From NCBI RefSeq assembly GCF_009931115.1, contig NZ_CP047491.1, positions 1,811,501-1,875,500 of the forward strand: 64,000 nt of DNA, in the 5' to 3' direction. Made by a program: the position numbers and the translations under genes. The notes below the pieces were generated by a model. The model was not told the DNA's origin. It made no database searches and was given only the letters and a program-made list of their open reading frames with translations. The DNA is from Microbulbifer hydrolyticus. GTDB lineage: Bacteria; Pseudomonadota; Gammaproteobacteria; Pseudomonadales; Cellvibrionaceae. Below are positions 1-64,000 of this stretch, in pieces; the stretch's first letter is position 1; every line of letters begins with the position of its first letter.

Positions 1-550
1 TGAAATATTCACTCGCAGCGCGGGTGGATTCCACTACATCGCGACGACCGTCGTACCACCAGTTCTGGTTCAATCCGAAAGATCGGCCGGTGGCGGGGAT
101 AAACTGCCACATGCCAGACGCCTGGGCATGGGAGTACGCGAAAGGGTCGTAGGCACTTTCCACGATGGGGAGTAGGGCAAATTCCATCGGGATATTGGAT
201 TGCTCAAGCTGTTCCGCCACATGGAAGATGTAGCGACGCGAACGCTCGGTCACGCGTGCCATATAACCCTGGTTGGAGGAAAAGTAGTTGACGTAGTCCT
301 TCACTTTGGGGCGTTCGGTCTCTCGATCGAGAGTGAACCCCTGCCTCAGGCGCTGCCAGATATCATTTGGTGGAAGGGCCGGCTCGGACACGTCCATGAT
401 GTTCTGGCTGATGGCGATCAGGTCGCCGTCAGTGCTGTCAACCTCTGATTCAGCCTGTGAAACGCTCGCGGATTGTGGCGCATGATCAAGTTGTGCGCAT
501 GCCCCCACTGCCGCTGCGAGTAGTGCAACAGCAAATTTTTTATAAACCAT
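1..550 (-). CDS. mltD: Membrane-bound lytic murein transglycosylase D, N-terminal part (runs off the window)
   Basis: This periplasmic lipoprotein enzyme cleaves the glycan strands of peptidoglycan to form 1,6-anhydro ends. Reading leftward from the ATG at 550, 183 codons are present. Residues 1-18 form a lipoprotein signal ending in VGAC (Cys18). After a linker, an SLT-type domain contains LLPIVESAYDPFAYSHA, with the probable catalytic Glu near residue 131, followed by GMWQFIPATGRSFGL, typical of MltD. The rest of the catalytic domain and the expected LysM repeats lie beyond base 1. The gene lies downstream of gloB on the same strand, the arrangement also known from E. coli. The 158-base gap to gloB has no obvious terminator, so co-transcription is possible. 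Confidence 0.93.
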   Translation of the reverse strand, partial: MVYKKFAVALLAAAVGACAQLDHAPQSASVSQAESEVDSTDGDLIAISQNIMDVSEPALPPNDIWQRLRQGFTLDRETERPKVKDYVNYFSSNQGYMARVTERSRRYIFHVAEQLEQSNIPMEFALLPIVESAYDPFAYSHAQASGMWQFIPATGRSFGLNQNWWYDGRRDVVESTRAASEYF

Positions 551-708
551 TCTGGTGTCCGCAGTCTGTTGTTTGTTATCTGTTTGCTCCGCGCTGGGCT
601 GTGCCTGGTGTGGCCCTGTCGCCGCAATTATTGAGTAATACGCTTGAGCTTTGATTTGTAATTGTCTGATTCTAAAGAGGGTGGTTGGTTCCGGTCAATG
701 CAAATTGC

Positions 709-1467
709 TCAAAAATTGTCCTTCCATTGACGTAAACTGGCGAATATTTCTACAGGTGTGCCATCCGGGCTGCCGCCATGAGAAGCCACCCGTGCACGGA
801 CTTCCGGCGACTGGGTACGGAGAAAAGGGTTGGTTTTGAGTTCGCTGCTGATGGTGGAGGGCAGGGTTGGCTGGTTCTTCGCGCGAGCGGAGCGCGCAGA
901 GGCGATGCGGTCTTCTATGTCGTGGTTACCCGGCTCAACCGCCTGTGCAAATGCGAGATTGGCCAGGGTGTACTCGTGCGCGCAGTAGACGCGCGTGCTC
1001 GGGGGCAGGGCTGCCAACCTCGACAGCGAGTGGTGCATCTGCTCCGGTGTTCCCTCGAACAGACGGCCGCAGCCCGCGGCGAAGAGAGTGTCGCCGCAAA
1101 AAAGATGATTGCCGTCCGGCTGGTGAAGCAACAGCGCGATGTGATCGAGAGTATGACCGGGGACGGATAGCACCTCCCAGTCGCAGCCCATCAGCGAGAA
1201 CTTGTCGCCATCGGTAAGCGGTTTGGTCACCCCTTCGATCGATCCCGGCCCATAGACCGAGCAGTCAAATTGATCCGTCAGGGATTTCACCCCGCCAGTA
1301 TGGTCGAGGTGGTGGTGGGTAAGCAGTATGCCATGCAGCGCAGCGTCTCCGAGGGCCCGTAGAACCGGAGTGGAATCCCCCGGGTCTATCACCCAGTTTT
1401 CGCGACCTTGCTGTAAATGCCAGATATAGTTGTCATTAAATGCCGGTATCGGGCGGATTGTGATCAT
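709..1467 (-). CDS. gloB: Hydroxyacylglutathione hydrolase (glyoxalase II)
   Basis: This cytosolic metallo-beta-lactamase-fold enzyme hydrolyses S-D-lactoylglutathione to D-lactate and glutathione, the second step of methylglyoxal detoxification. The 252-residue product has the family's usual length. The metal motif THHHLDHTGG lies at residues 50-59 (H51, H53, D55, H56). Further ligands are seen in VPGHTLDH, FCGDTLF and YCAHEYT. The C-terminal part carries the basic substrate-binding region typical of GloB. The ATG at 1467 begins MITIRPIPAFNDNY, as in known GloB proteins. It is divergent from the yafS-like gene across a 200-base gap that should hold both promoters. The gloB-yafS-rnhA-dnaQ order is a classic gammaproteobacterial cluster. 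Confidence 0.95.
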   Translation of the reverse strand: MITIRPIPAFNDNYIWHLQQGRENWVIDPGDSTPVLRALGDAALHGILLTHHHLDHTGGVKSLTDQFDCSVYGPGSIEGVTKPLTDGDKFSLMGCDWEVLSVPGHTLDHIALLLHQPDGNHLFCGDTLFAAGCGRLFEGTPEQMHHSLSRLAALPPSTRVYCAHEYTLANLAFAQAVEPGNHDIEDRIASARSARAKNQPTLPSTISSELKTNPFLRTQSPEVRARVASHGGSPDGTPVEIFASLRQWKDNF

Positions 1468-1668
1468 CGGCGGTCCCCGCTAACCTAGCGTTGTGCAGAA
1501 CTCGATTATGTTGGGGCAACTCTAACATAAGCGGGGCCTTCCCTGGCTTGCCGGCCGGGGGATCTGATCGTGTAGCGGCACACCCTCCGTCTCATAGCTC
1601 AGCACTATTAGAAGGGAGACGGCTGTCAATACAACCTTATACAACCTTCAGAGAAGCAGGAGCTGTTG

Positions 1669-2496
1669 ATGGGCAGAAAAGCGGGCCGGAAACCCCTGTT
1701 CTACCGCGGTAAGGTTCAGACCCCGCCGCTGGCTCAGTCCTGCGCCAGCCTGGGTGACTGGTTTGAAAGTGCATTGGGGCAGGAGATCCTGACCCAGCAA
1801 CTGGCGCTTGCTCAACCACTCGTGGAAGGGTTGTTTGGATACCATCTGATGCAGGCGAGTGTGGCGCGGCAGGTAGACTTTGCCGCCTGTAGCCGGATTA
1901 ACCACCGGTTCCGCCTCAGCCCCTGTAAGGACGGCGGTGGCGCGGCTCTTGTGGAGTTTGAACAGTTGCCACTGCCATCTGAGTCCATAGATGTGGCGGT
2001 ACTTCATCACCTGCTGGATTTCTCTCCTCACCCGCACCAGGTGCTGCGCGAGGCTGCGCGCGTGCTGATACCGGGTGGACATATGGTCCTGATTGGTTTT
2101 AACCCGTTTTCACTGCTTGGGTTGTCGCGGATTTTTCGCTCCTCCAGTGCGTACCAGTCGGGCAACCAGCTGCGCGCTGCACGAGTGGCAGACTGGATGA
2201 ACCTGCTCGATCTGCAGGCCGAGCCGGTAGAGCGAGGCTTTTTCCGCTTGCCGCTACAGCACTCGGACCTGCTGGCAAAGACTGCCTGGATGGAGCGCAT
2301 GGGGAACCGCTGGCACTTGCCCTGTGGGGGCTTTTACATCATAGTCGCGCGCAAAGAAGTGGCGCGGATGCGCACAATAAAGCTCAATTGGCACGGGGAT
2401 AAAAAGCCGGTCCTGAGCGCCGTGCCGAGTAGTCCGCGGGTGGCGGCCAACAGCCGTCACCGGAGCCGCGACCAGAGCCGCCACAAAAAGCGCTAG
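1669..2496 (+). CDS. Class I SAM-dependent methyltransferase, YafS-like
   Basis: The substrate of this protein is unknown. It occupies the position of E. coli yafS between gloB and rnhA. The 275-residue product has a methyltransferase type 11 core: the segment DVAVLHHLLDFSPHPHQVLRE followed by RVLIPGGHMVLIGFNP matches motif IV and post-IV of class I methyltransferases. The canonical glycine-rich motif I is weak, as in other YafS proteins. The C-terminal 40 residues are basic (R/K/H-rich, ending RSRDQSRHKKR), which might contact nucleic acid or membrane. I chose ATG 1669 because AGGAG lies six bases upstream; a TTG directly before it is poorly spaced. Confidence 0.8.
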   Translation: MGRKAGRKPLFYRGKVQTPPLAQSCASLGDWFESALGQEILTQQLALAQPLVEGLFGYHLMQASVARQVDFAACSRINHRFRLSPCKDGGGAALVEFEQLPLPSESIDVAVLHHLLDFSPHPHQVLREAARVLIPGGHMVLIGFNPFSLLGLSRIFRSSSAYQSGNQLRAARVADWMNLLDLQAEPVERGFFRLPLQHSDLLAKTAWMERMGNRWHLPCGGFYIIVARKEVARMRTIKLNWHGDKKPVLSAVPSSPRVAANSRHRSRDQSRHKKR

Positions 2497-2553
2497 CCAG
2501 TATTTTGCGATTTGGGGCGCTGCTGAACCCTATTCGAATGACAAGAGTCCGAG

Positions 2554-2991
2554 TTGAAACAAGTTACCATTTATACCGATGGCGCCTGCCGCGGAAACCC
2601 GGGCCCGGGGGGCTGGGGAGCATTGCTGATGAGCGGTGATGCAGAAAAAGAGCTATGCGGTGGCGAGGCCATGACCACCAACAATCGCATGGAGCTGATG
2701 GCTGCAATCGAGGCTCTTGGCGCACTCAATCAGCGCTGCCATGTGGATCTGCATACAGACTCGCAGTATGTACGCCAGGGGATCACTGGCTGGATCCATA
2801 ACTGGAAGCGCAACGGCTGGAAAACCGCCAGTAAAAAGCCGGTAAAGAATGCCGATCTCTGGCAGGCTCTGGATGACGCGATTACCAATCACGAGGTGCA
2901 GTGGCACTGGGTAAAGGGGCACGCCGGTAATCCGGGTAATGAACGCGCGGACGCCCTGGCAAACCGCGGTATTGATGAGTTGGGGGAGTAA
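2554..2991 (+). CDS. rnhA: Ribonuclease HI
   Basis: This enzyme cleaves the RNA strand of RNA-DNA hybrids and acts in the cytoplasm in R-loop and primer removal. The 145-residue product has the catalytic carboxylates D9 ([15 protein letters not shown]), E47 (NNRMELMAA) and D69 (LHTDSQYV). It also has the basic handle region around WKRNGWKT and the late [15 protein letters not shown] segment with His and Asp. Translation must start at TTG 2554, because an in-frame TGA lies at 2539-2541 and no ATG or GTG intervenes. This TTG aligns with the start of known RNase HI proteins. The gene is followed four bases later by dnaQ, indicating translational coupling. Confidence 0.95.
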
Positions 2992-2995
2992 TTCC

Positions 2996-3721
2996 ATGCG
3001 TCAGGTCGTACTTGATACTGAAACCACTGGTCTGGACCCGAAGTCTGGCCACCGCATCATCGAAATCGGCTGTGTTGAGCTGATCAATCGCAAGCTGACC
3101 GGAAGGCACTACCACCAGTACATCAATCCGGAACGGGAAGTGGATGATGGTGCGATCGAAGTCCACGGTATCACCAACGAATTCCTCGCAGACAAGCCGG
3201 TTTTTTCTCAGGTCGCTGATGAATTTATGGCGTTCTGTGAAGGCGCCGAGCTGGTGATACACAATGCCCCCTTTGACGTCGGCTTTATCGACGCAGAGCT
3301 GAAGCGTCTCGGCAGTCCGCGCTGGCAGGCTGTTGCCTCACACTGCGGTGTACTGGATACCCTGACTCTGGCGCGTGAAAAGCACCCGGGGCAAAAAAAC
3401 AACCTGGATGCACTGTGTAAGCGGTACTTTGTAGATAACTCCCAGCGGGATCTACACGGCGCTCTGCTCGATGCGGAAATTCTCGCCGATGTCTACCTGC
3501 TGATGACCGGCGGGCAGACGGATCTGGCGCTCGCCGGTTCGGGCAACGGCAATGAAGAGGGGGAAGACCAGGAAGACCGGCAGGCAGAAGCGGGCACCAT
3601 TCGTCGATTGAGCGCTGACCGCGCGCCGCTGACTGTTTTGGCTGCCAGCGCGGATGAAGCGCAGGCGCATGCCGAGTTCCTCTCGTTACTGGAAAAGGCG
3701 GCGGGCAAGCATTACTGGTGA
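2996..3721 (+). CDS. dnaQ: DNA polymerase III epsilon subunit (3'-5' proofreading exonuclease)
   Basis: This is the proofreading subunit of the replicative polymerase core. The 241-residue product has the DEDDh exonuclease motifs: VLDTETTGL (D7, E9), the Exo II region HNAPFDVGFIDAEL, and Exo III HGALLDAEILADVYL with the His and Asp. The C-terminal tail of about 60 residues, which in known proteins binds the polymerase alpha subunit, is acidic and E/D/Q-rich before a conserved end. The start is ATG 2996, because MRQVVLDTETTGL matches the family. GGGGGAG at the end of rnhA serves as ribosome-binding site. An upstream in-frame start inside rnhA is judged false. Confidence 0.96.
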   Translation: MRQVVLDTETTGLDPKSGHRIIEIGCVELINRKLTGRHYHQYINPEREVDDGAIEVHGITNEFLADKPVFSQVADEFMAFCEGAELVIHNAPFDVGFIDAELKRLGSPRWQAVASHCGVLDTLTLAREKHPGQKNNLDALCKRYFVDNSQRDLHGALLDAEILADVYLLMTGGQTDLALAGSGNGNEEGEDQEDRQAEAGTIRRLSADRAPLTVLAASADEAQAHAEFLSLLEKAAGKHYW

Positions 3722-3771
3722 GCTGTGTGCGAGGACGCGCACGAGGGTGAGTTTGAAAGCTGAGTAGCGAT

Positions 3772-3801
3772 AAAAAAGGGGGCCAAATGGCCCCCTTTTT
3801 T
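3772..3801. terminator. Bidirectional rho-independent terminator between dnaQ and nhaB
   Basis: A perfect 7-bp GC stem (GGGGGCC / GGCCCCC) with loop AAAT is flanked by A6 on the left and T6 on the right. Each strand therefore shows stem plus U-tract. It sits between the convergent ends of dnaQ and nhaB and can serve both. Confidence 0.92.
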
Positions 3802-3830
3802 ATTGCTTTAGCGTTTTTCGCTGGCGAAAC

Positions 3831-5363
3831 TTACAGGGCGTAAATCACGCAGGTGAGGGCAACGACGGTCAGCACAATAGTGTATGGCAGGGCCATGATC
3901 ACCATGCGTCCATAGGACAGCCGGATCAGTGGCGCCAGGGCCGATGTCAGCAGGAACAGGAAGGCTGCCTGACCATTCGGTGTGGCAACGCTGGGCAGGT
4001 TGGTGCCGGTATTAATGGCGATGGCCAGTTTGTCGAAATGCTCGCGGGTGATCTCGCCGGCGGCCAGAGCCGATTTCACTTCGTTGATGTACACGGTCGC
4101 CACGAATACATTGTCGCTGATCATGGACAGAATGCCGTTGGCAAGGAACAGCATACCGGGTTGTTGTTCAGGTTCGAGGCTGAGCACGAAATGGGTAACC
4201 GGTTCAAACAGGTGCTGCTCGTGAATAACGGCCACGATGGCAAAAAATACCACCAGCAACGCGGTGAAGGGGAGCGCCTCTTCGAATGCATGACCAATAC
4301 GTGCTTCCTGAATAACGCCGTTGAATGCCGTCAGCAGAACAATGACCATCAGGCCGATAATGCCGACCTCGGCCACGTGAAACGCCAGTGAGAGCACAAG
4401 GATGATGGCAACCACCCCCTGGACCCACAGCTCAATAGTGTCGCGACTGGTGCGTTTCCGCTCTTGCTCGGCGGCGAAATTTGCGAGCACTCCGCGTACA
4501 GCATCCGGCAGCTTGGCGCCGTAGCCGCAAATCCCGGTTTTCTCCAGAAGTACACAAGTGATCAGCCCGGCGGCCAATGCAGGCATGGTCACCGGTGTCA
4601 TGTTGATGAAAAATTGCACGAAATTCCAGCCGGCTTTCTCCGCGATCAGCAGGTTTTGCGGCTCGCCAACCAGTGTGCAAACACCGCCCAGAGCGGTGCC
4701 CACGGCGCCGTGCATAATCAGGCTGCGGAGGAATGAGCGGAACTGGTCCAGATCAGACCGGTGGTACTCGACAACCTCGTCATCCTTTGAGTGGTCGTGT
4801 TCTGGATGCGCCTGCCGATTGGACGCCACCTTGTGGTATACCGCATAAAAACCGACCGCTACAGCAATCAATACCGCGGTCACTGTCAGGGCATCGAGAA
4901 ATGCCGACAGGATTGCCGACACACCGCAAAACAGCAGGGACAGTGCGGTTTTTGAACGGACGTTGATCAGTAATTTAGTGAACACATGCAGCAGCAGGTT
5001 CTTCATGAAGTAGATGCCCGCAACCATGAACATCAGCAGCAGGATTACCTGGATGTTTTCGTTCACTTCATGAAACACGGATTCACTGCTGGTCATCCCC
5101 AGAAGCACGGCTTCGATGGCTAGCAGGCCGCCTGGCTGCAGTGGGTAGCACTTGAGGGCCATGGCGAGCGTGAAAATAAACTCACCGATGAGAACCCATC
5201 CGGTGATAAAGGGTGAAGTGGTATAGAGGAGAATTGGGTTGATGATCAAAAAAACGGCAATGGTGAGCTTGTACCATTCGGGAGCTTCGCCGAGAAAGTT
5301 TGCGGTAAAGGCGCGGCCGATACCGGCGCTTGCGCTTGGCATGATGTCATTGAGAGCGTTCAT
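3831..5363 (-). CDS. nhaB: Na+/H+ antiporter NhaB
   Basis: This inner-membrane antiporter exports Na+ in exchange for protons and helps keep sodium and pH balance, which fits a marine lifestyle. The 510-residue product has about a dozen hydrophobic segments. Its sequence is NhaB-like throughout, for example [20 protein letters not shown] near residues 148-168, with conserved Asp in the membrane, and [20 protein letters not shown] near the C-terminus. The ATG at 5363 gives the usual N-terminus. It converges on dnaQ and diverges from fimL across 310 bases that hold a palindromic GntR-type site. Confidence 0.95.
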
Positions 5364-5673
5364 TTTAGCTACTGCTTCCTAGGTTCCCGGTAAGCCCCTT
5401 CCCGCTACCACTGGGAAGTCGGCGGGGAAACTACCCATTTCTTGCGAAAAATTCAATTGGTTTTACCAATGGCACCCCCGGTAAATCTATTATGTCGATT
5501 GTTCGGTGGAAATAGGGGCGCGAAAGGTGGAATATCCAGCGGTTTAGTATAAATTGCACTTCTGCCTGAATTTACCTGCCGTGTTCTCCTGGCGGTTAGG
5601 ATAAAAAGTCACCAATTGAAGGATGGGTGTCTCGGGCCGAAATAATATAAAGAAACTTGCAGTGGTGTAGGCA
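5364..5673. other. Divergent intergenic region nhaB / fimL
   Basis: This 310-base gap contains no convincing gene. It should hold the divergent promoters of nhaB and fimL. The only clear structure is the palindrome listed at 5456-5470. Confidence 0.6.
5456..5470. promoter_or_regulatory. Palindromic PdhR/FadR-type operator candidate
   Basis: ATTGGT-TTT-ACCAAT is a perfect inverted repeat of 6-bp arms with a 3-bp centre. It matches the TTGGTnnnACCAA pattern known for PdhR/LldR-type members of the FadR branch of GntR regulators. It lies about 95-105 bases upstream of nhaB and about 200 bases upstream of fimL. No such regulator is encoded in the window, so assignment is by motif only. Confidence 0.45.
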
Positions 5674-7371
5674 GTGAGTGAATTACGCGAAATCAACCTG
5701 ACTTCAGTCAGCCTGGTAAAACACGAGTTAGTCGCAAGTATTGAGGGGGCCACCGGTCACCTGGATCAGTTCGCAGCTGATCACTCGGACAAACAGGCTC
5801 TTGAAAAGTGCATCCAGGCACTGCGCCAGGTAACCGGCGTACTGCAGATGGTGCAGCTGAATGCCGCGGAACTGCTGGCTCAGGAAATGCTGGTTGCGAT
5901 GGGCGACCTGCTACAGGACCGGCAGCAATCTCCGGAAGAATTACTCGAAGGGGTGGGGACTGCGTTTTATGTCTTGACCCGATACCTGGACTTTGTTCAG
6001 AGCCGGGCGTCTGCACGCCCGGAATTGCTAATTCCCTACATTAACAATCTTCGGTTGGTGCGTGCTCAGGCGCCGGTGCCGGAAAGTCATTTCCTGCGCT
6101 GCCGTCTGGATGCCAGTGTGCCGGGGGCTGTGTCTTCGGCGGTCATGTCGGAAGACCTCAAGACGTTCGTGCGGCGCTTCCGGCACATGTATCAAGTGGG
6201 CCTGTTGGCCCTGCTGAAAGGTAAGCCGCGGGGCCCCGCTTATACCATGATGGCCCGTGCGCTGCAGCGGATTGCGAGCGTTTGCGCCGGGCGTCCAAAC
6301 GGAAAGTTGTGGTCAGTGGCCGGTACCGCGATTGGCACCATGGCAAGCCGGGAGATGCTGGTGAACCGCCAGCGAGTAATGGTGTTCAGTATGCTGGATC
6401 GCCGCCTGCGAAATATTTGCCGGGACGGTGATGCTGCGCTGGATCAGCCGGCACCTCCGGTGCTGATCAAGGAGTGCCTGTACTGGCTAGCTCTGGCGGG
6501 GCCCTCGGATAAGGGTGAAAGACTCCTGCACGTATTCGGCATGAAGCCTCTGCCATACCGTGAGCCGGAACTGGAGCGTGACCGTGCGAGCCTCGGCGGC
6601 CCGGGTGCGACCGCGATCACCGCGGTGGCAAATGCCCTGGATGAAGAGCTGTCCGGTGTGCGCCGGATGCTGGACGATGCTGAAATGATCGGCGCTGCCG
6701 ACCTCAATGAGGAAGGGGGGCTGGTCGAAACCCTGCGCCGAATCGCCAACACCCTGGTCCTGCTCAATTTCCGCCGTATAGGAGAGAACCTGGCGGGTTC
6801 CCTTACGGCTTATCAGAGTTGTGCACACGCCGGTGGCCGTGCAGCGGATAACGCGCTGCAGCAGCTCACTAATCAGATCCTGACGGTCGACAGCACCATT
6901 CGTGCTCTGCGTCAGACCTCAAGTATTGAGCTGGACGAGTCAGGACAGGCGGATATCGCGCTCGAACACAGTCAGCTTGCGGAGGCAGAGCTTGCGGTAC
7001 TGAAAGAGGCGGAAGCCGGCTTGTCGCTGATAAAGCGTGCGCTGGCATCGTATGCAGACTCAGGTTTCGATCATGGCCACATCCGCAATGTATCCACCAC
7101 GCTGAATAGCGTGCGCGGTGGATTGGTGGTATTGAACCTGGCCCGGGCGGCGGCTGTGGTAGAGCGACTTGCGCACTTTGTTGACGCGGTGATCGATCAG
7201 AAAAACGCCGCTCCAGCGGTTGAGCAATCGCTGGAAATTTTCGCCGATGCAATCATCAGTCTGGAGTACTACCTCGGTGAAGTGAAGCTCCATCGCCAGA
7301 CTGATATGCAGTCCCTTGACTTGGCGATTGAAAGCCTGGAAGCGCTCGGCTATCCGGTGGAGGTTGCCTGA
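5674..7371 (+). CDS. fimL: FimL-like protein (homologue of the ChpA N-terminal region)
   Basis: FimL of Pseudomonas is a soluble scaffold-type protein needed for twitching motility. It works with the Chp/Pil chemosensory system and raises cyclic AMP through adenylate cyclase. The 565-residue product is helical and resembles the N-terminal Hpt-like modules of ChpA but has no kinase or receiver domain. The recognition rests on overall similarity, length and context: nudC follows directly, as in Pseudomonas. Translation starts at GTG 5674 with only a weak upstream ribosome-binding site. No other chemosensory or pilus gene is in the window. Confidence in the family is good; the motility role here is inferred. 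Confidence 0.8.
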   Translation: MSELREINLTSVSLVKHELVASIEGATGHLDQFAADHSDKQALEKCIQALRQVTGVLQMVQLNAAELLAQEMLVAMGDLLQDRQQSPEELLEGVGTAFYVLTRYLDFVQSRASARPELLIPYINNLRLVRAQAPVPESHFLRCRLDASVPGAVSSAVMSEDLKTFVRRFRHMYQVGLLALLKGKPRGPAYTMMARALQRIASVCAGRPNGKLWSVAGTAIGTMASREMLVNRQRVMVFSMLDRRLRNICRDGDAALDQPAPPVLIKECLYWLALAGPSDKGERLLHVFGMKPLPYREPELERDRASLGGPGATAITAVANALDEELSGVRRMLDDAEMIGAADLNEEGGLVETLRRIANTLVLLNFRRIGENLAGSLTAYQSCAHAGGRAADNALQQLTNQILTVDSTIRALRQTSSIELDESGQADIALEHSQLAEAELAVLKEAEAGLSLIKRALASYADSGFDHGHIRNVSTTLNSVRGGLVVLNLARAAAVVERLAHFVDAVIDQKNAAPAVEQSLEIFADAIISLEYYLGEVKLHRQTDMQSLDLAIESLEALGYPVEVA

Positions 7372-7424
7372 TACCACCGGATGCGTCAGCCTTGGGCCGG
7401 GCATCCGGCGAGTCCAAACGTACT

Positions 7425-8246
7425 ATGACAGATTTCAGTCCGGCCGGTAGTGTGCTGCCGCACCCGGAATTTCAGTGGCATATCGTCGTCTCCGGTGGTG
7501 AGGTACTGTGCTCCCCCCGGGGGCCGCTTCACCGCTCGCTTCCCGTTCAGCTGCCAGCTGGCCCCTCCCCATCAGTAACGGATATGTCTGCCAGCCACTA
7601 CCTTGGCGAGTGGTGTGGCGCTGCCTGTGGGGTACATCATTTACCCATGCGTGTCGATATTCCCGGGTGTGAGTGGCGTGGACTGCGCAGCCTGTTGGGT
7701 GCTGTGGACGAACCGCTTTTCTTTCTGGTGGGGCGAGCGATGCAGGTGGCGAACTGGGATCTTGACCATCGCTTCTGTGGCCGCTGCGGCATCCAGACGG
7801 TTTACCATTCCAGGGACCGCGCGCGTGTCTGTACCCACTGTTCTCTGGCGGTATACCCCCGCATCTCCCCGTGTGTCATCATGCTGGTTACTCGCGGCGA
7901 TGAATGCCTTTTGGCTCGCCATACCCGTCACCCTCATGCCCTGTATACCGCGCTCGCCGGGTTTATCGAGCCGGGGGAGAGTGCAGAGCAGGCGCTGGCT
8001 CGTGAAGTGCGAGAGGAGGTGGGTCTCGAAACGGGGGCTGTGCGCTATATCGGTAGCCAGTCGTGGCCGTTTCCCGGGCAGCTGATGATCGGTTACCTGG
8101 CGGAGGTGGCCGGCGGTGCATTGGTTCCCGATCAGGAAGAGATTTCCGAAGCTCGCTGGTTTAACCGGTCAGAGATACCACAAGCTATCCCGCCGGCAGA
8201 AACGCTGTCGGGGCAGTTGATTCGAACATTTATTGAAATGGGGTGA
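7425..8246 (+). CDS. nudC: NAD+ diphosphatase (Nudix hydrolase; NAD-capped RNA decapping)
   Basis: NudC hydrolyses NAD(H) to NMN(H) and AMP and removes NAD caps from RNA. The 273-residue product has a four-cysteine zinc site, CGRCG and CTHC, separated by about 14 residues near positions 115-135. A Nudix box follows: GFIEPGESAEQALAREVREE-VG. The family signature SQPWPFPxS appears as SQSWPFPGQ, so Pro is replaced by Ser and the final Ser by Gln. ATG 7425 is chosen over an upstream TTG because it gives the family's normal length. It lies about 50 bases after fimL and is probably in the same transcript. Confidence 0.92.
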   Translation: MTDFSPAGSVLPHPEFQWHIVVSGGEVLCSPRGPLHRSLPVQLPAGPSPSVTDMSASHYLGEWCGAACGVHHLPMRVDIPGCEWRGLRSLLGAVDEPLFFLVGRAMQVANWDLDHRFCGRCGIQTVYHSRDRARVCTHCSLAVYPRISPCVIMLVTRGDECLLARHTRHPHALYTALAGFIEPGESAEQALAREVREEVGLETGAVRYIGSQSWPFPGQLMIGYLAEVAGGALVPDQEEISEARWFNRSEIPQAIPPAETLSGQLIRTFIEMG

Positions 8247-8285
8247 AGCTAGCGCTTTGGCCCTTCTTAAATCGAGGCAAAGATA

Positions 8286-8936
8286 ATGTATATCGCCATT
8301 ACGTTTCTGATCGCCTTTGTTGCCCTGTTGCTGGTGTTCTGGGGCGGCAAGGTACTTTTGAAGGGCAACTGGTTACTGGGTTTTGTGCGTGGGACGGTCG
8401 GGCTGGTGTTGTTGGCGGGAGCGCTGATGATCGTACTGCTGGCTCTGGACGTATACAGCTACCGTAACCTGGCACAAGAACACAGTGTCGGAACCGTGAG
8501 TTTTGAGCGCCTGGATAACCAGCACTTTATGGTGAAGTTTGCCGATGAAGACGGTATCTCCCAAGAGTTTGAGTTGTACGGGGATCAGTGGCAACTGGAT
8601 GCGCGGATGCTGAAGTGGAAAGGGGTATTGGCGCGGTGGGGTATTGAGCCTGCGTACCGCCTGGATCGTCTCAGCGGTCGTTACCTCACACTTCAGGATG
8701 AGCGCAACAAAGAGCGCTCGGTATACTCGCTGAGCCAGAGTGAACACGGTGTTGATGTATGGAGCATGCTGCGCGACATGGATAACCGGGTACCAATGGT
8801 GGACGCGGTTTACGGTAGTGCTACCTTCCTGCCCATGCAGGATGGTGCTGTTTATGAGGTGCGTATCAGCCACACTGGTCTGCTGGCTCGGCCGCTTAAC
8901 CAGCAGGCGCGCTCTGCTCTGAATGAATGGCAATAG
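8286..8936 (+). CDS. Conserved two-TM membrane protein of unknown function
   Basis: The 216-residue product has two N-terminal membrane segments (about 2-22 and 32-54), followed by a soluble domain of about 160 residues with many charged residues and a WXLDARMLKWKG-like segment. Similar proteins next to nudC in pseudomonads have sometimes been labelled efflux components, but nothing here looks like a transporter. It lies between nudC and sohB on the same strand, which suggests a membrane-associated partner role. The start is ATG 8286, with GAGG upstream. Function is unknown. Confidence 0.7.
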   Translation: MYIAITFLIAFVALLLVFWGGKVLLKGNWLLGFVRGTVGLVLLAGALMIVLLALDVYSYRNLAQEHSVGTVSFERLDNQHFMVKFADEDGISQEFELYGDQWQLDARMLKWKGVLARWGIEPAYRLDRLSGRYLTLQDERNKERSVYSLSQSEHGVDVWSMLRDMDNRVPMVDAVYGSATFLPMQDGAVYEVRISHTGLLARPLNQQARSALNEWQ

Positions 8937-8984
8937 TCACGGCGCTGGGCCGGCGAGAAGATAACTGGAATTTTTGGGGGTTGA

Positions 8985-10184
8985 GTGGAATTTCTCAGTG
9001 AATATGGACTGTTTCTGGCAAAGGTGGTGACCATTGTTGTGGCGCTGCTGGTGGTGATCGGGATTATTGTTGCCAACAGGGCGCACATGAAAGACCGGCA
9101 GCCGGGACATATCGCGGTGACACACCTGAATGACCGTTACGAGGATATGAAAGAAGCGCTGCTTGAGGCAGTCATGGACGATGCGGACTATGCCGAACGT
9201 AAAAAGCAGCTGGAAAAGGACCGCAAAGCAGAGGCGAAAGCCCATGCAAAAAAACGCAAGGCCGAACTGAAGGCGCAGGCCAAGGCGCGAAAGGAAAACA
9301 AACATTCTGACACCGGTAATCCCCGGGAAGTGAAGGCGCTGGAGCAGGCCGAAGCTGACGCAGAGGCCGGTGCAGCGCCGGATTCAACCGTCGCCGAGAG
9401 CGATATGGACAAGTCCGACACCCGCAAGCGGCTGTTTGTCGTGCACTTTGATGGCGATATTAAAGCCAGTGCACTGTCGAACCTGCGTGAGGAAATTACC
9501 GCGATTTTGCAGGTAGCCCATAAAGACGACGAAGTCGTCGTCAGTCTCGAGAGTCCGGGCGGGATGGTTGCCAATTACGGGCTGGCCGCAAGCCAATTGG
9601 CGCGGGTGCGCAGTGCCGGTGTCAAATTGACGATTGCGGTCGATAAAGTCGCTGCCAGTGGCGGCTACATGATGGCCTGCGTGGCAGACCGTATTCTGGC
9701 CGCGCCCTTCGCTATGCTCGGCTCCATCGGGGTAGTTGCGCAACTGCCAAACTTCCACCGGCTGTTGCAGCGTAACGATGTGGATTTTGAGCTGTTTACC
9801 GCTGGGGAATACAAACGCACCGTCACCATGTTTGGAGAAAACACGGCGGAAGGGAAAGAGAAATTCCAGAGTGACCTGGAAGAGATCCATACACTGTTCC
9901 AGCACTTTGTCTCCGAATATCGTCCACAACTGGATATCGCAAAAGTGGCTACCGGCGAAGTGTGGTTTGGTCAGCGCGCTCTCGATCTCGCGCTGGTGGA
10001 CGAGCTCAAAACCTCGGACGAGTACCTGACGTCCCGCGCGCAAAACGCAGACCTGTACCAGGTGGAGTACAAAGAGCGACAGAACATTGCCAAGAAAATT
10101 GGTTTTGCCACTCAGTCTGGTATCGAGAGCGCGCTCGCGCGATTGTTTTCCCGGCTGGCGGCCTGGCGCCATCAGGCACAGTAA
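8985..10184 (+). CDS. sohB: Inner-membrane protease SohB (signal peptide peptidase-like, S49)
   Basis: SohB is a Ser-Lys protease of the inner membrane, related to SppA. The 399-residue product is longer than E. coli SohB (about 350). Residues 10-33 form one membrane anchor. Residues about 60-140 are an Ala/Lys/Glu-rich, probably coiled-coil insertion. The S49 domain follows, with VAASGGYMMACVADRI carrying the catalytic Ser and GEYKRTVTMFGENT the probable catalytic Lys. It starts at GTG 8985 after GGGGG. The charged insertion, partly at the periplasm/cytoplasm border, is the unusual feature. Confidence 0.9.
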   Translation: MEFLSEYGLFLAKVVTIVVALLVVIGIIVANRAHMKDRQPGHIAVTHLNDRYEDMKEALLEAVMDDADYAERKKQLEKDRKAEAKAHAKKRKAELKAQAKARKENKHSDTGNPREVKALEQAEADAEAGAAPDSTVAESDMDKSDTRKRLFVVHFDGDIKASALSNLREEITAILQVAHKDDEVVVSLESPGGMVANYGLAASQLARVRSAGVKLTIAVDKVAASGGYMMACVADRILAAPFAMLGSIGVVAQLPNFHRLLQRNDVDFELFTAGEYKRTVTMFGENTAEGKEKFQSDLEEIHTLFQHFVSEYRPQLDIAKVATGEVWFGQRALDLALVDELKTSDEYLTSRAQNADLYQVEYKERQNIAKKIGFATQSGIESALARLFSRLAAWRHQAQ

Positions 10185-10231
10185 GTTCACGGGATAGAGT
10201 CCATCGAAGTGCATCGGCTAATGGAATAGTT

Positions 10232-11236
10232 ATGTCTGACAACACATTTCGCGCAGTGCTGGTAGAGGAGGTTGCCACGGGTAAATACGATCAATCGATT
10301 GTTACCCGCGGGCCTGCCGACTTGCCAGCAAACGCCGTTCGAATTGGCGTCTCTCACTCCGCCCTGAACTACAAAGACGCCTTGTCAGCGTTCGGTAACC
10401 GCGCGGTCACCAGGGAGTATCCGCATACCCCGGGTATCGATGCTGTGGGCACGGTGCTCACAGACGACAGCGAGCGATTTACCCCGGGTGATCGGGTTAT
10501 CGTGACCGGCTATGACCTTGGGATGAATACGTCCGGAGGGCTCGCCGAGCAGATATCAGTGCCGGCTGAATGGGTGGCGCCGCTTCCTGAGGGACTTTCG
10601 CCGCGTGAGGCCATGATTCTCGGTACGGCAGGACTCACGGCGGCCCTGTGTGTTGAGAAATTACTGGAGGCCGGTGCGCGCCCCGAAGATGGCGAGGTTC
10701 TGGTGACCGGTGCCACCGGAGGCGTCGGTTCTATCGCGGTGGCGCTGTTGGGCAAGTTAGGCTTCAAGGTGGCTGCGGTCACTGGCAAGCTCGAGTCCGC
10801 GGAATTCCTCACCAGCCTGGGGGCATGGAAGGTGCTCGACCGGGAAACCCTGGCCCCGTTTGCTGACAAGGCCATTGCCAAGCCTCTATGGGCCTGGGCG
10901 GTGGATACGGTTGGCGGCGAGACACTCTTTAATGTCATCAAGTGCCTGAAGTATGGCGGCGGTGTCGCTGCCTGTGGTATGGCTTCTGGTTCCCAGTTCC
11001 AGGCCAATGTATTTCCCTTTATTCTCCGCGGCATCAGTCTCCTTGGCGTCGATAGTGTCGAGTTACCACTGCAGAAGAAATCAGACGTGTGGGAAAAACT
11101 TGCCGGTGAGTGGTACATCGGAGAGCAGCTGGACAAAATCGCTGAAGATATCTCACTCGATCAGGCGCCAGAGTTTCTCGCTCGCCTGCATCGCGGACAC
11201 GGTATCGGACGCTATGTTGTGGATATGGCCAGGTAA
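10232..11236 (+). CDS. acuI: Acrylyl-CoA reductase AcuI/YhdH (quinone oxidoreductase superfamily)
   Basis: This NADPH-dependent medium-chain reductase reduces the toxic electrophile acryloyl-CoA to propionyl-CoA. In marine bacteria it protects against DMSP-derived acrylate. The 334-residue product begins MSDNTFRAVLVEE and carries the GroES-like N-terminal domain. The Rossmann motif VTGATGGVGSIAVALLGKLG lies near residues 150-170. It lacks the zinc cysteines of alcohol dehydrogenases, as expected. ATG 10232 gives the family's length; an upstream frame continuing into sohB is judged a shadow. The physiological substrate in this organism is inferred. Confidence 0.88.
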   Translation: MSDNTFRAVLVEEVATGKYDQSIVTRGPADLPANAVRIGVSHSALNYKDALSAFGNRAVTREYPHTPGIDAVGTVLTDDSERFTPGDRVIVTGYDLGMNTSGGLAEQISVPAEWVAPLPEGLSPREAMILGTAGLTAALCVEKLLEAGARPEDGEVLVTGATGGVGSIAVALLGKLGFKVAAVTGKLESAEFLTSLGAWKVLDRETLAPFADKAIAKPLWAWAVDTVGGETLFNVIKCLKYGGGVAACGMASGSQFQANVFPFILRGISLLGVDSVELPLQKKSDVWEKLAGEWYIGEQLDKIAEDISLDQAPEFLARLHRGHGIGRYVVDMAR

Positions 11237-11241
11237 GGCTT

Positions 11242-11331
11242 TTGGTTAAATTCTTGTGGCTGTGCGTGGTTCTGGCCTTAGTTGCGTGCGGGGGTAGCAG
11301 TATCGAGCAGCCATATTGCCTGCTATGCTGA
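11242..11331 (+). CDS. Possible 29-residue lipoprotein (micro-lipoprotein or remnant)
   Basis: Five bases after the acuI stop, a TTG-initiated frame encodes MVKFLWLCVVLALVAC, a textbook lipoprotein signal with lipobox LVAC. A 14-residue mature peptide rich in Gly, Ser and Cys follows, ending in a TGA. AAGG lies only three bases before the TTG, which is short. It may be a genuine tiny lipoprotein co-transcribed with acuI, or the start of a longer lipoprotein gene cut by decay. There is no visible continuation in other frames that I trust. Confidence 0.4.
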   Translation: MVKFLWLCVVLALVACGGSSIEQPYCLLC

Positions 11332-11436
11332 GCTACAGTGCTGAATTAGCCACAATAATCTTCGATGGGATGGGCTGCTCGAAATATGAGCGAAATTGAA
11401 ATGCCATCCCGGTTTTTGTCGATCTGGTAGCAAGCT

Positions 11437-12699
11437 TTGTCGGTAAACATTCCGCCTCCCTCTCAAATAGTCGATGCCGGCGCACTGGTGCTGTCGGGCG
11501 GTGGCGCGCGTGCCGCCTATCAGGTTGGTGTGCTCAAGGCCCTGGCTGAACTGACCCCGGATACGGAATCACACCCGTTTAAAATCATCTGCGGCACCTC
11601 CGCTGGAGCGGTGAATGCACTGCTTCTGGCTACGCACCCCGGCACTTTCAAGGAGGCCGTGGCGCGCCTGTGCGATCTGTGGATGGGGCTCACGGTTGAC
11701 CAGATATATTGCAGTAACTGGAGCAGCTTGCTCGGTAACGTTCTGACCATTTCGCGCTCTTTTTTCAATCACGGCGTTGCCCGCCGCAAGCCCCTGGCGC
11801 TGTTGGACAATGGGCCACTGCGCGAGTTGGTGAGCGAGGTGATCCCGTTTGCGAACATCCAGCGCAACATTGATGAGGGATGGCTGCGGGCCGTCAGTGT
11901 CAATGCGATGTCCTACAGCGAGGGCGAATCAGTCAGCTTTTTCCAGGGAAGTGATGATCTGCTGGAGTGGCGGCGGTTTCGCCGGTGCGGAGAGAGAACG
12001 CAGCTTACGGTCGAACACCTGATGGCTTCCGCTGCCATTCCGACATTGTTCCCGTCGGTGAAAATCGGGGAAGATTATTTCGGCGATGGCGCCGTGCGGC
12101 AACTGGCGCCGATCAGTCCCGCGCTGCACCTTGGAGCCTCGCGGGTATTTGTGGTGGGGGTGTCAGACAACCGTTCTCCGGTTCACTGGGGCAAGCGCCG
12201 CAAAGTGGCGAAGCACTCACCGTCGCTGGCACAAATAGGCGGGCAGTTGTTCAACGCAGCGTTTATCGACAGTTTGGAAGGAGATCTTGAGCACCTCGAC
12301 AGGGTCAATTTACTGCTGGACTCTGTAGAAGATAAGGTGCTCCCGGGGCTTGCACCGCTTCGTGCGGTTGAATCCGCAGTGATCGAACCCAGCCAAAGCC
12401 TGGATCGTATCGCCGGGCGCAAGGTTCGCTACCTGCCACCAGCACTGCGCTGGCTGTTTCGATCTACCGGGGCCACTACGTCCGGAGGCGGCGCTTCAGC
12501 TGCCAGTTACCTCTTGTTTGAAAAGCCCTATCTGGGCGAGCTTATGGAGTTGGGCTATCAGGATGCCATGTGGGAGCAGGAAAAATTACGCGATTTCCTT
12601 CGCCCCCGCACGCAACTGGTTCAGGCGCAACAGAAAGGTCTATTTGGAATCCGGGTTAAACCGGCAACGGAAGCAAAAGATGGCAACACATCCTCATAA
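11437..12699 (+). CDS. Patatin-like phospholipase
   Basis: This is a lipid acyl hydrolase with a Ser-Asp dyad. The 420-residue product has the oxyanion motif LSGGGARAAYQVGVLKAL near residues 18-35, the nucleophile motif GTSAG near 52-56, and the dyad Asp in GDGAVRQLAP near 213. The C-terminal 100 residues are not recognised. An in-frame TAG at 11428-11430 forces initiation in the following few codons; TTG 11437 is the only standard option. No strong ribosome-binding site is visible. The last 20 bases overlap the next gene, so the two are translationally coupled. Confidence 0.85.
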   Translation: MSVNIPPPSQIVDAGALVLSGGGARAAYQVGVLKALAELTPDTESHPFKIICGTSAGAVNALLLATHPGTFKEAVARLCDLWMGLTVDQIYCSNWSSLLGNVLTISRSFFNHGVARRKPLALLDNGPLRELVSEVIPFANIQRNIDEGWLRAVSVNAMSYSEGESVSFFQGSDDLLEWRRFRRCGERTQLTVEHLMASAAIPTLFPSVKIGEDYFGDGAVRQLAPISPALHLGASRVFVVGVSDNRSPVHWGKRRKVAKHSPSLAQIGGQLFNAAFIDSLEGDLEHLDRVNLLLDSVEDKVLPGLAPLRAVESAVIEPSQSLDRIAGRKVRYLPPALRWLFRSTGATTSGGGASAASYLLFEKPYLGELMELGYQDAMWEQEKLRDFLRPRTQLVQAQQKGLFGIRVKPATEAKDGNTSS

Positions 12700-13378
12700 A
12701 CCGATTCTCAACTTCCGCGGGGTTGTTTTGCGGACACTGGCGATAAGTGTGGCTGCTACGCTGGCCGCTTGTAGTGGTCAGGGGATGAAGGAGGCAGTCG
12801 ACGAGCCGGGCTTACGCAAGCAGAATCAGAGTGAATACCGCCAGTTGCTGGAAGAAGCCTACCAGCTTAGTTTCACCCTGGATTTTGATCGCCTGCGCAA
12901 GGCCTATGTACAATCCTCCGAGTACAACCCTTATGGTGGCGTAAAACTGGAGGGATTACCGGAGGCCTATAGCTCGGTGGAGAGCGCGGATTTTGATGGC
13001 TGCCTGCGCAATGTGGATCGGGTGCTCAAATACAATTATATGAGCCTGGAGGCACATATGATTGGTGTCGTGTGCAGCGGGCAGGCGGGAGAATTTGAGC
13101 GCGAAGACCTTCATCGATATATGGTAGAGGGGTTAATGACCTCTATTGAAAATAGTGGCGATGGAAAGTCTCAGGAAAGTGCCTTCCAGACGATCAGTAC
13201 ATCCGAGCTGCGGGGCTTTGTTCGCCTTAAGGGGCTTCAGGTTCTGGACCAGTCTATCGTCTACGATAAGCAGGGCATCTACGACAAAATGCAGGTGCGA
13301 GACCCTGAGTCGGGCGAAGAGTACCCGCTGTTTTTCAATGTCAGTCAGCAGTTCGCGCAGGGTTCCGAGGGAGAGTAA
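12680..13378 (+). CDS. Lipoprotein with DUF4919-like domain
   Basis: The 232-residue product has an N-terminal signal with lipobox LAAC near Cys34, placing it in the envelope. The mature part (LDFDRLRKAYVQSSEYNPYGG, then a DFDGCL-type segment and several tetratricopeptide-like helices) resembles DUF4919 proteins, whose function is unknown. ATG 12680 overlaps the phospholipase stop by 20 bases. Two mature cysteines (in FDGCLRN and GVVCSGQ) might form a disulfide. The end of the gene is built into a terminator stem. The pairing with a patatin suggests a lipid or envelope role, which is inference. Confidence 0.72.
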   Translation: MATHPHKPILNFRGVVLRTLAISVAATLAACSGQGMKEAVDEPGLRKQNQSEYRQLLEEAYQLSFTLDFDRLRKAYVQSSEYNPYGGVKLEGLPEAYSSVESADFDGCLRNVDRVLKYNYMSLEAHMIGVVCSGQAGEFEREDLHRYMVEGLMTSIENSGDGKSQESAFQTISTSELRGFVRLKGLQVLDQSIVYDKQGIYDKMQVRDPESGEEYPLFFNVSQQFAQGSEGE

Positions 13379-13392
13379 AACTCTCCCTTTTT
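13368..13392. terminator. Terminator formed by the last codons of the lipoprotein gene
   Basis: AGGGAGAGT-AAA-ACTCTCCCT is a perfect 9-bp stem with a 3-base loop, followed by T5. The stop codon TAA (13376-13378) is inside the stem and loop. The T-tract overlaps the stop of the convergent helicase gene. It serves the rightward transcript. Confidence 0.88.
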
Positions 13393-15646
13393 ACATCAGG
13401 AATTGTGTGAGTTTTTCCCAGTCGAAGCGGCGCGTCCTGCGATCGCTGAACAGTATCTCTACTTTTGAATCCTCCCATTTGGTCACCCGGCCATAGCCCA
13501 GCTTTTGGTGCCGGACACTTTCCCCCAATTGCGGCTTGCGCAGAGCCGCACGCGGTGCATTGATATCCGGGTTGTACTCGCAGGCGGCAAGGTACCGCAG
13601 CGCCAGACGAGTTATCGGTACCTGCGTGGTTATATTGTGCGGACGCTCGCGCAACGTCTCGCCCAATAAGTTGCTGAGTGGCAGGTGCATTTCGTCGAGG
13701 AACAATGAGGGCTTCTGTTCAAGGTCCGGACTGCTTGTGTCTTGCTGTGTACTTTCTGTTGGTGGTGTAAGCAGATACAACTGTTTTTTCGCGCGGGTCA
13801 TGGCCACATACATAAGGCGACGCTCACTCTCCGTGGATGCCGGGGTCGAGAAGTCCCTTTGTGGTTGATAGGGCATGTTGTGTACCGTCAGGGACGGAAT
13901 GATGACCTGATCCCACTCAAGGCCTTTGGCCTGGTGCATGGTGGTGATCTGGATTGTGTCGGTGGGTTTGGCGTTAGTGCTATCGCTGCGGCTTTGTTGC
14001 TGGTGCTGCAGCTGAAGCTGCTGGAGGTGTTCCAGTGTTTCTCGCGGTGGCAGGCGCAACTGGTCCAGATACTGGCAGAATGCCAGAATGGTCTGCTGCT
14101 TTTCCTCGGCCTGCTGACGATTGAAGGCGTCCTCCCCGATGCCGCTCAGGTAGTCCAGCTCGCCGAGCTGCCGGCGTAGTAGCTCGCCACCGTGGCCGCG
14201 CCACTTTTCTATCTGCTGCAACAGTTCTGCGCGCTGCCGCAGGCGTTTGACCTGGGGTTGGCTCAGCGATTCCGGGATCAGTTTGAGCAATTGCTTCCCC
14301 CAGCCTTTTTCATATTGGCCGAGCCGCTCGCACATCGGTTCGAGTACCGCTCGCGGAATCCGGATATGCGGGGCGGTCAGCCATTCATACAGCCCCTGAG
14401 TCCGGCGCTTGCTCGATTGCTCGGCAAAGCGGCCAGCGGCAATATTCAGGCTCCAGAAAAGCGGCCGCAGTTCGCGCCGGGAAAGCACTGTATTGCGGTT
14501 ACCGGACCGGTAGGGAATATTGTGTGCCAGTAGTGCCAGCTCCAGCGGTGCGGCCAGTGACCACAGGCGTACCAGGATTGCCATCTCACCGAGCGACTTG
14601 CCCTGCTGTTGGCAGCGGCGCACATGCTCCACCAGCCATTTGCCTTCATTGCCGGTGTTTACCTGTTGCAAGTGAGTTTTGGCTTGCGGGTTGCCGGAAA
14701 CACAAAAAACATCGGCACGCTCACGATTGTTTTGAATGAAGTGATTGGCGGCCAGCGAGAGGCTGTGGCCGTAGCGGAAGGTGCGGCTCAGTTGATATAC
14801 GTTGGACGGGGGGAAGTCGCCGTCAAAAAGGCGCAGCAAGAATTCCGGCCGCGACCCGCGCCACTCGTAAATCGTCTGGTCCGGGTCGCCGATAGCGATC
14901 ACATTACCGGATTTTCCATGAAGAATACGCAACAGGTAATGTTGCACTTCATTGATGTCCTGATACTCGTCTACCAGAATATCCTCGTAAAATCCGCCAT
15001 ATTGCTGCGCGATTTCAGGCTGCTGGCTGAAGACGATCGCCGGGTCGTAAATCAAGTCAGCGTAGGTAACCGCATTCCGTGCGCGCCGCCAGTCTTCAAA
15101 GTGGCGAAAGACCTTCAGGAAGTACATGTATTCATCGCCGAGCTTGAGCCGCTGGAATGCACTCAGGTCACCGCTGAGAACGGTTTTTGTGTAGTCGATG
15201 AAAAACTCGGCAGCCTCGGTTTCGGACTGCTTCCGTGCACGGATCTCTTCAATCTCAGCCGGGGATGCACAGGCTTCAATCGCTTTCCAGATCTGCAGTT
15301 GAACCACCGATTGGGGCAGGGGGGTAAGGTCCGCTCGCTCGATTTGACCGCGGGCAATCATGCGCTGGTAAAGCTGAAAACCGAGGCTGTGGAAGGTGTT
15401 GACGCGCGGCACCTGGCTTCCGCAAAGGTCTGCAAGACGCAGGGCGAAGTCATCTTTTGCACTGCGGTTGTACATCAGTACCAGCATTCGCTGGGGAGCG
15501 ATGCCGGCCTCCAGCCGGTTCTTGATGTAGTGGAGCAGCGCGGTGGTCTTGCCGGAGCCGGCTACCGCAATGATTTTCGCGTGCCCCCCGGCATGGTTGG
15601 CTATGGCCTGCTGCTCTTCCGTGAGATTGGACTCTTTGCCTGACAT
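13391..15646 (-). CDS. UvrD/Rep-type superfamily 1 ATP-dependent DNA helicase
   Basis: This is a DNA-unwinding ATPase of the UvrD-like branch. The 751-residue product shows Walker A (AVAGSGKTTALL near 29-40), motif II DEYQDIN, motif III GDPDQTIYEWRGS, and the late motifs MHQAKGLEWDQV and YVAMTRAKKQLYLL. The C-terminal segment RHQKLGYGRVTKWED matches the tail domain of PcrA/UvrD that contacts RNA polymerase or partners. It is not UvrD or Rep itself by overall sequence, as far as I can judge; it may be a repair accessory helicase. The ATG is at 15646. It stands alone between convergent and co-directional neighbours. Confidence 0.88.
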   Translation of the reverse strand: MSGKESNLTEEQQAIANHAGGHAKIIAVAGSGKTTALLHYIKNRLEAGIAPQRMLVLMYNRSAKDDFALRLADLCGSQVPRVNTFHSLGFQLYQRMIARGQIERADLTPLPQSVVQLQIWKAIEACASPAEIEEIRARKQSETEAAEFFIDYTKTVLSGDLSAFQRLKLGDEYMYFLKVFRHFEDWRRARNAVTYADLIYDPAIVFSQQPEIAQQYGGFYEDILVDEYQDINEVQHYLLRILHGKSGNVIAIGDPDQTIYEWRGSRPEFLLRLFDGDFPPSNVYQLSRTFRYGHSLSLAANHFIQNNRERADVFCVSGNPQAKTHLQQVNTGNEGKWLVEHVRRCQQQGKSLGEMAILVRLWSLAAPLELALLAHNIPYRSGNRNTVLSRRELRPLFWSLNIAAGRFAEQSSKRRTQGLYEWLTAPHIRIPRAVLEPMCERLGQYEKGWGKQLLKLIPESLSQPQVKRLRQRAELLQQIEKWRGHGGELLRRQLGELDYLSGIGEDAFNRQQAEEKQQTILAFCQYLDQLRLPPRETLEHLQQLQLQHQQQSRSDSTNAKPTDTIQITTMHQAKGLEWDQVIIPSLTVHNMPYQPQRDFSTPASTESERRLMYVAMTRAKKQLYLLTPPTESTQQDTSSPDLEQKPSLFLDEMHLPLSNLLGETLRERPHNITTQVPITRLALRYLAACEYNPDINAPRAALRKPQLGESVRHQKLGYGRVTKWEDSKVEILFSDRRTRRFDWEKLTQFLM

Positions 15647-15714
15647 GAAAACTCTGCGTCACCTGAGTAAAACACTGTATATATTGCCAGTGTTGGGCCC
15701 GTGCGTACAGGAGT

Positions 15715-17448
15715 TTACGCTGGCTCCTGTTCCGGGGGTGGGTCTTCCTCCCCTTGCTGCAACGCAAGTTCCGCAATATAGGATGAGAGAAATATTCGCC
15801 CGGTAAGTTTTTCCAGAAGCTTGGAGCGGCTCAGGCGGTCGAGAACCGGACCTTTCACCTCGGAAAGATGAAGGCGGATACTGCGGCTTTGCAGGTCCTT
15901 ATTGATCTGCTGCAGGCGCTCCAGCGCAGTGCCGTCGATACGGCTGACCGAAGACAGAATAAGGACCAGTTCGCGAGTTGCGGGGTGCCGTTTGAGCTCG
16001 CTCAAAAGGCGGTCTTCTACGGCGCTGATATTGCTGAAGAAAAGGCTTTCGTCGATTCTTAAAAACAGGATGTCATTGTGTGTTTCTACATCGTGGCGCA
16101 GGACATTGCGGAAGTGCTCGGTACCTGGTACGCGCCCTACAACCGCGATATGCGGCCGACTGCTGCGCCAGATCAGGGTGGCAAAGGAGAGACCGATACC
16201 GAGTGCGATTCCCGCTTCCACACCAAACAGTAATACCCCGGCAAAGGTGCACGACATGGCGATGCCGTCGGTGCGGTCGTAGCGCCAGTTGTGAATGAAT
16301 CCGCGAAAATCAAACAGGCTGGCTGCGGCAACAATGATGATGGCCGCCAGCACGGTCAGTGGCAGCTCGCTGAACATTCCGGTCAGGAACAGAAGCACAG
16401 GTACCATTACCAGTGCGGCGAGCACGCCGGCCAGTGGCGATGCGGCGCCGGCCTCGGCATTGACGGCGGTGCGCGAAAAGCTGCCGGCGACGGGCAGGCC
16501 GCCGGATAGTGCACTTGTCACGTTGGCAGCACCCAGTCCCAGCAGTTCACCATCGGCGTTCAGGCGCTCGCCACGGCGTGCAGCCACAGCCTGCGCAATG
16601 GAAAGGCTTTCCACAAAGGTCAGCAGGGCGATTATCAGGGCCGGCAACAGGAGCCGATAGACCAGCGCTCCGTTCCATTCGGGTATCACTACTTCTGGCA
16701 GCCCCGATGGAATTTCTCCGACAATATCCAGCTTGTCGCCGAGCCTGAGCCAGTGCACAAGGGCAATAGAGCACAGTACAAGCAGCATCGGCATCAGTCT
16801 CGCCGCGAGGCGCGCGAACTGTTTCGGCGTGCCCAGCCGGAACAACAGCATTGGCAGCCATATGCGGCTAAAGATTAACAGCAGAGCAGTGGCGACCCCG
16901 AAGATCATTGTCGGCAGGTGTGCATCGGGCAGATGCTCGATCACGTGAACCAGTTTCACCGAGGCGGTCTTGCCATCGGCTTCGATACCGAGCAGGGCAG
17001 GTAGCTGGCCGACGATAATTAACGCGGCAGCACCGGAAACGAAGCCACTGATCACCGGATGGCTGAGCAGGTTGGAAAGAGTGCCGAGCTTGAATAGCCC
17101 CATGGTAAACAGAAACAGGCCACTCAATAGCGTGAGTACGATGGCAGCACCGATGTATTCCGGGCTGCCCATCACGGCTATAGGTGAGAGCGCTGAAACC
17201 GTCATCAGGGAGAGGACGGCGGCGGGACCTACCGACATGGCGCTGCTGCTGCCAAACACCGCGTAAGCAATGAGTGGCACCAGACTGGCGTAGAGCCCGA
17301 CATACGGTGGCAGGCCTGCCAGCAATGCGTAGGCAAGCCCCTGGGGTACCAGCAGCATGCCGGAAACCAGTGCCGCAGTAATGTCGGAAGGCAACCATTG
17401 GCGGCGGTAGTTTCTAAGCCATTTTGGGATCAGTCGGTGTGCCCGCAT
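15715..17448 (-). CDS. SulP-family anion transporter with C-terminal STAS domain (first copy)
   Basis: This is an inner-membrane anion permease, probably for sulfate, thiosulfate or bicarbonate. The 577-residue product has the Sulfate_transp core, with the GLAYALLAGLPPYVGLYAS signature near residues 38-58 and about 12 hydrophobic segments. The STAS domain occupies the last 120 residues, where ILILSSVSRIDGTALERL carries the conserved loop. ATG 17448 is chosen over an adjacent GTG. It is the last gene of a leftward run bigR-yedE-yedE-sulP, separated from the yedE gene by a 12-bp inverted repeat. It is clearly paralogous to the SulP at 20227. The cluster suggests export or uptake of sulfur oxyanions made by sulfide oxidation. 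Confidence 0.88.
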   Translation of the reverse strand: MRAHRLIPKWLRNYRRQWLPSDITAALVSGMLLVPQGLAYALLAGLPPYVGLYASLVPLIAYAVFGSSSAMSVGPAAVLSLMTVSALSPIAVMGSPEYIGAAIVLTLLSGLFLFTMGLFKLGTLSNLLSHPVISGFVSGAAALIIVGQLPALLGIEADGKTASVKLVHVIEHLPDAHLPTMIFGVATALLLIFSRIWLPMLLFRLGTPKQFARLAARLMPMLLVLCSIALVHWLRLGDKLDIVGEIPSGLPEVVIPEWNGALVYRLLLPALIIALLTFVESLSIAQAVAARRGERLNADGELLGLGAANVTSALSGGLPVAGSFSRTAVNAEAGAASPLAGVLAALVMVPVLLFLTGMFSELPLTVLAAIIIVAAASLFDFRGFIHNWRYDRTDGIAMSCTFAGVLLFGVEAGIALGIGLSFATLIWRSSRPHIAVVGRVPGTEHFRNVLRHDVETHNDILFLRIDESLFFSNISAVEDRLLSELKRHPATRELVLILSSVSRIDGTALERLQQINKDLQSRSIRLHLSEVKGPVLDRLSRSKLLEKLTGRIFLSSYIAELALQQGEEDPPPEQEPA

Positions 17449-17463
17449 CACTTGTACAGTCGT

Positions 17464-17506
17464 GTACCAGAGGCTGAATGGGTTCCAACAGGATAGCCTC
17501 TGGTAC
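17464..17506. repeat. 12-bp inverted repeat between yedE and sulP
   Basis: GTACCAGAGGCT and AGCCTCTGGTAC are perfectly complementary across a 19-base loop. There is no T-tract. It may act as an intercistronic stabiliser or attenuator that lowers sulP expression relative to the upstream channel genes. Confidence 0.5.
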
Positions 17507-17541
17507 CGGCGCGGGGCCAGCGATCAGCCAGAATGGTCCGA

Positions 17542-17964
17542 TTAGCTGCGTAAGCTCTCGAGCCAGCGGAAGGCGAGCATGCCGGCGACCATGGACGCTG
17601 TAAAGACCAGCGCGCCGGTTTTCAGTGCGCCGCTTGCCACAATGCCGGGGCCGGGGCAGAAACCCGCCAGCCCCCAGCCGATTCCGAAAACCAGACTGCC
17701 GAGAATCAGGCGCTTGTCGAGGTTGCGCTTGCTGGGGAGGTTGATCTCGCCGCCCAGCACCGCAGTCTTGCGCTTCTTCGCAAGCATGAATGCGGGTAGC
17801 CCGACAGCGATTGCCCCGCCCATCACCAGAGCCAGAGAGGGGTCCCAGGCACCAAAGAGGTCGAGAAAGCCGAGTACTTTTTCCGGGTTGGCCATGCCGG
17901 AGAGCAATAGCCCGAAACTGAAAATCAGCCCGGATACGAAGGCAGAAAGGGATACTTTATTCAT
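17542..17964 (-). CDS. YeeE/YedE-family membrane protein (DUF6691), half-channel B
   Basis: This 140-residue inner-membrane protein has four hydrophobic segments. The YeeE/YedE fold is known to conduct thiosulfate or related sulfur species. The signature GLAGFCPGPGIVASGALKTGA near residues 98-118 places a Cys in a membrane loop, typical of these channels. ATG 17964 begins MNKVSLSAFVSGL; a longer frame overlapping the upstream gene is discounted. It starts four bases after the paired gene, so both are in one operon, and the pair together equals one full-length YeeE. Direction and substrate of transport are inferred. Confidence 0.87.
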   Translation of the reverse strand: MNKVSLSAFVSGLIFSFGLLLSGMANPEKVLGFLDLFGAWDPSLALVMGGAIAVGLPAFMLAKKRKTAVLGGEINLPSKRNLDKRLILGSLVFGIGWGLAGFCPGPGIVASGALKTGALVFTASMVAGMLAFRWLESLRS

Positions 17965-17968
17965 CGTC

Positions 17969-18403
17969 TCAGGCTCCCAGTAGGTGGCGAACAACGTAAA
18001 CAGTGGCGAAGCCACCAAACATAAAGGTGGCGGTGGCCGCAAGAGAGCGCGGTGACAGGCGGGAAAGGCCGCACACGCCGTGCCCACTGGTGCAGCCGGC
18101 AGCGTAGCGTGTGCCTATGCCTACCAGCAGGCCCGCACCGATCAGCATTGGCGTGCTGGCACGAATCTCCATGACGGGGAGGGCGTGGAACAGTCCCCAG
18201 ATAGCCGGGCCCGCCAGCAGCCCGAGAATAAACGCGAATTGCCAGCCGCGGTTGCCTCGCTCGCCCCCGAGCAGGCCGCCGAGGATGCCTGAGATCCCGG
18301 CGATGCGACCATTCATCAGGATCAGCCAGGCGCTGGCAATCCCGATCAGGATACCGCCCGCGAGGGCGGACATAGGGGTGAATGCATTCCAGTCGATGTT
18401 CAT
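17969..18403 (-). CDS. YeeE/YedE-family membrane protein, half-channel A
   Basis: This 144-residue inner-membrane protein with about four membrane spans carries the family motif [20 protein letters not shown] near residues 100-119, with two cysteines thought to relay sulfur species. It follows the BigR-like regulator by nine bases and precedes the second half-gene by four bases. In BigR-regulated operons of Xylella and Agrobacterium, such channel genes accompany a persulfide dioxygenase and are induced by sulfide. The same logic is likely here, although the dioxygenase is on the other strand. Confidence 0.88.
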
Positions 18404-18412
18404 GGTGGTGAA

Positions 18413-18727
18413 TTACTCCGCGCAATACAGTTGATACAAAGTTTGCAAAAGGGCCAGAACCCTACGATCGGCGACCCGGTAATAGACCCGTTTCCCCTCC
18501 TTGCGGGTGGCAACCAGGCCTTCCCGGCGAAGCACGCCCAGCTGCTGTGACAGGCTAGGCTGGTGGATATCCAGTCGCTCCTCCAGATCGCTGACACACA
18601 GCTCTTCCTCGCATAGCTGGCAGAGCAGGAGCAGGCGGTCCTGGTTGCCCAGCGATCGAAGCATCAAAGAGGCTTCCCCTGCTGCAGCACGCATTTTGTC
18701 GAGCTGTATATGACTGGTATCGGGCAT
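18413..18727 (-). CDS. bigR: BigR/SqrR-type ArsR-family sulfide/persulfide-sensing repressor
   Basis: This is a winged-helix DNA-binding repressor. In the BigR/SqrR family two cysteines form a disulfide or tetrasulfide when persulfide appears, and the repressor leaves DNA. The 104-residue product keeps both: C36 in RLLLLC and C102 in LYQLYC. Two more cysteines (C39, C44) sit nearby. The recognition helix region is QPSLSQQLGVLRREGLV. The ATG is at 18727. It heads the leftward operon and is divergent from the persulfide dioxygenase, so it probably controls both promoters through the palindromes at 18752-18837. Confidence 0.88.
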   Translation of the reverse strand: MPDTSHIQLDKMRAAAGEASLMLRSLGNQDRLLLLCQLCEEELCVSDLEERLDIHQPSLSQQLGVLRREGLVATRKEGKRVYYRVADRRVLALLQTLYQLYCAE

Positions 18728-18751
18728 TTTAGGGTTCTTGTGTAATAGTCA

Positions 18752-18776
18752 ATATATTTGGTTAATGAAAATATAT
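18752..18776. promoter_or_regulatory. Palindrome 1, bigR-proximal operator candidate
   Basis: ATATATTT and AAATATAT flank a 9-base centre. The AT-rich dyad lies 25-50 bases upstream of the bigR start and overlaps palindrome 2 by two bases. BigR sites in other bacteria are similarly AT-rich dyads near the promoter. Confidence 0.45.
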
Positions 18777-18794
18777 TATATTTGAAAATATAAT
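18775..18794. promoter_or_regulatory. Palindrome 2, perfect AT-rich operator candidate
   Basis: ATTATATTT-GA-AAATATAAT is a perfect dyad with 9-bp arms and a 2-bp centre. It sits in the middle of the divergent bigR / dioxygenase gap and is the best candidate for a shared BigR box. Confidence 0.6.
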
Positions 18795-18813
18795 GTTAAC
18801 AAGTATATTGTTT

Positions 18814-18837
18814 TTTGGTTATTATGGTATAACCAAA
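18814..18837. promoter_or_regulatory. Palindrome 3, dioxygenase-proximal operator candidate
   Basis: TTTGGTTAT and ATAACCAAA form a perfect dyad with 9-bp arms and a 6-base centre. TATAAC inside it could be a -10 element for the rightward transcript, about 50 bases before the dioxygenase start. Binding here would block that promoter. Confidence 0.55.
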
Positions 18838-18884
18838 CGATCTATATGATCTTGTCAATTTGAGCGCATTGAGGGGTAACCAGG

Positions 18885-19772
18885 ATGCAGACCATGACTG
18901 AAACCGACCGTCGCCCACAGGTGGAGCCCTTTCTCGACTCCGACACTGAGACGTGGAGTTACGTCGTTTACGATCGCGCTGGAGGTAGCGCAGCGGTAAT
19001 CGACGCGGTATTGGACTTTGACCAGGCTTCCGGGCGCACCAGCACTGCTGGCGCTGAAAGAATTGTCGCGTTTGTGCGTGAAAACGACCTGACGGTCGAG
19101 TGGGTGCTGGAAACCCACGCGCATGCCGACCACCTGTCGGCGGCACCGTTTATCCGTGAGCAGCTCGGCGGCAAGATCGCTATTGGCGACCATATTCGTC
19201 AGGTGCAGGGCATCTTTCGGGATGTATTCAACCTGGAAAAAGAATTCCTGGTCGACGGTTCACAGTTTGACCACCTGTTCCATGACGGCGACACGTTCAA
19301 GATCGGCGACCTGGAAGGGCAGGTGATCTACGTTCCGGGGCACACACCGGCCGATATGGCCTGGCTGATCGGTGACGCGCTGTTTGTGGGTGACACACTG
19401 TTTTTGCCGGATGTGGGCAGTGCCCGTTGTGATTTCCCTGGCGGTGATGCCCGTGCACTCTACAAGTCCGTGCACAAGCTACTGGCTTTGCCGGAAGAGA
19501 CCCGCATGTTCATGTGTCACGACTACCCGCCCAATGGCACACGGGAGCATGAATGCGAAACTACCGTCGGCGCGCAGAAGCGCGACAACATCCACTTGCA
19601 CGAAGGTGTCACAGAGGATGAGTTTGTGAAGATGCGTAGCGAGCGCGACGCCACCCTAGGGATGCCCCGGCTAATCCTGCCATCCATTCAGGTGAATATT
19701 CGCGCGGGTCAGATGCCACCGGCAGAAGATAATGGCACCGTCTATCTGAAAGTACCGATCAACAAGCTTTGA
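18885..19772 (+). CDS. Persulfide dioxygenase (ETHE1/Blh-like metallo-beta-lactamase fold)
   Basis: This non-heme iron enzyme oxidises glutathione persulfide to sulfite and glutathione, a key step of sulfide detoxification. The 295-residue product has the MBL motif ETHAHADHLSA (H78, H80, D82, H83). Further metal ligands are in VPGHTPADM, VGDTLFLPDVGSARCDFPGG and MCHDYPPNG. The segment CDFPGGDA and the length are typical of the Blh/PDO group rather than lactamases or glyoxalases. ATG 18885 follows GAGGGG at a distance of eight bases. It heads the rightward operon with the DUF442 protein and the second SulP. Confidence 0.9.
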   Translation: MQTMTETDRRPQVEPFLDSDTETWSYVVYDRAGGSAAVIDAVLDFDQASGRTSTAGAERIVAFVRENDLTVEWVLETHAHADHLSAAPFIREQLGGKIAIGDHIRQVQGIFRDVFNLEKEFLVDGSQFDHLFHDGDTFKIGDLEGQVIYVPGHTPADMAWLIGDALFVGDTLFLPDVGSARCDFPGGDARALYKSVHKLLALPEETRMFMCHDYPPNGTREHECETTVGAQKRDNIHLHEGVTEDEFVKMRSERDATLGMPRLILPSIQVNIRAGQMPPAEDNGTVYLKVPINKL

Positions 19773-19806
19773 TCGGCAACTGAAATTTCAAGTTGAGGAA
19801 GCGGCT

Positions 19807-20214
19807 ATGGAACGCAAGACACTGGATTCACAGGTAAGCATTTCTGCAGAGCCTGCGCTTGATGAATTCGCCGCACTGGCGGAGCAGGGCGTGGAAGTGG
19901 TTGTGTGCAACCGACCGGAAAATGAGGCGGAAGACAATGCCAGCTTTGCTGACCTGGAGCATGCGGTCACCGCGGCCGGGATGGCGTTTGTCGCCATTCC
20001 ATTTTCCCGCGGACAGATGCAGCCAGCACATAGTGAGGAGTTTGCCAGGCTGCTCAGCAGTGGTAAGAAAGTGCATGCATTCTGCCGCACCGGCAACCGC
20101 TCCTGTAATCTCTGGGCGGCGGCAGGGTGCCTGAATGGCGCGGACAAAGAGCAGCTGCATCAGGCCGCGCAGAAGGCCGGTTTTGATATCAGCGGCGTGC
20201 TGGTGACCTACTAG
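19807..20214 (+). CDS. DUF442 / TIGR01244-type phosphatase-like sulfurtransferase
   Basis: The 135-residue product has a dual-specificity-phosphatase fold with the P-loop HAFCRTGNRS at residues 90-99 (nucleophile C93, R98). In many bacteria this domain is fused to, or encoded beside, the Blh/PDO dioxygenase and is proposed to act as a rhodanese-like sulfurtransferase. Here it is a stand-alone gene 35 bases after the dioxygenase, with GAGGAA before ATG 19807. The likely job is passing persulfide sulfur to or from glutathione. The exact chemistry is not settled for this family. Confidence 0.85.
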   Translation: MERKTLDSQVSISAEPALDEFAALAEQGVEVVVCNRPENEAEDNASFADLEHAVTAAGMAFVAIPFSRGQMQPAHSEEFARLLSSGKKVHAFCRTGNRSCNLWAAAGCLNGADKEQLHQAAQKAGFDISGVLVTY

Positions 20215-20226
20215 GGATTTCAGCAC

Positions 20227-21984
20227 GTGAAAGATGTCTTCAATAGCGGCCCGGTGCGCAAGCTGGGCCGTTTTCTGCCAGCGGCCACTTGGCTGCCGGG
20301 CTATTCGCTGTCTGTTTTGCACAAGGACCTGCTGGCAGCGCTGATCGTCACCATTATGCTGATCCCGCAGTCACTGGCTTATGCGCTGCTGGCGGGATTG
20401 CCGGCGGAAGTTGGTCTGTATGCCAGTATGGCGCCGCTGGTGGCGTATGCCTTATTTGGTAGTAGCCGCACGCTGTCGGTGGGGCCGGTGGCGGTGGCAT
20501 CGCTGATGAGCGCGGCCGCCCTGAGCCAGGTAGCAGCTCAAAATACCGCCGACTATTTGCTCGCGGCCATGTTGCTGGCGTTTCTCTCCGGCCTGTTTCT
20601 ACTGTTACTGGGTATCTTGCGGCTTGGCTTCCTTGCCAACTTCCTGTCGCACCCGGTGATCTCCGGCTTTATTACCGCATCGGGCATCCTGATTGCATTC
20701 AGTCAGTTGAAGCACCTGATGGGCGTTACCGCGCACGGCGACAATTTACCCGAGCTTGCAGAGTCGATGTTCGCGGGGCTGGCGCAGACCAATGTCTATT
20801 CACTGCTGATTGGCTTTGCCGTCGTACTGTTTCTGTTCTGGTCACGAAAAGGCGCTGTCTCCCTGTTGCAGCGATTTTCCCTGTCGAAAAACGCTGCGGC
20901 ACTGCTGGTCAAGGCGGCGCCCGTGGTCGGGGTGATTGCCACCATCCTGCTGGCCAGTGGCTTCGGCTTGGAGGGCAAGGGGGTCAAGCTGGTGGGGGAG
21001 ATACCCAGTGGCCTGCCACAGTTTATGTGGCCCAACTTTTCGCTGGAACTGGTCCGGCAGCTCGCGGTGCCGGCGATCATGATTTCGATCATCGGCTATG
21101 TCGAGTCCATCTCCGTGGGCAAGACCCTTGGTGCCAAGCGCCGGCAGAAAATTGATTTGAACCAGGAATTGATTGGCCTCGGCAGCGCCAATATTGCGTC
21201 CGGGGTATCCGGCGGTTTTCCGGTAACCGGGGGCTTCTCCCGTTCGGTGGTGAATTTTGACGCCGGTGCGGAAACTCAGATGGCCAGTATTTTTACCGCG
21301 GTCGGCATAGCACTGGCTGCCATGTTCCTGACGCCGTTCCTGTACTACCTGCCCAAGGCCACGCTGGCGGCGACCATTATCGTGGCGGTACTGTCGCTGG
21401 TGGACTTTTCAATACTGAAAAAGACCTGGCATTACTCTCCCAGTGATTTTTTTGCAGTACTCACCACCATCGTGGTGACCCTGTTGTTCGGTGTGGAGAT
21501 CGGCGTATCCTGCGGTGTACTGGCTTCCATTGTGTTGTTTCTGTATCGCACGTCAAAGCCCCATATTGCCGAGGTGGGCCTGGTGGAAGGCACCGAGCAC
21601 TTCCGCAATATCCAGCGTCACCAGGTGCGTACACTGCCGCAGATTCTGACCATCCGTGTGGATGAAAGCCTGATGTTTTCCAACGCGGCATTTCTGGAAG
21701 AGCGGATCTACGGGGATATCGCTGCGACACCGGAAGTGCGCCACGTGATCCTGATGTGCAGTGCCATCAATGAAATCGACTGGAGTGCGCTGGAGTCACT
21801 GGAAGCGATCAACGAGCAGTTACAGGCGTCAGGGATCTGCTTTCACCTGTCGGAAGTGAAGGGACCCGTGATGGATTCCCTTGCGCGTTGTGGCTTTCTG
21901 GATGAATTGTCGGGCAAGGTGTATTTCACCCAGTACCAGGCTTTCACCGCACTGCGTGAGCAACTGGATGGCTGCCCGCCGTAA
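20227..21984 (+). CDS. SulP-family anion transporter with STAS domain (second copy)
   Basis: This is an inner-membrane anion permease of 585 residues. It shows the signature IPQSLAYALLAGLPAEVGLYAS near residues 50-70 and a C-terminal STAS domain with CSAINEIDWSALESLEAI. It closely parallels the SulP at 15715-17448 across the whole length, including the TSKPHIAEVGLVEGTEHFRN linker (RPHIAVVGRVPGTEHFRN in the other copy), pointing to an old duplication. It starts at GTG 20227, twelve bases after the DUF442 gene. Together with the dioxygenase it probably moves sulfite, thiosulfate or sulfate. Which ion is inferred from the neighbours only. Confidence 0.88.
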   Translation: MKDVFNSGPVRKLGRFLPAATWLPGYSLSVLHKDLLAALIVTIMLIPQSLAYALLAGLPAEVGLYASMAPLVAYALFGSSRTLSVGPVAVASLMSAAALSQVAAQNTADYLLAAMLLAFLSGLFLLLLGILRLGFLANFLSHPVISGFITASGILIAFSQLKHLMGVTAHGDNLPELAESMFAGLAQTNVYSLLIGFAVVLFLFWSRKGAVSLLQRFSLSKNAAALLVKAAPVVGVIATILLASGFGLEGKGVKLVGEIPSGLPQFMWPNFSLELVRQLAVPAIMISIIGYVESISVGKTLGAKRRQKIDLNQELIGLGSANIASGVSGGFPVTGGFSRSVVNFDAGAETQMASIFTAVGIALAAMFLTPFLYYLPKATLAATIIVAVLSLVDFSILKKTWHYSPSDFFAVLTTIVVTLLFGVEIGVSCGVLASIVLFLYRTSKPHIAEVGLVEGTEHFRNIQRHQVRTLPQILTIRVDESLMFSNAAFLEERIYGDIAATPEVRHVILMCSAINEIDWSALESLEAINEQLQASGICFHLSEVKGPVMDSLARCGFLDELSGKVYFTQYQAFTALREQLDGCPP

Positions 21985-22034
21985 CGGGGCTGTATGACGG
22001 GAGAGGGCGCACTAGCGCCTTCCCTTACTCATTG

Positions 22035-22589
22035 TCAGCCACCGAAGAGATAGGGAAACAGCGCGCGCTTTTCCTTTTCTGTCAGTGCTTCAACACGCAG
22101 GATATTGTTGTGGGGAATACTTTCCGGGTCGGGGTAGTTTTCCAGGCCCCGTTCCAGGCTTTTTTCCCGCAGCAGGTGCAGAATCGGGTACGGGGAGCGG
22201 TTGGTCAGGTTTTCCGTGTCTTCTGGCTCGGTATTGGCGAACTGGTAGTGGGGGTGGAAGCTGGCTACCTGGTAGACACCCTCGTAGCCCTGACGCTGCA
22301 GCAGCCGCTCCGCTTCGCCGAGAAAGGTGTTGTAGTCGTGAAAGTCCCGCAACTGGGTAGGCAGAATCAGTAGAGTGGTCTCCACTTCTTCTTCCGAGGT
22401 GCGGTCGAGCACCTCAAATTCGTCCTGCAGCTCTTCCAGCAATACCTCATTACTATTGGCATCGCTTACGACATAGCGGATTTGCCCCGAACGCATCGGC
22501 TTGCGCGCGAAAGGGCAGAGGTTGAGCCCGACCACGACATCCTGCAGCCATTGCTTTACCTGGGAGATTACCGGATCGCTATCGGACAT
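22035..22589 (-). CDS. DUF1415 family protein
   Basis: This soluble 184-residue protein of unknown function is common in proteobacteria. It begins with a helix leading to VVGLNLCPFARKP, the conserved Cys-Pro-Phe-Ala motif of DUF1415. The later segments ILPTQLRDFHDYNTFLGEAE and VASFHPHYQFANTEPEDTENLTNRSPYPILHLLRE, split here by a variable loop, are also family hallmarks. The Cys and the HPHYQF motif suggest an enzyme or metal site but no activity is proven. It follows the DUF2058 gene by four bases and is probably co-transcribed with it. Confidence 0.9.
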   Translation of the reverse strand: MSDSDPVISQVKQWLQDVVVGLNLCPFARKPMRSGQIRYVVSDANSNEVLLEELQDEFEVLDRTSEEEVETTLLILPTQLRDFHDYNTFLGEAERLLQRQGYEGVYQVASFHPHYQFANTEPEDTENLTNRSPYPILHLLREKSLERGLENYPDPESIPHNNILRVEALTEKEKRALFPYLFGG

Positions 22590-22593
22590 CGCG

Positions 22594-23139
22594 TTACCAC
22601 ATCAGGTCGTCGGGGATTTCATAGCCCGCATAGGGATCGTCTTCTTCCACTTGCGCGCTGCTCTCTGGCGGCTGCACGACCATTGCCGGGTTGCGCTCGG
22701 CGATCTTGTCGGCGATGACGCGCGGCACCAGTTCGAAGTGTTCTCCTTCACCCACAATCAGCAGGCGACCGGCCGTGAGGTGTTCCTGCACGGCATTGGA
22801 GACATAGATTTTTTTCACTTTCTTTTCGAAGGTGAAGTGGTACGCAATGTCATCCCTGCCATTGGCGCCCTTGGGCTGCTTGTTGCGCTCGATCAGCTGT
22901 TTGATCTGCGCGGCAATGGCCTTCTGTTGGGCGGCCGCCTCGCGCTGGGCGTTCAGCTCCCGGTCCCGGGCAATCTTGGCTGCCCGGGCCTGGTCCGCAG
23001 CCTGCTTGGCCTCATCCACCTGGACTTCGCCAGATTTCTTCGCCACTTTGTTCTGTTTGCGCTTTTCCTTGCTGATCTGCTTGGCTTTCTTGCCGTCTAC
23101 CAAGCCTGCCTTGAGCAGCTGATCCTGCAGTGATGCCAT
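22594..23139 (-). CDS. DUF2058 family protein (YaiL-like)
   Basis: The 181-residue cytoplasmic protein begins MASLQDQLLKAGLVDGKKAK, the classic DUF2058 start. A long Lys/Ala/Glu/Gln-rich helical region, probably a coiled coil, covers residues about 15-90. A compact C-terminal domain follows with YHFTFEKKVKKIYVS and GRLLIVGEGEHFELVP. Homologues are sometimes called nucleoprotein or polynucleotide-associated, but the role is unknown. It is the first gene of a two-gene leftward operon with DUF1415. Confidence 0.9.
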   Translation of the reverse strand: MASLQDQLLKAGLVDGKKAKQISKEKRKQNKVAKKSGEVQVDEAKQAADQARAAKIARDRELNAQREAAAQQKAIAAQIKQLIERNKQPKGANGRDDIAYHFTFEKKVKKIYVSNAVQEHLTAGRLLIVGEGEHFELVPRVIADKIAERNPAMVVQPPESSAQVEEDDPYAGYEIPDDLMW

Positions 23140-23401
23140 GGGCCCTTACCTTTGATCGGGTTTCGAAATTTGGAGGGATTCTAGCGGATTTATCCGGAGG
23201 ATCGCAGTGGGCGGCGGAGTTTCAGCAGAGTTTGTGGCTTTTCACCACCAGTAGTGACTTCTCAGACACGCCGCGATGCCATCCCTGGGGCCTCTGCGCC
23301 GCGATACATGGATGTTTGGGGCTGGCAAGCCGATCGTCGGCAATGCCATATTCGCATCGGGCCTTTGGCAGGCAAGGCACGACGCGAAATGCGCGGTCCG
23401 G

Positions 23402-23980
23402 TCAATTCGCTTTGAACACCAGTCTGGCGGTCACCGGCACAATCGGGCTGATACTGTCGAGGCCGGCAACTTCACGCAGTTTCTCGATACCTTCCAGCAG
23501 TTTGTAGTTACCCGCCTTCAGCACGATCGGAGCATTGGTGGTTACCTGCACCATGTTGTCGGCAAGGCCGGTCACCTGCAGGTGCGCTTTTTCAGTCTGT
23601 TGCTGGCCATGCACATCCACGGTCAGTTCTGCTGTCATCGACATGGACTCGCCGGGCTGCAGTGCTTTCAGCTTGGCAGCGTCAACGTCTGCAGTGATGG
23701 TTGCCTTGGCAAACTGTGCGGTTTCGAACAGCATTTTTTGCATGCGCTCATTGCGGATCGGGATACTGGTCTCGACACTCGCCAGATCGATCGTCAGCTG
23801 TGCCTTACCTTCGTCGGAGATAGTACCGGCGAGGGTTTTAAAGTGGTGGGTTTCGGGAATGCTGGCCTTTTTGATCGACACAAAATGGACGCTGGAGTCT
23901 CCGCCTACCAGTTGCCAGTCGGCCAGGGCGGAGATTGGCAGGGCCAGAAGTGACAGCAAAGCGAGGGACTTGAAGGACAT
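23402..23980 (-). CDS. Periplasmic YceI-family lipocalin-like protein
   Basis: YceI proteins bind polyisoprenoid or similar lipids in the periplasm. The 192-residue product has a signal peptide at residues 1-20 (MSFKSLALLSLLALPISALA, then DWQL). The mature domain starts with the typical GGDSSVHFVSIKK strand and continues with alternating beta strands, ending LVFKAN. The ATG at 23980 has a purine-rich GGAGAA just upstream. The 262 bases between it and the DUF2058 gene contain nothing I can support. Physiological ligand is unknown. Confidence 0.88.
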   Translation of the reverse strand: MSFKSLALLSLLALPISALADWQLVGGDSSVHFVSIKKASIPETHHFKTLAGTISDEGKAQLTIDLASVETSIPIRNERMQKMLFETAQFAKATITADVDAAKLKALQPGESMSMTAELTVDVHGQQQTEKAHLQVTGLADNMVQVTTNAPIVLKAGNYKLLEGIEKLREVAGLDSISPIVPVTARLVFKAN

Positions 23981-24236
23981 GGCGTAATTCTCCTGTTTCA
24001 GCCAGAGTTGGGATGATAGTCAAAGTTGCCGGCAATCAGGTGTCGACTGAATTTGACTCATCAGTTCCAGGTGAGAAACGTTATCAGGTAGTGCACGTTC
24101 ACGCCAGTAAAGTACTGAAAAGATATGTCCGCATTTCTACCCTGTCACCGGGTGCTCTCGACAACCGGAATGCTCAGGCAATAACGAGACTGTCACCATT
24201 AATGAGAATCAGCCGGATACCATCGGCGAAGCAGGG

Positions 24237-25070
24237 TCAGGCGGAGGGCGAGGGCACCTTGTCGGCGGGTGCTTTGTTGGCACAGGTGGCCAGGAAGTCG
24301 AGCATCACCCGGTTGACGTCGTGTGGTTGCTCGAGACTCGACAGGTGCCCGGCGTGCTTTATGACTTCGAGCTCCGCGTTGGCGAGCCGGTTGGCGAGAG
24401 CTTCTGAGCAGGGCGGCGGTAGCGATACATCCTCTTCCCCCACGATCACCATTGCAGGCTGCTGGATCTGGGGGAGGCGGGCTTTTAACGAATCGCGCGC
24501 GCACAGTGCATTTACCATGTGCTGGATCGATACCAGCGGCATGGCTGCAAACTTTTCTTTCCAGTAGGCCACCAGTTCCGGGCGGTGGGCGCGCGTATGC
24601 CGGCCGAACATCAGTTTTGCCACCACGTTGAGAAGTGGCCGGATGCCAAAGAGTTTGGCGAGCCCCACCAGCATTTTGTACTTGGCGACCTTGAAGCGCG
24701 TTTCGGTACCGGCATGAGTGTCAAGCAACAGCAGGCTGCTTACCCGCTCGGGCACCGTAATCGCCGCTCTGAGAGCGATCATTCCGCCAATCGAGAGTCC
24801 GGCCCAGTGAGCGGTGGTGACGCCCTCCTGATCCAGAACCGCCACAACATCTTGCACCAGGTCGTAAATATCCAGCGGCTTATCGGCAACGCCCGATTTT
24901 CCGTGGCCGCGGATGTCGATATTGATTACCCGGTAGTCCTTGGCCAACGCTGCCACCTGTTCCGCCCACATTTCGCCATCGCAGAGAAAGCTGTGTAACA
25001 GGACAACTGCGGGGCCGGAGCCCTGACACTGGTAGTGGATTTGGTAGTGATCGCTGGCGGCAAATGGCAT
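24237..25070 (-). CDS. Alpha/beta hydrolase
   Basis: This soluble serine hydrolase has an enol-lactonase/esterase-like sequence. The 277-residue product has the oxyanion strand VVLLHSFLCDG near 22-32, the nucleophile elbow GLSIGG (S93), the acid in IVGEEDVSLP, and the His in KHAGHLSSLEQP. The last 15 residues (NKAPADKVPSPSA) are a low-complexity tail. It resembles 3-oxoadipate enol-lactonase but no aromatic-degradation gene is nearby, so the substrate is not assigned. The ATG at 25070 is the natural start. Confidence 0.85.
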   Translation of the reverse strand: MPFAASDHYQIHYQCQGSGPAVVLLHSFLCDGEMWAEQVAALAKDYRVINIDIRGHGKSGVADKPLDIYDLVQDVVAVLDQEGVTTAHWAGLSIGGMIALRAAITVPERVSSLLLLDTHAGTETRFKVAKYKMLVGLAKLFGIRPLLNVVAKLMFGRHTRAHRPELVAYWKEKFAAMPLVSIQHMVNALCARDSLKARLPQIQQPAMVIVGEEDVSLPPPCSEALANRLANAELEVIKHAGHLSSLEQPHDVNRVMLDFLATCANKAPADKVPSPSA

Positions 25071-25167
25071 GGTTTTTCTGTAGCGTTATTGGTTTCAGAT
25101 TACTTTAGGGAAACCATGCATACGGGTAAACCCTTTTAGTTACCGAAAGCGACAAGCTTTTTTAGAC

Positions 25168-25195
25168 CGAAAAAAAGGCCGGTTGGGGACCGGCC
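25168..25195 (-). terminator. Rho-independent terminator downstream of ahpF
   Basis: GGCCGGT and ACCGGCC pair over a 5-base loop at 25177-25195. On the minus strand a run of seven U residues follows. It lies about 95 bases after the ahpF stop and ends the ahpC-ahpF transcript. Confidence 0.88.
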
Positions 25196-25289
25196 GAAAG
25201 GGATGGTTCCCAGTGTCTGGCGGAAAAGAATCCGCCCGGGGCAGGTTTTAGGGTATTGCTGGGAGGCCAATACCCGGCCAGGGTCTGTG

Positions 25290-26882
25290 TTAGCCGGCCA
25301 TAGACAGGGGCTCATCTTGTAATTGCTCGTCTTCCGGAATCGAGCTGCGGATCAGGTAATCGAAGGCGCCGAGGGCTGCAGTCGCACCGGCACCCATGGA
25401 GATAACGATCTGCTTGTAGGGCACGGTAGTGGCGTCACCGGCGGCGAACACGCCGGGGATCGACGTTGCACCGCGCTCGTTGATGACGATCTCACCCATG
25501 CGGTTCATCTCCAGGCCGCTGTCCTTGAGGAATTCAGTATTGGGTACCAGACCTATCTGCACGAAAACGCCAGCCAGTTCCAGCTTGTGGCTCTCACCGC
25601 TGATGCGGTTGCTGTACTGAAGACCGTTCACCTTGTTGCCATCGCCGAGGATCTCGGTGGTCTGCGCATTGGTAATGATGTCGATATTCGGCATTGAGCG
25701 CGCTTTGCGTACCAGCACCTCATCGGCGCGCAGCGTGTCGGCAAATTCCAGCACGGTGACATGCTTGACGATACCCGCGAGGTCGATGGCCGCCTCGATA
25801 CCCGAGTTGCCGCCGCCAATAACCGCTACAGCCTTGCCCTTGAAGAAGGGACCGTCACAGTGCGGGCAGTAGGCCACGCCGCGAGTCTTATACTCGGCTT
25901 CACCCGGCACACCCAGTTCGCGCCAGCGGGCGCCCGTGGCGAGGATTACTGACTTGCTGCTGAGGGTGGCGCCGCCGCTCAATTCCAGCTCAATCATCTG
26001 CGCCCGTTTGAGATCGGCGGCGCGCTGCCCGGTAATGATATCCACACCGTACTCCTTCACATGCTGCTCCAGGCTAGCGGACAGTTTCGGGCCCTCGGTA
26101 TACGGCACCGAGATAAAGTTCTCGATGCCCACGGTATCCATTACCTGACCACCGAAGCGTTCGGCCACGAGTGCGGTGCGGATACCTTTGCGCGCTGCGT
26201 AGATCGCCGCGGCGGCACCGGCAGGGCCGCCACCCAGGACCAGCACATCGTAAGGCTCGCGTGCGTTCAACTCCTGCACCTGGCGCTGCTCGGCGCCGCT
26301 ATCGATCCTGGCCACGATTTCCTCGAGGCTCATACGGCCCTGGCCGAAATGTTCACCATTCAGGTAGACCGCCGGTACTGCCATGATCTGACGCGCGTCG
26401 ACTTCTTCCTGAAACAGGGCACCGTCAATCATCTCGTGGGTGATGTTCGGGTTCAGGTTCGCCATCAGGTTCAGTGCCTGAACCACGTCCGGACAGTTCT
26501 GGCACGACAGTGAGATATAGGTTTCAAAATGGAATTCACCCTCAATGTTGCGGATCTGCTCAAGCAGTTCCGGGTCCGCCTTGGATGGGTGGCCACCGGC
26601 CTGCAACAGGGCGAGTACCAGGGAGGTGAATTCGTGGCCCATGGGTATACCCGCAAAGCTGACGCGCGGGGTTTTACCGGCGGGGGCAATAGCCATGCTC
26701 GGGGTGCGCTTGCGGTCTTCCTGTTTGAGGTCAATCTTGTCTGACAGCCCCGCAATTTCGTTGGCGAGGCTGTTCAGCTCAGCACCTTTGGCGCTGCTGT
26801 TGGCGGACACACTGATCTCGATCGGATTGATGATATTTTGCAGATAGGTGTCCAGTTGTTTCTTTACGTTTGCGTCCAACAT
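25290..26882 (-). CDS. ahpF: Alkyl hydroperoxide reductase subunit F
   Basis: This cytosolic flavoprotein passes electrons from NADH to AhpC to reduce peroxides. The 530-residue product has the N-terminal double-thioredoxin domain with CQNC (C127, C130), an FAD-binding [19 protein letters not shown] near residue 220, and the reductase disulfide CPHC near 350. It also has the C-terminal [16 protein letters not shown] segment. ATG 26882 begins [16 protein letters not shown] as in other AhpF proteins; an upstream extension through the inverted repeat is rejected. ahpC lies upstream on the same strand, 203 bases away, with a large dyad between. Confidence 0.96.
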
Positions 26883-26931
26883 CGGTGTGTCCTGGTATTC
26901 GGTAATTCGTGGTTTTGTGAAGTCCTGTGGC

Positions 26932-27045
26932 GGTGCTGCTGACGGGTGCAGCCTTGCGAAACACGCCGTGAACCCATCCATGGGGGCTCTTCCGCGAGGT
27001 CCCTCTCGCGGAAGGTTTCGCAAGGCTGCCCCCGTCATCAGCACC
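26932..27045. repeat. Long nested inverted repeat in the ahpC-ahpF gap
   Basis: Two 31-base arms (26932-26962 and 27015-27045) are complementary at 29 of 31 positions. Directly inside the right arm is a perfect 10-bp hairpin (CTTCCGCGAG / CTCGCGGAAG at 26989-27014). The whole could fold as one long structure of about 114 bases. A further perfect 8-bp hairpin (TACTTCGT / ACGAAGTA) sits at 27062-27081, right after the ahpC stop. The element may set the ahpC to ahpF ratio by partial termination or RNA protection, or be a dispersed palindromic element. Confidence 0.8.
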
Positions 27046-27085
27046 TTCTCGGGTGTTTCAGTACTTCGTATGAACGAAGTAGTAC

Positions 27086-27652
27086 TTAGATTTTGCCTAC
27101 CAGGTCGAGAGAGGGAGCGAGGGTTTCATCACCTTCTTTCCACTTGGCCGGGCACACTTCACCCGGGTGGGCAGCAACGTACTGGGCGGCCTTAATCTTG
27201 CGCAGCAGGTCCTGGGCATCGCGGCCGATACCGCCGGCGTTGATCTCCACGATCTGGATCTTGCCTTCCGGATCGATCACGAAAGTACCGCGGTCTGCGA
27301 TGCCTTCTTCTTCGATCATTACCCCGAAGTTGCGGGTGATGGTGCCGGTGGGGTCGCCGATCATCGGGAACTGGATCTTGCCGATGGTCTCGGAAGTGTC
27401 GTGCCACGCCTTGTGGGTGAAGTGGGTGTCAGTCGATACGGAGTAGATCTCAACCCCCAGCTTCTGGAACTCGGCGTAGTTGTCGGCCAGATCGCCCAGC
27501 TCGGTGGGACACACGAAGGTGAAGTCCGCCGGGTAGAAGAACACTACAGACCACTTGCCCTTGAGGTCCGCGTCGCTGACGTCAAAGAAGTCGCCGGACT
27601 GGTAGGCCTTGGCGTTGAAGGGTTTGATTTCGCTGTTGATGTAGTTAGCCAT
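27086..27652 (-). CDS. ahpC: Alkyl hydroperoxide reductase subunit C (peroxiredoxin)
   Basis: This cytosolic 2-Cys peroxiredoxin reduces hydrogen peroxide and organic hydroperoxides. The 188-residue product has the peroxidatic Cys48 in [17 protein letters not shown] and the resolving Cys near 167 in [10 protein letters not shown]. The C-terminal LDLVGKI tail is the normal YF-type end region. The ATG is at 27652. The upstream 190 bases are AT-rich and contain several ATAG/CTAT and GAGAATCATT-type words, but no complete OxyR or Fur site is convincing. It is the first gene of the ahp operon. Confidence 0.97.
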
Positions 27653-27842
27653 GGTATTTCCTTGTCTCCTGAGATTGAGTCTGCCCCGTGTTTGGGGCGT
27701 GGGTGATCGGGAATGAGGTAAATACTATTAGCTGAGAATCATTGATTGAAATTATTGATATCTATGGCTCTGATTGCTATGGGCAATGATATTTGTCTGT
27801 CTGATAGTTTCCTGGTCATCAGTTGTGATGTCTTCCGGCAAT

Positions 27843-27868
27843 AAAAAAGCGGGCCCGAGGGCCCGCTT
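27843..27868 (-). terminator. Rho-independent terminator of the subtilase gene
   Basis: AAGCGGGCCC-GA-GGGCCCGCTT is a perfect 10-bp hairpin. On the minus strand it is followed by U6. It is located 30 bases after the protease stop codon. Confidence 0.92.
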
Positions 27869-27897
27869 AAGGTTTGAGACGTTGTGTCAGTCTGTTA

Positions 27898-30800
27898 TCA
27901 GACCAGCTTGCGTCTTCTCAGCAGTCCGGCCGCTGCCAGCAGGGCCAGCAGGTAGTACACGGAACCACCTTTTTTCTTCTTTTTCTCCGGCTCAGGCTGA
28001 GGCTCAGGTGTCACCGGAGTTTCAGCCGCGTTTACGGTAACAGTGACTTCCGCTTGTGAAGTCATCGCGCCATCACTGACAGAAACGGTGAAGGTGTGTT
28101 CGCCTTCGCCCAGGCCACTGACAGTCGGTGTGGCACTGTCCGCACCGTCGATGGTGCCCGGGCCGCTCCAGCTAAAGGTCAGTGCATCGCCGTCGGCGTC
28201 AGAGCTTGCGCTTGCATCAAGCTTCGCGCTTTCGCCTTCGGTGATGGTGACATCGCCGGCAACAGCCGCTACGGGCGCATCGCTGGCCGGGTTTACAGTT
28301 AACATGAAGGTCACGCTGCTGTAGTCCGAGGCAACGTTGTTGTCCCGCACGGTGACGGTAACTTCGGTCTCACCGGAGAAGTTTGCTTCCGGAGTGATGT
28401 CGAAGGTGGAACCGGCATCGTGGCCGTGGATGGTCGCAGAGATGTGTGCGCCGCTGACTTCGATGGTGTTGGGCACCGGGTCCGCGTCCACATACATTAC
28501 CTGGATGCCTTCGAGGGTTTCATCCTCGTTCACTACCTGATCGGCGATACCAGCAACAGAGATATTGCCATTGACCACAATCTCCTGAGTGGAGGATTTG
28601 GCATCGGCAAATTCCATTGCGTTGTCCAGGCTGACCACCAGGGTTTGGCCGGCGGCGGACTCGTTCACACGAGCCTGGAACTTCACCTGCATGGCACTCT
28701 GCTCGGGACCTGAGTAGTCGTAACAGATCACCAGGTCATCGTGCAGGGTCTCGTCGAGGTTGTCGAAAGCGACGTTTTCTTTGCGGTAGCCGTTCATGGG
28801 GCCGGCAGATGTCAGGAAACCTTCACCCTGTTCGATACCAATAGCGCCGTCGGTCAGATCGCCGCTCAGGTTGTCGTAGGCCATAACGATTTCATGCATG
28901 CCTTCGCTGAAGTCGATGCCATTGCGCATGATTACCTGGAAGTCCACTTCGGTACCGGTTTCCTGATCGACGATATTGTCGTACTCGAGGAATACCAGGT
29001 CGCCGAGGTCGGGACGTTCTTCGGCATACTGGTTGGCGATGGTCAGGCCGCGCACTTCATCCGGGGAGTTGTAGTAATCCGCAGTGAAGTTGCCGCGCCA
29101 GAAGGGCATCACACCGGACATGACAAAGCCGGTGCCCGCTGGGCGGTGCCAGTTCCACATCCACCAGTTCTCGTCCATATGCAGGAGGCCGTTCGGCAGG
29201 ATGTTGACGAAACCTTTGTGCGGCAGGCCGAACAGAGGAATTTCCGCATCTTCTTTCCAGAACAGCCACTCGGTAGATACCTGGGCGACAGTGCGCCAGT
29301 CGGCACCACCTTCCCACAGGCCGGGTAGCGGGCGGATATTGAACTCCAGCAGGTCAATGTATTTACCGTCGGAGTACTCGTCGATCATCGGCGTGTGACA
29401 CATCTGATCAGTGGCGTTGGTGGTTACCACATAATCGCGCGGCAAATCGCGGGTAGTCGGCTGCAGGCCAGCGAGGCTGATCAGGCCGTTTTCGGTTGCC
29501 AGGTTCTCAATGTTGGAGGATGAGTTTACGGAACCTTCTACCAGCGTCAGACCTTCCGGCAGAGACGCCTTGATGTCGTAGCTGCGATCGGCGGATTCCA
29601 GGTTCTGACGGACATCGAGGGTAAAGTCGAGAACGTCGCCCGGTTTGGCGGTCTTCTGGCTGATTTCCAGGTTGACCTCGTCCTTGCCGCGTTCAACACG
29701 TACCGCGGAAAGACCGATACTGCCCGGCGCACCGGTGACACCCAGGTCGAATGCACCGTAGTACACATCGCCCTGCGTCGCTTCCGGCAGGTCCCAGTCC
29801 AGCATGATGTCCACGGCGCTGCCGCCGGTATTGGAATCCGGGGTGGTGATGGTCATGTTTTCCGTGTTGGAGTTGGAACCAATCACGGCATAACCGCCGG
29901 TTACCTTGCCTGCTAGGTGAGGAGAAATACCGTGACCGGCTGCTGAAGAGTTGTGAATCACCGCCCAGTAGGTGCCGGGTTCCGGGTTGTTAATCACACA
30001 GAAGTTGTTGACGCCCGGGTGGAAGGACGTACACACCAGTTCCTCCTGGTACTCCTCGGTGCTCTCGAAGTCAGCGCCGTTACCATTGCGATCGATGCCG
30101 AGCATCACCGATGGATTGCGATCCAGATCTTCAGGATTGACTGCATCGTAATCGTAGGCCTCGACCACCAGCTGCTTGGTGTCTTCGGGCACATCGATCA
30201 GCATCCAGCCCCAACCGCGGTCTTCGCCCATGTTGCCAGGGGAGACGTAGATGTTGCCACGGCCCAGATCAAATTCATGCACGGTTGCCTTGGTCAGGCC
30301 ATACTCGCGCACTTCAAATGAACCGGTTTCCGGCAGCTCCAGACCACCAACAATTTCGCGGCCCTGTTCGCGGTGGATTTCCATTGCTACCTGATCGGGC
30401 AGCGCACCGCGATTGAACGCGGCAACTACCGGAAGGTGGCTGCGCGGCGAGGCACCACTGGTTTCGGTCAAAATTACATCGCCAAAGAACCAGAGCTTGT
30501 CCGTGTCAACCGATGGCAGGTCTTCGAACGGCGTCTGAGACACGGCGTCGAACATATCTGCCAGCTCCACGGTGACCATGATGGTCTGCTCTTCGCCGGC
30601 ACGCAGCGAAAACTGCTCCGGGCTGACCTTCACTTTGGCATCGGAGTTGTACTTGTCCTCGGCAGTCGCGTTCCAGGTGCCATCTTTCGTGGCTTTCAAG
30701 GTGCGGATCCAGGAACAGGTTTCCCTGCAGTCCTTGTTTACCATCGAAGGTGTGTTCAACCACTCGACTCGGCCGCCTTCGGAGGGGTTGGCTGCGACGT

Positions 30801-33102
30801 AGTTGTCGATGGTTTCATTCATTACCAGGCCAGCTTCTGCCGCCGCGGCAATGTTGAGGCTGCCAGCACCCTGACGGAAGGAGTTGGTCAGGGGGATCTT
30901 GCGACCGTAGTTGTCAGCGCCGTGCGCCTCTCCTGCGGTCAGCATCAGTGCGGACTGGATTTCCGCAGGGGTCCACTCCGGATGTGCCTGTTTCACCAGG
31001 GTCATGGCGCCAGCAACCTGCGGAGAGGCCATGGAGGTGCCGCTCATAAAGGTCCAGTCGCTGGGGAATGGCATGTTGGTGAAGGGCTGGTCGTCCGCAT
31101 TGGCCGCATAGACATCAACACCGGGTGCCGCAATCGCAGGTACCAGGTAGTTGGTGTTGGTAATGCTGGGGCCCGCAGAGCTGAACGGGGCCATGATATT
31201 ACCCGCTTCAGGGTCTGTACCGTAGGTGGTGACACCCGCGGTGATCTCGGCCATGTTGACCGCGTCCTGGTTGGCATTCAGCCATCCGTACAGGTTCGAA
31301 CGGGCGCTGGCATCGATGTGGATACCGGGAATGACATAAGCATCTGCGACCAGGTTATCGCTGTAGCTCACGTTGCCGAGTACAAAACCTTCAGCGCCAC
31401 CAGCGGCAACGTTTTCGGCTTTTGCGACCCGCGCAACCTCACCGCGGTCACACAGTACGATTACCGGCTGTGTGCTCTCGTCGACATCGAGGGTGTCCGG
31501 GTCATCCGCAAAATCAAACGTGCCCGCCGGGAACGGCTGTTCACACAACTTTGAATCCATGGTGGAGTTCGGGTTTGCGTAATGGCCGGCATAAACAATA
31601 CGTCCAGCAATGCCATCGGAGTAACTGACCCCTTCAAAGGTTTTGCCATTCACCCGCCAGGTCTGGTTGGTGCCACCGGTAAAGTTGCCGATGGTTTTTT
31701 CCGCTTCCCGCAGTACCCGGTCATGGGTGAGGGCGCCGACCGAAGTCAGCCACGGCGAAGTGTGGTCTGTAGACCAGTAGGAACCGTAGTTCCCGGCAGC
31801 AACGGCGACAGAGATACCCGCTTCACGGGCAGACAGGAACGCCAGTTCCATCGGGTCTTCCCACGGGAAGGATTCAGCCCCACCAATGGAGAAGTTGATG
31901 ACATCAACACCGTCGGCGATCGCGTCGTCGATGGCGGCGAGGATGGCTTCTTCCGGGCAGCCGGCAAACTCATCGCCTGCACTACCGGCATAACATACCT
32001 GATAGGAGATGATGTTGGCATGCGGAGCGATGCCGGACGTCTTCGGAAAGTTGAACGGCAGATCGATACCGTCGGAAGTGGTAACGTTTTCCGGTGCCTG
32101 CAAAGGCGTATCCATCACCACGTTACCGCCTGCGGTGCTGGCGGTATGGGAGCCGTGTCCGTTGTAATCCTCGCCATTGGTGGGGCGACGGTTGGAGGAC
32201 GGCGTCCAGTATTTGTAGGCGTCGGTAATCACCGAGTAGGAGTGAACGCCGATCAGCTTGTCATTACACAGTGAGGCATTTTCGACACAGTCACCCACGT
32301 AAACACCTTCACCCAGCGGGTTGGTGTGTTCGTAGCCATCGCCGCCGACTTCGGCAAAGGCGACGTGATCGGTATTGATACCGGTATCGATGATACCGAG
32401 GATCATACCTTCACCCTGGTAGGGGACGCCGCTGGTTACCGTGCCATCGTGTACCTTGTCGGCGCCGAGGAATTCAACCGAACGGTCTGAATGCAGGTCG
32501 AAAATACGGGATGGGGTAATGCGTTTTACGCCCGGCATTTCAGCCATACGCATCGCCTGGTCCTGGGTCATGCGTACTGCCATGCCGTTGGTGGCCATGG
32601 TGAACTGCTTCTGCACTTCAAAGCGAATGCCTTTCGCTTTCGCTTTACCCATCAGGTCAGACTGTGTACGACTGAGCTGGTCACGGTATTGCTGTACTGC
32701 GCGGCTATTTTTCAGGTCTTTGAAATTGCCAGTCGGGTTGGAACGCATACCGCTCTGCAGCTGACGAATATCGTTGCTGTAATTTACAACCGGTTCGTCG
32801 CTCAACTGCACGATGTAGGTAACATCGCCGGAGACATTTTCCTGTGGCTCAAAGACGGGGCTTTTGCTGCCGTCGCGCACCTGGTTGGTGCCGGGTTGTC
32901 TGTTCTCGTAGATGCTTCCCTGGAGATTTATCGTACCTTCTTCCACCTGACCCTGGATCATGTCCATTGTCAGCTTGGATGCGTGAAGCCCCGTACGATA
33001 TCCCGAACCCGAGTCTATCGCGGCGGCGCCACCGGCTACATACAGCGCGGTGACACTGGCGATAAGACACTTCGAGAAGCGTGCCTTATTGGCATTAGTC
33101 AT
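27898..33102 (-). CDS. Very large secreted subtilisin-like protease with GlyGly-CTERM tail
   Basis: This exported S8-family serine protease has 1734 residues. In order: a signal peptide (about 1-28), an inhibitor I9-like propeptide (about 90-200), and a catalytic domain with Asp239 (IIDTGIN), His316 (GHGSHTAS) and Ser690 (MSGTSMASP). A protease-associated (PA) insertion spans about 490-620. Long beta-rich regions follow, then cadherin/Ig-like repeats (about 1530-1690) and a PEP-rich spacer. The C-terminus is GGSVYYLLALLAAAGLLRRRK, the GlyGly-CTERM signal read by rhombosortase after type II secretion. The start has AAGGA upstream. The enzyme likely degrades proteins outside the cell. No rhombosortase gene is in the window. 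Confidence 0.93.
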   Translation of the reverse strand: MTNANKARFSKCLIASVTALYVAGGAAAIDSGSGYRTGLHASKLTMDMIQGQVEEGTINLQGSIYENRQPGTNQVRDGSKSPVFEPQENVSGDVTYIVQLSDEPVVNYSNDIRQLQSGMRSNPTGNFKDLKNSRAVQQYRDQLSRTQSDLMGKAKAKGIRFEVQKQFTMATNGMAVRMTQDQAMRMAEMPGVKRITPSRIFDLHSDRSVEFLGADKVHDGTVTSGVPYQGEGMILGIIDTGINTDHVAFAEVGGDGYEHTNPLGEGVYVGDCVENASLCNDKLIGVHSYSVITDAYKYWTPSSNRRPTNGEDYNGHGSHTASTAGGNVVMDTPLQAPENVTTSDGIDLPFNFPKTSGIAPHANIISYQVCYAGSAGDEFAGCPEEAILAAIDDAIADGVDVINFSIGGAESFPWEDPMELAFLSAREAGISVAVAAGNYGSYWSTDHTSPWLTSVGALTHDRVLREAEKTIGNFTGGTNQTWRVNGKTFEGVSYSDGIAGRIVYAGHYANPNSTMDSKLCEQPFPAGTFDFADDPDTLDVDESTQPVIVLCDRGEVARVAKAENVAAGGAEGFVLGNVSYSDNLVADAYVIPGIHIDASARSNLYGWLNANQDAVNMAEITAGVTTYGTDPEAGNIMAPFSSAGPSITNTNYLVPAIAAPGVDVYAANADDQPFTNMPFPSDWTFMSGTSMASPQVAGAMTLVKQAHPEWTPAEIQSALMLTAGEAHGADNYGRKIPLTNSFRQGAGSLNIAAAAEAGLVMNETIDNYVAANPSEGGRVEWLNTPSMVNKDCRETCSWIRTLKATKDGTWNATAEDKYNSDAKVKVSPEQFSLRAGEEQTIMVTVELADMFDAVSQTPFEDLPSVDTDKLWFFGDVILTETSGASPRSHLPVVAAFNRGALPDQVAMEIHREQGREIVGGLELPETGSFEVREYGLTKATVHEFDLGRGNIYVSPGNMGEDRGWGWMLIDVPEDTKQLVVEAYDYDAVNPEDLDRNPSVMLGIDRNGNGADFESTEEYQEELVCTSFHPGVNNFCVINNPEPGTYWAVIHNSSAAGHGISPHLAGKVTGGYAVIGSNSNTENMTITTPDSNTGGSAVDIMLDWDLPEATQGDVYYGAFDLGVTGAPGSIGLSAVRVERGKDEVNLEISQKTAKPGDVLDFTLDVRQNLESADRSYDIKASLPEGLTLVEGSVNSSSNIENLATENGLISLAGLQPTTRDLPRDYVVTTNATDQMCHTPMIDEYSDGKYIDLLEFNIRPLPGLWEGGADWRTVAQVSTEWLFWKEDAEIPLFGLPHKGFVNILPNGLLHMDENWWMWNWHRPAGTGFVMSGVMPFWRGNFTADYYNSPDEVRGLTIANQYAEERPDLGDLVFLEYDNIVDQETGTEVDFQVIMRNGIDFSEGMHEIVMAYDNLSGDLTDGAIGIEQGEGFLTSAGPMNGYRKENVAFDNLDETLHDDLVICYDYSGPEQSAMQVKFQARVNESAAGQTLVVSLDNAMEFADAKSSTQEIVVNGNISVAGIADQVVNEDETLEGIQVMYVDADPVPNTIEVSGAHISATIHGHDAGSTFDITPEANFSGETEVTVTVRDNNVASDYSSVTFMLTVNPASDAPVAAVAGDVTITEGESAKLDASASSDADGDALTFSWSGPGTIDGADSATPTVSGLGEGEHTFTVSVSDGAMTSQAEVTVTVNAAETPVTPEPQPEPEKKKKKGGSVYYLLALLAAAGLLRRRKLV

Positions 33103-33546
33103 AGTTATTTATCCTTATTTGGCGGATTGCCGCCCATGCCTCGCAAGCCTTGGGTAAAAACTGCCGGCTGGAGCAATCCGCTATTTACCACTAAGTAAAA
33201 GGCGCGATTTTTATCGCTACCTGTTTTATATCGGAATTGGCGGCCGTGGAATATGGCGCCAGCCTGTGCACTGGTAACGGTTTGTAACACCCGCTTTTGT
33301 TTTTTTAGCAATGCTATTTATGTCATTTTTGACAGGTTGGGATTTTGTGAGGGTGTTGGCAAACGGTGTGCTATGCACAGTTTTCGTGAATTGTGTTCAG
33401 CGCCCAGTCACCGCTTTTTCGGTACAAAAAACAGCCTTTCAGGTGCGATTGACGAACGGGGCTTTTGTACTGTTTACGGATTCACCCAGACCGGTAGGGG
33501 GGCGCATGTTACTGGCGTGAGGAGGGCTGTCTGTCGGGGGCGTTGG
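33103..33546. other. Upstream region of the subtilase gene
   Basis: This 444-base gap contains no gene I can support. It holds a small hairpin (GGCGG-ATTG-CCGCC at 33121-33134) just upstream of the protease ribosome-binding site, and a dyad GCGATTTTTATCGC near 33210. A c-di-GMP riboswitch was looked for and not found. The protease promoter should be here. Confidence 0.5.
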
Positions 33547-34131
33547 TTAAAACAGCGTATTGACGATCATTCCCGGAACCAGCCCGGTGATGACAATGGC
33601 GATCAGTACCACCAGGCCATCGTGGGCAATCATGGCGAGCGCGAACGTTGCCAGAGCCAGGCCGGCGATGGTGGCGGAGAAGGGCACCACTTCCATCAAT
33701 GGCAAAAACAGGGCGATAGCGCAGCAGACCAGCGCGATCACAAAGCTGCCAACGCGCGAGACCAGTATCTCAAGGCGTGGGCTGAGCCACCGGTCGAGTA
33801 CCGCCGCGGGCTTTTTCAACCAGTGCAGGGCAAGGAGGAGTTTGCGCTGGGGGATCGAGCGCTGAAGAAGCCAGCCGGGCAGCCAGAAATGCGTGCGAAA
33901 GGCGAGCATTTGTATCGACACCAGCAAAACCAGTATTGCCATAAGCGTCGGAACCCCCGGGAGACCGGACAGGGGCGAGAACAGCACCAGCCCGGCGAGC
34001 AGCAGTATGGGTGCGAAAGAGCGAAGCCCGACCCGTTGCATCACCATTTCCAGTGACACGCGATCGCGCTTGCGTGCCAACGTTTCAAGCTGATACAGCA
34101 ACTGTGTGAGGCTGGTGATTTCCTCTGGCAT
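33547..34131 (-). CDS. ExoD-family membrane protein
   Basis: ExoD of Rhizobium affects exopolysaccharide production and alkali tolerance; the molecular role is unknown. From ATG 34131 the product has 194 residues. A cytoplasmic helix (TSLTQLLYQLETLARKRDRVSLE) is followed by GLRSFAPILLLAGLVLFSPLSGLPGVPTL-type membrane segments, and four or five hydrophobic stretches in total. The GxPxxxA membrane motif is typical of the family. A longer frame starting at 34236 adds 35 residues that do not look like ExoD. No ribosome-binding site clearly favours either start. Confidence 0.8.
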   Translation of the reverse strand: MPEEITSLTQLLYQLETLARKRDRVSLEMVMQRVGLRSFAPILLLAGLVLFSPLSGLPGVPTLMAILVLLVSIQMLAFRTHFWLPGWLLQRSIPQRKLLLALHWLKKPAAVLDRWLSPRLEILVSRVGSFVIALVCCAIALFLPLMEVVPFSATIAGLALATFALAMIAHDGLVVLIAIVITGLVPGMIVNTLF

Positions 34132-34494
34132 GGAGGTTTTGCCGAATTCCTTATGGGTTACAGTGTGGTTTGGAGGGGGCGAGATTACTCCGAGGCCAAC
34201 CGTCCTCACGCTATCCGGGACTTTCTGCATCTCCAAGCGTAGATGCCAGCAGAGTGCATAGGAACGAGGAGGACTAGCATTGGCATTTTTCGCGCCTTGG
34301 TCTAGGCTTGATACACGATCTCGACCTGCCTGTTGGCAGCTTGTTCGACCAAAAAGATAACGCTATTGAAATTGCTATCCTGGTGGCGCTCCCACTGACA
34401 TCACCGTCGACGAAAATGTAAGCCCGCGCTGGTATATCTGTACCCGTGGCCAGCCCACTAGTCTTCGCTTACCCCCGAGACCAAGGACATCGCT

Positions 34495-35709
34495 ATGAAA
34501 CTCGCCATTCTTTCCCGCGGTCCCAACTGTTACAGCACGCTCCGGTTCAAGGAGGCCGCCATCAGTCGCGGGCATGAGGTAAACGTGCTGGACACGCTCA
34601 AGTTTGCCATCGACCTGGAGCGGGGCGCGCCGGATCTGTATTACCGGCAAAAGGATATTGATGACTTCGATGCGGTGTTGCCGCGTATAGGCGCTTCGAT
34701 AACCTATTACGGTACCGCCGTAGTGCGACAGTTTCAGGAAATGGATGTCTTTTGCGCGAATACGGCGCACGGTATCAACAACTCCCGCGACAAACTTCGC
34801 AGCCTGCAATTGCTGAGCCGACATCATGTGGGGATTCCGCGCACGACGTTCGTGCACAGTAAAAAAGATGTGTTGCCGGCAATCGAGCGCGTTGGTGGGG
34901 CGCCGGTCGTGGTCAAGCTGAATGAGGGCACCCAGGGTATCGGTGTGTTGCTGGCGGAAACGGTCAAGCAGGCGGAGGCCATCATCGAGCTTCTGCAGGC
35001 ACAGAAGCAGAATGTCCTGATCCAGAAATTTGTTGCCGAGAGCAAGGGTAAGGATATACGGGCATTCGTGGTGGGTGATCGCGTGGTTGCGGCAATGCGC
35101 AGGGTGGCCCAGGGACAGGAGTTCCGCAGCAATGTGCACCGCGGTGGTATTGCCGAGCCTGTGGAACTGCCACAGGAGTATATCGACACCGCCGTGCGCG
35201 CGACCCAGATCATGGGGCTTCAGGTAGCCGGTGTTGATATGCTGGAAAGCAGTACCGGGCCGCAGATTATGGAAGTAAATTCTTCGCCGGGCCTCGAGGG
35301 AATCGAGACCTGTACCGGCCTGGATGTGGCCGGGGCGGTGATCGAATACATTGCGGCGCAGGTAGATTTCCCTGAAATTGACGTACGCCAGCGACTGACC
35401 GTGAGCAAGGGCTACGGTGTCAGTGAAATCTATATCCCCGAAGGGTCAAAGTTTGTCGGCCGCACGATCACCGAGACCCGCCTGAGCGAACACGATATCA
35501 ATGTGCTTACCCTGTACCGTGGCGCCAAGATTATCCCCAACCCCCGGTACGAGCGTGTGCTCGAGCCCAACGACAAGCTGCTGTGCTTTGGCAAACTGGA
35601 AGCCATGCGCGGCATGATCCCGGCGAAAACCCGCCGCAGACGTCAGCCGGAGATTGCTAACCTGGACCCTGATGCGGTCGCCGCGGTGGTCGCCGACGTT
35701 ACGGATTAG
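34495..35709 (+). CDS. RimK-type ATP-grasp ligase fused to an RCK_C (TrkA-C) domain
   Basis: The first 300 residues are a RimK-like ATP-grasp ligase: the start MKLAILSRGPNCYST, the substrate region IPRTTFVHSKKD, ATP-grasp residues PVVVKLNEGTQGIGV, and the metal site QIMEVNSSPGLEGIE. RimK adds glutamates to ribosomal protein S6. Residues about 300-380 (SEIYIPEGSKFVGRTITET through PNDKLLCFGKLEAM) are an RCK_C domain, normally a ligand-binding module of K+ channels and transporters. The tail is KTRRRRQPE followed by acidic residues. The fusion suggests that a small ligand or a transporter-like allosteric site controls the ligase. ATG 34495 has GGAC upstream only weakly. Confidence 0.85.
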   Translation: MKLAILSRGPNCYSTLRFKEAAISRGHEVNVLDTLKFAIDLERGAPDLYYRQKDIDDFDAVLPRIGASITYYGTAVVRQFQEMDVFCANTAHGINNSRDKLRSLQLLSRHHVGIPRTTFVHSKKDVLPAIERVGGAPVVVKLNEGTQGIGVLLAETVKQAEAIIELLQAQKQNVLIQKFVAESKGKDIRAFVVGDRVVAAMRRVAQGQEFRSNVHRGGIAEPVELPQEYIDTAVRATQIMGLQVAGVDMLESSTGPQIMEVNSSPGLEGIETCTGLDVAGAVIEYIAAQVDFPEIDVRQRLTVSKGYGVSEIYIPEGSKFVGRTITETRLSEHDINVLTLYRGAKIIPNPRYERVLEPNDKLLCFGKLEAMRGMIPAKTRRRRQPEIANLDPDAVAAVVADVTD

Positions 35710-35715
35710 CTGAGG

Positions 35716-35740
35716 ACCTGACCGTCATGGACGGTCAGGT
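35716..35740. terminator. Perfect hairpin between convergent rimK-like and RND genes
   Basis: ACCTGACCGTC-ATG-GACGGTCAGGT is an 11-bp perfect stem with a 3-base loop. It lies six bases after the rimK-like stop and includes the RND stop codon (35735-35737). It lacks a long T-tract, so termination may be partial or the hairpin may protect both 3' ends. Confidence 0.6.
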
Positions 35741-38700
35741 GCTATCTCCTTCGTGCTCCGTGTTATTTTCAAGTCGCAGGTGCCACTCGAGTACAAATAC
35801 GGTCAGCGATGGCAACATGGTGAGGGTAACCAGTGTGGCGCCGATAATACCGGTCATGACGATCACGCCCACGCCGCGGTAGAGTTCGGTGCCTGCACCG
35901 GGCAGAAACACCAGCGGTGCCAGGCCGCAAATGGTGGTGATGGTGGATATCGCAATGGGCCGCAGCCGTGAACTCACCGCTTCCTGCACCGCGTCGACCG
36001 CGCGCATGGCTTCTTCCTGCACATTGCTGATGGCCCGGTGCACAATCAGGATCGGGTTGTTGACCACGGTACCCATCAGGATCAGAAACCCCAGCATCGA
36101 AATCATATCGAACGGCTGGTGCACACCTTCCATGCCCATGGCGCGCAGCAGGGCCCCCACAAGATTGAGCAGCGCGAGCCCGGCTATACCGCCGGCGATG
36201 CCGAGCGGAATGGTGGTCATTATCAGCAGTGGGTATCCCCAGTGGGCAAAGATGGCCACCATCAGCAGGTACACAATCGCCAGCGCCACTACATAGTTGC
36301 TGCCGAGCGCGGCGCGGGTGGCGTCCAGCTGATCCGCGGCGCCAGAGATACCCATGGAGACCCCCAGCGGTACCTGTCCCTGGTCTTTCAGATACTGCAC
36401 CAGATCTTTTTTCACACGCTCGACACCGGTTTCCAGGGCTACCGAGCGCGGGGGGATAATGTCCAGGGTAACCGTGCGGCGTCCGTCCACACGGCGTACC
36501 GTGGCAGTATCCACGGTCTCCTCAATACGGGCGAGGTCAGATAGTGGCAACACTGCACCGGCCGGGGTGTAGACGAATATCTGCTCCAGGGTCTCGACGG
36601 AGGCATCGGGGCCGTGGCGGTTGTAGAGGTAGATATCAATCTTGTCGTCATCCAGGAAAAACTCATTCACGAAGGCGCCGTCGGTCAGTGCGGCCACCGC
36701 AAAGCCAATGTCTTCGGCACTCATGCCCACTTCCGCAGCACGATCCCAGTCCGGCTTTACCTCCAGAAGTGGCTGCGCCAGCGACAGGCTGGAAGGGCGC
36801 GTCTGGATATTGGGATTTTCGAAAATTTCTCCGGCGCGGCTGTAAGCGGCCCGCGCCATCCGATACAGGTCGGCGAGGTGGGCTCCGGAAATATCCAGGG
36901 TCACACTGCGGGTGCCGCCATCGTTACTGCTGATAATGGAGCCCCGGGTGGCGAACGCGCGCATGCCCGGATAGCTCTCGTACTTTGCGACAATTGCCTG
37001 CATCAGCTCATCAATCTGGCGCGGGTCCCTGGTTTCGGAAATGATCCGTAAACTCTGTGGTGAGACCCGCAGGTTGAGGTATTTCATTGCCGGTACCGGG
37101 GTCTTGCCAGCGGCGAAATCCTCGGGCATGTCGTCGACGTAGGGCAGGAAGTATGCCTGCAACTCATCGGCAATCTTTTCCATGGTCGCCAGGTTATAGC
37201 CCGGCGGCGCGTTCATAATGGCAAACGTCTTGGCTTCTTCCCCTTCGGGCAGATACTCCGCCGGTGGTGTGAGCAGCAATACGATCGCGAGGCTGCTGAG
37301 GAAGGTGGTGACGATGCAGTACAGGCGCCGCCTCGGGGATGCCAGCAGCCAGTCGATACGGTCAATCACCGCGTGGCGCAGGCGACTGTGCTCCAGCTTT
37401 TCATTCGTGGTGCCATCGAAACGCAGCCGCGCACTGGCGGTGGGAATAACCGTGATGGCGACCAGCATGGAAACCAGAATGGACGCGGAAACCGCGATGG
37501 CGATATCGGAATAGAGCTGGCCCGCTTCCTCGACGATAAATACCACCGGCAGGAACACCATGACCGTGGTCAGGGTGGATGCCAGTACCGCCGGCCACAC
37601 TTTTTTGACCCCGCTGATCGCTGCCTGCAAGCGGTCGAGCCCCCGACGGCGCTCCAGCTCGATGCTTTCGAGTACCACGATGCTGTTGTCGAGGGTCATG
37701 CCGATGGAAAACGCTACCCCGGCCAGGGAGATCACGTTGATGGTGCGACCGGCCACCAGCAGGCCGATAAACGCGGCAATGGTACAGATGGGAATGCCGA
37801 CCACGCCCAGCGCGGTTGCCCGCAAAGAACGCAGGAACCAGTACATGATGGCGGTGGCGAGCAGGGCGCCCAGCAGCAGGTTCTTCCACACATTGAATAC
37901 AGACGCTTCCACATAGCCGACGTCGTCGGCGGTGAGCTCCATACGCATGCCCTGGGGTTCGAGCAGCTCGCTGTTGATGAGTTTGACCTCTCGCAGCATC
38001 GCCCGCTTGATGTCGATGACATTGGAACCGCTCTCGCGGCGCACCGACAGGCTGATTACCGGCAGTCCGTTCACATAGGAATTGCTGCGGATCTTGAAAT
38101 GGTCCAGCTGGATATCGGCAACCTCACCGAGCCGCACGATGCTGTCGCCGTCCCGCCGCAGGATCAGCGCGCGCAGTTGCTCCAGGTCCTGAAAGCGCCC
38201 CAATGTTCGCAGAAGATAGCGGCGTTTGCCGCTTTCGACTTCGCCCCCGGAAATATCGCGGTTGCGCTGGCTGATGGCCCGACGCACATCCGCGAGCGCG
38301 AGGTTTTGCTCGGCGAGACGCTCCGGTAGCAGCCGGATCTGGATCTGGCGCTCGGCACCGCCGTACACATCCACCTGTGCCACCCCCGGTACCCCGGACA
38401 TACGCGGCCGCACATTGTCTTCCACGAAATCCCGCATCATATCCATGTCGAGGCTGCGTGGATTATCCGGCAGGGGGGATATGCGGAAATACATAAACGC
38501 ATTGGCCGAGAACGAGGTTGCATACACCCGTGGTTCATCCACATTCTCGGGGTAGGAAGGCACCTGGGTGAGCGCGTTGTTGACGCGGATCAGCGTCTCG
38601 GTGATATCGACGCCAAAGGGAAACTCCAGCTCGATCTCCGCGCGACCGAGGTCCGCGGTCGATTGCAATTCCTGCAGATAGGGGATGTTGCGCAGGTATT

Positions 38701-38899
38701 CTTCCTGCTCGATCAGGATTTCTTTTTCGATATCCTGGGGGGTGGCACCCGGCCAGTCGGTGCGGATGGAAATTGTGCGCACTTCCAGGTCGGGGATCAT
38801 TTGTACCGGGATTCGGAACGCCGCTACCAAGCCGAGAATCGCAATGATCAGGACGCTGACCGTGACCAGAATACCGTTGCGGACAATGTGCTCGAACAT
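35735..38899 (-). CDS. RND-family efflux transporter (AcrB/HAE-like inner-membrane pump)
   Basis: This proton-driven tripartite pump component has 1054 residues. It has the RND architecture: TM1 near the N-terminus (VSVLIIAILGLVAAF), two large periplasmic loops, and TM2-6 with FSIGMTLDNSIVVLE, in which the conserved Asp of TM4 lies. The second half has TM7-12 with LGFLILMGTVVNNPILIVH. Sequence such as DWPGATPQDIEKEI is typical of the less-characterised VexF/AcrB-like branch rather than AcrB itself. The membrane-fusion gene starts upstream on the same strand, 20 bases before. No outer-membrane channel gene is adjacent, so it may share TolC. Substrates unknown. Confidence 0.92.
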   Translation of the reverse strand: MFEHIVRNGILVTVSVLIIAILGLVAAFRIPVQMIPDLEVRTISIRTDWPGATPQDIEKEILIEQEEYLRNIPYLQELQSTADLGRAEIELEFPFGVDITETLIRVNNALTQVPSYPENVDEPRVYATSFSANAFMYFRISPLPDNPRSLDMDMMRDFVEDNVRPRMSGVPGVAQVDVYGGAERQIQIRLLPERLAEQNLALADVRRAISQRNRDISGGEVESGKRRYLLRTLGRFQDLEQLRALILRRDGDSIVRLGEVADIQLDHFKIRSNSYVNGLPVISLSVRRESGSNVIDIKRAMLREVKLINSELLEPQGMRMELTADDVGYVEASVFNVWKNLLLGALLATAIMYWFLRSLRATALGVVGIPICTIAAFIGLLVAGRTINVISLAGVAFSIGMTLDNSIVVLESIELERRRGLDRLQAAISGVKKVWPAVLASTLTTVMVFLPVVFIVEEAGQLYSDIAIAVSASILVSMLVAITVIPTASARLRFDGTTNEKLEHSRLRHAVIDRIDWLLASPRRRLYCIVTTFLSSLAIVLLLTPPAEYLPEGEEAKTFAIMNAPPGYNLATMEKIADELQAYFLPYVDDMPEDFAAGKTPVPAMKYLNLRVSPQSLRIISETRDPRQIDELMQAIVAKYESYPGMRAFATRGSIISSNDGGTRSVTLDISGAHLADLYRMARAAYSRAGEIFENPNIQTRPSSLSLAQPLLEVKPDWDRAAEVGMSAEDIGFAVAALTDGAFVNEFFLDDDKIDIYLYNRHGPDASVETLEQIFVYTPAGAVLPLSDLARIEETVDTATVRRVDGRRTVTLDIIPPRSVALETGVERVKKDLVQYLKDQGQVPLGVSMGISGAADQLDATRAALGSNYVVALAIVYLLMVAIFAHWGYPLLIMTTIPLGIAGGIAGLALLNLVGALLRAMGMEGVHQPFDMISMLGFLILMGTVVNNPILIVHRAISNVQEEAMRAVDAVQEAVSSRLRPIAISTITTICGLAPLVFLPGAGTELYRGVGVIVMTGIIGATLVTLTMLPSLTVFVLEWHLRLENNTEHEGDST

Positions 38900-38919
38900 G
38901 ATATCTGGCCCCGGAACAG

Positions 38920-40011
38920 TTAGCGACGGGCGGGTTTTACCAGGACAGTCTGCCCGGGCTGCAGGCTCTCGTTACCTCGCGTAATGACGATCTGTCCCGC
39001 TTTTAGTCCCGATGTGATTTCAATCAGGCCATTGAAACTGAGGCCGGTCCTCACCACCTGCTCGCGCACACCAACGGGCGTCTTGCGGTCGCCGTCGGTA
39101 TCTGCGACCCATACTGTGATGCGTCCATCGGGGTAACGCAATACCGCGTCCCGTGGGACTGCAATTCCCGGTTCGGGCCGCTTTAGCTGCATGACCGCAG
39201 AAGCCGACATCCCGGGAATCAACGCTGGCAACTTGCCCGGTGGCTTTCCGTTCAATTGGGTACGCAACAGGAAGGTGCGGCCCGCATCACGGCTTAACGG
39301 TACCTTACTCTCTACCGTCGTCTGCAACAGGTGCCCGGTATCCAGTTTGACGGTAAGCGCGTCCTGGGGCTGAATTCGGGCGTAATAGCGTTGCGGCACA
39401 CGGAAGTCCATGCGCAAGTCACCGGTGTCCACCAGTTCGAACAGGTTGATGCCCGGTTCCACCCATTCACCCAGATCCACGTGTCGCTGGCTGATTATGC
39501 CGGAAAAAGGCGCCACAATTTTGTGGCGTCGGAGCAGGGCGGCCTGTCGTTCCGCTTCCACTTCCGCCGCCTGTAACTGTGCATCGCGCACGCGCACTTC
39601 GGAAGCGAGGGTTTCCACTTCTGATTCAGCGATGTGCTGATCGGCGATCAGGGCCTGGGCTTCGCGGAATCGCCGTCGGCTGTCGGCCAGGGCTTCCCTG
39701 GCCCGGGCGACTTCCGCCAGCGCCACGTCCCGGCTGATGGCATTCAGCTCCGGATCCAGAATCAGTAACACATCGCCTTTGCCGACTTCACGCCCGACAT
39801 CGGTGCGTATTTCCTGTACCAGTCCCTCGACTTCCGTGGAGAGCAATGCCTGTTTGAGAGGCGTTACGGTACCGGTAATCGGTACTTCTTCGATCAGTGC
39901 CTGTTGCTCGACGCGTACGGCCTCTACCGTGAGTGGTTGCGCCTCGGCGTGGCCAATACCCGCGAGGGAGGCCACGAACGTCAGGGAAAACATCAAGTGC
40001 AATCCAGCCAT
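38920..40011 (-). CDS. RND efflux membrane-fusion (periplasmic adaptor) protein
   Basis: This periplasmic adaptor links the inner-membrane pump to an outer-membrane channel. From ATG 40011 the 363-residue product has a signal peptide (MAGLHLMFSLTFVASLAGIGHA). It then has the barrel-sandwich half motif GTVTPLKQALLSTEVEGLVQE, an alpha-helical hairpin (about 70-140), the second lipoyl half VAPFSGIISQRHVDLGEWV, and a beta-barrel domain. The C-terminal segment GLKAGQIVITRGNESLQPGQ is typical. A longer upstream frame gives no better signal peptide. The RND gene follows 20 bases later. Confidence 0.9.
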   Translation of the reverse strand: MAGLHLMFSLTFVASLAGIGHAEAQPLTVEAVRVEQQALIEEVPITGTVTPLKQALLSTEVEGLVQEIRTDVGREVGKGDVLLILDPELNAISRDVALAEVARAREALADSRRRFREAQALIADQHIAESEVETLASEVRVRDAQLQAAEVEAERQAALLRRHKIVAPFSGIISQRHVDLGEWVEPGINLFELVDTGDLRMDFRVPQRYYARIQPQDALTVKLDTGHLLQTTVESKVPLSRDAGRTFLLRTQLNGKPPGKLPALIPGMSASAVMQLKRPEPGIAVPRDAVLRYPDGRITVWVADTDGDRKTPVGVREQVVRTGLSFNGLIEITSGLKAGQIVITRGNESLQPGQTVLVKPARR

Positions 40012-40106
40012 AGAGACAACATATCGATAAGAGTTTGCCGTGCAACTAAGGGTACACAGCTGCCGCGGGTTACCACAATGCATACGGTGGATGGAGAATA
40101 GTGGAT

Positions 40107-40922
40107 CTAACTTTCGTGAACAGATGTTTTCAGGGCTTCGCGCTCGCTGGCCTGTAGTTGTGTATTGAGTTCCTGCATCGGGGTTTGGTCCACTACCAGC
40201 ATGCCTTCATAAGAGCGGTCGAGATCGGCGATCAGCAAGATGACAACCGAATAGGCCAGGGCTAATGCAATTGCCACCTGGGGTGAGCCCTTGCGCCCGG
40301 TACCCAACTGAAAACCAATGGCAAACATCGCCAGCGCGGTAACGGCGAACAGGGCGCCCCAGATAGGTGTGGGAATGCGATAGCGACCGCCAACAAAGTC
40401 TCGCGAGGTGTGGAAATCGATGACCTCGTTCAGTGCGTCAAGAAACTTGCCCAGCCTGACGCCCTCGTAACCCGCGTCACTCAGGTTCCTGGTCACTTGC
40501 CACAGCTGCTGTTGAATAGCGGTACTGCGCGCAATCCGCTCGTTGTAGTCCGGTACGTTTTTGGGATCGAAGTCGCGGACATTTACATACTCGGCAAGCA
40601 ATGCACGCACCTGTCGGCGCTCGGCTGGTGGCAGCAGGTCAGCCCGTAAATAGCTTGTTCCGATGGCGTTCACCTCGTCGAGCAGCAGTGCTTTGCGTTC
40701 GGCATAGCGCTCTGCGGCGGAATTGAAGGTGAACGCCAGCATAAACGCCAGCAGACCGAGAACCGCCGCCACGGCGCTGCCAATGGATGATTCGCTTGCG
40801 TGCCCACTACGTGTAGAGCGCCGCCCAACAAGGTTTCCCACTAACAGCGCGATAAGCACCAGCAGGATGGAAAACCCCGCAAATACAGACAGGGACGGAT
40901 GACCGAAGGGACCGCTAAACAT
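40107..40922 (-). CDS. Bestrophin-like / DUF4239 membrane protein
   Basis: The 271-residue protein has two N-terminal membrane segments (about 12-30 and 50-72), a long cytoplasmic helix region with AAERYAERKALLLDEVNAIGTSYLRADLL, and two C-terminal segments (IWGALFAVTALAMFAIGF and IALALAYSVVILLIADL). The NAIGTSYLR motif and the LDRSYEGMLVV end are typical of DUF4239, related to bestrophin-like ion channels. ATG 40922 gives a membrane start; an upstream frame to 41033 adds an unlikely leader. The last residue region is acidic and helical. Function is unknown. Confidence 0.78.
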   Translation of the reverse strand: MFSGPFGHPSLSVFAGFSILLVLIALLVGNLVGRRSTRSGHASESSIGSAVAAVLGLLAFMLAFTFNSAAERYAERKALLLDEVNAIGTSYLRADLLPPAERRQVRALLAEYVNVRDFDPKNVPDYNERIARSTAIQQQLWQVTRNLSDAGYEGVRLGKFLDALNEVIDFHTSRDFVGGRYRIPTPIWGALFAVTALAMFAIGFQLGTGRKGSPQVAIALALAYSVVILLIADLDRSYEGMLVVDQTPMQELNTQLQASEREALKTSVHES

Positions 40923-41175
40923 GATGCAAAAGGCCGTTGTTTTCCCGTAAGTCTGGCCCACCCGGCGGTCGGTTGCAGAGTTTTGGCGGCAATTGGTTGC
41001 GCGCAATGCGGGTTCCTTGCCGATGCGAAACAAGGGTCTGGAGCAAGAGAGGGCTGCCTGTACCGCATGATTGGCGCGTAACCCACCTCAAGTTTCTGCG
41101 ATGAAGCCTTTAACCGTCACCAATGGCTTGAGACTTTCCTATATTTCCCATCACTACCCCGAATTCCGATAATGA

Positions 41176-43419
<2,244 letters not shown>

Positions 43420-43432
43420 CAGAACGACAGAG

Positions 43433-43471
43433 TATCCACCTGGCTCCTTGCAATTGTGAGCCAGGTGGATA
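43433..43471 (+). terminator. 14-bp perfect hairpin after katG
   Basis: TATCCACCTGGCTC and GAGCCAGGTGGATA pair perfectly over an 11-base loop, starting 14 bases after the katG stop. Only a weak pyrimidine stretch follows (TGTTCTTTTCTTCC). It probably terminates or stabilises katG mRNA. Confidence 0.65.
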
Positions 43472-43497
43472 GTGTGCCGCGTGTTCTTTTCTTCCTG

Positions 43498-43860
43498 TCA
43501 AAAGCCCCACTCAAATCCAAACGTATAGCGGTCGTTTTGGCGGAATTGTCCGTAGAGTCCGTCCGCGGTCCCACTGAAAACGTCTGCACCCAACCATACT
43601 TCCAGATTACTGAACCAGAGGTAGCTGATTCTGGGACGCTACCTTCTGTCACCTCGATTCAGGGAATACAGGCCCTGGAATCCAACGGTCCAGGTATTGT
43701 GTGCCGGTCTTTGTTCTATATGTATAAGCATGTACCTGCAACGACATTTTGTGGCGACATCCGGTTTATGCCAGTCGGCTGCGTTGTTACCGTCATATAA
43801 GGAAAGTGATCCGTACACCGGGGTTTGTCGTAGCCCATAAAAATATGTAGCTGGAGCCAA
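43498..43860 (-). pseudogene. 3' remnant of an outer-membrane beta-barrel protein gene
   Basis: Reading leftward, a frame gives VYGSLSLYDGNNAADW, then TWTVGFQGLYSLNRGDRR followed by an in-frame TAG at 43639-43641. The same frame continues with RISYLWFSNLEVWLGADVFS and LYGQFRQNDRYTFGFEWGF to a TGA at 43498-43500. The alternating strands and terminal Phe are the signature of an outer-membrane barrel C-terminus, reminiscent of DUF1302-type proteins. The 5' two-thirds are absent, and the divergent MipA-like gene begins at 43864. I therefore call a truncated, stop-interrupted relic. The exact family is uncertain. Confidence 0.65.
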
Positions 43861-43863
43861 ATC

Positions 43864-44970
43864 ATGAAGTTACTCCCTGCCGGTCTGTTACTGGTGTGTC
43901 TGTTCCAGTTGTCCGATGTGGCGGCAGAATCAATCTCCGTACGTATCAACAATGCGCCAGAGCAGGGTGTGGTGGTCATCCAGCTTTACGACAATCCCAG
44001 TACCTTTGGCGACTTTCGCAACCCGGTCCGGGAAACCCGCCATCCCGTCTCCGCCGATGGTGTCTACCGCATAACCAATGTCCCCGCCGGCGAATACGCC
44101 GTTCTTGCCTATTTCGACGAGAATGAAAACGGCGCACTCGACAGGACGTTCATCGGGATCCCGAAGGAGCCCATTGCGCTGTCGAACAACTACAAGCCCA
44201 AGGGGCCGCCCAGTTTTCAGAGGGCGAGTTTCAGAAAGCTGGATGACGGTGAACACGTGTTGGATCTCGAGATGTACAGCGTGCTGGGCGAGGCAGGCCA
44301 GTGGGGTGTGGGTCTCGGCGTGATTGGGCGCAGTAGCCCTTACAAAGGCTCTGATACCAACGTGGTGCAGGTGATACCTGCGATTACCTATTTCGGGGAA
44401 CGGCTCCAATGGGTCGGCCCGCAGCTCCGCTACGGCCTGGTGGGGAGTGATCAGCTGCGACTGGCGGTCACCGCCACCTACCGTGTGGGCGCGTATGAGG
44501 AAGACGACAGCCCCATCCTGCAGGGGCTCGGCGACCGCGACAATACATTGATGGCCGGGATCGGCCTGGTCTATGAGGGGAAGCAGGGGGTTGATGTCGA
44601 CTTCCGCTACGAGCACGACGTGCTTGGGCGGGCAGACGGTGGCACGGCAGCGCTAACGGTATCCAAAGGGTTCCAGTGGGGTAACCTGCGTCTTTCCCCC
44701 GCTCTCGGTGTCAACTGGCTGAGCAGCGACCTGGCGAACTACGATTTCGGGGTTCCCGTTGCAGCGGCCCTGCCGGGGAGACCGGCATACGATGTTGGCA
44801 GCAGTATCAACGTTGAGGCCGGTGTCAGTGGCCTTTACGAAATCACAGAAAACTGGCGATTCGTACTGTCCGTGAGCGCAGAGTTCCTGGACAGCGAAAT
44901 TACTGATAGTCCGATCGTCGCCGACGACCAGGTATTCAAAGGCTTTGCGGCGCTTACCTACACTTTCTGA
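43864..44970 (+). CDS. DUF2141 domain fused to a MipA/OmpV outer-membrane barrel
   Basis: The 368-residue product has a signal peptide (MKLLPAGLLLVCLFQLSDVAA). Residues 22-135 are a DUF2141 domain, with RVNNAPEQGVVVIQLYDN-like start, PAGEYAVLAYFDENENGALD and FIGIPKEPIALSNN. Residues about 145-368 form a MipA/OmpV-like barrel, with GVIGRSSPYKGSDTNVVQVIP, PALGVNWLSSDLANYDFGV and a C-terminal YTF. Both halves are usually separate proteins. The DUF2141 part would be periplasmic or surface-exposed and tethered to the membrane by the barrel. The ATG at 43864 has GGAG at 43852-43855. Function is unknown; MipA proteins scaffold murein enzymes in E. coli. Confidence 0.88.
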   Translation: MKLLPAGLLLVCLFQLSDVAAESISVRINNAPEQGVVVIQLYDNPSTFGDFRNPVRETRHPVSADGVYRITNVPAGEYAVLAYFDENENGALDRTFIGIPKEPIALSNNYKPKGPPSFQRASFRKLDDGEHVLDLEMYSVLGEAGQWGVGLGVIGRSSPYKGSDTNVVQVIPAITYFGERLQWVGPQLRYGLVGSDQLRLAVTATYRVGAYEEDDSPILQGLGDRDNTLMAGIGLVYEGKQGVDVDFRYEHDVLGRADGGTAALTVSKGFQWGNLRLSPALGVNWLSSDLANYDFGVPVAAALPGRPAYDVGSSINVEAGVSGLYEITENWRFVLSVSAEFLDSEITDSPIVADDQVFKGFAALTYTF

Positions 44971-45005
44971 ATGCGGCTTTCTGAATGTGGATTTCTAAAT
45001 GTGTC
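44964..45005. repeat. Three tandem 14-bp repeats at the 3' end of the MipA-like gene
   Basis: TTTCTGAATGCGGC, TTTCTGAATGTGGA and TTTCTAAATGTGTC stand head to tail. The first unit contains the last codons and the TGA stop. The later units are slightly diverged, as expected from slippage duplication. Confidence 0.75.
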
Positions 45006-45056
45006 TTCGCAAATTCGCGTGAAACTGTGGTGACCTAAGCGCAACGGCCGTTGTAT

Positions 45057-45278
45057 CTATTGCTCGGGTATGTCGTTACACCGTTTGCAGGCCACGCGAT
45101 TCTTGAAATTTCTGATACGAAAAATCAGGAAAATACTTGACGTTATAAACGCCCAGAGAATGCCAAATTCTATAGCGTATTCCAGTTCCCGGCCTTTCAG
45201 ATATTGCACGCCTGTGAACAGCGTAAACAGAAGCACGGCCATAACGGCATACTGAAATATCGATTTTCTGACTGGCAT
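45057..45278 (-). CDS. Small two-TM membrane protein
   Basis: The 73-residue product has a basic N-terminus (MPVRKS) and two hydrophobic segments (about 8-24 and 38-55). Its charged tail RNFKNRVACKRCNDIPEQ has a CxxC-like Cys pair. AGGAGA lies a few bases upstream of the ATG at 45278 on the minus strand, which supports a real gene. I do not recognise the family. Neighbours give no hint. Confidence 0.6.
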   Translation of the reverse strand: MPVRKSIFQYAVMAVLLFTLFTGVQYLKGRELEYAIEFGILWAFITSSIFLIFRIRNFKNRVACKRCNDIPEQ

Positions 45279-45488
45279 CGAGAATCTCCTTTTCCCTCAA
45301 GATACATAAGGCCTGCGGCGTCACGGAAAGTCGCTAACTTCTGTTTGTGCTTGATATACGCGCCAATCCGCGAACCCATTGTTCGACGGCATAACGCTAT
45401 ATTCATACGTTGTACGCAAGTTGGCAACTCGGCTGTCGCTCGCCAAACTTTCCCTTCATGTCTGCGTCATGCACGGCTGGAGGATCTG

Positions 45489-46334
45489 TCAGAATAATCC
45501 AATCTGGGGCTGCTGGTCACAGAGCTCCAGTGGCTTTACCTGCGGACGCTGCGCGTGTAGTAGATCAGTCCACAATTTGACAAGGCAGAGAGCATCGCCG
45601 TTGTCCGGCATATGCATAAACACGAATGGCCGGACTCCTAGCTCTATCCAATTGGCGACACGCTCTACCCAGGGCGCGAGGTACTCGCGGTTACTCTCCA
45701 GATCCGGGTGGCCGATATAGCGGATGACAGGGGGTGCCTCTACCGGTAACAGGTGCACGGGCACATTCGGTTTCTTGCGCTGGGCGTCGACAATTGACGG
45801 GCTATCGGCCTTAGCCGCGAACAGACCCCGGCTATCCAGGCATACGCGGGCACATTTGCGCTCGCGGAGCCCCCGGTTCAGCACGCGCTCGGCGTCTCCC
45901 TTCTGGAAAAAAGCCGGATGCCGGACTTCCACGGTGCACATAACGGGCGAGGGCAGTCGGTCGATAAAGCGCCACAGATTGTTCAGGTGCTGTGGCCCAA
46001 AGGTTGCGGGCAACTGAAGTAAAAAGGGCCCGAGTACATGCTCCAATGGGGAAACGATTTCGAGGAAGTCCCGTATTTCCTTCTCCGGAGGTGCCAGCAA
46101 CTGATCGTGGGTAATGCTGCGAGGAAATTTCAGCAGGAAACGAAAATCGTCAGAAACCTGGCTGCGCCACTGCGCGCACTGGTCCTGGGTGGGCGTTGCG
46201 TAGAACGTTGTATTGCCCTCGACACAGTTCAGCACCTGACTGTAGCGTTCCAGTGGCGTGGAACCTTCCGGTAAGCGGTTGTTCCACGCCGGGTGATGCC
46301 ACTGGGGACAGCCGAGGAAATAGGGGAGATTCAT
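45489..46334 (-). CDS. DUF72 family protein (TIM-barrel-like)
   Basis: The 281-residue product matches DUF72: the start FLGCPQWHHPAWNNRLPEG, then LERYSQVLNCVEGNTTFYATP, FRFLLKFPRSITHD, and VEVRHPAFF with a later CLDSRGL. DUF72 proteins adopt a TIM-barrel fold and are of unknown activity; YecE is one. The ATG at 46334 is chosen over an upstream one that adds ten unlikely residues. The end has HMPDNGDALCLVKLW, also family-typical. It is divergent from the GIY-YIG-like gene. Confidence 0.88.
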   Translation of the reverse strand: MNLPYFLGCPQWHHPAWNNRLPEGSTPLERYSQVLNCVEGNTTFYATPTQDQCAQWRSQVSDDFRFLLKFPRSITHDQLLAPPEKEIRDFLEIVSPLEHVLGPFLLQLPATFGPQHLNNLWRFIDRLPSPVMCTVEVRHPAFFQKGDAERVLNRGLRERKCARVCLDSRGLFAAKADSPSIVDAQRKKPNVPVHLLPVEAPPVIRYIGHPDLESNREYLAPWVERVANWIELGVRPFVFMHMPDNGDALCLVKLWTDLLHAQRPQVKPLELCDQQPQIGLF

Positions 46335-46511
46335 GGTTTCGCAGTGATAAATATTCCGGGCCAAATGTAATGAGGGTGATGCTTAAGTCAAGTCTGCACT
46401 TTTAGTTTTAAATCATTAGAATGCGCGACCTTTTCACTGGGCAGAATTTGGTGGGCAGACAACCCACCTGTGAGCTGCACTCAAGAATGCGAAGAGGTTG
46501 ACTGAAGTTCT

Positions 46512-47084
46512 ATGATCGTATTTACCCTGACCAATGAAGATACGGACGAAGTATGGGTTGGCACGGCACGCGAAGGGGTAACCCCGGAAGCCCGCTTTCA
46601 GCAAATCCAGGCCGCACTTACACTGGGTATCGATCATCCGTTCTATCAGGAACTGAAAAAGTTTGGCGCTGGCGCTTTCACTCCGAGCCTGTTCGCCGTG
46701 GCGGAAGACCGCCTGGAGCTGCAGGAGCTGGTTGAAGAGGCGCTGGATTCATTCAACGCTAAAAGCCTTGTAGGAATAAAGACCGTTCGCCCCGGTACCA
46801 CTAAGTCTGCGTTGTCACCCAAGCCAAAGCCTCGCGCGAGCCGCGCGAAGACTTCTACTGGCGCCAAAGCCACAGTATCTAAAACCGCAAAGCCGGTAAA
46901 AGAAAAGCTGGCAACCGGGCGCACCGGTAGTGCCGCTCGAGAGCGCGCGATCAAAGCGGGTATCGAAGCAGAAAAGGCCAGGATGGCAGCGGCCAAAGCC
47001 AAGAAAGTTCAGGATGAAGCCGATGAAATGAGGGCGATCCTGGCGGGGCTGGATGCCCGGGGTTCGACACTGTCCCGCCGCTGA
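46512..47084 (+). CDS. GIY-YIG-like domain with Lys/Ala-rich histone-like tail
   Basis: Residues 1-95 follow a degenerate GIY-YIG nuclease pattern: IVFTLTNEDTDEVWVGTA aligns with the two tyrosine-motif strands. HPFYQELKKFGAGAFTPSLF matches the middle helix and strand, and LELQELVEEALDSFNAKS the catalytic-Glu helix. The tyrosines themselves are replaced. Residues 96-190 are rich in Lys, Ala, Arg and Pro (KPKPRASRAKTSTGAKATVS), like bacterial histone H1 tails, and end in a helix. The whole of 190 residues could be a chromatin-binding or DNA-processing protein. GAGG lies upstream of ATG 46512. This domain call is by eye. Confidence 0.6.
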   Translation: MIVFTLTNEDTDEVWVGTAREGVTPEARFQQIQAALTLGIDHPFYQELKKFGAGAFTPSLFAVAEDRLELQELVEEALDSFNAKSLVGIKTVRPGTTKSALSPKPKPRASRAKTSTGAKATVSKTAKPVKEKLATGRTGSAARERAIKAGIEAEKARMAAAKAKKVQDEADEMRAILAGLDARGSTLSRR

Positions 47085-47141
47085 GCGACCACAGCGGATC
47101 GTACCTTCCAATCGCTTCGGGGTGGGCTCCCTGTCCGCCCC

Positions 47142-47612
47142 TCAGCCTTTGCTATAGAACCCGAGTTGTACCAGCGCTGCACGAATCTGGCTTACTGTCG
47201 CATTTTTTAGCTGCCGGTAGTCGGGGTAGGGGGTTAGCAGTATCTGCCGTTCATAATCGATGGCGACGGCTGGCGCTTCCCTCAATGGCCTGGCATCCAG
47301 GCCGGGTATCTCGAAGCGCTGTAAATTGTCCTTACCCCCAATCCAGTGCCATGTATCGAAGGCCTTCAAGTGCGGAGCAAAGCACAGGGCAGTTTGCCGA
47401 AACAGCTCCCTATCCCTGAAATCGCGCCACTCCTCTCCCGGGCTCGCAACCTTGGCCAGCAATGTCACAATTTTGCGCCAGTGGTTCGAGTTGTTTTTTA
47501 TTAGCTCGCGGGTATCGGGGTTCCCGATCAACTGCTCCAGCCCCTCGGGACGGTGAGGAAGATAGAGAATCAGCGATGGGCGCTCAGTGCCGAGATAGTC
47601 CAGTTCGGGCAT
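47142..47612 (-). CDS. Hypothetical protein
   Basis: This is a 156-residue cytosolic protein that I do not recognise with certainty. It starts MPELDYLGTERPSLILYLPH and contains NNSNHWRKIVTLLAKV, DRELFRQTALCFAPH and a Trp-rich DTWHWIGGKDN. Its C-terminus (QIRAALVQLGFYSKG) is helical. The composition and codon use match the neighbourhood. It is probably a conserved gammaproteobacterial gene of unknown function. It lies alone, convergent with the GIY-YIG-like gene. Confidence 0.55.
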   Translation of the reverse strand: MPELDYLGTERPSLILYLPHRPEGLEQLIGNPDTRELIKNNSNHWRKIVTLLAKVASPGEEWRDFRDRELFRQTALCFAPHLKAFDTWHWIGGKDNLQRFEIPGLDARPLREAPAVAIDYERQILLTPYPDYRQLKNATVSQIRAALVQLGFYSKG

Positions 47613-47684
47613 GGTGATGTACTGCCGGCTGATAGGTTATTTGAGAGCCATCGTTCTTCTTAGTGATCCTGTTGTGTGGACTTG

Positions 47685-48116
47685 TCAGAGCAGCGTACAG
47701 GACGCCCTGGATTCTTGGTGAAACGCGGCAATCAGGGAGTACTGCAAGAACGGGGCGCAGGTGGTCAGGCAGTCCTTTATCCAGTAGTGAATATCTTCGG
47801 GATCCAGCGACTCGTCAGTGGCAGTGAATTGGCATTGCACCACATTGCGCGAGTCGTGTTCTTTTTCATCGTCGGTTACCACGATGGTAAGTGTAGAGGT
47901 GTCAACGTTCCAGCCGAAAAGCATGTACCTGGAGTCGTCCTGGATGTTGTTCTCCAATAGGCCACAGGCTTTATCAATGCAGGCATCGATTGCCTGCTGC
48001 ATCTTCTCGTCTGAGGTAACTTCAAGGCTCGCGGAGTGTATGACGCGCTCGGAGCTATCCTCGCTGGTGGTGCCGGCGGGGCTGCCCGCATTCTCAATTG
48101 TCCACATCAAGTCCAT
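47685..48116 (-). CDS. Hypothetical acidic protein
   Basis: This is a 143-residue acidic cytosolic protein that I do not recognise. From ATG 48116 it starts MDLMWTIENAGSPAGTTSED and contains MQQAIDACIDKACGLLENN and MLFGWNVDTSTLTIVV. It has several Cys (in DACIDKACG, VQCQF, DCLTTCAP). The ATG lies only 27 bases after the acnB terminator stem, so its promoter may overlap that region or depend on read-through. Confidence 0.5.
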   Translation of the reverse strand: MDLMWTIENAGSPAGTTSEDSSERVIHSASLEVTSDEKMQQAIDACIDKACGLLENNIQDDSRYMLFGWNVDTSTLTIVVTDDEKEHDSRNVVQCQFTATDESLDPEDIHYWIKDCLTTCAPFLQYSLIAAFHQESRASCTLL

Positions 48117-48142
48117 GTTATGTCCTGGGTGACAGGGTTGTG

Positions 48143-48171
48143 AAAAAAAAACCCCGCTTGTGAGAGCGGGG
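48143..48171 (-). terminator. Rho-independent terminator of acnB
   Basis: On the minus strand, CCCCGCT and AGCGGGG (48152-48158 and 48165-48171) pair over a 6-base loop. The downstream U-tract corresponds to the A-run 48143-48150. It lies 40 bases after the acnB stop. Confidence 0.9.
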
Positions 48172-48210
48172 CTTTCCATTGAGCGTCAGCTCGCTGTTTA
48201 AGTGAGAGAC

Positions 48211-50826
48211 TTAAACAGCAACGTCCTGAATCTCGGTAGCGGCAATGCGCTTGCCTTCTTCGGCAGATTTCTGGAATTCCTCAATCTGGTCGAAGTTCAG
48301 GTAGCGGTAGATTTCCGCCGACATGGAGTTAAGGTTCTGGGCGTACTCCTGGTATTCCGCCGGGGTCGGCAGTTTACCCAGGATGGCGCCTACAGAAGCC
48401 AGCTCCGCGGAGGTCAGGTACACATTGGCACCATCGCCCAGGCGGTTCGGGAAGTTCCGCGTGGAAGTGGAGAGTACGGTGCTGTTCGGGGCTACACGTG
48501 CCTGGTTACCCATGCACAGGGAGCATCCGGGCATTTCGGTGCGGGCACCGGCTGCGCCGTAGATGTTGTAGTAGCCTTCTTCCATCAGCTGGTGCTCGTC
48601 CATCTTGGTAGGCGGAGAGATCCACATGCGGGTGGAGATTCCACCTTTGTGCTGCTGCAGCAGTTTACCGGCGGCACGGAAGTGACCGATGTTGGTCATG
48701 CAGGAGCCGATGAACACTTCATCGACCTTGTCGCCAGCAACGTCGGACAGCAGCTTGGCGTCGTCCGGGTCGTTCGGGCAGCAGACGATGGGCTCCTTGA
48801 TTTCCGCCAGGTCGATTTCGATTACTGCAGAGTATTCGGCGTCGGCGTCGGCGCTCATCAGTTCGGGGTTTTCCAGCCACTCTTCCATGGCGCGTGCACG
48901 ACGCTCCAGGGTGCGCTTGGAACCGTAGCCCTCAGAGATCATCCAGCGCAGCAGGGTAATGTTGGAGCGCAGGTACTCGGCGATGGCGTCTTCCGGCAGC
49001 TTGATGGTACAGCCGGCCGCGGAACGCTCTGCAGAGGCGTCGGACAGTTCGAATGCCTGCTCTACGGTCAGGTGATCCAGACCTTCGATCTCGAGGATGC
49101 GGCCGGAGAAGATGTTCTTCTTGCCTTTCTTCTCGACGGTCAGCAGGCCTTCCTGGATGGCGTAGTAGGGGATCGCGTGTACCAGGTCACGCAGGGTGAT
49201 GCCCGGCTGCATTTCGCCCTTGAAGCGCACCAGTACGGACTCCGGCATATCCAGCGGCATGACGCCAGTAGCTGCGGCAAACGCCACCAGACCGGAACCG
49301 GCCGGGAAGGAGATGCCCATCGGGAAGCGGGTGTGGGAGTCACCACCGGTGCCCACGGTGTCCGGCAGCAGCATGCGGTTCAGCCAGCTGTGGATGATGC
49401 CGTCACCCGGGCGCAGGGAAACACCGCCGCGGTTCATGATGAAGTCCGGCAGAGTGTGCTGGGTGTCGATGTCCACGGGCTTCGGGTAGGCCGCGGTGTG
49501 GCAGAAAGACTGCATGGTGAGGTCGGCCTGGAAGCCGAGGCACGCCAGGTCTTTCAGTTCGTCACGGGTCATCGGGCCAGTAGTGTCCTGGGAGCCGACC
49601 GTGGTCATCTTCGGTTCGCAGTAGGTACCGGGGCGTACGCCGTCGATGCCGCAGGCTTTACCGACCATCTTCTGGGCCAGGGTGAAACCTTTGCCGGTGT
49701 CGTTCGGCTGCTCCGGCAGACGGAACAGGTCGGAGGCGCCAAGGCCCAGGGATTCGCGCGCTTTGGTGGTGAGGCCACGACCAACGATCAGGTTGATGCG
49801 ACCGCCGGCCTGAACTTCGTCCAGCAGCACGTCGGACTTCAGTTCAAACTCGGACAGTACCTTGCCGTCTTCGGACAGGATCTTGCCTTCGTACGGGCGG
49901 ATCTCGATGATGTCGCCCATGTTCAGGTCGTCGACCGGGGCTTCAAATACCAGTGCGCCGGCATCTTCCATGGTGTTGTAGAAGATCGGGGCCACTTTAC
50001 CGCCGATACAGATGCCGCCGCCTTTCTTGTTCGGTACGCCGGGCAGGTCTTCACCGAAGAACCACAGTACGGAGTTGGTGGCGGATTTGCGGGAAGAACC
50101 GGTACCCACTACGTCGCCGACGAAAGCAACCGGGTAGCCTTTTTCCTGCACTTCAGCAATTTGCTTCATCGGGCCGGTAACGCCGTGCTCTTCCGGCTCC
50201 AGGCCGTCGCGGGTCATTTTGTACATGGCGCGCGCGTGCAGGGGGATATCCGGGCGGGACCAGGCATCCGGGGCCGGGGACAGGTCGTCAGTGTTGGTTT
50301 CACCAGTCACCTTGAATACCGCAACCTTGATGCTTTCGGGCACCTTGTTGCGCTTGGTGAACCATTCACCTTCCGCCCAGGACTGGATCACGTCTTTGGC
50401 AACTTCGTTGCCAGCCTTGGCTTTCTCTTCCACATCGTGGAAGGCGTCGAACATCAGCAGGGTGCCTTTCAGCTGCTCGCCGGCGAGTTCGGCCAGGTCT
50501 TTGTCGTCCAGCAGGTCAACCAGGGTGGAAATGTTGTAGCCGCCCAGCATCATGCCGAGCAGTTTGGTGGCGTGTTCGCGGTCGATCAGCGGGGATTCCG
50601 CTTCGCCCTTGACGATGGCGGTGAGGAAACCGGCTTTCACGTAAGCCGCTTCGTCCACACCCGGCGGAACGCGGTTGGTGATCAGGTCCAGGAGCTCCTG
50701 CTCTTCACCGGCGGGCGGGTTCTTCAGCAGCTCAACCAGGCCGGCAACCTGTTCGGCATTCAGGGGCTTGGGTGGGATATCTTGTTCGGCGCGCTCGGCG
50801 ACGTGTTTGCGATAGGCTTCAAGCAC
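48211..50826 (-). CDS. acnB: Aconitate hydratase B
   Basis: This [4Fe-4S] enzyme of the TCA cycle converts citrate to isocitrate. The 871-residue product starts [15 protein letters not shown] from GTG 50826, matching E. coli AcnB ([12 protein letters not shown]), and AGAGGGA is seven bases upstream. An upstream ATG adds 12 unlikely residues. It has the N-terminal HEAT-like domain typical of AcnB. The cluster cysteines are in [12 protein letters not shown] and [29 protein letters not shown] is typical of the aconitase swivel domain. It ends in a strong terminator. Confidence 0.96.
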
Positions 50827-51205
50827 GGATAATTCCCTCTTTGGTATATGGGGTGGAACCAACAGCTTTCCAGGAATCCGGAGGTGGATACATCGCCAAC
50901 CGAACCCCGATTTACATCGATGGCCGCTGGAAGCGGGTGGCGAATTCTACAATAAACGCATACCGCTGTTAAGTTCGTTGAAAAATCAATAACTTACGCG
51001 AATTATCGCCATTCACCACACGAATAAAGGTCGATAAAATGGTCAGCTTGATGCTGAGAATCAATCGCATTTGTCGCCCCTAATATCCATCCGGTGAATA
51101 GACGAAACCCTCCATCAAAAATGCTATTCTGTGACGCTTCCTTTCACACCGTTTTATTTGGCCCGCCGGGAAATACCCGGCCGGAAGATGAGGTATTTCC
51201 ACTTC
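50827..51205. other. Upstream region of acnB and the DUF1289 gene
   Basis: This 379-base divergent gap has no gene I can support. It should hold promoters for acnB and the rightward DUF1289-lipid kinase group. A Fur-like sequence occurs at 51050-51068. Confidence 0.5.
51050..51068. promoter_or_regulatory. Weak Fur-box-like sequence
   Basis: GATGCTGAGAATCAATCGC matches the 19-base Fur consensus at 13 positions by my count. It lies about 140 bases before the DUF1289 gene and 225 before acnB. Iron control of an iron-sulfur aconitase would make sense, but this match level can occur by chance. Confidence 0.25.
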
Positions 51206-51667
51206 ATGGCGATCTATAAGAAAGTGCGCACGCCCTGCATCGGGGTCTGCTCCACAGGGATAGGTGACAACGTTTGCCGCGGTTGCAAGCGTTTCGCCCA
51301 TGAAGTGATCGACTGGAATGCATATTCTGAGGAGCAACGCCGCATTATTGCAGAGCGCCGTGAAGGTTACCTTGCAAATGCCGTGCGCAGTCAGCTTGAA
51401 ATCATCGACCGGGATCTCTTGTTGAGCCAGTTGCGCCACCAGCAGATCCGCTTCAACCAGGACGAGAGCCCGTACTGCTGGGTGTTCGAGTTACTGCGCG
51501 CCGGCGCCAGTCAGATCAACGACCTGGCCGCGTTCGGCCTGGCGCCCACCCTGGCGGCCAGGGGGGTGCCGCTGGTCGAGGTGCGCCGCCGGATTGATGA
51601 GGACTTCTACGCGTTGTCGGAATCCTATTATTTGCGCTTCGTTTCACCCGGCCTGCAGGCGGGCTGA
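51206..51667 (+). CDS. DUF1289 family protein
   Basis: The 153-residue product begins with KKVRTPCIGVCSTGIGDNVCRGCKRF, the four-Cys DUF1289 motif (about residues 8-30), probably a small metal or iron-sulfur site. This is followed by HEVIDWNAYSEEQRRII. The remaining 90 residues are helical and include ESPYCWVFELLRAGA. ATG 51206 is chosen because the family starts near MAIYKKVRTPC; an ATG at 51188 is also possible. The lipid kinase gene follows 38 bases after the stop, so the two may form an operon. Confidence 0.82.
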   Translation: MAIYKKVRTPCIGVCSTGIGDNVCRGCKRFAHEVIDWNAYSEEQRRIIAERREGYLANAVRSQLEIIDRDLLLSQLRHQQIRFNQDESPYCWVFELLRAGASQINDLAAFGLAPTLAARGVPLVEVRRRIDEDFYALSESYYLRFVSPGLQAG

Positions 51668-51705
51668 ACTCTCCGGTCAGGCGGTCGCTTACAGGGAGTA
51701 TTACC

Positions 51706-52620
51706 ATCGCTCAGCATATTTCAACGGATCGCCGCGCTCTGCTGGTTCGAAACCCGGGTAGCCGGCAAGGCGATAGCGCCGATCTCGACGCCGGTCTCGA
51801 AAGGCTGGAGGCTGCCGGGGTCCATGTGGACCAGCAGTTGTCGCGGTCCGCGGACCAGACGCGGGACATCATTCGGAAGCACTGTAATGACGTCGACTTC
51901 GTGATTATCGGGGGAGGTGACGGCACCATCAGTTCCTCTGCCAGCGTATTGCTCGAGTGCGGCCTGCCATTTGCCATACTTCCCCTTGGAACCGCCAACG
52001 ACCTGGCGCGCTCCCTCGGTATTGAAAGCCTGGATCAGGCGTTTGCCACCATTTGTGACGGTCACACAACCAGGATCGATCTGGGGGTCGTCAACGACCA
52101 TCTGTTTTTTAATGTGGCCAACCTCGGACTGGGTGTGCATGTCACCGAGGAGCTGACCCCGGAAGTGAAGCAGCGCTGGGGGGTGTTCAGCTATCTGAAG
52201 GCGCTGGCGGCAGCGCTTGCCCGCCATCGTCAATTCAGGGTATCGATCAATGTCGATGGTGCGGAGCATTCGATGCGCTCGATGCAGCTGGCGGTGGGTA
52301 ACGGTCGCTTTTATGGCGGTGGCAATGTTGTCGATCAGAAGGCCACAATCGACGATGACCTGCTACACCTTTACAGCCTGAGGCCGCAGACGTTCTGGGA
52401 GCTGCTCACGCTTGCCCCTTTGCTGCGAGGGGGCCGACACGACCTTGCTCGGCGTATTTTTGCCACTTCCGGAAGGCAGCTGAACGTTTCCACACGTCCG
52501 TCCGGCATGGCGATTCATGCCGACGGTGAGCCCGTGACTCAGACTCCGGCTGCTTTTTCCGTGCGGTCGGCGGCACTTGAGGTTTTGGTGCCAGCAGACT
52601 CCCCATTACTGAATCGGTGA
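51706..52620 (+). CDS. YegS/diacylglycerol-kinase-like lipid kinase with a non-AUG start
   Basis: This lipid kinase of the DAGK catalytic family has about 304 residues. The first conserved strand RRALLVRNPGSRQGD lies in frame from about 51730. The nucleotide loop VIIGGGDGTISSSAS and FAILPLGTANDLARSLG follow. No ATG, GTG or TTG occurs in this frame between the TGA codons at 51595-51600 and a GTG at 51826, which would delete the conserved N-terminus. AGGGAG at 51693-51698 sits seven bases before ATC 51706, so an ATC (or ATT 51700) start is likely. The ending VPADSPLLNR and the acidic-loop regions match YegS. Sequencing error seems less likely because the frame is intact. Confidence 0.8.
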   Translation: MAQHISTDRRALLVRNPGSRQGDSADLDAGLERLEAAGVHVDQQLSRSADQTRDIIRKHCNDVDFVIIGGGDGTISSSASVLLECGLPFAILPLGTANDLARSLGIESLDQAFATICDGHTTRIDLGVVNDHLFFNVANLGLGVHVTEELTPEVKQRWGVFSYLKALAAALARHRQFRVSINVDGAEHSMRSMQLAVGNGRFYGGGNVVDQKATIDDDLLHLYSLRPQTFWELLTLAPLLRGGRHDLARRIFATSGRQLNVSTRPSGMAIHADGEPVTQTPAAFSVRSAALEVLVPADSPLLNR

Positions 52621-52627
52621 CAGATTG

Positions 52628-53077
52628 ATGAGCATATTGCGCAATGACACCCAGGTGGCGCTCAACGACTTGCACAGGGCGTTGCAGGAAAGTGCGGATC
52701 ACTACCAATATGCGGCAGACTTCCTTGAAGGCTCCGCCGCCAGCGACGTGTGTGCGAAGCTGGTGCGAGAGAGACGAGGGCTTGCGGCCCGGGTGGCAGA
52801 TGCCATCCGGGAATCCGGCGAGCTACCGGGTGAGGCGGATCGTGACCTGGAGGCTGCCGAGCAAATCAGGCAGCGTTTCGAGGCCCTGGTTGAGGGGGAC
52901 GAAGTATCTGCCGTGGTTACCCATCGACTGGATGCTGAGGGGGAGTTTCTCGCATTTCTCGAGCGTGACGTGCGGCCGCTACTGGGGGATACGCACTCGG
53001 AGCTGCTGAGCGAGAGTCGGAAAAGTGTCGACCATGCCCGCGAGCTCCTCGGGTCACTGGGTGCGGGTGGGGAGTAG
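52628..53077 (+). CDS. Ferritin-like four-helix protein (DUF2383-like)
   Basis: The 149-residue product is fully helical. Pattern ALNDLHRALQESADHYQYAADFLEG and KLVRERRGLAARVADAIRE resembles DUF2383 ferritin-like bundles (Gln/Asp/His and Glu residues near helix centres). The rest continues with helices ending HARELLGSLGAGG. A metal site is possible but not certain. It starts at ATG 52628, eight bases after the lipid kinase stop, so it is in the same operon. Confidence 0.6.
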   Translation: MSILRNDTQVALNDLHRALQESADHYQYAADFLEGSAASDVCAKLVRERRGLAARVADAIRESGELPGEADRDLEAAEQIRQRFEALVEGDEVSAVVTHRLDAEGEFLAFLERDVRPLLGDTHSELLSESRKSVDHARELLGSLGAGGE

Positions 53078-53083
53078 CGCGCT

Positions 53084-54043
53084 TTACTTTCCGGTGTGCA
53101 GGTAAACGCGGAGCGCCGGTAAAAAGGGGGCCGGGGCGATTCTCAGGTCGCGTCGCTGTCTTCTCCTGCTCGCCGGGGGCTCGTGTTCGACACGGGTGAA
53201 CTCCGGCAAGCGTCTTGTCTCCTCGCTTTCCACCAGTACCGGCATCGCCGCGTATCCTACCTGGCGATAGCTTCCCTCATTCCCATTCTCTTCGTCGTAA
53301 AAGACCTCAGCCACCTGCAGGTTGGGGCGGCTCTGCACCTGCACTTGACGCAACATACCGTGCTGACTGGGGTGCAGGTCTGCGAGCAGCTGTCGCTGGT
53401 ACTGAATGCCGGTGTCCTGTCCCTGGGGGTCGAGTTGCACCAGCTTGTGTTCACACCATGCCACGGTGACCTTGCGGATGGATTTGCGGGCCTTGATCCA
53501 GCTCAGTGCAATGGCGTCCGGCTTTTCAGGGCACAGCAGAATCTGCCGGTAGCACTGTCGCAGGTGGGTGCGCGGGTACCCGGCATCGGCGAGTGCGTCG
53601 CGCAGGCGCTCATTACGCTCCAGGGCAGGGCGGTCGGCCAGGCCGCTTTTGATCGCTCCGGTCAGCTGCTGGAAGGCGAACTTGGCCTCATTGAGTGACT
53701 GCGCGCTCCGAATGACGTTGCCGGGTACCGCGAGGATTCCGGGGATCTGCAGGGTTTGCCGTGCGTCGCCGAGTTCGCTCTGTTCGCAATAGTTCAGCTG
53801 GGAAAACAGGGCGGCGGTCAGGCTGAACGGAGAGTCGAAGCTCCGCTCCAGTTGTATGGCGGCCTCTTTGGCATACAGGGGCTCGAGCAGGTAGCTCTCC
53901 CAGGCTTGAGGGCTCTGCTCGAGCGACGCCAGTGCAGCACTCAGGTCTGCGGCACGGTGATGCATTGCATCGAGCGTGCCCGGGAGCTGGCGGATCAGTG
54001 TGGGCAACTCTGCGGCGCTTTTTTGTTCGGGGGAATCCGTCAT
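53084..54043 (-). CDS. tus: Tus-like replication terminus-binding protein
   Basis: Tus binds Ter sites and blocks the replication fork from one side. The 319-residue product matches the Tus pattern in several blocks by eye. These are LQIPGILAVPGN (E. coli VRLPGVLCY), ALSWIKARKSIRKVTV (RFGWANKHIIKNLH), VQSRPNLQVAEVFYDE (IKRPVKVQPIARVWYK) and the ending DLRIAPAPFLPALRVYLHTG (PLRLIIPRLHLYV). Many Arg and Lys lie in the beta-rich core. The ATG is 54043, preceded by a TTG. Such proteins are best known from enterobacteria. It converges with the DUF2383-like gene. A database profile match would settle the call. Confidence 0.75.
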   Translation of the reverse strand: MTDSPEQKSAAELPTLIRQLPGTLDAMHHRAADLSAALASLEQSPQAWESYLLEPLYAKEAAIQLERSFDSPFSLTAALFSQLNYCEQSELGDARQTLQIPGILAVPGNVIRSAQSLNEAKFAFQQLTGAIKSGLADRPALERNERLRDALADAGYPRTHLRQCYRQILLCPEKPDAIALSWIKARKSIRKVTVAWCEHKLVQLDPQGQDTGIQYQRQLLADLHPSQHGMLRQVQVQSRPNLQVAEVFYDEENGNEGSYRQVGYAAMPVLVESEETRRLPEFTRVEHEPPASRRRQRRDLRIAPAPFLPALRVYLHTGK

Positions 54044-54255
54044 CAAGAGGATGGCCTTCAGTGTGCATAAGAGCTGATATTAATACACTTAATAAGCCGT
54101 TATCAAATATCGCATGCTCTAACGTTCGCCGTACCCCCGTCGCAAAATCGACGGTTATCCAGAAGCGGGGGAGGCGCTATAATGCGCCGGCTTGCGGGTG
54201 GTGCCCGCGAGAGCAGCGATTGCTGCCCTTATTCATCCTATGTTGTCCGTTGCCC

Positions 54256-54876
54256 ATGACTACCGAAGTGCCAGACCTTTCCGCGATTCACGAATTCCTG
54301 CTGTGCCCGACACCGGACGCCTGGGTGGAAGCCGCGCTGGCCGAGCCAGAGTTGATGCTGGTGGATCACGCCAACTGCGAGAAAAAGGCCGCGGGTACCG
54401 CGCTGAACCTGATGTTCCGCTATCTGGATAATTTCGAGCTGCTCAACAAGATGTCGAGGCTCGCCCGCGAGGAATTGCGCCACTTTGAGCAGGTGATCGC
54501 GATTATGAAAAAGCGCGGAATTGCTTATCCGCATATCAGTGCTTCTCGCTATGCCGCGGGACTGCGCAAAGAGGTCCGTGGTGCTGAACCGGGGAGGCTG
54601 GTGGATACACTCATCTGTGGCGCAATTATCGAGGCGCGCTCCTGTGAGCGGTTTGCGCGCATTGCTCCGCAGCTGGATGAGGAACTCCAGAAGTTCTACC
54701 TGTCGCTGTTGAAGTCTGAAGCGCGGCATTTCCGCGATTATCTGACGCTGGCGCAGAAGGCCAGTGGGGAGGACATTACGCCGCGGGTGAACGCCCTGTT
54801 GGAGGTTGAGCGCAAGCTTGTGGAAGAGGGCGACGGTGAGTTTCGTTTTCACAGCGGTGTGCCCGGGCTCGCCTAA
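54256..54876 (+). CDS. miaE: tRNA-(ms2io6A)-hydroxylase MiaE
   Basis: This non-heme di-iron enzyme hydroxylates ms2i6A37 of tRNA in the presence of oxygen. The 206-residue product has four ferritin-like helices with carboxylate and His ligands: LVDHANCEKKAAG, REELRHFEQV, IIEARSCERF and SEARHFRDYL. The ATG at 54256 begins MTTEVPDLSAIHEFLLCPTPDAW, as in known MiaE. It is divergent from the Tus-like gene with a gap of 212 bases that holds both promoters. Confidence 0.93.
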   Translation: MTTEVPDLSAIHEFLLCPTPDAWVEAALAEPELMLVDHANCEKKAAGTALNLMFRYLDNFELLNKMSRLAREELRHFEQVIAIMKKRGIAYPHISASRYAAGLRKEVRGAEPGRLVDTLICGAIIEARSCERFARIAPQLDEELQKFYLSLLKSEARHFRDYLTLAQKASGEDITPRVNALLEVERKLVEEGDGEFRFHSGVPGLA

Positions 54877-54893
54877 ACACGCTTGCATCCGGT

Positions 54894-55154
54894 TCAGCTA
54901 CGGTCAATTTTCCCGAGTAGTTCAATGAACTCGTCCAGGTCCACCTGGTTGCGGTAGTCCACGGTAAATTTATTGTGGAAGAATATCGTGAGTTCCACCT
55001 TGGGCGAGTTTAGAAACACGGTGTACCCGTCGAAATCCGTGCTGGCGGTGAGCCCGCGGTAGCGCCAGCCTTCATCGGTTTTCTCGCCATGCTTGGTGAT
55101 CTTGTCGAATACGCGCAGCGCCTGTTTTACATCAATCTTCTGTTCGAGTTCCAC
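54894..55154 (-). CDS. DUF3081 family protein
   Basis: The 86-residue product begins MELEQKIDVKQALRVFDKIT and has a beta-rich middle, YRGLTASTDFDGYTVFL and VELTIFFHNKFTVDY, typical of DUF3081 of unknown function. It converges on miaE with only 17 bases between, so the two genes may share a terminator. The ATG at 55154 has no strong ribosome-binding site. Confidence 0.82.
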   Translation of the reverse strand: MELEQKIDVKQALRVFDKITKHGEKTDEGWRYRGLTASTDFDGYTVFLNSPKVELTIFFHNKFTVDYRNQVDLDEFIELLGKIDRS

Positions 55155-55246
55155 GCATCTCCCCGCGATCGGTTGATCTAAGCTTTAGTCTTTCTGATTG
55201 CCCATGGCTATTCGCCGGAGGCAGAATTCCCAGCATAGATTACGCC

Positions 55247-55711
55247 ATGCGCTCTAACCAAGCTCACGATGCCATCTCAACCAGGCTGTTTGACGGGCTC
55301 GCCTACCTCGGGGTGCTGCCATTTGTCATCGGCATTGTGATGGCGTATGCCGATTTCAGGTTCGCCGGTATCGACGGCCGCCTCTGGTTTACCGCCTATA
55401 GCAGTGTGATTCTTAGTTTTCTGTGTGGTGTCTGGTGGGGCGGGGCGTTGAACCGGTTGGATCACAGCCACCGGCTGGCGCTGATGCTGTTGAGTAATGT
55501 CGTGTGTCTTATTGGCTGGTGTGCGCTGTTGTTTTATCGGTTCCCGTTTTCGCTGCCGGTGCTGGCGGCGTCCTACCTGTTTGTGGAGCGCGCGGAAGCG
55601 CGGCTGAAGCCAAACCTGCCATATTTCGCCGGCTATTTTGAGAGCCGAAGCCGGGTGACCTATCTGGTCGTTTTTTGTCATCTGGTGATGATCGGTGTTC
55701 TGTGGCGCTGA
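55247..55711 (+). CDS. DUF3429 family membrane protein
   Basis: The 154-residue protein has five hydrophobic segments. The conserved pattern LSFLCGVWWGGAL near residues 58-70 is the DUF3429 signature. Function is unknown. The start ATG 55247 comes 92 bases after the divergent DUF3081 start, so both promoters lie there. It ends 12 bases before the convergent LysR-type gene. Confidence 0.88.
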   Translation: MRSNQAHDAISTRLFDGLAYLGVLPFVIGIVMAYADFRFAGIDGRLWFTAYSSVILSFLCGVWWGGALNRLDHSHRLALMLLSNVVCLIGWCALLFYRFPFSLPVLAASYLFVERAEARLKPNLPYFAGYFESRSRVTYLVVFCHLVMIGVLWR

Positions 55712-55723
55712 CCACTTCTGCGA

Positions 55724-56674
55724 TCAATTCCCGTCCTCGATTACCTTCACTACCTCGCCCAGCCTGTCGCCTACGATCTCTCGAATTTGCACCGCCAGCT
55801 CACGATACAATCGGCGGCTCGGCGTGCTGGCGCGCCACACAAGTCCATGCTGGCGGCGTATCGGCTTGGCTTTCAGTTCGCTGACGTGGAGCGCTTCCGG
55901 GTTGTGCATCTCCGAGTGCACGTAGAGACCGGGGAGAAATGCGACGCCGAGTCCCATCACTACCATCTGCCTGAGTGTGTCCAGGCTGGTCCCTTCGTAG
56001 TCTCGCTGCACGTTTGCCCCGAGGCTTTGGCAGATTTCTTGCACCTGATGGTGGAAGTGGTGTTGCCCTTCCAGCGTGAGGACTTTTTCACCGCGCAATT
56101 GGGTGGGACTGACGGTGGCCTTTCCCGCAAGGCGGTGGTCCGCCGGCACCACGAATTTTAGCGGCTCGGTAAACAGCGGCTCCACAGATAGGTCGTCCCG
56201 ATCCACTGGCAAGGGGACGATGGCAATATCATAACTGCCCTCGCTCAACCCTCGCAGCAGCTGCCGCGGCGGTCCCTCGCGTACATACAGTTTCAAACGG
56301 TGGTGTCGCGCATGTAGTGCGGGCAGCACGTGCGGCAACAGGTAAGGCCCCAGGGTAGGGGGGACCCCCAGCTTGTAGGTGGTCTGCAGGCCTTGCGCGA
56401 TGGTATCCGCATTTTCCCGGAATTCACGCATTACCAGCAGCAGCTGGCGGGCTTGTTCCAGTAGTTCGCGGCCCTCGGGTGTAAGCAGCGTGCCGGATCG
56501 GGAGCGCTCAAACAGTGGGAGCCCGAGCAGTGTTTCCAGGGATCGAATCTGGGTGGTCAGGGCAGGCTGACTGACACCGAGCTCTTCCGCGGCGCGCCGG
56601 TAGCTCGAGCGTGACGCGATGGTCACAAAGTACTCGATTTGTCTGAATGTGGGGGTTTGGGGCTGTGCTGGCAA
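55724..56674 (-). CDS. OxyR-clade LysR-type regulator lacking the peroxidatic cysteine
   Basis: The 316-residue product has a winged-helix N-terminus (FRQIEYFVTIASRSSYRRAAEELGVSQPALTTQI) split here from its effector domain. The effector region LTLEGQHHFHHQVQEICQS, then EGTSLDTLRQMVVMGLGVAFLP, matches OxyR closely. The resolving Cys (EIC) is kept; the residue nine before it, Cys199 in OxyR, is His here. It is therefore probably not a standard peroxide sensor. TTG 56674 is the likely start, with GGAG five bases upstream. It is divergent from the carbonic anhydrase, so that pair is the likely target. Confidence 0.82.
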   Translation of the reverse strand: MPAQPQTPTFRQIEYFVTIASRSSYRRAAEELGVSQPALTTQIRSLETLLGLPLFERSRSGTLLTPEGRELLEQARQLLLVMREFRENADTIAQGLQTTYKLGVPPTLGPYLLPHVLPALHARHHRLKLYVREGPPRQLLRGLSEGSYDIAIVPLPVDRDDLSVEPLFTEPLKFVVPADHRLAGKATVSPTQLRGEKVLTLEGQHHFHHQVQEICQSLGANVQRDYEGTSLDTLRQMVVMGLGVAFLPGLYVHSEMHNPEALHVSELKAKPIRRQHGLVWRASTPSRRLYRELAVQIREIVGDRLGEVVKVIEDGN

Positions 56675-56702
56675 AGTAACTCCGGCGTCTACCTGATAAT
56701 AA

Positions 56703-56741
56703 ATAGTTATCAACGATTAGTATTTTAACTTATTGAACTAT
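56703..56741. promoter_or_regulatory. Inverted ATAGTT...AACTAT in the LysR / carbonic anhydrase gap
   Basis: ATAGTT (56703-56708) and AACTAT (56736-56741) form an inverted pair across 27 bases. ATAG and CTAT are the OxyR tetranucleotides, with spacing near that of an outer OxyR pair. It lies between the regulator and carbonic anhydrase starts and is a candidate operator for this OxyR-like protein. Confidence 0.35.
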
Positions 56742-56799
56742 CAAAAAATAATGCTTTCCAACCTGTTTGCCCATTTCTGTTTAGCAGTAAGGAGTTTCC

Positions 56800-57474
56800 G
56801 TGGAACATGTGATTTCTGGTGTGGCGAAGTTTCAGAAAGAAGTTTTCCCAACCAAAAAGGCCCGTTTCTCTGAATTGGCCGAGGGTCAAAGTCCCGAAGT
56901 ACTTTTCATTACCTGTGCGGACTCCCGCATTGATCCGAACCTGGTTACGCAGACTGAGCCGGGTGAGCTGTTCATCTGCCGCAATGCCGGCAATGTGGTT
57001 CCTCCCCATAGCAGCCAGACCGGTGGTATGACGGCGTCCATCGAGTTTGCCGTGGCGGCGCTGGGTGTTTCCCACATTGTCGTGTGTGGTCATACCGACT
57101 GCGGGGCCATGAAAGGGGCGATTGAGCCGGAAAAACTCGACAGTCTTCCGCACGTGAAGGAGTGGTTGAGCCATTGCCGCTCTGCCACAGAAGTCGTGCG
57201 CGACCGTTGCGGTTCTCTGACTCATGAACATCTTGACCAGGTCACTTGTGAGAACGTCATCCAGCAGATGCAGCACCTCCGCACACATCCATCGGTTGCC
57301 ACAGGCCTGGCAAGCGGCCGGGTCACCCTGCACGGCTGGGTATACAACATCGGCAGCGGCGATGTGCTCTGTTTCGACGAAGAAACACGCGAGTTCAAGC
57401 CTATGGATGAGCGCTACCGTGCGATGTTCGGTGATATGCCGAAAGAGGTCGCTGCTGGTTCCTGCTGTAGCTAA
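56800..57474 (+). CDS. can: Beta-carbonic anhydrase
   Basis: This zinc enzyme interconverts carbon dioxide and bicarbonate. The 224-residue product has zinc ligands C39 (ITCADSRIDP), H98 and C101 (CGHTDCGAM), and the active-site D41 and R43. It starts at GTG 56800, five bases after GGAG. The C-terminus is GSCCS, a pair of cysteines not usual in this family. The SulP-type transporter follows 44 bases later, so the pair forms a bicarbonate-handling operon: one supplies bicarbonate, the other interconverts it. Confidence 0.95.
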   Translation: MEHVISGVAKFQKEVFPTKKARFSELAEGQSPEVLFITCADSRIDPNLVTQTEPGELFICRNAGNVVPPHSSQTGGMTASIEFAVAALGVSHIVVCGHTDCGAMKGAIEPEKLDSLPHVKEWLSHCRSATEVVRDRCGSLTHEHLDQVTCENVIQQMQHLRTHPSVATGLASGRVTLHGWVYNIGSGDVLCFDEETREFKPMDERYRAMFGDMPKEVAAGSCCS

Positions 57475-57518
57475 TGCGCTGACACGGAAGTAAATGAAGT
57501 AAAAGAGGTTCAGCAGTA

Positions 57519-59159
57519 ATGAAGTTCGATCTATCCAATTTGCGTGGCGATATTACCGGAGGTATTACCGCCGGTGTCGTTGCGCTTCCCCTTGCACTGG
57601 CATTGGGTGTCGCCTCCGGGCTCGGCCCGATGGCCGGTATGTATGGTGCCATCGCGGTGGGTTTTTTCGCCGCGCTGTTTGGGGGCACCGGACCGCAGAT
57701 TTCCGGACCAACAGGCCCCATGGTGGTGGTGCTGGCCGGTCTGTTTGCGAGTCTTTCCGGAGATGCCTCGCTTATCTTTACCGCCGTCATTCTGGCGGGC
57801 TTGTTACAGATTGTTTTTGGGGTGCTGGGGATAGGGCACTACATCCGACTGGTGCCCTATCCGGTGATCTCCGGATTTATGACCGGTATCGGTGTCATCA
57901 TTATTATTCTGCAGCTGAACCCGGTGCTGGGGCACGCATCACCCAGCGGGACCCTCGGAGCGTTGGGTAATATCCCGGAAGCGCTCTCGGCGATTCACCC
58001 GGCTAACCTCCTGCTCGGTATCGCGACACTGGTGATGGTGTACATGTGGCCCGCGAAGTGGGGGCGATATGTCCCGAGCCCGCTCGCCGCGTTGATTGTC
58101 GGCACATTGGTGGCGTACGTCGCACTGGATGTTCCGGTTCTGGGTAGCATCCCCACAGGCTTGCCGGAACTGCAGATGCCGGTTCTCGGTGGCGATAATA
58201 TGGTGCTGGTGATAGAGGCCGCGATCATCCTTGCCATTCTTGGCAGCCTGGATAGCCTGCTCACTTCATTGGTGGCCGACAACATGACCCGTACGCGCCA
58301 CCACAGCAATAAAGAGCTGATCGGTCAGGGCATCGGCAACACCGCGGCCGGGCTTATCGGCGGTATCGCGGGTGCCGGTGCCACCATGCGCACCGTGGTC
58401 AACATCCGCTCCGGGGGGCAGACACGCATCTCCGGTATGGCGCACTCGCTGGTGCTGCTGGCGGTGGCGCTGGGGCTCGGGCCCTTGGCGGAAAATATTC
58501 CGCAGGCAGTGCTGGCGGGTATTCTGGTTAAAGTCGGTCTGGATATCATCGACTGGAAATACCTGAAGCGCGCGCATCAGGGTCCCCGCTGGGATCTGTT
58601 GCTGATGGTGCTGGTATTGGGTATGACGGTGTTTGTCGACCTGATCACTGCGGTTGGGGTCGGTGTGGTGTTGGCCGCACTGGCTTACGTAAAGCAGGTG
58701 GCGGGGCTTCAGATCGAGCATCTGCGCAATCTGCCCGAGCACCTGGACAGTGATGAGGACAAGGCAATTCTTGAGCGTAATCGCGACAAAATCGCCCTGT
58801 TCGAGTTCAGCGGCCCGCTGAGCTTCGGTGCGGCCGCTGATCTCGGTCACCATGTGCGGGAGCAGAGTGGCGGCGGCGCCCAGGTGCTGATTCTGGACTT
58901 CTCGTCCGTGCCATTTCTGGATGTATCAGCAGCCCTTGCGGTGGAAACCATTGCTTCCGATGCCAAAAGTAGCAGCAAGCGTCTGTTGCTGGCGGGTATG
59001 AACGATGAGGTGCACAAGGTGCTAAAAGCACTGAATGGCCGCATCCCGGCTCAGGGTAGTTACCAAACCCTGAGCGAGGCATTACAGGCCGCGGAGGCTT
59101 CACTGAAGGAGTCTGAAAGTGGCGAGCCGCAGTCGCTGCCGGCGGCTGGCGCGAGTTAA
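57519..59159 (+). CDS. SulP-family transporter, probable bicarbonate carrier (carbonic-anhydrase-linked)
   Basis: This inner-membrane anion permease has 546 residues. It shows VALPLALALGVASGLGPMAG near residues 21-40, about 10-12 hydrophobic segments, and a C-terminal STAS domain (DFSSVPFLDVSAALAVETI near 455-475). It differs from the two SulP copies at 15.7 and 20.2 kb in sequence, belonging to the group linked to carbonic anhydrase, as in BicA-like and CA-fused SulP proteins. Bicarbonate is the expected substrate from the neighbour. The ATG at 57519 is preceded by AAGAGG. Confidence 0.88.
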   Translation: MKFDLSNLRGDITGGITAGVVALPLALALGVASGLGPMAGMYGAIAVGFFAALFGGTGPQISGPTGPMVVVLAGLFASLSGDASLIFTAVILAGLLQIVFGVLGIGHYIRLVPYPVISGFMTGIGVIIIILQLNPVLGHASPSGTLGALGNIPEALSAIHPANLLLGIATLVMVYMWPAKWGRYVPSPLAALIVGTLVAYVALDVPVLGSIPTGLPELQMPVLGGDNMVLVIEAAIILAILGSLDSLLTSLVADNMTRTRHHSNKELIGQGIGNTAAGLIGGIAGAGATMRTVVNIRSGGQTRISGMAHSLVLLAVALGLGPLAENIPQAVLAGILVKVGLDIIDWKYLKRAHQGPRWDLLLMVLVLGMTVFVDLITAVGVGVVLAALAYVKQVAGLQIEHLRNLPEHLDSDEDKAILERNRDKIALFEFSGPLSFGAAADLGHHVREQSGGGAQVLILDFSSVPFLDVSAALAVETIASDAKSSSKRLLLAGMNDEVHKVLKALNGRIPAQGSYQTLSEALQAAEASLKESESGEPQSLPAAGAS

Positions 59160-59186
59160 GTAGGCCTTAAACTCGCTGCGCCATCG

Positions 59187-59237
59187 AATGCCCCGGATCG
59201 TCCCTCGAATTTATGTCGGGGGTTGGTTCGGGGCATT
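59187..59237. terminator. Weak inverted repeat after the carbonic anhydrase operon
   Basis: AATGCCCCG and CGGGGCATT pair perfectly but with a 33-base loop. A short TTTCTGTTTT follows. It lies between the SulP gene and the convergent dehydrogenase-like gene and may weakly terminate either transcript. Confidence 0.35.
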
Positions 59238-59254
59238 TCTGTTTTCGCTGGCGT

Positions 59255-60394
59255 TTATTTGTGGGCGGTTTCTACCGAGGTCACCACCGCATGGGGGGAC
59301 AGCTCTGCCATGATTTCCCTGAGTGGAAGCAATTGCCAGCATGGCAACGCGCCCACGTCCGTATGGTTTCCCCGCAGAATCCGTCTGGCCATTGCGACTG
59401 CTGGCGCGGCGGGAATCCACGGGCCATCGCCATTCAGGCCCAGAATCTGCCAGCTGCCACGGGCACTTTGCCCATCGATATCCCCGTGAATTTCCACCAG
59501 CATGCCGCCGTGATCACTTCCGCCGGGCCAGCGTGCTGCCAGCCAGTGCCCGAGGCGGGCCAGATAGGGGAGTGGGTCGGGGATTGCGTCGGGTCTCCGT
59601 ATGCGCGCCAGCCAGGCGCACAGTGCGAGTCCCCGTTGTAATAACTTTGGCTGTACGCCGGTGCCGAAGCGCAGGTTTTGTATTTCAGGGATGTGCTTCG
59701 GGATCAAACGGAGGTCCGGTACATCGAAGTTGCATACCCGGCGATCGCCCACAGGGTGACCCAGCGTGATTTGGCGCAGCTCAGCGCCACAGTAGCTCGG
59801 TACGCTCCGGCCATCGCGGAGCACCAGCATATCTTTGCCAAGTGACTCGAATCCTGCGCGCACCGTGGCGAAGCCGCGGCTGATACGGTGGGCGGGGGCG
59901 ATGGTAATTTCGATGTCGTCGATACGTGAGAAGGGCTCGCCGAGCACCTGGATAACGGCAGAGCTGAGTGCCGGCAAGCTGCTGGCACCGCTGATCACGG
60001 TGCATTCCGCTTCCTTGGCCCTCTGGTTAAGCGTGGTTATATCGCTGACGAATGTGGTCGCGTCGGCGATATCCACATAGTGGATACCGTTGTCGATGCA
60101 GGCATTCGGGACGTGGTAATCCTGCTGCTGGAAGGGGCCGGCACAGTGAATGACCAGATTGAGGTTGAGGCCACGCAGTTGCGCCGTGAGATTGACGGAT
60201 TCGTGATCAAGGCGCAGGCCTTCGAAGGTGGTATCCGGAAATTGCTGGTACAGCCGGTTGGCGAGGAGTTCCGCTTTGAAGCGGTCGTGTCCGGCGAGGA
60301 TGATGTGGACACCGGTTTCACTGGCGAGCATTTCCGCAATGCGGCTGCCGAAGGTCCCGTAGCCTCCGAGTATCAGAACCCGTTTGCGCAACAT
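59255..60394 (-). CDS. Saccharopine dehydrogenase-like NAD(P)-binding protein
   Basis: The 379-residue product starts MLRKRVLILGGYGTFGSRIAEML, a Rossmann fold with GGYGTFG, and later HCAGPFQQQDYHV and DIADATTFV, typical of the saccharopine dehydrogenase NADP-binding superfamily. The second half has EIQNLRFGTGVQPKLL and a Trp/Pro-rich segment. The substrate is unknown; it may act on an amino acid or lipid. ATG 60394 is preferred; a TTG at 60409 is also open. It lies downstream of lpxH on the same strand, 58 bases apart. Confidence 0.8.
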   Translation of the reverse strand: MLRKRVLILGGYGTFGSRIAEMLASETGVHIILAGHDRFKAELLANRLYQQFPDTTFEGLRLDHESVNLTAQLRGLNLNLVIHCAGPFQQQDYHVPNACIDNGIHYVDIADATTFVSDITTLNQRAKEAECTVISGASSLPALSSAVIQVLGEPFSRIDDIEITIAPAHRISRGFATVRAGFESLGKDMLVLRDGRSVPSYCGAELRQITLGHPVGDRRVCNFDVPDLRLIPKHIPEIQNLRFGTGVQPKLLQRGLALCAWLARIRRPDAIPDPLPYLARLGHWLAARWPGGSDHGGMLVEIHGDIDGQSARGSWQILGLNGDGPWIPAAPAVAMARRILRGNHTDVGALPCWQLLPLREIMAELSPHAVVTSVETAHK

Positions 60395-60451
60395 TTTAAT
60401 CGATGACAACTGGCTGGCTCCTGATCCCTGGCGCGTAATTCACGTGAATCG

Positions 60452-61198
60452 CTAGTCTGCCGTGGGCCAGTGGATCAGTTCAAGTCCCTTGTTGCTCGCA
60501 TCGCCGGTATTTTCCGCTCGAATGCACCAGCCCAGGTCGCCCCAGTCCCCCAAAACGATGCGCTCGGCGGGTTCGCCGTCGATGGTCAGGGTGTGCCGGG
60601 CAGGGCGGTGGGTGTGGCCGTGTATCAGAGTGCGTACCTTGTGGTCGCGCATGACCCGTACGACTTCATCGGGAGTCACATCCATGATGTCTTCCGCCTT
60701 GCGGCTGTTCATGGACTTGGAGGCGGCCCGGATCTGCGCGGCAATTTGCCGGCGCTCGTTCAGAGGCTTTGCCAGAAGCGCCTGCTGCCATTGCGGATTG
60801 CGAGCCTGCTGGCGAAAGGCCATGTATTCCTGGTCCAGCGTACACAGGCTGTCGCCGTGCATGAGCAAGACAGGCTGGCCGGCGAGCTCCACCAGGCTGG
60901 GGTCGGGCAGCAGGGTGGCGCCGCAGCGTCGGGCAAAATCCTCTCCCAGCAGGAAGTCACGGTTGCCGTGCATCAGGTAGAGCTGCGGGCCACTGGCACT
61001 GTATTTGCGCAGTTGTTGCGCAACTTCCGCCACCAGCGGCGCATCGTCGTCGTCCCCGATCCATACTTCGAAAAAGTCACCGAGTATGTACAGGGCTTCG
61101 GCGCCCGCCGCGGGACCTTCGAGAAAGTCATAAAAGGCGCGGGTAATCTGCGGGCGGGATTCGTCCAGGTGCAGGTCTGATATCAGGAATGTTGCCAC
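60452..61198 (-). CDS. lpxH: UDP-2,3-diacylglucosamine diphosphatase
   Basis: LpxH cleaves UDP-2,3-diacylglucosamine to lipid X in lipid A synthesis, at the inner membrane surface. The 248-residue product has the calcineurin-like metal motifs DLHLDESRP, GDFFEVWIGDD, GNRDFLLGEDF and HGHTHRP. The order ppiB-lpxH matches that in E. coli. ATG 61198 is preceded by ppiB 45 bases away, so they are likely co-transcribed. Confidence 0.95.
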   Translation of the reverse strand: MATFLISDLHLDESRPQITRAFYDFLEGPAAGAEALYILGDFFEVWIGDDDDAPLVAEVAQQLRKYSASGPQLYLMHGNRDFLLGEDFARRCGATLLPDPSLVELAGQPVLLMHGDSLCTLDQEYMAFRQQARNPQWQQALLAKPLNERRQIAAQIRAASKSMNSRKAEDIMDVTPDEVVRVMRDHKVRTLIHGHTHRPARHTLTIDGEPAERIVLGDWGDLGWCIRAENTGDASNKGLELIHWPTAD

Positions 61199-61243
61199 TG
61201 GTTGCTCCGCCCGGTGAGTGCCTTATGTTTTTTGCCTGTCCGC

Positions 61244-61753
61244 TTATTTATCGGAGTAGGCGTCGGAGATGGTCACACCGGTGATCTCGATGGTCTCGGT
61301 GGGTACATCCTGGTGGAAGCCGTTGCTGCCAGTGGCCACTTCTTTCATCTTGTTGACCACGTCCATGCCGTCGACCACCTTGCCGAATACGCAGTAGCCC
61401 CAGCCCTGCGCGTCTTTGGCGCGGAAGTTGAGGAAATCGTTGTCGTTGACGTTGATGAAAAATTGCGCAGTTGCGGAGTGCGGATCCATGGTGCGTGCCA
61501 TGGCGAGCGTTCCGGTGTCGTTCTTGAGGCCGTTGTCGGCTTCGTTTTCAACCGGGTCGCGGGTGGGCTTCTGATCCATATTGGGGGTCATACCGCCGCC
61601 CTGGACCATGAAGTTGTTGATTACCCGGTGGAAGATGGTGCCGGTATAGAAGTCGTCACGGCAATACTGCAGGAAGTTGGCCGCCGTCTTCGGCGCCTTG
61701 TCAAAATCCAGCTCGATGGCGATGTCGCCGTAAGTCGTGTGCAAAGTGATCAT
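61244..61753 (-). CDS. ppiB: Cytoplasmic peptidyl-prolyl cis-trans isomerase B (cyclophilin)
   Basis: This cyclophilin isomerises proline bonds in folding proteins in the cytoplasm. From ATG 61753 the 169-residue product starts [20 protein letters not shown] and has [14 protein letters not shown] (catalytic Arg), [20 protein letters not shown] and [15 protein letters not shown]. There is no signal peptide, so it is PpiB rather than PpiA. AGGA lies before the ATG. It is divergent from glnS across 164 bases. Confidence 0.95.
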
Positions 61754-61917
61754 AAAGTGTCCTGTCCGGGTCGGTTTGGGGCGGCATGATACTCTGTTCA
61801 CAGGCCGACGCAAACATACTCCGGCAGGGTGTTACAACCCGAGGAAAACCCATGCGGCGGCAGTCATCTGCGTTATAATCCGCCGCTTAGTTCGAACAGC
61901 TGTATATAGAGAAAGCT

Positions 61918-63591
61918 ATGACATCCGAGAGCAAGCCCGCTCACTTTTTGCAGAATATCATCCGCGAAGATCTGGCCGAGGGCCGCGTCAGCCAACTGAC
62001 TACCCGTTTTCCGCCAGAGCCCAATGGCTACCTGCACATTGGTCACGCCAAGTCGATTTGTCTGAACTTTGGCCTGGCGAAGGAGTTTGGCGGCGAGTGC
62101 AACCTGCGCTTCGACGACACCAACCCGGCGAAAGAAGAAGAGGAATACGTGGATGCAATCAAGCGCGACGTGTCCTGGCTGGGGTTTGAGTGGGCCGGTG
62201 AGGCCAAGTACACCTCGGACTATTTCGATCAACTGCACCAGTGGGCCATAGACCTTATCAAGCAGGGCAAGGCCTACGTCTGTGACCTGTCTCCGGAGCA
62301 GGCCCGTGAGTACCGCGGTACCCTGAAAGCGCCCGGCAAGAACAGTCCCTTCCGGGATCGTTCGGTCGAAGAGAACCTGGACCTGTTTGCGAGAATGGCA
62401 GCGGGCGAGTTTGATGAGGGCAGCTGTAGCCTGCGGGCCAAGATTGATATGGCGGCGCCGAACATCAATCTGCGTGACCCGATCATCTACCGCATCAAGA
62501 AAATGGCCCATCACCAGACCGGTGACAAATGGTGCGTGTACCCGAGTTACGACTTTGCGCATGGCCAGTCCGACGCGATCGAGGGCATCAGCCATTCCAT
62601 CTGTACACTTGAGTTTGAGGACCACAAGCCGCTGTACGACTGGTTCATCGAGAACCTGCCGGTTCCGGCCCGCCCGCGCCAGTACGAGTTCGCGCGGCTG
62701 CACCTGAATTACACCGTGGTGTCGAAGCGCAAGCTGAAGCTGCTGGTCGATGAAGGTTATGTGGATGGCTGGGATGATCCGCGCATGCCGACCATCTCGG
62801 GCATGCGCCGTCGCGGCGTAACCCCGGCTGCGATCCGCCAGTTCTGCGAAATGATCGGCGTGACCCGCTCTGATTCCACTGTGGATGTGGGCATGCTGGA
62901 ATACGCGATTCGCGATGATCTGGATAAAAATGCTCCCCGGGCCATGTGTGTTATGGAACCGCTGAAGGTGACTCTCACCAATTACCCGCAAGGCCAGCAG
63001 GAAATGCTGAGCGCGCCGGGGCACCCGGTGCGCGACGATCTGCCGGCTCGTGAGCTGCCGTTCTCCGGCACGCTGTATATCGAAAAGGAAGATTTCCGCG
63101 AGGAGGCCAACAAGAAGTACAAGCGTCTGGTCCTCGGCAAGAAAGTTCGGCTGCGTAATGCCTATGTCATCCAGGCGGATGAAGTGGTCAAGAACGATGC
63201 CGGTGAGATTGTCGAAGTGCTGTGTTCTGTCGATCTGGATACCCGCGGTAAAGATCCGGCCGACGGCGTAAAGCCGAAAGGCGTGATCCACTGGGTGTCT
63301 GCGGAGAACAACGTCGATTGCGAAGTGCGTCTTTACGATCGTCTGTTCAATGAAGAGTCCCCGGATGTGGGTGATAAAAACTTCCTGGAATCGGTCAACC
63401 CGGACAACCTTCAGGTCCTAACCGGCTGCAAGGCGGAAATCGGTCTGGCGGAAGCTCAGCCTGAAAAGGGCTACCAGTTCGAGCGCAACGGCTACTTCTG
63501 TCTCGACAGTAAATACGGCAGCGCGGAAAAGCCGGTATTCAACCGCACCATCGGCCTGCGGGATTCCTGGGCCAAAGAACAGAACAAGTAA
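61918..63591 (+). CDS. glnS: Glutaminyl-tRNA synthetase
   Basis: This class I aminoacyl-tRNA synthetase of 557 residues charges tRNA-Gln with glutamine in the cytoplasm. The catalytic region has [15 protein letters not shown] (HIGH motif, about residues 34-48), the second motif [10 protein letters not shown], and the active-site Rossmann and beta-barrel anticodon domains ending ...[16 protein letters not shown]. The start at ATG 61918 follows GAGAAAG. The cysS start is six bases after its stop, so the two synthetases are translationally linked. Confidence 0.97.
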
Positions 63592-63597
63592 GTAGTA

Positions 63598-64000
63598 ATG
63601 GCATTACATCTCCACAATACGTTCTCCGGAAAAAAAGAGCTTTTCACTCCGCTGCAGGAAAACCGCGTACGCATGTATGTGTGCGGCCCTACGGTATACA
63701 ACCGTGTACACATTGGTAACGCGCGCCCGGCTGTGGTGTTCGATACCCTGTACCGTGTATTGAAAGCCGAATACGACGATGTGGTCTACGCGCGCAATAT
63801 CACCGATATTGATGACAAGATCATGAACACCGCGCGGGAAAATGGCGAGGAAATCGGTGCACTGAGCGCGCGCTTCGCGCAGGCCTATTTTGAAGACATG
63901 CAGGCCCTGAATACCCTGCAGCCCGATATCACACCCTATGCCACCGAGCACCTGCCGGAAATGATCGCGATGATCGAAAGCCTGGTGGAGAAGGGGAACG
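63598..64000 (+). CDS. cysS: Cysteinyl-tRNA synthetase, N-terminal part (runs off the window)
   Basis: This class I synthetase charges tRNA-Cys with cysteine. The first 134 residues are present. The Zn/active-site segment [18 protein letters not shown] contains the HIGH-like motif in the HIGN form, followed by [14 protein letters not shown]. The start ATG 63598 lies six bases after glnS. The rest, including the KMSKS loop, is beyond base 64000. Confidence 0.96.

What the first reader, a model, noticed from the sequence alone, without database searches (positions are those of the whole stretch)
51661..51830. Lipid kinase whose conserved N-terminus has no AUG/GUG/UUG start
The frame from the TGA codons at 51595-51600 through 52620 is open and encodes RRALLVRNPGSRQGD, the first strand of the DAGK family. 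Yet the first standard start is GTG 51826, which would remove it. AGGGAG at 51693-51698 is well spaced (7 bases) from ATC 51706. ATT/ATC starts are rare and, for infC and pcnB, are used for IF3-dependent control. This may be a translationally regulated gene that annotation pipelines truncate by about 40 residues.
Basis: partly seen in the sequence, partly recalled or inferred. Interest (0 to 1): 0.72.

Follow-up and report, generated by a model that had tools for sequence, protein, structure and literature searches.

The report
Lipid kinase gene starting at AUC
A bacterial lipid-kinase gene appears to begin at the rare codon AUC instead of AUG/GUG/UUG. This weak start is kept across most species of the genus Microbulbifer that carry the gene, so annotation software probably truncates the protein, and the cell probably uses the weak start to keep its level low.

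Summary
No ATG/GTG/TTG lies in frame between TGA 51598 and GTG 51826, yet the conserved first strand and NP motif of a PRK13057/YegS-type lipid kinase lie in that stretch. Comparison with relatives supports ATC 51706 as the real start. Of 48 Microbulbifer genomes, 22 carry the gene. At the aligned position 15 have ATC (one in a truncated copy), 1 ATT, 3 GTG and 3 TTG; outgroup genera have ATG or GTG. A Shine-Dalgarno element sits 7-8 bases upstream in nearly all ATC/ATT copies. Codon periodicity begins at this position. Upstream stops lie 2-13 codons away in ten species. Residue 2 is small in 20 of 22. Both neighbouring genes keep ATG in all 20 genomes scored. Sequencing error, the GTG 51826 start, translational coupling and an unusual initiator tRNA all fit poorly. 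This is a lineage-specific, conserved AUC start, of the same kind as infC and pcnB (AUU) and S. aureus ccpN (AUA). I found no earlier report of a conserved bacterial AUC start in the library searched. The most likely role is constitutive damping of translation, possibly IF3-sensitive. Neither effect was measured, and there is no ribosome or peptide evidence.

The parts
51706..51708 (+). ATC initiation codon (AUC)
   Evidence: Aligned with GTG/TTG/ATG starts of orthologues and with ATC/ATT in 16 of 22 Microbulbifer genomes.
51693..51698 (+). Shine-Dalgarno element AGGGAG, 7 bases before the ATC
   Evidence: GGAG/AGGAG/GGAGG at spacing 7-8 in 15 of 16 ATC/ATT loci; the other (L005) has AGGG at spacing 9. 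Duplex with the 16S tail -7.7 kcal/mol.
51706..52620 (+). Lipid kinase CDS, 304 aa when started at ATC (PRK13057; YegS/BmrU family)
   Evidence: NF009604 327 bits (cut-off 274), TIGR00147, PF00781 and PF19279 above cut-off; solved relatives YegS and DgkB.
51706..51825 (+). 40 codons lost if GTG 51826 were taken as the start; holds the first strand and the NP motif
   Evidence: Coding-type substitution pattern 0.285/0.215/0.628 by codon position; profile alignment.
51826..51828 (+). First in-frame canonical start-like codon (GTG), judged internal
   Evidence: Aligned codon is CTG, CTC, GTA, GTC, GTT or ATC in 13 of 20 relatives aligned.
51206..51667 (+). Upstream DUF1289 gene; ATG start conserved; stop 38 bases before the ATC
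   Evidence: PF06945; ATG in 20 of 20 genomes scored; the gap to the kinase ranges from 33 to 1188 bases.
52628..53077 (+). Downstream gene of unknown family; ATG start conserved
   Evidence: ATG aligned in 20 of 20 genomes with an intact kinase copy scored; no Pfam or NCBIfam match.

Best explanation
Translation of this lipid kinase starts at AUC 51706, read by the ordinary initiator tRNA with a mismatch at the third base and helped by a well-placed Shine-Dalgarno element. The AUC start most likely arose in the ancestor of the Microbulbifer copies from a canonical start and has been kept because it holds synthesis of the enzyme at a low level, as AUU does for pcnB. Because AUC is among the codons against which IF3 discriminates, synthesis should also rise when IF3 activity is low. 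Shown: the gene, the position of the start, its conservation and its gene-specificity. Inferred: mismatch decoding, low output, IF3 sensitivity, and the benefit of keeping a diacylglycerol/lipid kinase scarce.
For: ATC/ATT in 16 of 22 congeners at the position where the others have GTG/TTG and outgroups ATG/GTG. SD spacing 7-8 in 15 of 16. In-frame stops 2-13 codons upstream in ten of the 16, e.g. TAG-GCT-ATC in L010, with no canonical codon in between in nine of them. Coding periodicity downstream only. Among 15 ATC/ATT rows the start codon needs 1 change on the tree, against 3-6 for six conserved internal Ile codons, so the third base is held. Residue 2 is S/T/A/G/P in 20 of 22, as expected after initiator Met. 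Neighbouring genes use ATG in 20/20 and 20/20. Initiator tRNAs are two copies with a normal CAU anticodon. infC in the same genus starts at ATT in the 30 genomes read and in the window's own genome, so IF3-sensitive starts operate there. Review: AUG/GUG/UUG are not discriminated by IF3, whereas AUU, AUC and AUA are (PMC4611024). In S. aureus, conserved AUU/AUA starts gave about 10% of AUG output in poor medium (PMC13009471).
Against: No expression, proteomic or ribosome-profiling data. Two clades have moved to GTG or TTG, so a weak non-G-ending codon is not indispensable. In L007/L008 an ATG lies three codons downstream (about 17 bases from the SD) and could also be used. No genome-wide census of start codons could be made. 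Drift to a tolerated poor start in a little-needed gene, absent from 26 of 48 congeners, would look partly similar.
Confidence: 0.72

Rival explanations
1. Translation starts at GTG 51826 and the upstream 40 codons are untranslated or vestigial.
For: It is the first canonical start in the window frame, so standard gene finders would choose it.
Against: It removes the first strand and NP motif present in all orthologues; codons 10-39 evolve as coding sequence; the aligned codon is not a start codon in most relatives.
Confidence: 0.03
2. AUC is the start but is not selected for low output: a mildly harmful substitution drifted to fixation in the genus ancestor and was tolerated because the gene is weakly expressed or dispensable.
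For: The gene is absent from 26 of 48 congeners and truncated in one; two clades returned to canonical codons.
Against: ATC is held with only one ATC/ATT change across 15 diverged species, while ATG would be one substitution away; internal Ile codons change 3-6 times. The SD stays well spaced.
Confidence: 0.2
3. The kinase is made by coupling, readthrough or frameshifting from the upstream DUF1289 gene, so no start codon is needed.
For: In the window the gap is only 38 bases and the kinase frame is open back to 51598.
Against: The gap varies from 33 to 1188 bases, in-frame stops lie just upstream of the ATC in ten species, and each locus keeps its own SD.
Confidence: 0.02
4. Sequence error or strain-specific mutation of an ATG start.
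For: ATC differs from ATG by one base.
Against: The same ATC occurs in 14 other independently sequenced congeners, plus one ATT.
Confidence: 0.01

Closest known systems
infC (IF3) AUU start, autoregulated
   Same: Non-G-ending AUN start codon with an SD, conserved; present as ATT in this genus.
   Different: The product here is a lipid kinase, so no autoregulatory loop through IF3; the codon is AUC.
Escherichia coli pcnB AUU start (Binns and Masters 2002, cited in PMC13009471)
   Same: A non-translation gene limited by a weak start.
   Different: Different gene and codon. In Microbulbifer itself most pcnB copies examined have a conserved ATG.
Staphylococcus aureus ccpN (AUA) and cvfC1 (AUU), PMC13009471
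   Same: Conserved non-canonical starts with SD support in non-translation genes.
   Different: Those were shown by Ribo-Ret and reporters and have extended SDs; here the SD is ordinary in length and the evidence is comparative only.
YegS/DgkB/BmrU soluble lipid kinases
   Same: Protein family, domain order, GGGDGT and PLGTAND motifs.
   Different: Homologues in outgroup genera begin at ATG or GTG.

Membership tests
Genes with a conserved non-canonical (AUU/AUC/AUA) start | No usable ATG/GTG/TTG start | tested here: met
   None between TGA 51598 and GTG 51826; nine congeners have a stop 2-13 codons upstream with no canonical codon between.
Genes with a conserved non-canonical (AUU/AUC/AUA) start | Codon aligns with the canonical start of orthologues and is conserved between species | tested here: met
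   15 ATC, 1 ATT, 3 GTG, 3 TTG in the genus; ATG/GTG in outgroups.
Genes with a conserved non-canonical (AUU/AUC/AUA) start | Shine-Dalgarno at proper spacing | tested here: met
   Spacing 7-8 in 15 of 16 ATC/ATT loci.
Genes with a conserved non-canonical (AUU/AUC/AUA) start | Ribosomes or peptides map to the codon | not testable with these tools
   Needs ribosome profiling or N-terminal proteomics.
Genes with a conserved non-canonical (AUU/AUC/AUA) start | Lower output than AUG, and IF3 sensitivity | not testable with these tools
   Needs reporters in IF3-altered strains.
infC-type IF3 autoregulation | The gene product itself discriminates against its own start codon | tested here: not met
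   Product is a lipid kinase; only indirect IF3 control is possible.
PRK13057 / YegS-Rv2252-BmrU lipid kinase | Profile score above the curated cut-off over full length | tested here: met
   NF009604 327.2 bits (cut-off 274); TIGR00147 158.6 (118.65).
PRK13057 / YegS-Rv2252-BmrU lipid kinase | Nucleotide-binding motifs NP.S, GGGDGT, PLGTAND | tested here: met
   All present in the 304-aa reading, the NP motif only if translation starts upstream of 51826.
PRK13057 / YegS-Rv2252-BmrU lipid kinase | Lipid kinase activity | not testable with these tools
   No assay.

The most novel reading that the evidence does not exclude
A lineage-conserved AUC start couples membrane-lipid phosphorylation to IF3/initiation-factor status, so that the kinase is made preferentially when IF3 is limiting or ribosome status changes, as a regulatory link from translation capacity to lipid metabolism. 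It would be the first conserved AUC start described in bacteria that I could find.
Probability: 0.2. Interest if true: 0.75.

Novelty: new member of a known kind. Interest (0 to 1): 0.55.

Why it matters
Conserved non-canonical starts are known for a handful of bacterial genes. This adds a metabolic enzyme and the codon AUC, kept across a genus next to genes that all use AUG. It shows that gene finders limited to ATG/GTG/TTG would remove part of an active site, and that comparing orthologous starts can expose such genes. It also offers a testable natural case of dosage control by start-codon choice, with GTG and TTG sister clades as evolutionary contrasts.

Tried and rejected
RNA structure around the start: six loci folded no better than shuffles (z -1.0 to 2.1). 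Rfam: nothing credible, one chance hit below gathering. Translational coupling to DUF1289: rejected by variable gaps. Altered initiator tRNA: two normal CAU copies. pcnB as a second control for weak starts: mostly ATG in this genus. Genus-wide relaxation of start choice: not supported by the two neighbouring genes, ATG in 20/20 each. Literature: searches for an AUC/ATC start codon gave mitochondrial, eukaryotic or engineered cases and no conserved bacterial AUC gene among those I looked at; the library omits most subscription journals, and the 64-codon paper (PMC5397182) is not held.

Full report
WHAT WAS CLAIMED AND WHAT IS THERE. Both are literally true. The frame is closed by TGA TGA at 51595-51600 and TGA at 52618-52620. 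The first ATG/GTG/TTG is GTG 51826. AGGGAG occupies 51693-51698, and 7 bases separate it from ATC 51706.

WHAT THE GENE IS. Started at ATC it encodes 304 residues scoring 327 bits against NF009604 (PRK13057 lipid kinase; cut-off 274), and above cut-off for TIGR00147, PF00781 and PF19279. The closest solved structures are YegS and DgkB. The DAGK_cat profile aligns from its second position, about 28 residues upstream of GTG 51826, so the GTG start would remove the first strand and the NP motif.

COMPARISON WITHIN THE GENUS. Of 48 genomes of the genus, 22 carry the gene; the family search found no other strong copy. At the aligned start position there are 15 ATC (one of them in the truncated copy of G003), 1 ATT, 3 GTG and 3 TTG. 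Outgroups (Gilvimarinus, Pseudohongiella) have ATG and Marinimicrobium GTG. Genera of the same family or order sampled also offer canonical codons only.

WHY ATC IS THE START. (1) In ten of the sixteen ATC/ATT species an in-frame stop lies 2-13 codons upstream. In nine of these no ATG/GTG/TTG lies between that stop and the ATC; the most extreme is TAG-GCT-ATC in L010. (2) GGAG, AGGAG or GGAGG precedes the codon by 7-8 bases in 15 of 16; L005 has AGGG at spacing 9. (3) Codons 10-39 vary as coding sequence (0.285, 0.215, 0.628 for positions 1, 2, 3), the same as the rest of the gene (0.295, 0.196, 0.576), while the ten codons examined upstream (-14 to -5) vary equally at all positions (0.69, 0.70, 0.72). 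(4) Residue 2 is Ser, Thr, Ala, Gly or Pro in 20 of 22, as is usual after initiator methionine (general knowledge). (5) The middle base T is invariant in 22 of 22 and the preceding base is always a pyrimidine.

WHY IT IS CONSERVED AND NOT MERELY TOLERATED. On the protein tree the ATC rows fall into clades separated by the GTG and TTG clades; five start-codon changes suffice for all rows. With the outgroup taken as the root, the simplest reading is one gain of ATC in the genus ancestor and later replacement by GTG, by TTG and once by ATT; the direction is my inference, since the count does not depend on the root. Among the 15 intact ATC/ATT rows the start codon changed once, while six conserved internal isoleucine codons changed 3-6 times on the same tree. 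This is a modest but direct sign that the third base is held. The upstream and downstream genes keep an aligned ATG in 20 of 20 genomes scored each, so the weak start is specific to this gene.

MECHANISM. The initiator tRNAs of this genome are ordinary (two copies, CAU), so AUC must be read with a third-base mismatch (inference). IF3 discriminates against AUU, AUC and AUA but not AUG, GUG and UUG (PMC4611024). The genus itself uses ATT for infC in the 30 genomes read and in the window's genome. In S. aureus, conserved AUU/AUA starts of ccpN, cvfC1 and citZ give about a tenth of the AUG level in poor medium (PMC13009471). By analogy the AUC start should keep the kinase scarce. I put this damping role at about 0.7 and a true IF3-responsive regulatory role at about 0.2. 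No RNA structure, Rfam element or conserved leader supports a more elaborate switch.

RIVALS. GTG 51826 as start, sequencing error, and coupling or frameshifting from DUF1289 (gap 33-1188 bases) are all contradicted. The serious rival is neutral tolerance of a poor start in a dispensable gene (0.2). The gene is missing in 26 of 48 congeners and truncated in one, but a return to ATG would take one substitution and none of the ATC lineages shows it.

STATUS AGAINST KNOWN CASES. It works like pcnB and ccpN: a non-translation gene limited by a non-canonical start. It is not an infC-type autoregulatory loop. The codon AUC and the gene are new to this list as far as the held literature shows, but the library is incomplete. 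I therefore call it a new member of a known kind.

LIMITS. All evidence is comparative. A genome-wide census was not possible, so I cannot say how many other genes in this genome start at AUC, AUU or AUA.

Noticed in passing
L137 (G003:C1:2931000-2932700): In one congener the ATC-start kinase is cut off after about 170 conserved residues, and sequence of the downstream gene follows in another frame; it looks like an internal deletion and a gene being lost.
   Followed up: partly
L061-L090 and L135 (infC loci): infC starts at ATT in the 30 Microbulbifer genomes read and in the window's genome, within a well-conserved SD-to-ATTAAACGA context.
   Followed up: partly
L091-L120 (pcnB loci): pcnB, AUU-started in E. 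coli, has a conserved in-frame ATG (ATG CTC AAT/AAC) in most Microbulbifer; a subset (e.g. L112, L114, L117-L120) has a long variable N-terminal extension whose start is unclear.
   Followed up: no
L012, L013, L014: The clade with a GTG start has its SD-like GAGGG only about 3 bases from the start codon, a poorer spacing than in the ATC species; a stronger codon may have been offset by a weaker SD (single clade, so only suggestive).
   Followed up: no
L003, L004, L010, L011: The DUF1289-kinase gap grows from about 40-100 bases to about 500 bases in two genomes and about 1.2 kb in two others, suggesting insertions between the genes; content not examined.
   Followed up: no
window 52628-53077: Downstream gene conserved next to the kinase (33-52% identity) with no Pfam or NCBIfam family; an unnamed small protein that may work with the kinase.
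   Followed up: no
genus-wide: The kinase is present in only 22 of 48 Microbulbifer genomes, so it is an accessory rather than a core gene.
   Followed up: partly
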